Assembly (NCBI GenBank): GCA_903930585.1
Contig: CAIYZD010000468.1
Coordinates: forward strand, 1 to 37,574
Length of the DNA: 37,574 nucleotides
Origin: an uncultured Geobacteraceae bacterium
GTDB lineage: Bacteria > Desulfobacterota > Desulfuromonadia > Geobacterales > Pseudopelobacteraceae
Reading direction: 5' to 3'
Part shown: piece by piece, positions 1 through 37,574 of the stretch
Numbering within the stretch: the first letter of the stretch is position 1
How the letters are laid out: each line of letters opens with the position of its first letter
The notes under the pieces: generated by a model
What the model was told of the DNA's origin: nothing
Database searches by the model: none
What the model saw: only the letters and a program-made list of their open reading frames with translations
Position numbers and translations under genes: made by a program

Positions 1-90
1 AATGCATGGGTGTTAGACTTGCTGAAGGATCAAACCACAGCTCATGCATGAGTGTACGTCCTCATTCCTCCCATACAGACTGGTACGTAG

Positions 91-306
91 TTGACCATTA
101 CCTGGTTGATGCTGTTCACCGGACTACGCTGGTATGGGGCCAGAAACCTACGATGGGAAGATATATACCTGAAGGGAAGTAGTATACGGCTGAAGGAAAT
201 AGTAGACGGCCCCCAGGACATCGTTTATATTTCTAACCTGGACGAGCCGGATTTGCGCAAGAATGGGCGTCAAACGCAAGCAGTCTGCGGCCTCAAGTGT
301 TTTTGA
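91..306 (+). pseudogene. Tyrosine recombinase (phage integrase) remnant
   Basis: The frame encodes a 71-residue stretch in which residues 6-36 resemble the start of the tyrosine-recombinase catalytic domain: LMLFTGLRWYGARNLRWEDI matches the family pattern of a leucine-rich helix, TGLR (carrying the first catalytic arginine) and LRWxDI. The normal RxGE spacing after TGLR is disrupted (WYGA), and after about residue 40 the similarity fades before a TGA stop. The same frame upstream (1-90) has two in-frame stops. No downstream HxxR or tyrosine box is visible before the next gene. It is best read as a decayed integrase fragment, perhaps the scar of an excised element. The match is short, so chance resemblance is possible. 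Confidence 0.4.
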
Positions 307-365
307 CTGCCTGGACAAAGCAACACAAACAGCCCAGATGATTGATTTATAAAGGAAATAAATAT

Positions 366-1046
366 ATGGAAGGGTTCTTTCTCAAGCTTTCGGTAATGCT
401 TGTGCCCGGTATGTTGGCAATTGTTTGTCACGAAGTTTCCCATGGATTTGTTGCCTGGCGTTTTGGCGATCCGACTGCGAAGATGATGGGTCGGTTGACT
501 CTTAATCCTTTGAAGCATATTGATATCATTGGTACACTCATGATATTTTTTATCGGCATTGGGTGGGCCAAGCCGGTGCCGGTAGTATTCGAAAATCTCC
601 GTAATCCCAAGCGCGATATGATCTGGGTGGCAGCCGCCGGCCCGGTTACCAACCTCATCCTGGCAACGGTTTCCGCGTTCCTGCTGCGAGGCCTGGTTAC
701 GTTCGGTAATCCGGCCGCTTCCGACTCACCGTTGGCTATGGTGGTGGAACCGGTGGTTTTGATGCTGGCATTTTCGGTCTATATAAATCTGCTGCTGGCT
801 ATCTTCAATATGATACCGGTACCGCCTCTGGATGGCGGACGGGTATTGGTCGGATTGCTTCCGCTTCGGCAGGCGGTTGCCTGGTCGCGTATTGAACCGT
901 ACGGGATGATGATCATCATAGTTCTGGTGTTTTTTACCAATATGTTTTCGTACATTGTTTCTCCGGTTCTTACCCTTGGCGTTCAATTGCTGGCCGGTCC
1001 GCAGAGTGGACTTGTACTGGGTGTCACCAGGCTGATGATGCACTGA
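366..1046 (+). CDS. Site-2 protease family membrane metalloprotease (peptidase M50)
   Basis: This is a polytopic membrane zinc protease of the M50/S2P family, which cleaves peptide bonds within or near the membrane. The 226-residue protein has the HExxH zinc motif at residues 22-26 (HEVSH) in its first hydrophobic segment. The second-site motif NMIPVPPLDGG is at 148-158, with Asp156 as the expected third ligand. AAGPVTN at 90-96 is also typical of the family. Several further hydrophobic segments follow. It lacks PDZ and CBS domains, so it is the short minimal form. I chose the ATG at 366 because AAAGGAAA lies about 6 bases upstream; an ATT at 342 in the same frame has no ribosome site. The substrate is unknown. 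It leads a plus-strand cluster with an aminopeptidase 22 bases downstream. Confidence 0.9.
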   Translation: MEGFFLKLSVMLVPGMLAIVCHEVSHGFVAWRFGDPTAKMMGRLTLNPLKHIDIIGTLMIFFIGIGWAKPVPVVFENLRNPKRDMIWVAAAGPVTNLILATVSAFLLRGLVTFGNPAASDSPLAMVVEPVVLMLAFSVYINLLLAIFNMIPVPPLDGGRVLVGLLPLRQAVAWSRIEPYGMMIIIVLVFFTNMFSYIVSPVLTLGVQLLAGPQSGLVLGVTRLMMH

Positions 1047-1068
1047 AATGATTGTGAGAGGAGTACTG

Positions 1069-2175
1069 ATGAACGATCCCAGAATCCGGCAGTTTGCAGA
1101 AATACTGGTTGATTACTCGACCAGGGTGAAAAAGGGTGATATCGTACTGATCAACGCGGCCGGCCTGGAGGCTCTGCCGTTGGTCAAGGAACTCTATGCA
1201 CTCTGCCTCGCGCGTGGTGCGAAGTATGTGGAATACAGCTTCTCGGTGCCGGAAATAGACCGTTTTTTCTACAACAGCGCAACTAAACAGCAGCTTGACC
1301 ACTTTCCGCAGCATAAACTGGATTTCTATAAAACCGTGACTGTGTACATCGGTATTTCCGCCGGTAACAATTCGATGGTTATGGCGAATGCCCGGCAGGA
1401 GGCGGTGGTCGCCTATGCAAAACTGACCAGGCCGCTGATTGATCAGCGTGTCAAACATACCCGGTGGTGTGTGACCCGTTATCCGACCCACGCCTCGGCT
1501 CAGGAAGCCCGTATGAGTCTGGACGAGTATGAGGATTACCTCTTCTCTGCCTGCTGTATCGACTGGAAGGCCGAGTCGAAGAAACAGGAAAAACTGAAAA
1601 AGCTGATCGACCGGACCAAAAAGGTGCGGATTCTGGCCCCCGATACGGATCTTCGTTTCAGTATCGACGGCTTGCCCGGCATTAAGTGTGACGGCCGTCT
1701 CAATATGCCGGACGGCGAGGTGTTTTCGGCTCCGGTCAAAACCTCTGTTCAGGGACATATCAGCTATAACTGTCCGAGTATGTATCAAGGCAGGGAATAT
1801 AACGGGGTCCGCTTTGAATTTGTTGACGGCAAAATTGTCAAGGCGACCGCTGAAGCGGGGATGAGCAAATCCCTCAACAAAATCCTGGATACCGATGAAG
1901 GCGCACGCTACATCGGAGAGTTTGCGATTGGCGTTAATCCGGGAATTCGCCAGCCGATGCGTAACATTCTTTTTGACGAAAAGATTTTCGGCTCGATTCA
2001 TTTCACCCCCGGACAGGCGTACGACGAATGCGATAATGGCAACCGTTCCGCCGTGCATTGGGATCTTGTGCGCATTCTTGCTGATGGCGAAATACTGTTC
2101 GATGATGTTTCGATCCAGAAAAACGGCCGGTTCGTTCACAAAGAGTTGTTGGAACTTAATCCTTCTGAAAAATGA
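1069..2175 (+). CDS. Aminopeptidase, M29 (thermophilic metalloprotease/AmpS) family
   Basis: This is a probable cytoplasmic dinuclear-metal aminopeptidase that removes N-terminal residues from peptides. At 368 residues it is slightly shorter than the roughly 400-residue M29 enzymes. Family hallmarks are the NMPDGEVFSAP motif at 212-222 (metal ligand Glu217), YIGEFAIGVNP at 281-291 (Glu284), and a C-terminal block with IHF (His311), AYDE (Tyr318) and HWD (His330, Asp332). The spacing between the last Tyr and His is shorter than in characterised AmpS/AmpT enzymes. The ATG at 1069 has a strong GAGAGGAG site 7 bases upstream, and an in-frame ATG at 1048 is less well placed. Its stop overlaps the start of the next gene (ATGA), which implies translational coupling. 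Confidence 0.88.
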   Translation: MNDPRIRQFAEILVDYSTRVKKGDIVLINAAGLEALPLVKELYALCLARGAKYVEYSFSVPEIDRFFYNSATKQQLDHFPQHKLDFYKTVTVYIGISAGNNSMVMANARQEAVVAYAKLTRPLIDQRVKHTRWCVTRYPTHASAQEARMSLDEYEDYLFSACCIDWKAESKKQEKLKKLIDRTKKVRILAPDTDLRFSIDGLPGIKCDGRLNMPDGEVFSAPVKTSVQGHISYNCPSMYQGREYNGVRFEFVDGKIVKATAEAGMSKSLNKILDTDEGARYIGEFAIGVNPGIRQPMRNILFDEKIFGSIHFTPGQAYDECDNGNRSAVHWDLVRILADGEILFDDVSIQKNGRFVHKELLELNPSEK

Positions 2176-2705
2176 GCAGTGAACTTATGACGGAAAACCG
2201 GGAAATCGAATTTGAGCATGCTGACTTCCAGTTTGATACGATAGACGAAGAACTGCTGGTTGACGAGCGGTGTCAACAAATTCTGAAACAGTTTTATCTG
2301 TACCTCCAGCAACAGGGGATGACCGCTGAACAGGCTTCCGAGCTGGCTTTCAGCGCCGATTTGTATCTACGGGATTACCTGATCGACTTTGGCCGGCAGA
2401 ATGTCGTCCGCCCACTCCCCGGAATTGTGACGACATTCGCCGGATCCTGGTATATTACCCATACGCTGGATCCTGAGTTCGCAGCCCTTGAACGCCATCT
2501 TACGGCACTGTCGGAGCTTTACCGATACATGCACCGCCGGCATCTGATTTCCGCGGATGAGCTTTCGTTTCTCCTTGCGGAGGCGGGACGTCATGACTTT
2601 TACCGTCAGCGGATCGAATCATTTCTGACTATTTCCGGCGACGGTTTTCCGGCATGGGATGCCGAATGCCCGGCACGATTGGGCTGCGGCAACGGAGCAA
2701 TCTGA
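2172..2705 (+). CDS. Conserved-looking hypothetical protein, mainly helical
   Basis: I do not recognise this 177-residue protein. The N-terminal 30 residues are very acidic (repeated Glu/Asp), and the rest alternates charged and hydrophobic residues as in a soluble all-helical protein. There is no signal peptide or membrane segment. Its ATG overlaps the aminopeptidase TGA (ATGA), and a second in-frame ATG at 2187 is an alternative start. Its stop is followed after one base by the next start, so it is almost certainly expressed with the M29 peptidase and the two genes downstream. The coding frame is open and consistent with local codon use. No function is proposed. Confidence 0.75.
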   Translation: MSSELMTENREIEFEHADFQFDTIDEELLVDERCQQILKQFYLYLQQQGMTAEQASELAFSADLYLRDYLIDFGRQNVVRPLPGIVTTFAGSWYITHTLDPEFAALERHLTALSELYRYMHRRHLISADELSFLLAEAGRHDFYRQRIESFLTISGDGFPAWDAECPARLGCGNGAI

Positions 2706-2706
2706 A

Positions 2707-3108
2707 ATGGTGTGCAAAAAAACAAAACAGATGATCATCACGATTATGGAACAGAACCATCTCAGAAAAGACTGGTATATTGATTTTGACGGTCAGCCGT
2801 TTCAGGATTTCCTTGCGGGAACGATCACGGAAATGGAGCGCCTCGGGGTCCTTGTGACCGTTGTGCGCAACCGTGACGCGGTTATTGCCGTCAACAGTTA
2901 TGCCGACCTGCTGAACGTGGTAAAAGTGTCTTCGCCGCAGGACGGGCACAGCAACCAGTGTATCGGTCACATTATCGGAAAAAGCCGCAATCTGGATATT
3001 ATGGAAGATATCGGCGCCGCAGTCAGGCGGATCGCATTTGCCCCTGAAACGATCGCCCCCTCCAGTGAATTCAGGAAAGTGTGCCATAACTGCGGGTGTG
3101 GCTGTTAG
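2707..3108 (+). CDS. Hypothetical protein with C-terminal CxxCxCxC tail
   Basis: This 133-residue protein belongs to no family I recognise. Residues 25-110 look like a compact alpha/beta domain (WYIDFDGQPF, LVTVVRNRDAVIAVNS). The last eight residues are CHNCGCGC, a dense cysteine cluster at the extreme C-terminus that could bind a metal or Fe-S centre or carry redox thiols. Two more cysteines are at position 3 (MVCKK) and in NQCIG. The start at 2707 follows GGAG by about 10 bases and lies one base after the previous stop; a longer frame from 2659 would overlap that gene. The DUF815 ATPase begins 7 bases after its stop. Metal binding is inferred from the cysteines alone. Confidence 0.75.
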   Translation: MVCKKTKQMIITIMEQNHLRKDWYIDFDGQPFQDFLAGTITEMERLGVLVTVVRNRDAVIAVNSYADLLNVVKVSSPQDGHSNQCIGHIIGKSRNLDIMEDIGAAVRRIAFAPETIAPSSEFRKVCHNCGCGC

Positions 3109-3115
3109 GCCAATT

Positions 3116-3979
3116 ATGAACAGTCAGAATGATAAACTTGATCTGCTCCTTGATAAAATCGGAGTGCTGGTGGAACGTCTGATCCCGTCACCGGAACTAC
3201 CCGTTGACTTATCTGCCAACATCGCCTTTCGGTGGGAGCGTTCGGGAGATGCCGGGCGGTTGGTTGCAGTGACTCATCCGCATCTGTTTGACCTGAATGA
3301 TCTGGTTGGCATCGATGCTGTCCGAGATGAGGTCATCCGGAACACAGCGCAGTTTGTGGCGTCGCTTCCCGCCAATAATGTCCTGCTGTGGGGCGAACGC
3401 GGCTGTGGCAAATCATCACTGGTGAAGGGACTCCTGAAGCTTTTTGCGCATCGCGGGCTGCGGATCATAGAGTTGAAACGGTGGGATATCATGGCGCTGC
3501 CGTGTATCATCGGGTTGTTGCGGGGGGCGCCGTTCCGTTTTATCCTCTTTTGCGATGATCTCTCTTTTGATGAGGGGGAGGGGGATTTCAGAGCGTTAAA
3601 AACGCTGCTGGATGGTGATATTGAAGAGCGACCCTCGAATATCCTGATTTATGCCACATCCAATCGCCGACACCTCATGCCGGAGAAGTTGTCCGGTAAC
3701 AGCGCCGATTCTGAAATACATCCCGAAGAGGCGGTAGGTGAAAAATTGGCTCTGTCCGACCGGTTCGGCCTTTCTCTCGGTTTTTATGAATTTGATCAGG
3801 AAGAGTATCTGGCTGTCGTTCGCGGGTATGCCGTTGCGAGAGGGCTTTCCCTGCCAGACGAAGAACTGCGCGATAAAGCACTGAAATGGGCACGGCTGAC
3901 TGCCCGCAGGAGCGGGCGTTCCGCACGGCAGTTTATCGATGACCTTGAAGGGCGCCTGCTGCTGGAGCGTTCGGTATAA
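3116..3979 (+). CDS. DUF815 family AAA ATPase
   Basis: This 287-residue P-loop ATPase matches the DUF815 family of stand-alone AAA-type proteins, whose role is not established. The Walker A motif is GERGCGKSS at 93-101. The Walker B-like FILFCDDLSF is at 142-151, followed by the characteristic FRALKTLLDG and a sensor-1-like ILIYATSNRRHLMP. A C-terminal helical lid ends in SGRSARQFIDDLEGRL. The LVGIDAVRDEVIRN segment before the P-loop is also typical. I placed the start at the ATG at 3116, since the longer frame from 3038 lies inside the preceding gene; the Shine-Dalgarno sequence is weak. It closes the cluster that begins with the M50 protease, so coupling to peptide processing or quality control is a guess from context. 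Confidence 0.88.
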   Translation: MNSQNDKLDLLLDKIGVLVERLIPSPELPVDLSANIAFRWERSGDAGRLVAVTHPHLFDLNDLVGIDAVRDEVIRNTAQFVASLPANNVLLWGERGCGKSSLVKGLLKLFAHRGLRIIELKRWDIMALPCIIGLLRGAPFRFILFCDDLSFDEGEGDFRALKTLLDGDIEERPSNILIYATSNRRHLMPEKLSGNSADSEIHPEEAVGEKLALSDRFGLSLGFYEFDQEEYLAVVRGYAVARGLSLPDEELRDKALKWARLTARRSGRSARQFIDDLEGRLLLERSV

Positions 3980-4008
3980 TATTTTTGTGACCAGCCAGGC
4001 GGTTCCGG

Positions 4009-4028
4009 TTATAATTTTTCGACTATAA
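4009..4028 (+). promoter_or_regulatory. Putative promoter region of the HDOD gene
   Basis: Two perfect TATAAT hexamers lie in this short AT-rich gap at 4009-4014 and 4023-4028. A third, at 3973-3978, overlaps the stop codon of the upstream gene. A TTGTGA at 3984-3989 could serve as a -35 element for the first, though its 19-base spacing is long. The cluster sits 20-40 bases before the HDOD start codon, which supports independent transcription of that gene. The -35 elements are poor. Confidence 0.35.
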
Positions 4029-4048
4029 TAGTATCAAGGAGTTTTGTC

Positions 4049-4894
4049 ATGCCATCAGCATCCATTCCGGAAACCGTCAGAAGGTTACTTGCATCCCAGC
4101 CGATTGAGCTGCCGATATTTCATCCTGTCGCATTAAAGCTTCAGAGAATGCTCTCAAACTATGATTTCACGGTTGACGAGGTTTCCCAGGTTGCCAATGA
4201 GGATATGTCGCTGGCCAGCCAGATGCTTAAAATAGCCAACTCTCCGATGTATATGGGACGCTCTAAAGTTGCTACGATCAAGGAAGCGGTTATCCGGCTC
4301 GGAGCTCAACAGGTTATCAATCTGGTGATTGCCGCTTCTCAGGCATCGGCGCACTCATCGAGCAATCCGGCGCTTGATCACTATATGAAAGAGCTGTGGC
4401 TGCACAGTCATTGCTGTGCGCTTGGAGCCCGCTGGCTGGCCCACTCCTGCGGCATGCGCGGAGTAGCCGATGAAACCTATCTGGCGGCGCTTCTGCATGA
4501 CGTCGGCAAACTCTATCTGTTGAAGTCGATAGAAAAACTGGTTGGAGCGGGTGTGATCAACTCGCTCTTCGATGATGAGCTGATTCTGGAAATTTTCGAT
4601 GCGATGCACGTCGAACAGGGGTATCGCATGATGCAGCATTGGAACTTTCCGGCGATGTACTGCGATGTGATCCGAGATCATCATTCCGACGAATGGGATA
4701 CCGTCAACAAAATGCTGGCAATCGTACGGATTGTCAATCTGGCGTCTCACCGAATCGGGCTTGGCCTGAAGCATGAACCGGGCATCGTACTGATGGGGAC
4801 GAGAGAGGCGGAAGTGCTTGATATAACCGACACCCAGATTATGGAACTTGAGGCGACACTGGAGGAGTCACGGGATGCAGCCCTGGAAGGTTAA
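4049..4894 (+). CDS. HDOD domain signalling protein
   Basis: This is a 281-residue protein made almost entirely of an HDOD domain, a helical relative of HD phosphohydrolases found in bacterial signalling. The domain spans about residues 15-220. Typical features are ELPIFHPVALKLQRML at 20-34, SLASQMLKIANSPMY at 54-68, TIKEAVIRLGAQQVINL at 77-92 and LLHDVGKLYLL at 148-158. The His150-Asp151 pair is kept, although most HDOD proteins lack the full set of HD metal ligands. No sensor or output domain is attached. The ATG follows AAGGAG by about 8 bases. It stands alone between the ATPase cluster and rfbD. The partner and the signal are unknown. Confidence 0.9.
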   Translation: MPSASIPETVRRLLASQPIELPIFHPVALKLQRMLSNYDFTVDEVSQVANEDMSLASQMLKIANSPMYMGRSKVATIKEAVIRLGAQQVINLVIAASQASAHSSSNPALDHYMKELWLHSHCCALGARWLAHSCGMRGVADETYLAALLHDVGKLYLLKSIEKLVGAGVINSLFDDELILEIFDAMHVEQGYRMMQHWNFPAMYCDVIRDHHSDEWDTVNKMLAIVRIVNLASHRIGLGLKHEPGIVLMGTREAEVLDITDTQIMELEATLEESRDAALEG

Positions 4895-5002
4895 CCGTCA
4901 CTGCTCCGCAGGAGTGGTCGCACCGTACGGATAGTGAAGCGGCAATGGCAAGAGCGTAACAAACCAGTGAAAATAAAAAGAGTCCGCTGACGGAGGTAGA
5001 GC

Positions 5003-5842
5003 ATGATTTTGGTGGTGGGAGCAAACGGTATGCTGGGGCAGGACCTTATGGCACTTCTGGGTGGCAGGGGACATGGCGTTGACATTGCCGAGATCGACAT
5101 TACGTCGCCTGAATCAGTGCTGAAGGTTATTGGCGAGTTGCAACCGGAGGTTGTCATCAATTGCGCTGCCTACACCGACGTGGATGGGTGTGAAAGCAAT
5201 ACCGACGCGGCAATGGCGGTTAATGGCGAGGGGGTGGCTTATCTGGCGATGGCCTGCAGGGACAGTGGCGCTCTGTTGGTCCAGGTCAGCACCGATTACG
5301 TTTTCGATGGCGGCAAAGGCACGCCGTATGTTGAGGACGATGCTCCCTGTCCGCTCAGCGTTTACGGCGAATCGAAGCTGGCGGGCGAAATGAATGCCGC
5401 CTTCTGTCCCGAGCATCTGATCGTGCGGACGCAGTGGCTGTATGGCCTGCATGGTAAGAATTTTGTCGAAACCATGCTGCGCCTGGGGGCGGAAAAGGAT
5501 GAGCTGACCGTTGTTGACGATCAGATCGGTTCGCCGACCTGGACGGTTGATCTGGCCCGGGCGATTATCTCCCTTATCGATGCCGGTTGTCGCGGTATCT
5601 ACCATGCGGCCAATTCGGAGTACTGCTCGTGGAATACGTTTGCCAAAGCCATTTTTGAGGAAGCCGGTATCTCCGTTTCGGTCAAGCCAATGACGACTAC
5701 CGAGTTGAACAGACCGGCCCGGAGGCCGCTCTATTCAACCCTGGAGTGCGGCAAGCTGGCCGGAAATGCCGGATTTCAGCCGCAACCGTGGCGTGACGCC
5801 TTACGGGAATATTTGAAACGTCGCAGCGCGGCAGCAGCTTGA
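5003..5842 (+). CDS. rfbD: dTDP-4-dehydrorhamnose reductase
   Basis: RfbD (RmlD) catalyses the last step of dTDP-L-rhamnose synthesis, the NAD(P)H-dependent reduction of dTDP-4-dehydro-rhamnose, which supplies rhamnose for surface polysaccharides. The 279-residue protein is a short-chain dehydrogenase/reductase. It has the nucleotide-binding GANGMLG at 6-12, STDYVFDG at 96-103 with the catalytic Thr, and the catalytic YxxxK at Tyr121/Lys125 (YGESK). The length is normal for the family. The ATG follows GGAGG by about 6 bases. The usual partners rfbA, rfbB and rfbC are not in the window, so it is an isolated member of the pathway here. Confidence 0.93.
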   Translation: MILVVGANGMLGQDLMALLGGRGHGVDIAEIDITSPESVLKVIGELQPEVVINCAAYTDVDGCESNTDAAMAVNGEGVAYLAMACRDSGALLVQVSTDYVFDGGKGTPYVEDDAPCPLSVYGESKLAGEMNAAFCPEHLIVRTQWLYGLHGKNFVETMLRLGAEKDELTVVDDQIGSPTWTVDLARAIISLIDAGCRGIYHAANSEYCSWNTFAKAIFEEAGISVSVKPMTTTELNRPARRPLYSTLECGKLAGNAGFQPQPWRDALREYLKRRSAAAA

Positions 5843-5863
5843 AAGGACCAGTGATGGTACAGG

Positions 5864-6409
5864 GTGCATGCCCGGATGACAAGTGATACCGTCTCAATCG
5901 GGCGTGCGCTGCTACTTTTGTGCATCGCCTGCCTGCTGTTCATCTCGGCGGGATGCGCGGCTACCTCCACAACGGTTATTGAAGAGGAAGTAGTTACCAA
6001 TCCCAAACCGATGTACAGCTACACGTCACTCATGATCCGGGATTTTGAACTCAAACGGGAATTGTATTCCGATTCTCTTCCTGCTGCCATGAGCCAGCGT
6101 GAGAACCAGTTCGCGAAACTGCCGGGAGAACTTTCCGACCATATTGAACGCTATATCAAGTCGCATCGCACATACCAGAACATATCCCGCGACGGGAATC
6201 CTGATACGGCCACGCTGTTGCTGACCGGAAAATTCATCCGTCTCGGACGCTTCAAAATATCGGTTGCCGCCAGTTTGCGCGATGGTATCAGCGGCCAAGA
6301 GGTGGCTTACTTCCGCGAGACATTGTGGGACGTTCTCGATACGACCGACTCGCTCAGCCGGCTCGGGCGTGAAATTGCCGATTTTATCGATCGGATTCAG
6401 TACAAGTAA
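5864..6409 (+). CDS. Putative lipoprotein of unknown function
   Basis: The 181-residue product begins with a lipoprotein signal peptide: a hydrophobic core (ALLLLCIACLLF) followed by the lipobox ISAGC, with the acylated Cys31. It should therefore be exported and lipid-anchored. The mature part contains ATLLLTGKFIRLGRF, then SLRDGISGQEVAYFRET and a C-terminal LGREIADFIDRI helix. This pattern is reminiscent of small lipoproteins of the DUF4410 type, but I cannot assign it firmly. The start may be 5864 or the in-frame ATG at 5876; both leave the signal peptide intact, and GAAAGGA lies somewhat far upstream at about 5840. It follows rfbD by 21 bases and may be cotranscribed. Confidence 0.8.
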   Translation: MHARMTSDTVSIGRALLLLCIACLLFISAGCAATSTTVIEEEVVTNPKPMYSYTSLMIRDFELKRELYSDSLPAAMSQRENQFAKLPGELSDHIERYIKSHRTYQNISRDGNPDTATLLLTGKFIRLGRFKISVAASLRDGISGQEVAYFRETLWDVLDTTDSLSRLGREIADFIDRIQYK

Positions 6410-6535
6410 CTGCTCGGATGTTGCAGGTGAATACTACCGGACTAGAGCGCCTTCCGCCTTTTTTCTTTACCGCCTTCTGGGTGCCAATCAAAACAAAGAA
6501 TCATTCTCATTTCAGACATTTTGGTGGGAGTAACA

Positions 6536-7984
6536 TTGAGCCTCGACTACACCACACTTGACTTGTTGCGCCAGAACCACCCGGCCTGGCGGCTGCTGCG
6601 TTCCGACCATGCGCCGCTGGTGGCGGGTTTTCTACACCGTGTTTTCATTACGCCAAATGTACGAGTGATGGCGCAGTCGGATTTGGCGGAGGCACTGGAA
6701 GATGAACTGTTTGCCCTGCGTCAGCGGGGGGATGTGTTTCCGAAACCGGCCCTTGAGTATCTGAACGACTGGGCTGCCACCGAGCGTGGCTGGTTGCGCA
6801 AGTTCTATCGTCAGGGATCCGATGAAGCGCATTTCGATCTGACACCCCCCACTGAGAAGGCGATTGCCTGGCTGGCGACGCTGGCCGAGCGGAGCTTCGT
6901 CGGCACCGAATCGCGCCTGCTCACTCTGTTCGAGCTGCTTAAACAGATGAGCGAGGGGAGCGAGAGCGACCCGCAGACGCGCATCGCCGAACTGCGCAAA
7001 CGTCGCGATGAAATCGACTCCGAGATCGCCCGCGTGCTGTCGGGCGACATTCCGCTGTTGGACGATACGGCGCTCAAAGACCGTTTCCAGCAGTTTATGG
7101 CCATGGCGCGCGAACTTCTTGCCGATTTTCGCGAGGTGGAGCACAACTTTCGCGGCCTGGACCGGCGGGTGCGTGAGCGCATCGCGCTCTGGGAGGGGGC
7201 CAAGGGCGCCCTTCTTGAGGAGATCATGGGGGAGCGCGATGCCATTGCCGATTCCGATCAAGGGCGGAGCTTCCGTGCTTTTTGGGATTTCCTGATGTCG
7301 AGCAGCCGTCAGGATGAGCTGTCAACCTTGCTGGAGCGCGTTTTGGCTCTTCCGGCGGTCGCCGAACTCAAACCGGATGCCCGCACCCGCCGTGTCCATT
7401 ACGATTGGCTGGAGGCGGGCGAACACACCCAGCGCACCGTGGCCCAGCTTTCGCAGCAGTTGCGCCGCTTCCTGGATGATCAGGCGTGGCTGGAAAACCG
7501 CCGCATCATGGATATTCTGCACGGCATCGAGGCAAAAGCGCTGGCGCTGCGGGGGACGCCGCCACCCGGCGAGGTGATGACCATCGCGGAATGTGCTGCC
7601 GGTATTGAACTGCCGATGGAGCGGCCGCTCCATACTCCAACGCTCAAGCCGGTTATCACCGATGTTGCTCTGGAATCGGGTGATGCCGATGTGGATGCGT
7701 CGGTGCTCTATGCGCAGATCGTGATCGACAGCGCGGAGCTGGCGCGGAACATCCGCCACGCCTTGCAGGAACGCTCGCACATTACCCTGAGTGAACTGTG
7801 CGAAGCGCAGCCGTTGCAGCATGGGCTGGCGGAGCTGGTGGCGTATTTGCAGCTTGCGGGGGATACCTTCAAGGCCGTGGTGGATGAAGAGACAACCGAT
7901 GTCATTGTGTGGCGCGGTGTCAGCGCCGACGGTGCGGAGCAGACAAAACAGGCGCGTCTGCCGCGCGTAATTTTTGTGAGGTAA
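6536..7984 (+). CDS. jetA: Wadjet defence protein JetA (DUF3375, kleisin-like)
   Basis: JetA is the kleisin-like subunit of type I Wadjet, a MukBEF-related complex that recognises and linearises plasmid DNA. The 482-residue protein fits DUF3375 in length and pattern: an N-terminal winged-helix-type segment (LDLLRQNHPAWRLLRSDHAPLVAGFLHRVF), a central helical region with RIAELRKRRDEIDSEIARVLSG, and a C-terminal domain. The start is TTG at 6536, because GGGAG lies 5 bases upstream; an upstream in-frame TTG at 6521 overlaps that site. It is the first gene of a four-gene operon, with jetB starting 5 bases after its stop. The 126-base gap before it shows no clear promoter. Recognition rests on family features plus the diagnostic gene order. 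Confidence 0.92.
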   Translation: MSLDYTTLDLLRQNHPAWRLLRSDHAPLVAGFLHRVFITPNVRVMAQSDLAEALEDELFALRQRGDVFPKPALEYLNDWAATERGWLRKFYRQGSDEAHFDLTPPTEKAIAWLATLAERSFVGTESRLLTLFELLKQMSEGSESDPQTRIAELRKRRDEIDSEIARVLSGDIPLLDDTALKDRFQQFMAMARELLADFREVEHNFRGLDRRVRERIALWEGAKGALLEEIMGERDAIADSDQGRSFRAFWDFLMSSSRQDELSTLLERVLALPAVAELKPDARTRRVHYDWLEAGEHTQRTVAQLSQQLRRFLDDQAWLENRRIMDILHGIEAKALALRGTPPPGEVMTIAECAAGIELPMERPLHTPTLKPVITDVALESGDADVDASVLYAQIVIDSAELARNIRHALQERSHITLSELCEAQPLQHGLAELVAYLQLAGDTFKAVVDEETTDVIVWRGVSADGAEQTKQARLPRVIFVR

Positions 7985-7989
7985 CCCGT

Positions 7990-8640
7990 ATGACTGAACA
8001 AGAGCAAGAAAATATCGCATCTGCGCCCGACCTTTCCGCCGTTGTCATTCCCCTGCTCAAAGGGGTGCTCTATCAGGAGAGTGATGCGGGACTCTGGAAC
8101 TCGCTCTTAAATCTGCACATCCGTCTGCGAGATTATGTTGCGGTGCTGGGGCTGGAACTGGTGCTGGACGAAGCGGAGGGATACGCTTTTCTCCGCTCGC
8201 GCCAGGTGGCGGACGATGACGCCGCGCCAAAGCTGCCGCGTCTGGTGGTGCGGCGGCCGCTGTCGTTTCCGGTGAGCCTGCTTTTGGCGCTGCTGCGCAA
8301 GAAACTGGCAGAGTTCGATGCGAGTGGTGGCGATACGCGCCTTGTCCTCAGCCGCGACGACATTGCCGATCTGGTGCGGGTTTTCCTGCCTGAAAGCAGC
8401 AACGAGGCCAAGCTGATCGACCAAATTGACAGCCATCTCAACAAGATCGTGGAACTGGGCTTTTTGCGGCGCATGAAACCGGCCACCGGGCAGCAGGGTG
8501 GTCAGGCGGCACTGTTCGAGGTGCGCCGTATCCTGAAGGCGTTTGTGGATGCCCAGTGGCTGGCCGATTTCGATACGCGCCTGGCGGCGTATCAGACCCT
8601 GCTTGGCATGGCGGCGGGAGGTGCGCTTGAAGATGAATGA
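7990..8640 (+). CDS. jetB: Wadjet defence protein JetB (DUF4194, KITE-like)
   Basis: JetB is the MukE/KITE-like winged-helix subunit that dimerises and binds JetA in the Wadjet complex. The 216-residue protein has the DUF4194 pattern: an N-terminal [25 protein letters not shown], then [50 protein letters not shown], and a second winged-helix segment with [13 protein letters not shown]. The ATG at 7990 has GAGGT 7 bases upstream; the frame stays open upstream only because it runs inside jetA. Its last codons overlap the start of jetC by 8 bases, so the two are translationally coupled. Confidence 0.92.
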
Positions 8641-11600
8641 TACAGAGACATTGGGGCTTGATTTCGTGGGGGACGATGCGCTTTCCGGGTTCCGGCTGCA
8701 CCGCCTGGAAGTGTTCAACTGGGGCACCTTCGATGGCCGGGTCTGGGCGCTCAACTTGGATGGCCGCAATGCGCTGCTGACCGGCGACATCGGCTCGGGC
8801 AAATCAACGCTGGTGGATGCGGTGACGACCCTGCTGGTGCCGGCGCATCGCATCGCCTACAACAAGGCGGCCGGGGCCGACAGCCGCGAGCGGTCGCTCC
8901 GCTCCTACGTGCTGGGGCATTACAAGTCCGAGCGAAATGAGGTGACCGGCACAGCCAAGCCGGTGGCGCTTCGCGACCACAACAACTACTCCGTGATCCT
9001 CGGGGTGTTTCATAATGCCGGATATCTCCAGACGGTGACGCTGGCGCAAGTCTTCTGGATGAAGGATGCAGTAGCGCAGCCCGCACGATTCTTTGTTATA
9101 GCGGAACGCGACGTGTCGATTGCAGCGGACTTTGCGAGCTTCGGTTCGGACATCGCGCAGTTGCGCAAAAAACTGCGGGGGGCCGGTGCAGAAGTTTTTG
9201 ACAGTTTCCCCCCCTACGGCGCATGGTTCCGTCGGCGTTTCGGCATCGACAATGAACAGGCGCTGGAGCTATTTCATCAAACCGTGTCAATGAAATCGGT
9301 CGGCAACCTGACCGATTTCGTGCGTACCCACATGCTCGAACCGTTTGATGTCGCACCGCGCATCGCGGCCTTGATCGGCCATTTTGATGACCTGAACCGG
9401 GCGCACGAGGCGGTGCTGAAAGCCAAACGACAGGTAGAACTGCTTACGCCGCTGGTCAGTGACTGTCAGCGCCACTCGCTGCTTTCTTCGCAGGCAGATG
9501 AGCTGCGCGCCTGCCGTGAAGCGCTCAAGCCGTACTGCGCGGGGCTGAAACTTGAGCTGCTTGATAAGCGTATCGCCGCAGTTGCTGAGGAGTGGGAGCG
9601 GCAAAACGCGCAGGTTAAACGTCTTGAAGAACTTCGCGATGCTCAGCGAATAACGCAGGACGAGCTGAAGCGGAGCATTGCCGACAACGGCGGTGATCGC
9701 CTGGAACGGCTGGCCGTCGATATCCGCGCCAAGGAGCTGGAACAGCGGACGCGCCAGCGCAAGGCGGAGCGTTTTGCCGAACTGACGCGTGTTATCGGTG
9801 AGAAAACGTGTGAGGATGAAGCCGGGTTTTTCGGCCAACGGCAGCGTTTTTTGGCTCTGGCGGAAACGGCGCGAGCACGCGAGGCGACTCTGCAAAACGA
9901 TCTGACCGAGCATGGCGTGAACTTCCGGCAGGGGAAACAGGAGCATGACGAACTATCCGTCGAAATTACCAGCTTGAAAGCCAGGCGCAGCAACATTTCC
10001 GCCGAACAGGTTGCCATGCGCGCGGCGATGTGCAAGGCGCTCGGTTTGCCGGAGGCTGATATGCCGTTTGCCGGTGAACTGTTGCAGGTGCAAGTCGACG
10101 AGCGCGACTGGGAAGGTATTGCCGAGCGCCTTCTGCGCAACTTCGGACTGTCGCTGCTGGTGCCGGATGGACATTACGCCACGGTCGCTGAGTGGGTTGA
10201 CAAGACGCATCTCAAGGGGCGTCTCGTCTATTTCCGGATTCGGCAGGGCTCCCGGGGCGATCTGCCCACCCTGCACCGGGATTCGCTGGTTCGCAAGCTG
10301 GCGATCAAGCCTGAGTCACACTTCTACGACTGGCTGGAACGCGAGGTGGCGCTCCGTTTCGATGTGGCCTGCTGTGCTACGCAAGAGCAATTTCGTCGCG
10401 AGGTACGCGCCGTCACCCGCGCAGGGCAGATCAAGGCGCCCGGCGAGCGGCACGAAAAAGACGACCGTCACCGACTGGAAGATCGTAGCCGCTATGTGCT
10501 CGGGTGGAGCAACGTGGAAAAGATCGCTGCGCTGGAATCCAAAGTGAGGATGCTGGAGGCCCGGTTGGGGGAACTTGGCAGCCTGATTATTTCAGTTCAG
10601 AACGCGCAGAATACGCTCAAGGAACAGCTTACTGCGCTGTCAAAACTGGTTGAATACACAGATTTTAACGAACTCGACTGGCGCACGCCGGCTGTGGAGG
10701 TGGCCCGGCTTTCCGATGAGAAACGCGCGCTGGAATCCGCCTCTGATGTTCTGAAACAGTTGACCGAACGGTTGAACGAGGTGAGTGCGGCCGTAAAGGT
10801 TACTGAGGGGCAGGTGGAGGAGCGCAAAGACAAACGCTCCAAAGCCGAGCAGAAGAAAAGCGATGCTGAAGCCTTGCGGTTGATGACCCAGGTGGTGGTG
10901 GATGAAGTGATTTACACCGCCCATGCTGCGTATTTCGAACGTCTCGACGCCGTTCGCACAGAAGTGTTGGGGGAACAACAACTGACGGTGGAATCTTGCG
11001 ACAACCGGGAGCGGGACATGCGCGAGTGGCTGCAAGACAGGATCGACGCCGAGGACAAGAATATCAAACGCTTGCGCGACAAGATAATCCAGGCGATGGC
11101 CTCATATAAAGAGGAATTCAAGCTTGAAACATCGGAAGTTGATGCCGGTATTGACGCTGCTTTTGAATACAGAAACATGCTTGACGGACTTCAGGCTGAC
11201 GATCTTCCCCGCTTCGAGGTGCGTTTCAAGGAGTTGTTGAACGAGAACACCATCCGCGAGGTGGCCAACTTTCAATCGCAGTTGGCGCGTGAACGGGAAA
11301 CGATCAAGGTGCGGATTACCCGCATTAACGAGTCACTTACCCAGATCGACTACAACCCCGGTCGCTACATCGTGCTGGAGGCTCAGCCTTCGCCGGATGC
11401 CGAGATCCGCGATTTTCAAACTGAACTACGTGCCTGCACCGAAGGCTCTTTGACCGGTTCGGATGACAACCAATATTCCGAGGCCAAGTTTCTTCAGGTT
11501 CGGCGCATCATCGAGCGTTTTCGAGGCCGTGAAGGACAGTCAGAGCAAGATCTACGCTGGGCCGCCAAGGTAACTGATGTGCGCAAATGGTTTGTCTTTG

Positions 11601-12007
11601 CCGCCAGCGAGCGGTGGCGCGAGGATGACAAGGAGCATGAGCATTACTCCGATTCCGGCGGCAAGTCGGGCGGACAGAAGGAGAAACTGGCGTACACCAT
11701 TCTGGCTGCGAGTCTGGCCTACCAGTTCGGTCTTGAATGGGGTGCTGTGCGGTCCCGCTCGTTCCGTTTCGTGGTGATTGACGAGGCCTTCGGGCGTGGT
11801 TCGGATGAGTCGGCGCAGTACGGCCTGCGACTGTTTGCCCAGCTCAACCTGCAACTCCTGATCATCACGCCGCTCCAGAAGATTCACATCATCGAGCCGT
11901 TCGTTTCCAGCGTCGGCTTTGTCCACAACGAAGAGGGGCGCGCCTCCAAACTGCGTAATCTCTCGATTGCCGAATACCACGACGAAAAAACGAGGGCGGC
12001 CGGATGA
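8633..12007 (+). CDS. jetC: Wadjet defence protein JetC (SMC-like ATPase)
   Basis: JetC is the SMC/MukB-like motor that extrudes DNA loops and lets Wadjet sense small circular DNA. The 1124-residue protein has a split ABC-type head. Walker A is GDIGSGKST at 51-59, the signature motif SGGQKEK is near residue 1010, and Walker B VVIDEAF is near 1046. Between them lies long heptad-rich coiled coil (about 270-470 and 640-930) broken by a hinge-like globular region near residues 500-620. The length suits the family. The ATG at 8633 is preceded by GGGAGG about 10 bases away, and the alternative upstream frame is internal to jetB. Its stop overlaps the jetD start (ATGA). Confidence 0.95.
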
Positions 12008-13194
12008 GCTGGACCAGACCGCTGGAGCTGCGGGCACAACTGCACAAACTCTGGGAGCGGGGCGATATTCTGTCCGCGTGCGTTACGGGGGAACCGCTGT
12101 TTCCGAAACGGCTGACGCTCAAAACGCCTACATCTGCGGAGATGACTGAACGTTTTGACGAGGTGCGCGCCTGGATCGGCGTGCTGCGGGCGCTCCCCCG
12201 TTACCGGGTGGAGATGCGGGAGTTCCGGCACCGGCAGTTCGGCGCAAACGCGGTGCCCCACGAGGTCTGGATCGACAGAGCCGCCGATGCCGTGGCGCTG
12301 ATCGGCAAACAGCAGGACTACGCCCGTTTCATTGGCTTGATCGATGAGACGCGCGAACAACAGCCGCGACTGCTGGCGTGGCTGGCCAAACGGCCACTTC
12401 GGGCGGTGGAGCTGTGTGACGAATGGAGCCGGCTCCTTGACATCGTCTCGTGGTGTGAAAAACACCCGCGCCCCGACGTGTACCTGCGGCAGGTGGATAT
12501 TCCGGGCATTCACAGCAAGTTCATCGAAGCGTGGCGCGGGGTGCTGTCCGAATTGCTCGACATAGTCTTGCCGCCTGAGTCAATAGATCCCACGGCAACA
12601 GGGGTAAGCCGTTTTGCCCGGCGCTACGGGTTTCGCGACAAGCCGGTGCGAATCCGTTTCCGCATGCTCGACCCGAGCTACGTCCTGCTTCCGTGCTGCG
12701 ATGAACAGGATATCACCCTTGACGCGGAAAGCTTTGCCCGGCTTGAGCCGAACGTGTTACGGGTATTTATTACCGAAAACGAGATCAACTTCCTGGCCTT
12801 TCCGCGGATGAAGGATAGCACGGTCATCTTCGGCGCAGGGTATGGCTTTGAGATGCTGTATGAGGCCGAATGGCTTTCGCGCTGTCACATTCACTACTGG
12901 GGTGATATCGACACTCACGGTTTTGCGATTCTTGACCAGCTCCGCAGCCGTTTTGGAAACGTAGAGTCATTCCTGATGGACCGGCGTACTCTGCTGGCCT
13001 TTGAAGCACACTGGGGTGCGGAAGAAAAACAGACGCTGCGCGATCTGCCACGGCTTAATCAGGAGGAAAAGTCGCTGTACGATGATTTGCGGGATAACCG
13101 TATGCGGGAAAACCTGCGTCTTGAACAGGAAAAAATCGGTTTTGGCTGGGTGGAGTCTGCGTTAGACAGGCTGTGTGCCGATGGCGGGATGTGA
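12004..13194 (+). CDS. jetD: Wadjet defence protein JetD (DUF3322/DUF2220, Toprim nuclease)
   Basis: JetD is the nuclease of Wadjet, related to the A subunit of topoisomerase VI, and cuts the trapped DNA. The 396-residue protein has an N-terminal DUF3322 arm ([12 protein letters not shown] at 164-175) and a C-terminal DUF2220 Toprim domain. The predicted metal-binding acids are in ITENEINF (Glu258/Glu260) and in GDIDTHG at 300-306 (Asp301, Asp303), so the nuclease centre looks intact. The start overlaps jetC by four bases. The stop is at 13192-13194, followed by AT-rich sequence and toxin-antitoxin debris. All four jet genes are full length without frameshifts, so the system is likely functional. 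Confidence 0.94.
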
Positions 13195-13302
13195 AAGAGT
13201 GAGATGTGATTTGATAGAATCTTCTGCTGGAATAATACCTTGCCGGAACATGGCGAATAACCCATACTTAAAGGCATGTCGTAATTAATGCAGGAGGGGC
13301 AA

Positions 13303-13383
13303 ATGGTGAATATATCAACTGCCGAGGCGCGTTCTCACTTGTCAAAATATATTTCCATGGTTGAGTTGCAACATGAACGCTAG
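13303..13383 (+). pseudogene. Truncated Phd/YefM-type antitoxin
   Basis: A 26-codon frame starts with ATG after a strong AGGAGGGG site. It encodes MVNISTAEARSHLSKYISMV, the hallmark N-terminus of Phd/YefM antitoxins (family pattern: I-S-x-x-E-A-R-x-x-L-S-x-L-I). It ends in TAG at 13381-13383, far short of the usual 75-90 residues, so the DNA-binding half-site remains but the toxin-neutralising C-terminus is gone. The following sequence is the middle of a PIN toxin in another frame. It probably descends from the autoregulated start of a type II toxin-antitoxin operon. Confidence 0.7.
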
Positions 13384-13688
13384 GGTATATAGCGCCAATC
13401 ACCATCAACAACATCGCTTACATCGCCAGAAAATCTCATCATCCGGACCAAATACGCAAATATATCGTTACCATTCCAAAAATATTCACTATTTGCCAGA
13501 TGAACACTGGCGTTGTAATTAACGCGGCGGCGCTTAAGTTCACAGATATTGAAGATTCTCTCCAGGCGGCAATGGCCGAATCTCAAGGCTGTGATTTTAT
13601 CATCACCTCAAATATTTCAGATTTTCTGCACTCTCCTGTGCCTGCAATTTCATCTACCACCTTTCTTAATCAGTTTATGTCTCCGTAG
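13377..13688 (+). pseudogene. PIN-domain toxin fragment lacking its N-terminus
   Basis: An open frame from just after a TGA at 13374 to the TAG at 13686-13688 encodes about 103 residues with PIN-domain character: PITINNIAYIARKS, then AALKFTDIEDSLQAAMAESQGCDFIITSNISDF and a VPAISSTTFL ending. These correspond to the family's central helix, the DxxDxxxxxxA segment with acidic residues, the D-x-I-I-T-x-N-x-x-D-F strand and the P-x-F-L tail. No start codon or first-strand Asp motif exists, so the N-terminal third is missing. With the antitoxin fragment just upstream, a single internal deletion near 13375-13385 would explain both truncations. The gap 13689-13745 holds only AT-rich sequence. Confidence 0.65.
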
Positions 13689-13736
13689 TCTCAAACCCTG
13701 AGCGTAGTACGTTTCGATAGTGTTAACGACTTTTTT

Positions 13737-13764
13737 TTGGACACATTGTCAACCTTGGTATAAT
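13737..13764 (+). promoter_or_regulatory. bioF operon promoter
   Basis: A TATAAT -10 box at 13759-13764 is preceded, with 16-base spacing, by TTGGAC at 13737-13742. The start codon of bioF lies 27 bases downstream of the -10 box. The -10 is a perfect consensus; the -35 is partial. Confidence 0.6.
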
Positions 13765-13778
13765 ATGCCAGTTGACGA
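13746..13778 (+). promoter_or_regulatory. BirA-type biotin operator
   Basis: The inverted repeat TTGTCAACC (13746-13754), 15 bases, then AGTTGACGA (13770-13778) matches the bacterial BirA operator architecture (TTGTAAACC-N14/15-GGTTTACAA and variants) with two mismatched positions between the arms. It encloses the -10 box of the bioF promoter, so bound BirA-biotinyl-AMP would occlude RNA polymerase. This predicts repression of bioF-bioH-bioC when biotin is sufficient, and a BirA with an N-terminal DNA-binding domain elsewhere in the genome. The assignment comes from sequence and position only. Confidence 0.65.
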
Positions 13779-13790
13779 TCTGGAGCTGAT

Positions 13791-14963
13791 ATGAACAGAA
13801 CAATACAAAACGAACTTGAAAATATCAGAGACCTCGGCTTGTTGCGAAGCACCCGACTGATCAGCGGCCGGCAGGCGGCGCGTGTCAGCTGCAACGGACA
13901 CGACGTGTTGCTGCTCTGCTCCAATAATTATCTGGGCCTGGCCGATCATCCCGCGCTGGCTGCCGCATCGATTGCGGCAATTGAGCGGTACGGTACGTCG
14001 AGCGGCGCTTCCCGGCTGGTGTCCGGGACCATGGAACTGCACGAGAGGCTGGAACGTGCCGTCGCGTCTTTTAAACAACGCGAAGCTGCGCTGATTTTCA
14101 ACAGCGGCCATGCGGCAAACACCGGCATTATTCCAGCCCTGGTCGGGCGGGGCGACGTGGTTTTTTGCGACCGGCTGAATCATGCCAGCATCATCGACGG
14201 CATCATGCTCTCCGGGGCGCGATTGGTCCGGTATCCTCATAACGATTGCAGACAGCTTGCCTCGCTCATGGAAAAACATGCCGCAGGGCGTTGTCTGATC
14301 GTCACAGACGGCGTATTCAGCATGGATGGCGATATTGCGCCGCTAGTCGAGTTGGCCGCGCTCAAGCGGAGATACGGGGCGCTGCTTATGGTTGATGACG
14401 CCCACGGCAGCGGAGTGCTGGGAGAGCGGGGAAGGGGAAGTGCCGAACTGCTCGGGGTTGGAGCCGAAATCGACATTCAGATGGGCACGTTTGGCAAGGC
14501 GCTGGGGAGTTTTGGGGCCTACGCCGCCGTTTCGGCGGAATTGCGTGATCTGTTGATCAATCGCGCGCGCAGTTTCATTTTTTCAACGTCATTGCCCCCT
14601 TCGGTGCTGGCTGCTTCGCTGGCGGCCGTTGAACTGGTGCAGACGCCGGAAGGGGACAGACTTCGTGAACAACTTTGTTCAAACACCATTTTTTTCAGAA
14701 ACAGCCTGACGGAGGCCGGTTTCAGCATCCCTGACGGCTCCGCGCAGATTGTGCCGATTGTCATCGGTTCCGCCGATACCACTATGCATTTTTCAAATGC
14801 ATTGCTGGCGGAAGGCTTTTTTGCCCAGGGTATCCGCCCGCCAACGGTGCCGGCAGGCACCAGTCGTCTCCGTTTTACCCTGATGGCTACGCATACGCAC
14901 GCCGACCTGGCCGATTCCGTTGAGCATATCCGGTCTGTCGGTCGGCGTCTTGGAGTCGTGTAA
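13791..14963 (+). CDS. bioF: 8-amino-7-oxononanoate synthase
   Basis: BioF condenses pimeloyl-ACP (or -CoA) with L-alanine, with loss of CO2, in the first step of biotin ring assembly; it is a cytosolic PLP enzyme of the alpha-oxoamine synthase family. The 390-residue protein has [10 protein letters not shown] at 45-54, [18 protein letters not shown] at 71-88, the PLP-contacting [15 protein letters not shown] at 202-216 and the Schiff-base lysine in [10 protein letters not shown] (Lys236). The length is normal. The ATG follows CTGGAG by about 6 bases. It heads an operon with bioH (1-base overlap, TAATG) and bioC, and sits behind a BirA-type operator. Confidence 0.95.
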
Positions 14964-15790
14964 TGCCGTGGTTTGAAAACCGGAAAGGGGAGCGGTTGTG
15001 GTACGAAGACGAGGGGGTCGGATGTCCGGTGCTCCTGTTGCATGGCTGGTGTATGTCTTCCGCTGTCTGGAAATATCAGTTCGAAGAACGTGCGCCCTCC
15101 GTACGGCTTCTGGCGCCGGACCTGCGTGGGCACGGCCGTTCGCGGGAAGTATCGGGCGGCCTCGACTTCAACAGTTTCACCCTGGATCTGGTCGACTTCT
15201 GTGAGGCGCTTGATCTTACGAAGGTTGTCCTTGTTGGATGGTCCATGGGGGCGCAAATTGCGCTGCAAGCCTCTGCCGAACTGTCCGGAAGGCTTTCCGG
15301 CATGGTTCTGGTGGCGGCAACCCCCCGATTTACCGCTTCGGACGATTTTCCGTACGGCCTGTCCGATAACGAAGCACGCGGTATGCGGCTTAAAGTGCAG
15401 CGTAACAGGGATCGCGCCCTGGAAGGATTTTATACCCGTCTGTTTGTAGATGGAGAGCTCGAACGTCATGCCGCCGCCACGGAAATCAGGCAGATTCTCT
15501 CGGCCATAGTGACACCTGATACTGCAGCCGTACTTGATGCGCTTGATGCGCTCGCCGGGACGGATATGCGCCCCCTGCTCGGCACGATTGCAATCCCCAC
15601 GTTGATCGTCAATGGTGCGCAGGATCGAATTTGCCTTCCCCAGGCGTCAAGCTACCTGAAGCAGCAGATCCCGAACGCGGTGCAGGTCATTTTTCCGGAG
15701 TGTGGACATGCCCCGTTTTTAACGCACGCGCAGCAATTCAATGCCGAAATAATGAAGTTTACAAGGAGCGTCAGTGGTCAGAATGCCTGA
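14963..15790 (+). CDS. bioH: Pimeloyl-[ACP] methyl ester carboxylesterase
   Basis: BioH removes the methyl group from pimeloyl-ACP methyl ester, ending the fatty-acid-like elongation that makes the pimelate moiety of biotin. The 275-residue alpha/beta hydrolase has the oxyanion segment LLHGWCMSS at 25-33, the nucleophile elbow GWSMG with Ser94, and probable Asp221 (NGAQDRICLP) and His249 (CGHAPFL) to complete the triad. It lies between bioF and bioC, which strongly supports BioH rather than a general esterase. The start shares one base with the bioF stop, and it overlaps bioC by 17 bases. Confidence 0.9.
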   Translation: MPWFENRKGERLWYEDEGVGCPVLLLHGWCMSSAVWKYQFEERAPSVRLLAPDLRGHGRSREVSGGLDFNSFTLDLVDFCEALDLTKVVLVGWSMGAQIALQASAELSGRLSGMVLVAATPRFTASDDFPYGLSDNEARGMRLKVQRNRDRALEGFYTRLFVDGELERHAAATEIRQILSAIVTPDTAAVLDALDALAGTDMRPLLGTIAIPTLIVNGAQDRICLPQASSYLKQQIPNAVQVIFPECGHAPFLTHAQQFNAEIMKFTRSVSGQNA

Positions 15791-16616
15791 TAGCGGAACG
15801 ATTGCGGCCGCATTTCACCAGAAAGCTGTCGAATATGATCGGCATGTTCTTGTTCAGAAACGGGTGGTAACTCACCTGGTGGAATCAATCGGCCTGCATC
15901 TGGAACAGGAGCCCGGAAATATTCTTGATGTCGGGACCGGTACGGGAGCCCTGCTGGAGGGGTTGCATGCCCGATATCCCCACGCTCTCTTGACCGGTGT
16001 CGATATCGCGTTCAACATGTGTCTGCGGGCGCAGCAAAAACTGGGGAGCGATAGCCGGATCGTTACCGGTAATGCCGAATATCTTCCCTTCGGAACCGGC
16101 GTATTCGACCTGGCTGTGTCGGCGTCCGTATTGCAGTGGGTGGGAAATTTGGCTGCCGCTCTGAATGAGTTGCGCAGAGTTGTACGTCCGGGTGGAGATG
16201 TCAGTCTGGCATTTTTTTGCGAAGGTTCATTAGCTGAACTACAGCACTGTTTCCGCGATGCGACCGGACGGTACACTCATGGCGGTGGCCACGGCCACGA
16301 AATGTCCCGGCTGCACGGTTTTCACTCCGTTGCCGAGGTGACGTCTCTTGTGAAGGGAATGGATTTCGAACAGGTTGTCGTCACGGTTGAAGCGGAAGTT
16401 GACTGGTATGACGACCTGCACTCCCTGTTGCGCTCGATAAAAAACATCGGTGCGGGAACGGTGTCGGGGGGGGCGGCAAGCGGTCTGGGGTGGCGGGGGA
16501 TCTTACGGGAAACGTCCCGGCTGTATATGGAGCGGTATGGACGAAACGGGAGTATTCCGGTTACGTATAACGTCCTCTATCTCACCGCGCGCACCAGAGT
16601 GCAATCGGACATCTGA
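15774..16616 (+). CDS. bioC: Malonyl-[ACP] O-methyltransferase
   Basis: BioC methylates the free carboxyl of malonyl-ACP with S-adenosylmethionine so that it can be elongated to the pimeloyl chain. The 280-residue class I methyltransferase has the family's N-terminal AAAFHQKAVEYDRHVLVQKRV segment (residues 11-31), the SAM-binding motif ILDVGTGTGALLEG at 50-63, and VSASVLQWVGNLAAALNELRRVVRPGG, typical of BioC. I chose the GTG at 15774, because AAGGAG is 6 bases upstream; the ATG at 15783 is an alternative with poorer spacing. It ends the bioF-bioH-bioC operon and converges with the arsR gene. Confidence 0.92.
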   Translation: MVRMPDSGTIAAAFHQKAVEYDRHVLVQKRVVTHLVESIGLHLEQEPGNILDVGTGTGALLEGLHARYPHALLTGVDIAFNMCLRAQQKLGSDSRIVTGNAEYLPFGTGVFDLAVSASVLQWVGNLAAALNELRRVVRPGGDVSLAFFCEGSLAELQHCFRDATGRYTHGGGHGHEMSRLHGFHSVAEVTSLVKGMDFEQVVVTVEAEVDWYDDLHSLLRSIKNIGAGTVSGGAASGLGWRGILRETSRLYMERYGRNGSIPVTYNVLYLTARTRVQSDI

Positions 16617-16642
16617 CGGTGCTTCGGTGGAGCGGTCACCGG

Positions 16643-16915
16643 TTATAACGAACTGATAATCTTCTTTGCCAACTCATTGATGACACTGTAGTGGACTTCT
16701 ACGCCGTCACGCTTGCCATCGATTATCCCCTTGTTCTTAAGCAGCGCCAGATGTTGTGAAACCGTCGCCTGGGGAAGTCCGAGGCATTCCCAGATATGTT
16801 TTACGTTGCACTCCTGCGTACAGAGCCCCGCAACTATCTTGAGACGGATCGGGTGGCCGAGCACCTTCAGCACATCGGCTTCGGTGGTGAAATTCTTTTG
16901 TTTATCAAACGCCAT
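16643..16915 (-). CDS. ArsR/SmtB family transcriptional repressor
   Basis: This 90-residue winged-helix protein has the ArsR pattern: LKVLGHPIRLKIVAGL at 16-31, the recognition helix region LGLPQATVSQHLALLKNKGII at 45-65, and a wing with VEVHYSV. Cysteines 32 and 36 (LCTQECNV) sit at the alpha-3 position used as a thiol sensor site in ArsR and CadC relatives, and Cys44 is close by. It could respond to thiophilic metals, metalloids or redox signals. GGGAG lies about 8 bases upstream of the ATG. No transporter of metals is adjacent; the nearest minus-strand genes are peptide-transporter ATPases, so the regulated target is unclear. Confidence 0.9.
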   Translation of the reverse strand: MAFDKQKNFTTEADVLKVLGHPIRLKIVAGLCTQECNVKHIWECLGLPQATVSQHLALLKNKGIIDGKRDGVEVHYSVINELAKKIISSL

Positions 16916-16965
16916 GATTCCGGCTCCCGTAGAATGCGGAATGTTTTCTTCGCACTTTTTTGATT

Positions 16966-16994
16966 ATCATATATATGGAATTTGTGCTCGTCAA
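16966..16994 (-). promoter_or_regulatory. arsR-type gene promoter with palindromic operator
   Basis: On the minus strand a TTGACG -35 (16989-16994) and TATGAT -10 (16966-16971) are separated by 17 bases, a strong sigma-70 promoter ending about 50 bases upstream of the ArsR start codon. The perfect palindrome CATATATATG at 16968-16977 overlaps the -10 box and is a plausible ArsR autoregulatory site, since ArsR operators are typically AT-rich dyads at this position. Confidence 0.55.
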
Positions 16995-17050
16995 TTAAAA
17001 ACTGGACATTTAAAACTGGACGTCACGGTCAGGTGTGAACGGGCGCCATT

Positions 17051-18025
17051 TCAGCCATAGAGTTGTCTGCTCAGGTGGCAGGCGGCGGTGTGACCGTCTG
17101 CATATTCGACCAAAGCCGGAACTTCGCGGTGGCAGCGTTCGACAGCATGACGGCAGCGGGGGTGAAAGCGGCATCCGGGTGGGATCGACAGGGGGGACGG
17201 CAGGTCATCCCGTAACAGTTCGCCTTTTGAAACGATCGACGACTGCACTCCGGGAATGGCGGCGATGAGAGCCTCGGTATACGGATGGCGGCAGCGGCGG
17301 AATAATTCCGCTGCGGGGCCGCATTCGACAATCGCTCCAAGGTACATGATAATAATCCGGTCGCAGATATGGCGCAACACCAGTAAGTTGTGCGAAACCA
17401 TTATCATTGACAGCGAGAAGTCCTGTTTCATTTGCAGCAGGATATTGATTATCTGGGCTTGTATGGAAATATCGAGTGACGAAACCGGTTCATCGGCGAT
17501 CAGGATTTCCGGAGAAGCGGCCAGGGCACGGGCAATACCGATGCGTTGGCGCTGCCCTCCCGAAAATTCATCGGGAAAACGGTTAACGGCGTTGCCGTCC
17601 AATCCCACTGCTGCAATGAGGCGAGAGAGTTCCTCTCGTCGCTGCGGATCTGCCATTCCGGCGATTTTGAGCGGTTCCGAGATGCTGTCGCCAATCCGCA
17701 TACGCGGGTTAAGGGAGGAAAAGGGGTCCTGAAAGATCATCTGGGTTCTGCGCCTGAACTCCGTCCGGTCGTTTTTGGCAAGCTGCGATAACGGCGTGCC
17801 TTTGAAAAGCACACTGCCTGCATCGGGCGTTAGAAGGCCGGCCATAACTTTTGCCAGCGTTGACTTGCCACAGCCGGATTCACCGGCAATACCGAGTGTT
17901 TCGCCGGTTGCCAGCTGCAATGAGACCCGGTCGAGCGCGGTCAAAACCGCGTGCGCATGTCCCGGTGCGGAAATCCTGAACGTTTTATACAATTCGACTG
18001 CGGTGAGAATAGGAACCGTGGTCAT
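17051..18025 (-). CDS. Oligopeptide/dipeptide ABC transporter ATP-binding protein (OppF/DppF-like)
   Basis: This 324-residue ATPase would power inner-membrane import of peptides or similar solutes. Walker A is GESGCGKST, the Q-loop is FQDPFSSLNPR, the signature is FSGGQRQRIGIARAL and Walker B ends ILIADEPVSSLD. The C-terminus has the oligo_HPY extension with CRFHPRCRHAVERC, typical of peptide transporter ATPases. The ATG at 18025 overlaps the upstream ATPase stop by four bases (ATGA); a longer frame reaching 18133 lies inside that gene. It is the second of a pair. No permease or binding-protein gene adjoins it in the window. Opp, Dpp or another substrate class cannot be told apart from sequence alone. 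Confidence 0.92.
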   Translation of the reverse strand: MTTVPILTAVELYKTFRISAPGHAHAVLTALDRVSLQLATGETLGIAGESGCGKSTLAKVMAGLLTPDAGSVLFKGTPLSQLAKNDRTEFRRRTQMIFQDPFSSLNPRMRIGDSISEPLKIAGMADPQRREELSRLIAAVGLDGNAVNRFPDEFSGGQRQRIGIARALAASPEILIADEPVSSLDISIQAQIINILLQMKQDFSLSMIMVSHNLLVLRHICDRIIIMYLGAIVECGPAAELFRRCRHPYTEALIAAIPGVQSSIVSKGELLRDDLPSPLSIPPGCRFHPRCRHAVERCHREVPALVEYADGHTAACHLSRQLYG

Positions 18026-18984
18026 GAAGGTTTCCAACAACGAAGAAAGTGTGCAGGAGCAATCTCGCGCAGCTCCTGTGGTTCGGTACGGCACCCGCCA
18101 TCCGCAAACGGGCAGCGTTCGGCAAAACAGCAACCACCGTCCGACGTTCCCCGGAGATTCAATTGACCAGTCACGGTGGGCAGAGGCTTGCCCGGTTCGG
18201 CATATTGCGGCAGAGACGCCAGGAGCGCCTCTGTGTACGGGTGTCGCGGTGATGCCAGGAGTTCTCCCGTTGGCGCTGATTCGACAATCTGACCGGCATA
18301 CATAACCGCCGTATGGTCGGCACGTTCGGAAACGATTCCCAGGTCATGGGTAATCAGCAGCATCGACAGTCCACCGGACCTTCTCCGTGCATCCAGCAGT
18401 TCCAGTATCTGCGCCTGTATGGTGACATCCAGCGCGGTTGTCGGTTCATCGGCGATCAGCAGTGACGGGCGGCATGCCAGGGCCATGGCAATCATGACCC
18501 GCTGCCTCATCCCGCCGCTCAACTGGTGTGGGTAGTCGCGCATTCGATTGCTCGCCGAGGGGATGCCGACGTCTGTCAGCAGTTCGATGCTTCGTTCCCG
18601 GGCATCTTGCCGGGACAGCCCCATATGCAGAATCAGCGGTTCGCAGAGCTGATCGGAAATACGCAGAACCGGATTCAGCGAGGTCATCGGCTCCTGGAAA
18701 ACCATTGAAATCCGTCGTCCCCGGATCTTCCGCAGTTCCTCGTCCGGAAGCGTCAGCAGATTTTGTCCCTCGAAAATAATCTCGCCGGAGCTGATGCGTC
18801 CGGGGGGGGGCACAAGCCGCATGATCGAAAGGGCGGTCATGCTTTTGCCCGACCCGGATTCCCCGACAAGCGCCAGTACGGACCCGGCGGCAAGAGAAAG
18901 AGAAATTCCCCGGACAGCATGGAAGACGTTTTTCTCAGTCGGGAAAGAGACATGCAGGTTGTGTAGTGAAAGCAGTTCCGTCAC
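18022..18984 (-). CDS. Oligopeptide/dipeptide ABC transporter ATP-binding protein (OppD/DppD-like)
   Basis: This is the 320-residue partner ATPase of the peptide importer pair. It shows Walker [11 protein letters not shown]-loop [12 protein letters not shown], signature [15 protein letters not shown], Walker [13 protein letters not shown] and the switch histidine in LITHDLGIV. The C-terminal oligo_HPY region with [14 protein letters not shown] is present. It is transcribed divergently from the SpoIID-like gene and overlaps its downstream partner by ATGA. The absence of membrane components on either side means the pair must either assemble with permeases encoded elsewhere or be a remnant of a larger operon. 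Confidence 0.92.
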
Positions 18985-19052
18985 GTGAATCTCGCAGACA
19001 ATTTAGTTCGATTAGCAAATACTGACAAGATAATTACATACGCAGCAGCTAT

Positions 19053-19088
19053 GTCCGTTTATTACGGACCATGTACGGTTTACCATAC
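19053..19088. repeat. Two adjacent inverted repeats between divergent genes
   Basis: GTCCGT at 19053-19058 and ACGGAC at 19064-19069 form a perfect 6-bp dyad with a 5-base centre. Four bases on, GTACGGT (19073-19079) and ACCATAC (19082-19088) form a second dyad with one mismatch. They lie in the 193-base intergenic region shared by the peptide-ATPase pair and the SpoIID-like gene. They are candidate operator sites or small hairpins; I see no U-tract, so they are not terminators. Confidence 0.35.
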
Positions 19089-19177
19089 AGCATGGGCGCC
19101 AAATTGTGCAATAATGATCTTTAGTCACCCTGTCCCGAATGGGCGGGTAATCAAAAAAATTGACACAACGCTCCATT

Positions 19178-20341
19178 ATGTGGTTCTATCCTCAGGTTTT
19201 GCGGCCACGGTATCGTATGGGCATAATTATCCTTCTGACGCTGGCAACGATTGTTTTGTCGTGGCCGGGGGGGAACCGGATAAATGCGGCTGTTCTGGAT
19301 GAAACCATCCGGATTGCCATTGTTAAATCAGCCTCCGAAGTGACGGTTGCCGGTGACGGACTTCTTGTCACGAATGAGGCGGGTGATCCGGTGGTGGTGT
19401 CTCTGCCTGTTACGGTGAGGGTTGGCAAGGATGGATTGCAGGTTGAAGGGAAGCCGTTCCGGCGGCTGTCGTTCTCTTCTTCCTCGGTGCTGTACGTGAA
19501 CAATAAGCCCTACCGGGGACTGGCAGAGTTGTCCGTGGCCGACAACGGCATTCTGGTGATAAACCAGCTGCCGCTTGAGGAATATCTGGTCGGACTGATA
19601 AATTGCGAGATTTCTTCCGCGTGGCCGATTGAAGCGGTAAAGGCCCAGGCGATCATTGCCAGGACCTATGCGATATATAGAAAAATGGCGCGAACCGGTT
19701 TTCCGTATCACATGGAGTCGTCAGTCATTGACCAGGTGTACGAAGGATGTCTTATCGAAGACAGTCGTGCCCGCCGAGCGGTCCTTGAGACCGAAGGCGA
19801 GGTGCTGTCCTTCGGTGGTGCGGTCATTCAGGCGTTTTATCACTCCAGTTGCGGCGGTCGGACCGAAGCCTCCGAGAATGTCTGGGGCACTTCCTTGCCG
19901 TATCTGAAGGGTGTCGAATGCCAGTACTGTCTGACTTCTCCGGCGAGCACGGCGTGGGAGTGCAAGATCGCTCTCAAGGAGATCGAAGAGCGTCTGCGGA
20001 CGGCCGGGTATACTGTGTCGGGCCTGTATGACGTCAAGCCGGGGCCGCTCAATTTCCGTGGCCGGCTGAAGCAGGTCATTCTGCTTGCCTCCAAGGGAAG
20101 TGTCACGATCAGCGGGGAACAGTTTCGTAAGGCGATCGGGTATGGTGTCATAAAGAGTACCCGTTTTACCGTGAAAAACGCAAAAAATGAAATCAGCTTC
20201 TCCGGAAGCGGCAATGGGCATGGCGTCGGGTTGTGCCAATGGGGCGCCAAGCAGCGGGCGCTTGACGGGTTCGGTTCAGGAGAGATACTCTCCTACTATT
20301 ACCCCGGTACCGAGTTGAAAAAGCTCTCTGATATTCGTTGA
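19178..20341 (+). CDS. SpoIID/LytB domain protein (peptidoglycan-acting, exported)
   Basis: SpoIID-domain proteins bind or cleave peptidoglycan glycan strands, and in non-sporulating bacteria are thought to act in cell-wall remodelling. The protein of about 387 residues has an N-terminal signal or anchor (arginines followed by MGIIILLTLATIVLSW). It contains the domain hallmarks: INQLPLEEYLVGLINCEISSAWPIEAVKAQAIIARTYA, then YHSSCGGRTEASENVWG, and near the end GNGHGVGLCQWGAK and YYPGTEL. The conserved acidic residue in CEISSAW is present. The start is uncertain: ATG at 19178 keeps three arginines before the hydrophobic core, whereas ATG at 19217 would not; neither has a good ribosome site. It precedes queA by 25 bases. 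Confidence 0.85.
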   Translation: MWFYPQVLRPRYRMGIIILLTLATIVLSWPGGNRINAAVLDETIRIAIVKSASEVTVAGDGLLVTNEAGDPVVVSLPVTVRVGKDGLQVEGKPFRRLSFSSSSVLYVNNKPYRGLAELSVADNGILVINQLPLEEYLVGLINCEISSAWPIEAVKAQAIIARTYAIYRKMARTGFPYHMESSVIDQVYEGCLIEDSRARRAVLETEGEVLSFGGAVIQAFYHSSCGGRTEASENVWGTSLPYLKGVECQYCLTSPASTAWECKIALKEIEERLRTAGYTVSGLYDVKPGPLNFRGRLKQVILLASKGSVTISGEQFRKAIGYGVIKSTRFTVKNAKNEISFSGSGNGHGVGLCQWGAKQRALDGFGSGEILSYYYPGTELKKLSDIR

Positions 20342-20366
20342 CTTTAAGGTAGGACGCCGGGATCGC

Positions 20367-21398
20367 ATGCTCGTCAAGGATTTTACATTTGATCTGCCGG
20401 ACGGTTTGATCGCCCGTCACCCGGCTGAAAAACGGGACGGCTCACGGTTAATGCTGCTTGACCGTACGTCGGGGGTAATTACGGAGGATCTGTTCAGTAA
20501 CCTCCCGACCTGCCTGCGACCGGGCGATCTGCTGGTTATGAACGACACACGTGTCATTCCGGCCCGCCTGTTCGGCTGCAAATCAACCGGCGGCAAGGTG
20601 GAAATTTTTTTGGTGCGCCGCCTAGCCGGTGGTAAAGAACAATGGGAATGTCTGCTCAGGTCGTCGAAGAAATTTCGGGAGGGACAGAGCGTTCTGCTGG
20701 AGTCCGGCATGACTGCCGTGGTACTCTTTCGCATGGAAGCCGACAGCTGGCTGATTGAATTTTCCGGAAACGAGCCGTTTGCCGTCTGGCTGGAGCGTGA
20801 GGGGCACATTCCGTTGCCCCCCTATCTGCAACGGGGTGACTCTCCGGGAGATCGTGAACGTTACCAGACGGTTGTTGCGCGGGAACCGGGAGCGGTTGCC
20901 GCACCGACTGCCGGTCTTCACTTCACGCATGAACTGCTGGCCCGGTTGGCGGCAAACGGAATCGAAACGACCTTTGTAACGCTGCATACCGGGCTGGGAA
21001 CGTTTCAGCCGGTGCGTGTCGAGCGCGTCGAGGAACATCGGATACACACGGAGCGCTATGTAATTTCTCCCGATGCTGCCGAGGCGGTCATCAGGACAAA
21101 AGCAGCGGGTGGCCGGGTTATAGCGGTCGGAACCACATCAGCCAGAACGTTGGAATATTCGGCGCAACAGACGGGGCACGTCGGCGCCGGTAGCGGTGAA
21201 GCGGATATTTTTATCTATCCCGGTTATCATTTTAACGTTATTGACGCTCTGATCACCAATTTTCACCTGCCGGAATCGACGCTTCTGATGCTCGTCTCCG
21301 CGCTTGCCGGGCGCGAACGTGTGTTGAATGCCTATCGTGAAGCGGTATCACGGGGTTTCAGGTTTTACAGTTACGGCGATGCCATGTTTATCTCTTGA
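20367..21398 (+). CDS. queA: tRNA preQ1(34) S-adenosylmethionine ribosyltransferase-isomerase
   Basis: QueA transfers and isomerises the ribosyl moiety of S-adenosylmethionine onto preQ1 at tRNA position 34, giving epoxyqueuosine. The 343-residue protein has DFTFDLPDGLIARHPAEKRDGSRL at the N-terminus, VMNDTRVIPARLFGCK, the central PTAGLHFTHELLARL, HTGLGTFQPVRVE and the C-terminal YPGYHFNVIDALITNFHLPESTLLMLVSAL, all diagnostic. The length is normal. Its stop (TGA) is part of the ribosome-binding region of tgt, which follows immediately, so the two queuosine genes are coupled. Confidence 0.96.
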   Translation: MLVKDFTFDLPDGLIARHPAEKRDGSRLMLLDRTSGVITEDLFSNLPTCLRPGDLLVMNDTRVIPARLFGCKSTGGKVEIFLVRRLAGGKEQWECLLRSSKKFREGQSVLLESGMTAVVLFRMEADSWLIEFSGNEPFAVWLEREGHIPLPPYLQRGDSPGDRERYQTVVAREPGAVAAPTAGLHFTHELLARLAANGIETTFVTLHTGLGTFQPVRVERVEEHRIHTERYVISPDAAEAVIRTKAAGGRVIAVGTTSARTLEYSAQQTGHVGAGSGEADIFIYPGYHFNVIDALITNFHLPESTLLMLVSALAGRERVLNAYREAVSRGFRFYSYGDAMFIS

Positions 21399-21406
21399 GG
21401 GGTTAA

Positions 21407-22540
<1,134 letters not shown>

Positions 22541-22544
22541 CAAC

Positions 22545-22874
22545 ATGTTTGGATTGGCTTTTGCGATGGGAGGGGGGCCGGGAGGAGCTGCTGGTGGAGC
22601 AGCCGGAGGCGGTATGGCGGCATTTCAGCAGATCATTCCGCTGGTGTTCATGTTTGCAATTTTTTATTTTTTGCTGATTCGTCCGCAGCAGAAAAAAGCC
22701 AAAGAGCATAAAGCGTTGCTGGAGGCGATGAAAAAGGGTGACAATGTCATCACGGCCGGTGGTGTTCATGGGAAAGTTACCGCGGTTGATAACGAACTTG
22801 TGACACTTGAAGTGGCAAACAACGTCAATATTAAAATTACCAAGAGCTATATTGCAGCAATCAAGAAGGACTAG
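22545..22874 (+). CDS. yajC: Preprotein translocase accessory subunit YajC
   Basis: YajC is a small single-span inner-membrane protein that copurifies with SecDF. The 109-residue product has one hydrophobic segment (IIPLVFMFAIFYFLLI), the family signature RPQQKKAKEHK just after it, and the cytoplasmic DNVITAGGVHGKVTAVDNELVTLEV domain. The N-terminal region before the membrane span is unusually rich in glycine and alanine (GGGPGGAAGGAAGGGM). AAGGAGG lies 8 bases upstream of the ATG. It lies between tgt and secD in a conserved order. Confidence 0.95.
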   Translation: MFGLAFAMGGGPGGAAGGAAGGGMAAFQQIIPLVFMFAIFYFLLIRPQQKKAKEHKALLEAMKKGDNVITAGGVHGKVTAVDNELVTLEVANNVNIKITKSYIAAIKKD

Positions 22875-22903
22875 TTCAAAATCTGGAAGGGAGAACAAGC
22901 CTT

Positions 22904-24496
22904 ATGCCGAAAGGAACTGGCTGGCGTATAAGCCTGATAGCTATTTTTGTTGTATTGTCGTTTCTGTACCTGACTCCAACCCTGGCGAGCAAGTTGCCGT
23001 CATGGTGGGGAAACCTTTTGCCGAAGGACAAGATTCATCTCGGACTTGACCTTCAGGGGGGAACGCACCTGGTAATGGAGGTCGATACCCAGAAGGCGAT
23101 TGAAGGGTCACTCGATCTTGTTGCTACCGATCTCGAAGATACGCTGAACAGCAAAAATCTTCGTTTCAAGCACATTTCCAGAAATGGCTTCGATAAGGTT
23201 TCCCTGCTTCTGTATGAGAAGGAAACCGTCGAGGCCGTGAAGAAGTTGATCAAGGATAAATATCCGACCTACGAACTGAGCCCTTCTGCCGATGAAGGAG
23301 GCTTTATTGCCCTGTCGTTGCGGATGAACGAGAAGGATGTGCTGGACCGCAAGGATAAGGCTGTTCAGCAGGCACTTGAAACGATCCGGAACAGGATTGA
23401 CCAGTTTGGTGTTTCGGAACCGACAATACAGCGTGAAGGGATCAACCATATCGTTGTCCAGTTGCCCGGTATCAAGGATCCGCAGCGGGCCATCGACCTT
23501 ATCGGACGTACCGCCCGGCTGGATTTCAAGATGGTGCGTGAGGATATCGCGCCAACTTCCGGCACCATTCCTGATGACGCCGAACTGCTCAAGGAAAAGC
23601 ACGTTGATTCTGTAACCGGAGCCGTCACGGAAATTCCGATCGTCGTGCAGAAAAAATCGATGATTACCGGTGATCTGCTGACTGATGCACAGGTCAGGAT
23701 CGATTCCCAGTTCAACCAGCCCTATGTTGCGATTGAGTTTAACTCGTTGGGCGCCAAGTTGTTTGATCAGGTCACGGCGGCAAATGTCGGTAAACGTTTT
23801 GCTATCGTGCTTGATAATAATATTCACTCGGCGCCGGTCATTCGTGAGCGGATTTCCGGGGGGAGCGCCCAGATATCGGGTAATTTTACCGAGAAAATCG
23901 CTGCGGATCTTGCGATCGTCCTTCGTGCCGGAGCGTTGCCGGCGCCGGTCAATATCATTCAGAACGTGACCGTAGGACCTTCACTGGGACAGGACTCCAT
24001 CAACAAGGGCTTATATGCCGGCCTGATCGGGGTGCTGCTGGTAGTCGTCTTCATGGCAGTTTATTACAAACTGTCAGGAATGATCGCCAATATGGGGATG
24101 ATTCTGAATGTCGTGTATCTGATGGGCTCACTGGCTGCGTTAGGGGCTACCCTGACACTACCCGGTATTGCTGCTATCGTATTGCTGGTCGGTATGTCGG
24201 TAGACTCGAACGTAATTATCTTCGAGCGTATCCGTGAAGAGCTCAAGTTGGGTAAATCTCCAAAAGCGGCTCTGGATGCCGGCTATGACAAAGCTTTTCT
24301 GACAATCATGGACTCCCATATCACCACCCTGATTACGGCAGCGGTTCTGTTTCAGTTCGGCACCGGTCCGGTGAAAGGTTTTGCCGTCTCCTTAAGCCTG
24401 GGGGTTATCATCAATCTGTTTACCTCGCTGATCGGAACCAAGGTGACCTTTGACCTGTTTCTGCACAGGGGCAAAGTTAAAAAAATGAGTATATAG
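22904..24496 (+). CDS. secD: Protein translocase subunit SecD
   Basis: SecD is an RND-like membrane protein that with SecF uses the proton-motive force to complete protein export through SecYEG. The 530-residue protein has TM1 near residues 8-28, the D1 motif LGLDLQGGTHLVMEVD, a large periplasmic domain, and five further membrane segments. The conserved SVDSNVIIFERIREEL lies in the TM4 region. Length and topology are standard. GGGAG precedes the ATG by about 10 bases. It is followed by secF after 15 bases. Confidence 0.97.
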   Translation: MPKGTGWRISLIAIFVVLSFLYLTPTLASKLPSWWGNLLPKDKIHLGLDLQGGTHLVMEVDTQKAIEGSLDLVATDLEDTLNSKNLRFKHISRNGFDKVSLLLYEKETVEAVKKLIKDKYPTYELSPSADEGGFIALSLRMNEKDVLDRKDKAVQQALETIRNRIDQFGVSEPTIQREGINHIVVQLPGIKDPQRAIDLIGRTARLDFKMVREDIAPTSGTIPDDAELLKEKHVDSVTGAVTEIPIVVQKKSMITGDLLTDAQVRIDSQFNQPYVAIEFNSLGAKLFDQVTAANVGKRFAIVLDNNIHSAPVIRERISGGSAQISGNFTEKIAADLAIVLRAGALPAPVNIIQNVTVGPSLGQDSINKGLYAGLIGVLLVVVFMAVYYKLSGMIANMGMILNVVYLMGSLAALGATLTLPGIAAIVLLVGMSVDSNVIIFERIREELKLGKSPKAALDAGYDKAFLTIMDSHITTLITAAVLFQFGTGPVKGFAVSLSLGVIINLFTSLIGTKVTFDLFLHRGKVKKMSI

Positions 24497-24511
24497 GGGG
24501 TAACACCGTTC

Positions 24512-25423
24512 ATGGAACTTCTTGGAAAAACAAGAATAGATTTTATTGGTAAACGTAACATTTCGTTCGTTATATCGGCAATTATTTCAATTGTCGGTCT
24601 TCTCGGAGTCATTCAGGTCGGGCGTGGCGCCGCTAATATGGGGATAGACTTCTCCGGCGGCACCGCCATGCAACTGAAATTCAGCAAGGCGATTTCAATT
24701 GCCGATGCCAGAGCGGCACTTCACAAGAACGGGATTGCCAAGGCCGACCTTCAGGAAATCAAAGACGGCAATAAACTGCTGGTAAAAATGGCCGGCGCTG
24801 CTGTCGGAAAACCATCGGAAATGGTGCAGACCGCATTCAAAAAAGAATTTGCGGACAATACCTTCACGGTGGAAAGTTCAACTGAAATTGGGCCTTCCAT
24901 CGGTGATAAGCTGCGCAAAGACACCGTGGTTGCCGCATTTCTTTCGCTGTTGGGAATCATATTGTATATCGCCTGGCGTTTCGACTCCAAATTCGGAGTG
25001 GGCGCGATCTGTGCGACCCTGCACGACTGTCTTGCCATGTTTGCGGTTTTTTTTCTGATGAACAAGGAAATTAATCTGTTGTTCATCACGGCGGTACTGA
25101 CAATTGCCGGTTATTCGCTCACGGATACGGTCGTCGTTTTTGACCGTATTCGCGAAAACCTGCATAAAAACCTGAAAGGTGCGATGCACACCATTTTCAA
25201 CGACAGCATCAACGAAGTGCTTTCACGTACGATTGTAACGTCGCTGACCGTTTTTCTTGCGGCTGCATCGCTCTTCTTTTTCGGGGGCGAAGTGATCCAC
25301 GATTTTTCATTTGCTCTTCTGATCGGCGTACTTGTCGGCACCTATTCATCCGTATTTGTAGCCAGTCCGATCGTGGTAATTCTTGAAAATCGTGCTTTGG
25401 CACAGAAAACAAAAACCGCGTAA
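24512..25423 (+). CDS. secF: Protein translocase subunit SecF
   Basis: SecF partners SecD in the inner membrane. The 303-residue protein has TM1 followed by GIDFSGGTAMQLKF, a shorter periplasmic domain, EIGPSIGDKLRKDTVVA leading into TM2, and the conserved TIAGYSLTDTVVVFDRIREN near TM4. It ends with two more membrane segments. All features fit SecF of normal length. It lies directly after secD and shares its transcript. Confidence 0.97.
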   Translation: MELLGKTRIDFIGKRNISFVISAIISIVGLLGVIQVGRGAANMGIDFSGGTAMQLKFSKAISIADARAALHKNGIAKADLQEIKDGNKLLVKMAGAAVGKPSEMVQTAFKKEFADNTFTVESSTEIGPSIGDKLRKDTVVAAFLSLLGIILYIAWRFDSKFGVGAICATLHDCLAMFAVFFLMNKEINLLFITAVLTIAGYSLTDTVVVFDRIRENLHKNLKGAMHTIFNDSINEVLSRTIVTSLTVFLAAASLFFFGGEVIHDFSFALLIGVLVGTYSSVFVASPIVVILENRALAQKTKTA

Positions 25424-25465
25424 ACCGTGTATGCCATTCATACGGATTAAACGGAGAGGTGACCA

Positions 25466-26041
25466 GTGAACAAAGATTCAATTCTTATAGCAGTTGTTGC
25501 CCTGGTGGTTGGATTACTGGGGGGATATCTGGTCTTCAGTATCAGTAATGCCGGCAAGGCCCAACAGACCAATGCCGCTATTCCGGTCGGTTCCGGATCT
25601 TCGGCCGACTATACGCAACGTATTGACCAGGCCGAGAAGATTGTTGCGCAGGATCCGAAAAATCTGAATGCCTGGATTTCTCTCGGTAATGACTATTTTG
25701 ACACGGAGCAGTCCCAGAAAGCGATCAATGCTTACAGTAAAGCACTGGAGATTGAGCCTAATAACCCGAATGTTCTGACCGACCAGGGTGTTATGTTCAG
25801 AAAGATCGGCTGGTATGACAAGGCGTTGGCCAATTTTGAAAAAACGTTGAAAATTGACCCGAATCATCTGCAAAGTCTTTTCAATGCCGGGATTGTCTAT
25901 GCGGTTGATATGAAACAACCGGACAAGGCTGTTCCGTATTGGAACAAGTATCTTAAATTGGATTCAAACAGTCCGACCGCAAATCAGATCCGGGGTTTTA
26001 TGGAACAGCCGGGTAAGGCTGCGGCGCCGGCAAAAAAATAA
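25466..26041 (+). CDS. Membrane-anchored tetratricopeptide repeat protein
   Basis: The 191-residue protein begins with a single membrane anchor (ILIAVVALVVGLLGGYLVFSI), then a short linker and about three to four TPR units between residues 45 and 175. Clear repeat cores are LNAWISLGNDYFDTEQSQKAINAYSKALEIEPNNPN, VLTDQGVMFRKIGWYDKALANFEKTLKIDPNH and LQSLFNAGIVYAVDMKQPDKAVPYWNKYLKLDSNS. TPRs mediate protein-protein contacts, so a scaffolding role on the periplasmic face is likely but unproven. The start is GTG at 25466 with GGAGAGG about 7 bases upstream. It lies after secF and ends in a strong terminator, closing the operon. Confidence 0.88.
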   Translation: MNKDSILIAVVALVVGLLGGYLVFSISNAGKAQQTNAAIPVGSGSSADYTQRIDQAEKIVAQDPKNLNAWISLGNDYFDTEQSQKAINAYSKALEIEPNNPNVLTDQGVMFRKIGWYDKALANFEKTLKIDPNHLQSLFNAGIVYAVDMKQPDKAVPYWNKYLKLDSNSPTANQIRGFMEQPGKAAAPAKK

Positions 26042-26068
26042 GCGAGTTCTGATACCGTACTACACGAA

Positions 26069-26095
26069 TCCCCCGCCTGCCGGGGGATTTTTTTT
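26069..26095 (+). terminator. Intrinsic terminator after the yajC-secD-secF-TPR operon
   Basis: TCCCCCG (26069-26075) and CGGGGGA (26081-26087) form a perfect 7-bp GC-rich stem with a 5-base loop, followed by a run of eight T residues. It lies 28 bases after the TPR gene stop and 30 bases before recJ. Confidence 0.9.
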
Positions 26096-26124
26096 CAGGA
26101 ATACCGAGCTCTGGTACATACGAA

Positions 26125-27834
26125 ATGCAAAAAAAATGGATTGTCAAAGATGTCACTGTTTTCAAGGCCGGGGAACTCTTTCGTTCTCTCGGGGTAAGCC
26201 CCTTAATCGCACGAATTCTGGCAGGCAGAGGGATTGACTCCGTTGCAGACGGCTTGCAGTTTCTTACGCCGGCTCTTTCGGCCATGCCCGACCCGTTCCT
26301 GCTGAAAGGCATGCCGGCTGCCGTGGAACGGGTGCTGCTGGCGCGGGCAGGCGGTGAACCGGTCTGTATCTATGGGGATTATGATGTTGACGGTATTAGC
26401 GGTACGGCGCTGCTGGTTTCTTTTCTGCGGCGGGTTGGAGTTACCTGCAGCTACTTTATTCCCAACCGTTTTGATGACGGGTACGGACTGAACGATGATG
26501 CTCTGCAACGCATTATTGCGTCCGGTGCCATGCTGATAATCTCCGTTGACTGCGGTATCACGTCGCTTCGGGAAGCCGAGTTCTGCCGCCGGGCCGGTGT
26601 CGATCTGATAATTCTGGATCATCATATGCCGGGAGCGACCATTCCGGACGCGGTTGCTGTGGTTAACCCTCTTCAGGCGGGGTGCAGCTATCCATTCAAA
26701 CAGTTGGCCGGTGTCGGCGTCGCTTTTAACATGCTTGTTGCGCTGCGTAGTCGCATGAGGCTGGCAGGTGTATTCGGGCCCGGTGAAGAACCGGATCTTC
26801 GGGAGTGGCTCGACCTGGTGGCGCTCGGAACGATTGCCGATGTGGTGCCGCTAGTCGGTCAAAACCGCATCTATGCATTTTACGGTTTGCAAAAACTCGA
26901 AAAGACGGTAAAGCCGGGTATTGTCGCGCTTAAAAAGGTCGCCGGAATCGCGGATACCGTCACCTGCAGCCAGGTCGGATTCCGGCTGGCGCCGCGCCTT
27001 AATGCCGCAGGGCGGATGGAAAGCGCGGTGCCGGGTGTTGAGCTGCTGCTTGGCTCGAACGCCGGCGAGTGCGCTGTAATCGCCGAAGAACTGGATGCGG
27101 CAAACGCCGAGCGCCAGGTGGTTGAACGGAGTATTCTGGAACAGGCTGCGGCGCTGGTTGACAATAACGGCGTCTATCCCGCCTGCAAGAGCATTGTGCT
27201 CGCTTCCCGAGACTGGCATCAGGGAGTTATCGGAATAGTTGCTTCGCGGCTGGTTGAGCGGTATCATCGTCCCACGATCCTGATTGCCATCGACGAACAG
27301 GGGTACGCCAAGGGTTCCGGGCGCAGCATCCCCGGTTTTCATCTGCTGGAGGCGCTTACGGCCTGTTCCGGGTATCTTGACCGGTTCGGCGGGCACCGGT
27401 ATGCTGCCGGAGTCGGCCTGGACGCGGGAAAAATCGACAGCTTTGCCGCAGCGTTTGAAGCTGCCGCAGGGAGGATTCTGGGTGATGCGGAGCTGGCGCC
27501 GCTGCTTGATATTGATGCCGAAGTTGTCGCGGCCGACGTGGATCTTGCCCTGGTGGATGAGTTGCGCCGTCTGGAACCGTTCGGAGCCGGAAACCCGGAG
27601 CCGACGCTGATGCTGCGCGGCGTCGCGGTAGTGGAGCGCAGAACTGTCGGAGATGGCCATCTCAAATTGCGGCTGTCGGCAGGGGGGGCGGTTTTTAATG
27701 CCATTGCATTCCGGCAGGCGGAGTGTGAGACGGATGGGGTGCTGGATATCGCATTTTTTCCGGAATGCAACCGATGGAACAACACGACGACGCTCCAATT
27801 ACGGATTAAGGCGATCCGAAAGGCTGAAGCATAA
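26125..27834 (+). CDS. recJ: Single-stranded-DNA-specific exonuclease RecJ
   Basis: RecJ is a cytosolic 5'-3' single-strand exonuclease acting in recombination and mismatch and base-excision repair. The 569-residue protein has the DHH-family motifs in order: I YGDYDVDGISGTALL, II SVDCGIT, III LDHHMPG, IV LGTIADVVPLVG, followed by RLNAAGRM and the DHHA1 domain with SGRSIPGFHLLEAL and GGHRYAAGVGL. A C-terminal OB-like region ends the protein. The length is typical. The start ATG lies in AT-rich sequence with a weak ribosome site. Its TAA stop shares a base with the ATG of the CDF gene. Confidence 0.96.
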   Translation: MQKKWIVKDVTVFKAGELFRSLGVSPLIARILAGRGIDSVADGLQFLTPALSAMPDPFLLKGMPAAVERVLLARAGGEPVCIYGDYDVDGISGTALLVSFLRRVGVTCSYFIPNRFDDGYGLNDDALQRIIASGAMLIISVDCGITSLREAEFCRRAGVDLIILDHHMPGATIPDAVAVVNPLQAGCSYPFKQLAGVGVAFNMLVALRSRMRLAGVFGPGEEPDLREWLDLVALGTIADVVPLVGQNRIYAFYGLQKLEKTVKPGIVALKKVAGIADTVTCSQVGFRLAPRLNAAGRMESAVPGVELLLGSNAGECAVIAEELDAANAERQVVERSILEQAAALVDNNGVYPACKSIVLASRDWHQGVIGIVASRLVERYHRPTILIAIDEQGYAKGSGRSIPGFHLLEALTACSGYLDRFGGHRYAAGVGLDAGKIDSFAAAFEAAAGRILGDAELAPLLDIDAEVVAADVDLALVDELRRLEPFGAGNPEPTLMLRGVAVVERRTVGDGHLKLRLSAGGAVFNAIAFRQAECETDGVLDIAFFPECNRWNNTTTLQLRIKAIRKAEA

Positions 27835-28733
27835 TGCAACGGAATGATCGATTTGATAGCGCAGACCGGATCATTAAAATTGGATTCTGGGTCAACGCCC
27901 TGTTGATGGTTATGAAACTGTCAGCGGGGTACTGGGGGCATTCGGAAGCTGTTTTTGCCGATGGTATCGAGAGCGCCTGCGATTTTATCGCGATTTTTGC
28001 AACCATGATGGCGCTCAAGCTGGGACGCCAGCCGTTTGATGCCAACCACCCCTACGGTCACGGGCGTGCCGAAAGCCTGGCGGCGCTTCTGGTTTCACTG
28101 GTGATTTCTGCTACCGGCGGCTGGATACTGTATGAATCGATTGTTACCATCATTGCGGGGAAGTTTTATTCACCCGGCTGGGTCGCGGTCGTTGCGGCAG
28201 CCGTAACTATTTTCGTCAAAGAGTGGCTCTACCGGTTCTCGACACGGACGGGTAAAAAGCTGGAAAGCCCGGCGTTGCTGGCGATTGCTAAAGACCATCA
28301 CAAGGATGCCGTCACCTCGGTCTCGACACTGATCGGCGTCATTGGCGCCTGTTTCGGGTGGGGGATCATGGATCCGCTGGCAGCCGGCCTGACGTCATTC
28401 TTTATCCTTCATATCGGTTACCAGACATTTCGAGACGCGGCTCACGATCTGATGGATGGGACCGTTCCGGCCGATTTTATCGAAGCACTGCAAGCGGTCG
28501 CGGAAAATGTCGAACAGGTCGAACATGTGCATGAAATCCGTGCACGCCGTTCCGGACAGTACATGATTGTCGATCTGAAGCTTGAAATGGATCCGAACAT
28601 GACGGTCAAGCAATCTCATGCTGTGGCGACCCAGGTAAAAAAGCGTATCTTCGACCGTTATCCGGGCGTCGGTGATGTGATGATTCATATCAATCCGCAC
28701 GACGAAGAGCATGAGGATCTGATCAGGCTCTGA
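27834..28733 (+). CDS. Cation diffusion facilitator family metal exporter
   Basis: CDF proteins are inner-membrane proton-driven exporters of divalent metals such as Zn, Fe, Co or Mn. The 299-residue protein has about six membrane segments in the first 200 residues, the TM2 region HSEAVFADGIESACDFIAI, the loop HPYGHGRAESLAAL, and the TM5 motif DHHKDAVTSVSTLIGV, whose His and Asp residues form the transport site. A C-terminal ferredoxin-like cytoplasmic domain follows (VEHVHEIRARRSGQYMIVDL). The metal cannot be decided by eye. The gene overlaps recJ by one base. Confidence 0.93.
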   Translation: MQRNDRFDSADRIIKIGFWVNALLMVMKLSAGYWGHSEAVFADGIESACDFIAIFATMMALKLGRQPFDANHPYGHGRAESLAALLVSLVISATGGWILYESIVTIIAGKFYSPGWVAVVAAAVTIFVKEWLYRFSTRTGKKLESPALLAIAKDHHKDAVTSVSTLIGVIGACFGWGIMDPLAAGLTSFFILHIGYQTFRDAAHDLMDGTVPADFIEALQAVAENVEQVEHVHEIRARRSGQYMIVDLKLEMDPNMTVKQSHAVATQVKKRIFDRYPGVGDVMIHINPHDEEHEDLIRL

Positions 28734-28766
28734 GGCCACCCACTTCACTCATTTTCAAGGGACTCT

Positions 28767-29354
28767 ATGTCTGACAAAATCAGCTTCATAGCACGCTTCA
28801 TTCTGTTTGCCGGCGTCCATTCGCTGTTTGCCGCCGTATGGGTAAAAAAAGCGCTTCACGGCTCTGACCGTCCGGGCTACCGGTTATGCTACAACTGCGC
28901 GTCATTGGTCTTGCTCGGATGGGTCATGTCGGCCTACGGGCATTCGGACGTGCTGTATGTGGCGCCCGGTGTAACGAGCCTGATCATGTACGCATTGCAG
29001 CTTGGTATTATCGGGATACTGGCAAGTTGTCTCCGGCAGACCGGAATAGGCGAATTCCTCGGGTTCACCAGGCGCACATCGACCTCATTCACCAGCACCG
29101 GGTGGTACTCGATGGTACGTCACCCGCTCTATTTCTTCTCTATCCTGTTTATGGTTATGAACCCCGTGGTAACGGCGCAATGGCTGATACTGACCATTAT
29201 GGGCACGGTTTATTTTATTATCGGCGCTCTGATAGAGGAAAAACGGTTTACGGCAGAGTATGGCGACGCGTACCGCCGCTACCAGCAGAATGTCCCTTTC
29301 ATTATTCCCACTCTTTCCCGCCGCGTCCCGCGGAATACACAGTACCCAGGATGA
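28767..29354 (+). CDS. ICMT/phospholipid-methyltransferase-like integral membrane protein
   Basis: The 195-residue protein has about five hydrophobic spans and the C-terminal signature GWYSMVRHPLYFFSILF followed by IEEKRFTAEYGDAYRRYQQNVPFIIP. That is the pattern of the isoprenylcysteine carboxyl methyltransferase and phospholipid methyltransferase superfamily (RHP and EE motifs forming the S-adenosylmethionine site). Bacterial members have mostly unknown substrates, and a link to membrane lipids or quinones is only possible. The ATG follows AAGGGA by about 6 bases. Its stop overlaps the start of a 42-codon Cys-rich gene (ATGA). Confidence 0.83.
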   Translation: MSDKISFIARFILFAGVHSLFAAVWVKKALHGSDRPGYRLCYNCASLVLLGWVMSAYGHSDVLYVAPGVTSLIMYALQLGIIGILASCLRQTGIGEFLGFTRRTSTSFTSTGWYSMVRHPLYFFSILFMVMNPVVTAQWLILTIMGTVYFIIGALIEEKRFTAEYGDAYRRYQQNVPFIIPTLSRRVPRNTQYPG

Positions 29355-29479
29355 AATTATTGGAAATGCCCTGCACCTGCCGGCAGACGCAGGGAGGCGT
29401 TTGCAGGTTCTGCAAACAAGATTGCTCTCGGCAGGTAAGCACGGAACAGATGACAGAGTTCGTTGAGATCGTCTCGTAG
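29351..29479 (+). CDS. Small Cys-rich protein (42 residues)
   Basis: A short frame starts at the ATGA overlap with the methyltransferase-like gene and encodes 42 residues beginning MKLLEMPCTC. Five cysteines in the pattern C-x-C-x8-C-x2-C-x3-C fall within residues 8-25, enough for a small zinc or Fe-S site. The rest is an acidic helix (TEQMTEFVEIVS). The overlap suggests translational coupling. The start has no clear Shine-Dalgarno site of its own, as expected of a coupled gene. Chance is not excluded for so short a frame, but the cysteine spacing and coupling favour a real gene. Confidence 0.5.
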   Translation: MKLLEMPCTCRQTQGGVCRFCKQDCSRQVSTEQMTEFVEIVS

Positions 29480-29487
29480 TTTCTATA

Positions 29488-29515
29488 TTGCTTAAACAGG
29501 GCAGCATGGTATATT
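29488..29515 (+). promoter_or_regulatory. Putative promoter of the HEPN gene
   Basis: TTGCTT (29488-29493) and TATATT (29510-29515) with 16-base spacing lie 35 bases before the start codon at 29550. An AGGGG ribosome site is about 8 bases upstream of that codon. Confidence 0.4.
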
Positions 29516-29549
29516 CACTGCGGGGACGCTTTATACAGGGGTATGCCGA

Positions 29550-29890
29550 ATGACACGTGAAGAAAAGGTCACATACTGGATTATTGCAGCAGACCACGAC
29601 TGGACAGTTGGTGGCATCTCTTTGATAAACAGGATTATTCATATGCGCTGTTCCTGGGGCACCTGACTATTGAGAAAACCTTGAAGGCGATAATAGTCAG
29701 CAAGTTTGATGTGGTTCCCCCCTTCACCCACAGACTGACGTATCTGGCTGAAAAGGCGGATTTGTCACTTTCCTCGGAACAGTTGGAGTTGTTGGAAATT
29801 GTCACCGACTTCAATCAAATATATTGCCATCCCAAAAGGCTGAGATATAATAGTTCAACCCACCAATGTGCAGAAATGGAGTTTAAATGA
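29550..29890 (+). pseudogene. HEPN domain gene with a frameshift
   Basis: The first frame (29550-29669) reads MTREEKVTYWIIAADHDWTVG, the usual N-terminus of small HEPN-domain proteins, then runs out of register and stops. From about 29624 the -1 frame continues the family: DKQDYSYALFLGHLTIEKTLKA, then PFTHRLTYLAEKADLSLSSEQLELL, ending at a TGA at 29888-29890. One missing base near the TTT at 29621-29623 would restore a single protein of about 113 residues, still shorter at the C-terminus than usual (about 130). HEPN proteins often pair with MNT nucleotidyltransferases as toxin-antitoxin modules; no such partner is seen here. It is probably inactive, unless the shift is a sequencing error. Confidence 0.7.
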
Positions 29891-29969
29891 CGACAATTTT
29901 GCACAGACTGAAAAACTCCTCTGGACAGACTTTTCTGTCGAGAATAATGTGCATCTGACCAGATAAATT

Positions 29970-30004
29970 CCGGCGTCGGCTTTTCCGTGCGCCGGTTTTT
30001 GTTT
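29970..30004 (+). terminator. Intrinsic terminator just upstream of the CheB-CheR gene
   Basis: CCGGCG (29970-29975) pairs with CGCCGG (29990-29995), with a further CGG/CCG pairing inside, followed by TTTTTGTTT. It may end the HEPN transcript. It sits only 18 bases before the next start codon, so that gene's transcripts either start within or just after it, or are controlled by attenuation here. Upstream, at 29921-29939, a smaller hairpin (GACAG/CTGTC) is visible. Confidence 0.7.
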
Positions 30005-30021
30005 CAACAGGGAGATGTGTT

Positions 30022-33000
30022 ATGTCAATCCGAAAAATGAAGCCGGCCTTGAAGCACGATAACTCCAGTTGCAATAACTCCGGGACAAGCGAAATAGAAC
30101 CCGAAGTCGATGAGGTTTCGCAATCTTATTCACGGCAGGAAACCGGCCATAATTTCCCTATTGTCGGCATTGGCGCATCTGCCGGAGGGTTGACTGCCTT
30201 TGAAGCATTTTTTTCCGGAATGCCGTCCGACAAAGACCCGAATATGGCTTTTGTACTTGTGCAGCATCTGGCTCCCGATCATCACAGTATTCTTGTTGAT
30301 CTGGTAAGACGCTATACCCGCATGCAGGTCTTTGAGGTCGAAGATGGCATTGAGGTGCAGGCCAACTGTGTGTATGTCGTTCCCCCCAATCACGATATGG
30401 CCTTATTAAACAGCAGGCTCCATCTGTTGGAACCGACCGCTCCGCGAGGTCGGCGACTGCCGATTGACTTCTTTTTTCGCTCTCTCGCCCAGGATCAAAA
30501 TGATCGGGCGATCTGCATCGTCCTTTCCGGGACCGCCAGTGATGGCACGCTGGGGGTGCGGGCGGTCAAAGGCGCCGGGGGGTTGGTTATGGCCCAGACG
30601 CCGGAAACTACCGAGTATGATGGAATGCCGCGCAGCGCCATTTCCACCGGTCTGGTGGACTTTGTCCTGCCTCCGGCGGAGATGCCTGCCCAACTTATCG
30701 CGTATGTATCCCGCGTTTTCGATATAACCGCCAAGGATTCTGCAATTGAGAATTCGCTGAAGAAAATATTTATTATTCTACGCGCCCAGACCGGACACGA
30801 CTTTTCCCTGTACAAGCCGAGTACCATTTACCGTCGCATTAAACGGCGTATGGCTGTCCAGCAGATTGAAACAATGGAAGGATACATTACCTACCTCCAG
30901 CACCATCCGGACGAGGTGGAATCTCTTTTTCAAGACTTTTTGATCGGTGTGACCAGTTTTTTCCGTGATCCCGAGTCGTTCCAGACGCTCGAACAAGAAA
31001 TAATTCCCCGGATATATGGTGGCAAACATACCGTCGATGTAATACGCGTCTGGTCGCCGGGGTGCTCCACCGGCGAGGAGGCGTATTCCATTGCGATCCT
31101 TCTGCAGGAGTGCATGGAAGCACTGAGAAAAAGTTTCACCATCCAGATATTCGCCACCGACATTGATAGTCAGGCGATTGCCACGGCCCGGGCCGGAATC
31201 TATCCGGCCAGCATCGCCGTTGACATAACTCCGGAGAGGCTGGCACGTTTTTTTGTTGCCGAATCCGGGGGGAACGCTTACCGCGTCCACAAAGGCATCC
31301 GGGAGATGATGGTTTTTTCTGAACACAACGTGATTCAAAACCCCCCCTTCTCAAAACTTGACCTCATCAGTTGCCGAAATCTTCTGATCTATATGGGGGG
31401 TGACCTGCAAAAACACCTTATTCCGATGTTTCATAACGCTTTAAATCCCGGCGGTATTCTCTTTCTGGGTACTTCGGAATCAGCAAGTAATTTCGGTAAT
31501 CTGTTTTCCGTGCTGGACAGTAAAGCGAAGCTGTATCAGCGCAAAGAATTCAATCATGTCTCCCGACGCACCGCCACAGCCCGTTTTACCCCTCCAATGT
31601 CGGCGGTGGATGCAACGCTTCGGCAAGGTGCTGTCAAAACAGAATTTCCGGTGAAACTGCCGTTACGTGATCTGACCGAGCAGGCACTTTTGCAGCAGAT
31701 CGCTCCCGCCGGTGCTCTTATTGACAGTCGCGGCGATATTCTCTATCTCCATGGCCGGACCGGGATGTACCTGGAACCTGCTTCGGGCGAGTCAGGTGTC
31801 AACAACATCCTGAAAATGGCCCGCGAAGGCTTACGACGTAAACTGTCAGTTGCCCTGCAAAAGTGTGCTGCAGGTAAAGAGGTCGTGCGCTGCCCGAATC
31901 TGCGAGTTAAAACCAACGGTCACTACACCATGGTTAACCTGAGCATTCGCCCGGTAGCAGCCCCTGCGATAAGACAGGATGTGCCTCTGTATATTGTCGT
32001 TCTTGAAGAAGCCCCACCATCAGAACATGTGAGCAGCGATTCCATATTGGATACTGACGCACGTATTCTGGCGCTCGAACAGGAATTGCAGAGCAATGAA
32101 GACTATATCCGGGACAGCAGTCTGGCTATGGAGAATTACAGCGAAGAGCTTAAATCCGCTAATGAAGAGTTAATGTCGGTGAATGAGGAGTTGCAATCCG
32201 CCAACGAGGAGCTGGAGACATCTCAGGAGGAGCTGCAATCCGCCAATGAAGAACTGATAACGCTTAATACCGAACTTCAGGCCAAGGTAGCAGAAATTCT
32301 GCGGACCCATAACGATATGAACAACCTGCTGTCCGGCACCGGCATTGCTACCATTTTTCTGGACCATCAGCTGCGTATCCTTCGTTTTACTCCCACCGCT
32401 ACTCAGATCACGAACCTGATCCTGAGCGATGTGGGAAGGCCCATTCGGCAGATAGTGTCTAATCTGGTCGATTATGACAGCCTGATATCCGACATACAGT
32501 CGGTGCTGGATACGCTGAAACATAAAGAGGTTGAGGTGCAGACAACGGAAGGGACATGGTACATGATGCGCATTCAGCCATATGTCACGATTGACAATGT
32601 GATCGACGGCGCTGTGATCAACTTTGTAGACATCTCTGAAAACAAAAAACTGCGGGATCGTTTGCAGAAAGCCAATGCAGAAACGCGCATGGCGATGGTC
32701 GTGCGTGACGCTTACGATGCCATCACTTTGCAGGATCTGAACGGCGCCATCCTGGCCTGGAACCCGGGAGCCGAGAGGATGTACGGTTGGAGTGAAGCAG
32801 AGGCGCTTACGATGAATATCCGCGACCGGATTCCGGAACGGGTGCAACATGATGAGCTGGTTGTAATACAAAGACTCAGTCAGGCTGAAAATCTGGAACC
32901 ATATAGTACCGAACGCCTTACCAAAAGTGGTGCTGTCGTGGAAGTGTGGCTTACCGCCACCGCTCTGATGAATGAGGCCGGGGTGATGTACGCGATTGTG

Positions 33001-33057
33001 ACAACGGAACGGGCGAGAGAATCAACAGTTTTGCGGAATGCCGGGGGGCCACAATGA
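30022..33057 (+). CDS. CheB-CheR-PAS fusion protein (chemotaxis-type methylesterase/methyltransferase with sensory domains)
   Basis: This 1011-residue signalling protein fuses several modules. A CheB methylesterase domain spans about residues 45-235, with catalytic Ser53 (GASAGG), His82 (VQHLAPDHHS) and Asp174 (TASDGTLG). A CheR domain spans about 250-500, with the N-terminal YRRIKRRM helix, SAM-binding WSPGCSTGEEAYS near 342-354 and CRNLLIYM near 450. A long Glu/Asn-rich coiled coil (repeats of SANEEL) runs from about 700 to 760. Two PAS-type domains follow to the C-terminus. There is no receiver domain before CheB. All catalytic residues are kept. GGGAG precedes the ATG. Its stop overlaps the hybrid kinase gene (ATGA), so the two proteins likely act together. 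Confidence 0.93.
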   Translation: MSIRKMKPALKHDNSSCNNSGTSEIEPEVDEVSQSYSRQETGHNFPIVGIGASAGGLTAFEAFFSGMPSDKDPNMAFVLVQHLAPDHHSILVDLVRRYTRMQVFEVEDGIEVQANCVYVVPPNHDMALLNSRLHLLEPTAPRGRRLPIDFFFRSLAQDQNDRAICIVLSGTASDGTLGVRAVKGAGGLVMAQTPETTEYDGMPRSAISTGLVDFVLPPAEMPAQLIAYVSRVFDITAKDSAIENSLKKIFIILRAQTGHDFSLYKPSTIYRRIKRRMAVQQIETMEGYITYLQHHPDEVESLFQDFLIGVTSFFRDPESFQTLEQEIIPRIYGGKHTVDVIRVWSPGCSTGEEAYSIAILLQECMEALRKSFTIQIFATDIDSQAIATARAGIYPASIAVDITPERLARFFVAESGGNAYRVHKGIREMMVFSEHNVIQNPPFSKLDLISCRNLLIYMGGDLQKHLIPMFHNALNPGGILFLGTSESASNFGNLFSVLDSKAKLYQRKEFNHVSRRTATARFTPPMSAVDATLRQGAVKTEFPVKLPLRDLTEQALLQQIAPAGALIDSRGDILYLHGRTGMYLEPASGESGVNNILKMAREGLRRKLSVALQKCAAGKEVVRCPNLRVKTNGHYTMVNLSIRPVAAPAIRQDVPLYIVVLEEAPPSEHVSSDSILDTDARILALEQELQSNEDYIRDSSLAMENYSEELKSANEELMSVNEELQSANEELETSQEELQSANEELITLNTELQAKVAEILRTHNDMNNLLSGTGIATIFLDHQLRILRFTPTATQITNLILSDVGRPIRQIVSNLVDYDSLISDIQSVLDTLKHKEVEVQTTEGTWYMMRIQPYVTIDNVIDGAVINFVDISENKKLRDRLQKANAETRMAMVVRDAYDAITLQDLNGAILAWNPGAERMYGWSEAEALTMNIRDRIPERVQHDELVVIQRLSQAENLEPYSTERLTKSGAVVEVWLTATALMNEAGVMYAIVTTERARESTVLRNAGGPQ

Positions 33058-35132
33058 CTGACAGGGTTGGGCAGCCAAGACGGACCGATGAACTACGACG
33101 ACGTGCTGAAGAGTTGGCACGGGAAAATGAAGCGGGATTGCCGGACGAAACCCTGCAGACGCTCTACGAACTTCGGGTGCATCAGATCGAACTGGAGATG
33201 CAGAGCGAGGAACTGCGCCGCATGCAGCATGATCTGGAGGCTTCGCAACGACGCTACTTTGCCCTGTACGACCAAGCGCCGGTCGGGTATCTGACCATTG
33301 ACGAACGCGGGGTGATTCAAGAGGCAAATATCACCGCTGCAACTATGCTTGATACCGCACAAAATGATCTGCTCAAGAAACCGATTACTCAGATCATCTT
33401 CCGTGAAGATCAAACCGTCTATTATCTGTACCAGAAAAAAGTCATTGGTACGGATAAAGCTGAAGAGTGCGAATTGCGCCTGGTGCGAGCCGACGGTTCT
33501 CCATTTTGGGCGCGTCTGCTGACCTTTCATGAACCTAATGGCGAATTCTGGATTGTGTGGACCGACATTACGGAACGCAAGCGAACGGAAGAAGCGTTAC
33601 AAAAAAGTGAAGCGCGTTTCCGGGCCATCTTTGAACGCTCCACTGTCGGTAAGGCGCTAACGGGATCTGATGAGAAGCTTCTCCATGTCAACCAGGCGTT
33701 TGCGGATATGCTGGGCTATACGGTCGACGAAATTCAGCAGCTTTACTTTGGGCAAATCACCCATCCGGACGACATGGCGGCAAGTAAGGAATGCATTCGC
33801 ATCCTCATGGCGGGCGAGCAGGCCTCGCATCGATTTGAAAAGCGGTACATCCATAAGAGCGGTACTGCCGTCTGGGCTGATGTCAGCGCCACTATGCTGT
33901 GCGATGAGCAAGGAACGTCACAAAATGTAATTATCAGCATAGTGGACATAACTGCGCGCAAGCGGGCTGAAGAAGAAAGGCTGCTGCTTGAGAGACAACT
34001 CCAGCAAGCACAGAAAATGGAGGCAATTGGACAATTGGCCGGAGGAGTCGCCCATGACTTTAATAACAAACTGATGGTAATTATGGGAAATGTAACACTT
34101 GCCCAGATGAATATTGATGACCATGACAGGGTGATAAAACATCTGGAAGAGATAAATAGGGCTGCAGAACTTTCCCGTGACATTGCGTCCCGGTTGCTCA
34201 CGTTCTCACGACGGCAGGTAATCTGTCCACAGATTCTGAAAGCAAATCATGTTATAGCAGAATCACTTAAATCGCTCACCAGGCTCATCGGCGAACATAT
34301 TGCCATTACGTTTATTCCCGACGATACTCTCTGGAATATCCAGATTGATCCCGTTCAGCTTGATCAGGTCGTTATGAATCTGGCGGTTAACGCCCGGGAT
34401 GCGATGCCGGATGGAGGTACGTTTGCCATCAAATCAAAAAATGTCACTATGGACAGTGTTAGCTGCGTTTCCAACATTGCCTGCGTTCCTGGTGAATATG
34501 TCTGTATATCGTTCAATGACAGTGGTACCGGCATGAGTCAAGAGACACTAACACGTATATTTGAACCTTTTTTTACCACAAAGGTCGTTGGAAAGGGGAC
34601 AGGTCTTGGCCTTGCAACGATCTACGGTATAATTAACCAGAATAAGGGATTTATTGATGTCGTTTCTACCCTTGGTAGTGGAACTACTTTCAATATCTAC
34701 CTCCCGCGGTATGATTCACCTGTTACGGAGTCCATTAAGGTGAATGACACGTTCTCTTTATTCAGTGGTTCGATATTGCTGATTGAAGACGAGGACGCGC
34801 TGAGACGGGTTACAGCGCAGTTCCTGAAAGCAATCGGTTTTAGCGTGTATGAGGCCGCAACTCCTTGTAATGCCCTGGAATTGGCCCACGATCACTCGAT
34901 CCAATTTGATGTGGTGCTGACAGATTTTATCATGCCGGAAATGAACGGGAATGTTTTAGTGGAACGGATACGGGAAATCAGGCCGGACATAAAGTACCTT
35001 TTTGTATCCGGCTACTCAGCTGACCATGCTGCACTGGCCGGAGGGACAATTTCCGGCGGTACTTTTATTCAAAAACCGTATGACCTTAAAAAACTGAGTG
35101 AACAGTTGAAACGGGTAATCAACTCTAAGTAA
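33054..35132 (+). CDS. PAS-PAS hybrid sensor histidine kinase with C-terminal receiver domain
   Basis: The 692-residue cytoplasmic kinase starts with a short coiled coil (EELARENEAGLPDETLQTLYE), then PAS1 at about 70-180 and PAS2 with a PAC motif at about 190-310. The HisKA box KMEAIGQLAGGVAHDFNNKL follows, with phosphoacceptor His334. The HATPase_c domain has an N-box (VMNLAVNARDAMPDGG) and G-boxes (NDSGTGMSQET, GKGTGLGLATIYGI). A receiver domain at about 570-690 has phosphoacceptor Asp624 (VVLTDFIMPEMNG). The H-box with HDFNN is typical of PAS hybrid kinases. No transmembrane segment is visible. The gene is coupled to the CheB-CheR gene and converges on the response-regulator gene. Confidence 0.94.
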   Translation: MTDRVGQPRRTDELRRRAEELARENEAGLPDETLQTLYELRVHQIELEMQSEELRRMQHDLEASQRRYFALYDQAPVGYLTIDERGVIQEANITAATMLDTAQNDLLKKPITQIIFREDQTVYYLYQKKVIGTDKAEECELRLVRADGSPFWARLLTFHEPNGEFWIVWTDITERKRTEEALQKSEARFRAIFERSTVGKALTGSDEKLLHVNQAFADMLGYTVDEIQQLYFGQITHPDDMAASKECIRILMAGEQASHRFEKRYIHKSGTAVWADVSATMLCDEQGTSQNVIISIVDITARKRAEEERLLLERQLQQAQKMEAIGQLAGGVAHDFNNKLMVIMGNVTLAQMNIDDHDRVIKHLEEINRAAELSRDIASRLLTFSRRQVICPQILKANHVIAESLKSLTRLIGEHIAITFIPDDTLWNIQIDPVQLDQVVMNLAVNARDAMPDGGTFAIKSKNVTMDSVSCVSNIACVPGEYVCISFNDSGTGMSQETLTRIFEPFFTTKVVGKGTGLGLATIYGIINQNKGFIDVVSTLGSGTTFNIYLPRYDSPVTESIKVNDTFSLFSGSILLIEDEDALRRVTAQFLKAIGFSVYEAATPCNALELAHDHSIQFDVVLTDFIMPEMNGNVLVERIREIRPDIKYLFVSGYSADHAALAGGTISGGTFIQKPYDLKKLSEQLKRVINSK

Positions 35133-35167
35133 GGAGCTGTAACTACGCATGTTTTAAGAGCGAAACG

Positions 35168-35569
35168 CTACATTTCCGAATAATGAAAATGCAGTGAAGT
35201 TACTATTCGAGCTCTGTCATATGGTTTTAATATATAGTCATCACAGAGATTTTCGAGCACTAATTCAGATTTCACCCAAGGACAGGTGTTCGAAGTTACC
35301 ACAAATACCTTCGTATGCCCGTCCCCAAACGACAGGTTGTCTGCTTCAATTTTTTTGATTTCACGAACTAATGCCAACCCATTCATTACGGGCATCATAA
35401 GATCAACACAGACGAGACTGTAAGGCTTTCCACTACTCAATGCCTGCTCAAATAGTCGCAGTCCTGCTTCGCCATTTACCGCTGAATCAGTTGGAGCATA
35501 CACGGATAATATATCGGTGAGCATTGTTCTGCTCATTTCTTCATCTTCAACTACCAGAAATCTTTTCAT
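35168..35569 (-). CDS. Single-domain response regulator (CheY-like)
   Basis: This 133-residue protein is a receiver domain only: the acidic pocket VVEDEE at 6-11, phosphoacceptor Asp56 in VDLMMPVMNG, and the conserved Lys115 in YILKPYD. It has no output domain, so it must signal by protein contact or as a phosphorelay intermediate. The kinase facing it across 35 bases is an obvious candidate partner, but this is inferred from proximity only. GAGGG lies about 8 bases upstream of the ATG. Its 5' leader holds a GEMM-I riboswitch and terminator, so its transcription is expected to depend on a cyclic dinucleotide. Confidence 0.93.
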   Translation of the reverse strand: MKRFLVVEDEEMSRTMLTDILSVYAPTDSAVNGEAGLRLFEQALSSGKPYSLVCVDLMMPVMNGLALVREIKKIEADNLSFGDGHTKVFVVTSNTCPWVKSELVLENLCDDYILKPYDRARIVTSLHFHYSEM

Positions 35570-35583
35570 GCGAGATCCCTCAA

Positions 35584-35617
35584 AATAAAAAAACCCTTCT
35601 CTCGAAAGATAGAAGGG
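35584..35617 (-). terminator. Riboswitch-associated terminator, response-regulator leader
   Basis: On the minus strand CCCTTCT and AGAAGGG (35611-35617 and 35594-35600 in plus coordinates) form a stem capped by CT-TTCG-AG, followed by a run of seven T residues and further T-rich sequence. It lies between the aptamer and the start codon. The 5' arm can instead pair with AGAGGGT transcribed just before it (plus 35628-35634), so terminator and antiterminator are mutually exclusive. Confidence 0.88.
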
Positions 35618-35637
35618 TCAATGAATAACCCTCTTTT

Positions 35638-35720
35638 TGGCAACCCGACTATCCCTGTTCAAATGGACTCGTAGCTTTGCGTCCTCAGGTTACCCTGAGT
35701 TTGCCTTGTTTGCGGAGAGG
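35638..35720 (-). promoter_or_regulatory. GEMM-I cyclic dinucleotide riboswitch, copy 1
   Basis: Read on the minus strand, the leader has the GEMM-I (c-di-GMP-I) landmarks in order. P1 5' strand is GCAAAC (35708-35713). Then come GGCAAAC, a P2 hairpin with CTCAGG and CCTGAG around a GTAA (GNRA) tetraloop, the invariant GACGCAAAGC, a P3 arm with GAGTCC and GGATAGTC, and the closing P1 strand GGGTTGCC (about 35639-35646). The position equivalent to G20 of the Vc2 aptamer is G, which favours c-di-GMP over cAMP-GMP. It is transcribed toward the response-regulator gene. Confidence 0.88.
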
Positions 35721-35887
35721 AACTATTTGTACGTCTTATATGTCATGCACTAGTATCGAAACTAATGTGTGCGAAATAATAGCTAAGAAACCTTAACGGA
35801 ATATTAAGAGAGAAAAAATACTATTGGGGTACGAGCGGGGCAAGTTATATACGTTATGGGCGTCATCTGGTTTTTCACTCTCCCCTT

Positions 35888-37297
35888 TTAGCCGGCAGCG
35901 TTCACCTGCTCATGCTCGCCGGCGATTATATTTTCTATATCGGAGGCCTTTACAAACAAGTCCGTGAACGGCAGATATCTGAAACCACCTTTGCGAGAAT
36001 TCTCTATGATACTGGTGCTGGCAGTGATTTTCTCTTTGATGTCTTTCATGGAAACCCCAATGGTGATCTGCGTTTTTTCGTACATTATATCCTTTACATT
36101 GATCTTGGGATTCCTGTTTGGATATTCCTTGTTCCGGATAGCCACTATCCGGTTGGATAACGCCGCAATCTCCTCCTTTAGCTCCCTTTTCCTCATGAGC
36201 GATACAGAACAGTCATATTGCAACTGGGCTTCTTCTAACTCAGCCATAATGCCTTTGATTTCATGTAAATCAAAATAACTGCTACCAGCGTTAAGAACAG
36301 TGGGAATTGATGACGATTTGGAACCGATGATTTTACTCTCGATGCCACCCAGCGCCACGCAGACGCCACCCATTATCGCCCCCTTTTCAACGACAACCTT
36401 CCCGAGGGATTTAATAGTACAGTTGTGGATTTCGACTGACACAATGACATCTCCGGCACACTCAATCGTAACATCATGCAGGTAGTTGGCGTAGATATTG
36501 CCGCCGGCGAATATACGGCCTTTGTCACGACCATCTATACCGCAGAAGGTAACATTGCCCTCGGTGTTGATATTACAGGCTCCAATGTTGCCTGCAACTT
36601 TTACCCCCTTGGTGGCCTTGACATCAAAGTGGTCCCGGATTTCGCCCCGGATATCAACCACTCCCTTGAAGTCAATTATGCCGACCCTGAAATTCACGTT
36701 TCCATGTACTATATATTCGTCTTCCACAGAGACTTCGAATGGTGTCTGCACAAATCGACCTGTAATTGAGGCTATCAGCCGACCTCCATCCTCCTGGCGG
36801 ATGTTTTTTCCGATCTTTACCCTCATCGGTTTGCCGGGAACGGGGGGGACCATCCTGCCCAAAATGTTCCTGCCAGGCGTGCCTTCTTCGGCTGGAAAAA
36901 CGGTACCGATCTCGTCGTCTTTGTTGACGTTGATGAACGTCTGTACTCGGTACATGTTCACAGTTCCATCGTCGTTCTTTACGTCTGTATCGTCAGCCCT
37001 GGCTTTTATCTCCACTCGCTCGTCACCACCGTGGACAGGTGGAGTTCCGGACGCCACCAGCACATCTATCTGCTGTATTCCGGCTGCAGCGCGAGTAACG
37101 AATCTTTCCAAAGCGGTAAGGTCGAGCCCCTCGTTGACATTGTACTGCTGAAGGTATATTTCAAACTCCTCGCGTGTCATCATTGCCCCCTTATCAGTCG
37201 GGATATAGCTGCAATGACACTGCATTTGATCCGGGGAAATGCGGATGTAGAGGTTGTAACCAACCAGTTTTATTGTATTGTTGTAAATATCAGTCAT
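35888..37297 (-). CDS. DUF342/FapA-family protein
   Basis: The 469-residue protein matches the DUF342 (FapA) family. A mixed N-terminal region (about 1-170) contains GTPPVHGGDERVE and FPAEEGTPGRNILGRMVPPVPGKP, both typical. A central right-handed beta-helix (about 175-370) has repeated short strands and glycines (VKVAGNIGACNINTEGNVTF, GGNIYANYLHDVTIECAGDV, GVCVALGGIESKIIGS). The C-terminal part is coiled coil. Family members are cytoplasmic and have been linked to flagellar assembly, polymer or surface functions, but the biochemical role is not established. I chose the ATG at 37297; a longer frame would begin at a TTG inside the riboswitch expression platform. The ribosome site is weak (GAGAAAAG). 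Confidence 0.88.
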   Translation of the reverse strand: MTDIYNNTIKLVGYNLYIRISPDQMQCHCSYIPTDKGAMMTREEFEIYLQQYNVNEGLDLTALERFVTRAAAGIQQIDVLVASGTPPVHGGDERVEIKARADDTDVKNDDGTVNMYRVQTFINVNKDDEIGTVFPAEEGTPGRNILGRMVPPVPGKPMRVKIGKNIRQEDGGRLIASITGRFVQTPFEVSVEDEYIVHGNVNFRVGIIDFKGVVDIRGEIRDHFDVKATKGVKVAGNIGACNINTEGNVTFCGIDGRDKGRIFAGGNIYANYLHDVTIECAGDVIVSVEIHNCTIKSLGKVVVEKGAIMGGVCVALGGIESKIIGSKSSSIPTVLNAGSSYFDLHEIKGIMAELEEAQLQYDCSVSLMRKRELKEEIAALSNRIVAIRNKEYPNRNPKINVKDIMYEKTQITIGVSMKDIKEKITASTSIIENSRKGGFRYLPFTDLFVKASDIENIIAGEHEQVNAAG

Positions 37298-37313
37298 TTT
37301 GTTTCTTTTCTCA

Positions 37314-37347
37314 TAATAAAAAACCCCTCTCTCGAAAGACAGAAGGG
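37314..37347 (-). terminator. Riboswitch-associated terminator, DUF342 leader
   Basis: The minus strand carries CCCTTCT, a CT-TTCG-AG cap and AGAGGGG (plus 37341-37347 and 37324-37330), with one G-T pair, followed by six T residues. As in the other copy, the 5' arm can pair with an upstream AGAGGGT (plus 37358-37364) to form an antiterminator. Confidence 0.86.
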
Positions 37348-37368
37348 TCAATGAATAACCCTCTTTTT

Positions 37369-37450
37369 GGCAGCCCGACTATCCATATTCTAAAAGGACT
37401 CGTAGCTTTGCGTCCCCAAGTTACCCTGAGTTTGCCCTGTTTGCAGAGAG
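37369..37450 (-). promoter_or_regulatory. GEMM-I cyclic dinucleotide riboswitch, copy 2
   Basis: This element is nearly identical to the copy at 35638-35720. It has the P1 strand GCAAAC, GGGCAAAC, P2 with a GTAA tetraloop (CTCAGG/CTTGGG, with wobble pairs), GACGCAAAGC, a P3 arm ending GGATAGTC, and a P1 closing strand GGGCTGCC with one more mismatch than copy 1. The G20-equivalent is again G. It lies in the leader of the DUF342 gene. Sequence conservation extends some 40 bases upstream of the aptamer. Confidence 0.88.
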
Positions 37451-37480
37451 GAACTGTTTGTACGTTTTACATGTTATGCA

Positions 37481-37486
37481 ATTATA
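37481..37486 (-). promoter_or_regulatory. Putative -10 box for the DUF342 riboswitch transcript
   Basis: TATAAT on the minus strand lies about 30 bases upstream of the aptamer. The -35 region is poor (TTATAT at 18-base spacing). Copy 1 has only a degenerate TACTAG at the equivalent place. Confidence 0.35.
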
Positions 37487-37555
37487 GTAATTCCGTATGC
37501 GTCTATATAACCTGATTATAAACCGTTGGAATAGTCGGATAACCGCTGATTTTTT

Positions 37556-37574
37556 TGTAAGAATTTTTCTTACA
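37556..37574. repeat. Perfect 8-bp inverted repeat at the window edge
   Basis: TGTAAGAA and TTCTTACA flank a 3-base centre, next to a run of seven T residues on the left. It could be an operator upstream of the DUF342 promoter, or a weak AT-rich hairpin belonging to a gene outside the window. It is cut off by the window end, so its context cannot be judged. Confidence 0.4.

Follow-up and report, generated by a model that had tools for sequence, protein, structure and literature searches.

A locally duplicated pair of GEMM-I riboswitch cassettes, probably c-di-GMP-responsive OFF switches, precedes adjacent receiver-domain and DUF342 genes in an uncultured Geobacteraceae bacterium

The window considered here, namely, the whole stretch of 37,574 nucleotides that was analyzed, corresponds to the entire contig C468 of the genome of an uncultured Geobacteraceae bacterium (5.89 Mb in 854 contigs; 93% complete, 5.3% contaminated). 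As judged through the DUF342 protein encoded therein, the nearest named relatives are metagenome genomes of Geobacteraceae and Desulfuromonadaceae at five of six loci, the sixth being from Pseudothermotoga. Near one end of the window, two minus-strand genes, respectively encoding a receiver-domain (REC) protein and a DUF342/FapA protein, are each preceded by a leader containing an aptamer, a switching strand and a terminator, referred to as cassette 1 and cassette 2 (Table 1). A plus-strand operon encoding a CheB-CheR-PAS protein and a PAS-kinase-REC hybrid protein converges on this pair.

Table 1. Features of the cassette pair, its upstream element and the neighboring genes.
Feature	Position	Strand	Basis
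CheB-CheR-PAS protein, convergent neighbor, outside the control of both switches	30022..33057	+	Pfam
PAS-kinase-REC hybrid protein, convergent neighbor	33054..35132	+	Pfam
Receiver-domain protein, 133 aa, behind cassette 1	35168..35569	-	Pfam Response_reg 3.5e-12; GAGGGA before ATG (by eye)
Cassette 1: leader, aptamer, switching strand, terminator	35588..35749	-	Direct repeat families D1, D2
Cassette 1 terminator hairpin, then U-run	35592..35619	-	-13.4 kcal/mol, hairpin search
Cassette 1 switching strand AGAGGGU (P1 3' strand or antiterminator strand)	35628..35634	-	Hairpin search, fold states
GEMM-I aptamer 1	35635..35714	-	RF03167 62.5 bits, RF01051 68.4 bits, R1 alignment
Aptamer 1 pocket bases	G20 35705, A47 35678, C92 35640	-	R1 alignment; coordinates counted by hand
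Cassette 1 P1 5' strand UCCUCU	35716..35721	-	Fold states
DUF342/FapA protein, 469 aa, behind cassette 2	35888..37297	-	Pfam FapA 7.6e-40, FapA_N 1.1e-38
Cassette 2: leader, aptamer, switching strand, terminator	37318..37480	-	Direct repeats; 91% identity to cassette 1
Cassette 2 terminator hairpin, then U-run	37322..37349	-	-15.7 kcal/mol, hairpin search
Cassette 2 switching strand AGAGGGU	37358..37364	-	Hairpin search, fold states
GEMM-I aptamer 2	37365..37445	-	RF03167 60.4 bits, RF01051 64.5 bits, R1 alignment
Aptamer 2 pocket bases	G20 37436, A47 37409, C92 37370	-	R1 alignment; coordinates counted by hand
Cassette 2 P1 5' strand UCCUCU	37447..37452	-	Fold states
Upstream element: palindrome TGTAAGAA-AAA-TTCTTACA plus ATCAGCNNTTATCSGACTNTTC	37529..37574	-	Pattern search of the genome

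An earlier note on this DNA had read both sites as minus-strand GEMM-I cassettes and had proposed a covariance-model search, which bore out this reading. Specifically, cmscan of the whole window with 4227 families returned two matches above gathering, both on the minus strand and both to RF03167, with E-values of 1.3e-12 (aptamer 1) and 5.2e-12 (aptamer 2) and scores of 62.5 and 60.4 bits as compared to a cut-off of 59. RF01051 scores both sites higher, at 68.4 and 64.5 bits with a cut-off of 35, and each copy presents the P2 with a GUAA (GNRA) loop, the P3 and the three-way junction of that family. Among 15 aligned relatives, pairing is retained in 99.6% of the 285 P2 and P3 cells. Two-sided changes are seen in 14 cells, as compared to 4.4 in shuffles, with none of 500 shuffles being as high, while four pairs present such a change, as compared to 2.3 in shuffles, with 19 of 500 reaching four. 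The pocket bases are given in what we take to be Vc2 numbering, where nt 20 is the base before P2, nt 47 is the first J2/3 base and nt 92 is the second J1/3 base. This numbering agrees with the junctions of the cGAMP aptamer in passages of PMC6274999, which were used for the mapping. According to the R1 alignment, nt 20/47/92 read G/A/C in both copies, the c-di-GMP combination. Both switches belong to a class that is already known, the c-di-GMP-I (GEMM-I) riboswitch.

The similarity of the two cassettes extends well beyond the aptamers. A blastn comparison yielded a single 172-nt match at 90.1% identity, and a repeat finder detected direct repeats in collinear order, one of 89 nt (90% identity) and one of 76 nt (92%). 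To place the copies among their relatives, 92 aptamers from 81 sources were considered, a non-random sample comprising mostly higher-scoring matches together with two from another search; a GEMM-I match was present in each of the 39 genomes, that of the window included. Among these 92 aptamers, the window copies are each other's nearest (86.4% identity; next, 80.0% and 77.8%). They are, moreover, sisters with support of 97/92 in a phylogeny of 45 window-type aptamers that excluded the nt-20 column, was built from few columns and has 21 of its 40 inner branches open. The blocks of 90% identity over 172 nt and this sister relationship substantiate the proposal that a regulatory cassette was duplicated. 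The two copies are clearly homologous from about GCAT(A/G)ACAT onward. The 70-nt regions upstream were rejected as clearly homologous, given how 104 of 2000 mononucleotide shuffles scored equally well. Since seven of 15 same-locus aptamer pairs, one each in G038, G036, G029, G026, G013, G014 and the genome of the window, are at least 82% identical (the remaining eight are at 45-65%), local duplication recurs within the group and is not unique to the window.

Alignment of the pair over 163 columns revealed 14 substitutions and two indels, with 10 substitutions falling in 91 unpaired columns and four in 72 paired columns. The description of the differences as pairing-preserving was right: all four differing paired columns retain a standard pair, as compared to the one in three expected of random change, but each by a one-sided change, with no two-sided compensation between the copies. 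The AGAGGGT antiterminator strand is, as had been described, identical in both copies, and the terminator with its U-run was found behind each aptamer by the hairpin search. As for the shared TTCG cap, the letters are present, but the loop in the predicted fold is UUUC, with a UUCG closed by U-A representing an alternative register (by eye).

The AGAGGGU strand has two possible partners, namely, UCCUCU before the aptamer, giving P1, or ACCCUU of the terminator. In both copies, the hairpin search placed the start of the terminator 21 nt past C92, separate from the aptamer. A simple terminator scan missed both cassette terminators, instead listing the antiterminator hairpin GAGGGTTATTCATTGACCCTT as terminator-like. 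When folded without the terminator 3' arm, the P1 and antiterminator states were at -24.3 and -25.4 kcal/mol in cassette 1 and at -23.7 and -24.8 kcal/mol in cassette 2, a gap of 1.1 kcal/mol in favor of the antiterminator in both copies; a ligand that binds the P1 form would tip this balance. Because the full terminator state (-38.2 and -39.9 kcal/mol) is far more stable than the antiterminator state (-25.4 and -24.8 kcal/mol), switching must be kinetic. When the short joining region was shuffled 300 times for each copy, the P1 and antiterminator pairings were jointly matched in one and 14 cases, respectively, while taken singly, each pairing was not beyond shuffles in either copy (6-14%). 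Not one of 50 GC-scaffold cassettes having a separate terminator passed 5% on both pairings singly; both pairings were at or below -7 and -6 kcal/mol in 28 of the 50. As a control, 16 pilM-like aptamers, in which the first P2 base is C, were considered. Here, the terminator overlaps the aptamer 3' end in all 13 cases where one was called, starting 9-16 nt before C92, with the other three having no called terminator. The hairpin classifier behind such calls is rough, labeling 24 of the 92 aptamers as ON-like and 16 as lacking a terminator; by eye, the separate terminator was apparently lost to a longer fold in the ON-like L242, L247, L222 (301-378), L128 and L182, with L237 being unclear.

From the computed aptamers, pocket bases, shared platform sequence, duplication and recurring REC-DUF342 pairing, we infer ligand, OFF direction and physiological meaning as follows. 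The locus probably contains a paralogous pair of transcription-terminating c-di-GMP-I riboswitches that arose by local leader duplication, each of which reads c-di-GMP and turns its gene off. Bound ligand would keep AGAGGG in P1, leaving the 5' arm ACCCUU free, which allows terminator formation and turns the gene off. When ligand is absent, AGAGGGU would pair with ACCCUU and RNA polymerase would continue into the REC or DUF342 gene. Low c-di-GMP would thus see REC and DUF342 co-produced, plausibly in a motile or surface-leaving state.

The opposite direction, in which the ligand blocks termination as in pilM, has precedent. Deletion of the cGAMP synthase reportedly lowered the expression of every gene behind a GEMM-Ib switch (PMC6456294), and the Geobacter cGAMP switches described there are therefore ON switches. 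Yet the window terminator does not use the aptamer P3/P1 strand, unlike pilM-type members, and the strand between C92 and the terminator can pair to either P1 or the terminator arm, making an ON switch improbable here. As for the ligand, the same source reports that nt 20 decides between cGAMP and c-di-GMP and that the A20G exchange turns a cGAMP aptamer into a c-di-GMP aptamer, while passages of PMC9049102 describe loss of ligand binding upon mutation of A47. At the same time, nt 20 alone is an imperfect guide, since changing this position to A or C in Cd1 had no large effect, according to PMC9262584. Both window switches most likely sense c-di-GMP, as judged by their pocket bases. That they instead sense cGAMP (GEMM-Ib), like many Geobacter GEMM-I riboswitches, would suit a Geobacter-like organism with one candidate Hypr GGDEF protein, as well as a tree in which the nearest aptamers include A20 members. 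Such sensing is, however, unlikely, given that both copies carry G20 and not the A20 of GEMM-Ib, that the A20G exchange is itself what confers c-di-GMP binding (PMC6456294), and that the layout differs from the GEMM-Ib ON layout. It is also very doubtful that the cassettes represent the variant class c-di-GMP-I-GGC, with an altered ligand. While cmscan kept RF03167 for both copies above gathering, RF01051 gives more bits, and the first J2/3 base is G in the RF03167 consensus but A in both window copies, with G at nt 47 occurring in none of the 92 surveyed aptamers. The GGC label, which we infer from the printed RF03167 consensus to denote nt 20, 47 and 92, is thus not backed, as G47 is absent, and this class was rejected.

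The genome contains 36 GGDEF matches, 30 with loci, of which 23 could be read by motif. At the relevant position of GHxxGD, 22 of the 23 have Asp and one has Ser; with seven of the 30 being unread and six more having no locus, further Ser-type proteins may be found among these 13. The Ser-type protein (L151 1471-2829, minus strand, contig C767) is a REC-GGDEF protein with GHLVGS and GGDEY motifs. In both the REC-GGDEF architecture and the Ser signature, it resembles the Hypr protein GacA, as presented in passages of PMC6456294, and is a candidate Hypr cGAMP synthase. It follows from the 22 Asp-type proteins and L151 that both c-di-GMP and cGAMP are probably made. L151 adjoins a frame that by eye looks like a histidyl-tRNA synthetase.

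The genes behind the two cassettes had been regarded as unrelated, a view that does not hold. A DUF342 match is present in 25 genomes, that of the window included, and in 14 of these a REC match begins on the same strand no more than 70 nt behind a DUF342 match (G005, G006, G009, G011, G012, G016, G017, G018, G020, G021, G022, G024, G030 and G035), and in G004 and G014 the two are part of one riboswitch-led operon. The DUF342 proteins of the 14 genomes are 37-40% identical to that of the window and so represent another branch; at the 10 of these loci examined, no GEMM-I aptamer was found upstream of the DUF342-REC pair in the stretch covered. The nearest REC orthologue (G013:C135; 56%) is also preceded by a DUF342 gene, at a distance of some 450 nt. 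A comparison of orthologous loci for single or double cassettes, as had been suggested, revealed no riboswitch at the nearest DUF342 paralogues or at the nearest REC orthologues (G013, G011 and G010). Because these paralogues, C85 (80%) and C133 (75%) of the same genome, are without such a leader, the window arrangement looks lineage-specific. Five Geobacteraceae and Desulfuromonadaceae loci of DUF342 relatives, with flanks of up to 8 kb, gave no Rfam match above gathering. When 69 DUF342/REC loci were searched with model R1, a riboswitch was detected upstream of the DUF342 operon in G004:C185 and G014:C70 and downstream in G020:C60, with the remaining weak match (E 0.28) being taken as chance. 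The G004 and G014 operons encode HU-like, REC-PAS, REC-HD and DUF342 proteins behind an A20 aptamer, as assigned by Pfam for three or four proteins per operon, with the HU-like frame having been tested in G004 only. Together with the window, they place receiver proteins and DUF342 behind GEMM-I in three genomes, in two layouts and with differing nt 20.

The two cassettes would place the receiver and DUF342 proteins under what is probably one second messenger, as had been envisaged. No sigma-70 promoter was called before either cassette. One possible, if tentative, reading is that of a single DUF342-REC transcript with two serial switches, the second acting as an attenuator within the transcript and reducing REC as compared to DUF342; this would be compatible with the favored explanation of each switch as a c-di-GMP OFF switch. 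The genes are co-directional, no strong terminator is seen by eye between the DUF342 stop codon and cassette 1, and no promoter was called before cassette 1, in line with such a transcript. On the other hand, cassette 1 retains the leader in full from near the presumed start onward and has GATACT near the position of the TATAAT of cassette 2 (by eye), which suggests a promoter of its own. The idea of a signaling unit beside the CheB-CheR/hybrid-kinase operon proved half right. Membership of this operon in the unit is not supported, since its genes run convergently on the plus strand and cmscan of the whole window detected no riboswitch there. Elsewhere in the genome, however, a sister cassette on contig C472 (L113 2174-2250) precedes a gene encoding a 1765-aa CheB-CheR-PAS-kinase-REC-REC protein (L113 2358-7655).

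This sister cassette shares 82% identity with cassette 1 over 137 nt and carries A20, giving the triple A/A/C; it is predicted to bind cGAMP and to have the OFF layout. The cmscan label for this cassette is RF03168 (UAU), even though its triple is A/A/C. In total, the genome contains at least 11 GEMM-I aptamers by RF01051, with 150 of 447 first-look candidates having been scored. Six modules are near-copies of one another, on contigs C277 (L181), C293 (L128), C669 (L184), C586 (L185), C76 (L182) and C564 (L183). Relative to the C277 copy, the remaining five show 90-95% identity over about 150-170 nt, with homology running from some 12-28 nt before the aptamer to near the terminator, and the six precede what by eye are six dissimilar genes; C277, C293 and C564 share sequence further upstream as well. 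A transposase was rejected as carrier of this family: the transposase-like protein near the C293 copy, presumably of the REP-associated type from its look, had a tblastn match at one of 19 loci of the genome. The aptamer on C167 was assigned the ON layout by the hairpin classifier, and an RF03167 match on C697 (17.8 bits, below the cut-off and not found by RF01051) was dismissed as a false positive.

The element upstream of cassette 2 likewise recurs in the genome. Its ATCAGCNNTTATCSGACTNTTC portion is common to four other GEMM-I leaders, and the palindrome TGTAAGAA-N3-TTCTTACA is present at several of the element sites. With up to two mismatches, nine genome matches were obtained (the window, C293, C472, C277, C564, two on C332, of which one is probably the window's own, C271 and C814), five of them before GEMM-I cassettes; with up to three mismatches, there were 17 matches, as compared to four for the reversed control pattern. 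The element looks like a regulator or sigma-factor site. The 3' end of C332 is identical over 103 nt to the window end (37472-37574, minus strand), such that C332 probably lies upstream of the DUF342 leader. On C332, a DUF4347 protein is found behind the same upstream element.

Within the survey of 92 aptamers, the nt 20/47/92 triple is G/A/C in 45, A/A/C in 22, G/A/U in 11, C/A/C in seven and G/A/G in four, with U/A/C, A/U/C and G/A/A each occurring once. Among the 45 window-type aptamers, nt 20 is G in 24, A in 14, C in six and U in one. On the tree of these, A20 requires eight changes (bootstrap 8-10), at least three of which are forced by starred branches, and a single A20 clade was rejected (AU p 0.0011). 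The nt-20 label is nonetheless clustered on the tree, with 1 of 500 shuffles being as low, so that nt 20 is partly inherited. Eleven A20 aptamers were called with a separate terminator, and in seven of these, both pairings were jointly reached by at most 5% of shuffles; such aptamers are predicted to have the OFF layout. Neither a cGAMP OFF riboswitch nor a DUF342 riboswitch is reported in the titles and abstract openings of the papers listed by literature searches, which is no proof of absence, nor is a cGAMP OFF switch described in the passages of the Geobacter literature considered. The C20 aptamers number seven (two in L223, and L226, L233, L249, L272 and L222 471-555). Two of these, L249 (G004) and L223 1460-1534 (G014), are followed by papain-family proteases, a hint that a regulon may be conserved. 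Eight further loci (L253, L259, L261, L262, L263, L264, L265 and L274) possibly have a different GEMM-I layout. By eye, and with variation among these loci, J1/2-P2 (GAAAAGGC-like) and not the P1 3' strand seems to be the complement of the terminator 5' arm (GCCUUUUC-like).

The REC-DUF342 pair joins those genes likely controlled by c-di-GMP in Geobacter-like bacteria, with a direction that can be tested, namely, off at high c-di-GMP. A dispersing cassette with a changing ligand base is, however, more interesting than the class of the window pair. We tentatively entertain the idea that the genus carries a portable OFF cassette of about 160 nt that is copied to new genes and in which nt 20 flips between G, A, C and U as scaffold and platform stay constant. 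If so, one module would wire genes to either c-di-GMP or cGAMP, giving rise to cGAMP OFF switches, with C20 perhaps serving another ligand. The window pair (G20), the C472 sister (A20) and the A20 cassettes of the receiver/HD/DUF342 operons in two relatives would then form one ligand-switched regulon. Sister cassettes in which nt 20 differs while scaffold and platform are retained offer a natural series for a change of ligand without a change of output, and also bear on whether cGAMP can turn genes off.

Relative to known systems, the window copies match c-di-GMP-I riboswitches (RF01051) in aptamer fold, G20/A47/C92 and score, and differ in being two paralogous copies before two adjacent genes, the only difference among the features tested. 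They resemble c-di-GMP-I-GGC (RF03167) in the family kept by cmscan and in a similar P3 sequence, but have A47 in place of the consensus G47. With the Geobacter GEMM-Ib cGAMP riboswitches, as described in parts of PMC6456294 and PMC8835794, they share a related host, the presence of several switches per genome and tandem copies, which in some GEMM-Ib loci stand before one gene. By contrast, those switches have A20, are ON switches and employ a terminator that uses the aptamer's own 3' strand, an overlap absent from both window copies. A parallel in logic is found in passages of PMC9262584 on the Cd1 OFF switch of Clostridioides difficile, where competition runs opposite to that in the cGAMP ON switch pilM. 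As proposed for the window pair, the Cd1 aptamer and terminator can coexist and compete with an antiterminator, with the platform sequence and the genes controlled being different.
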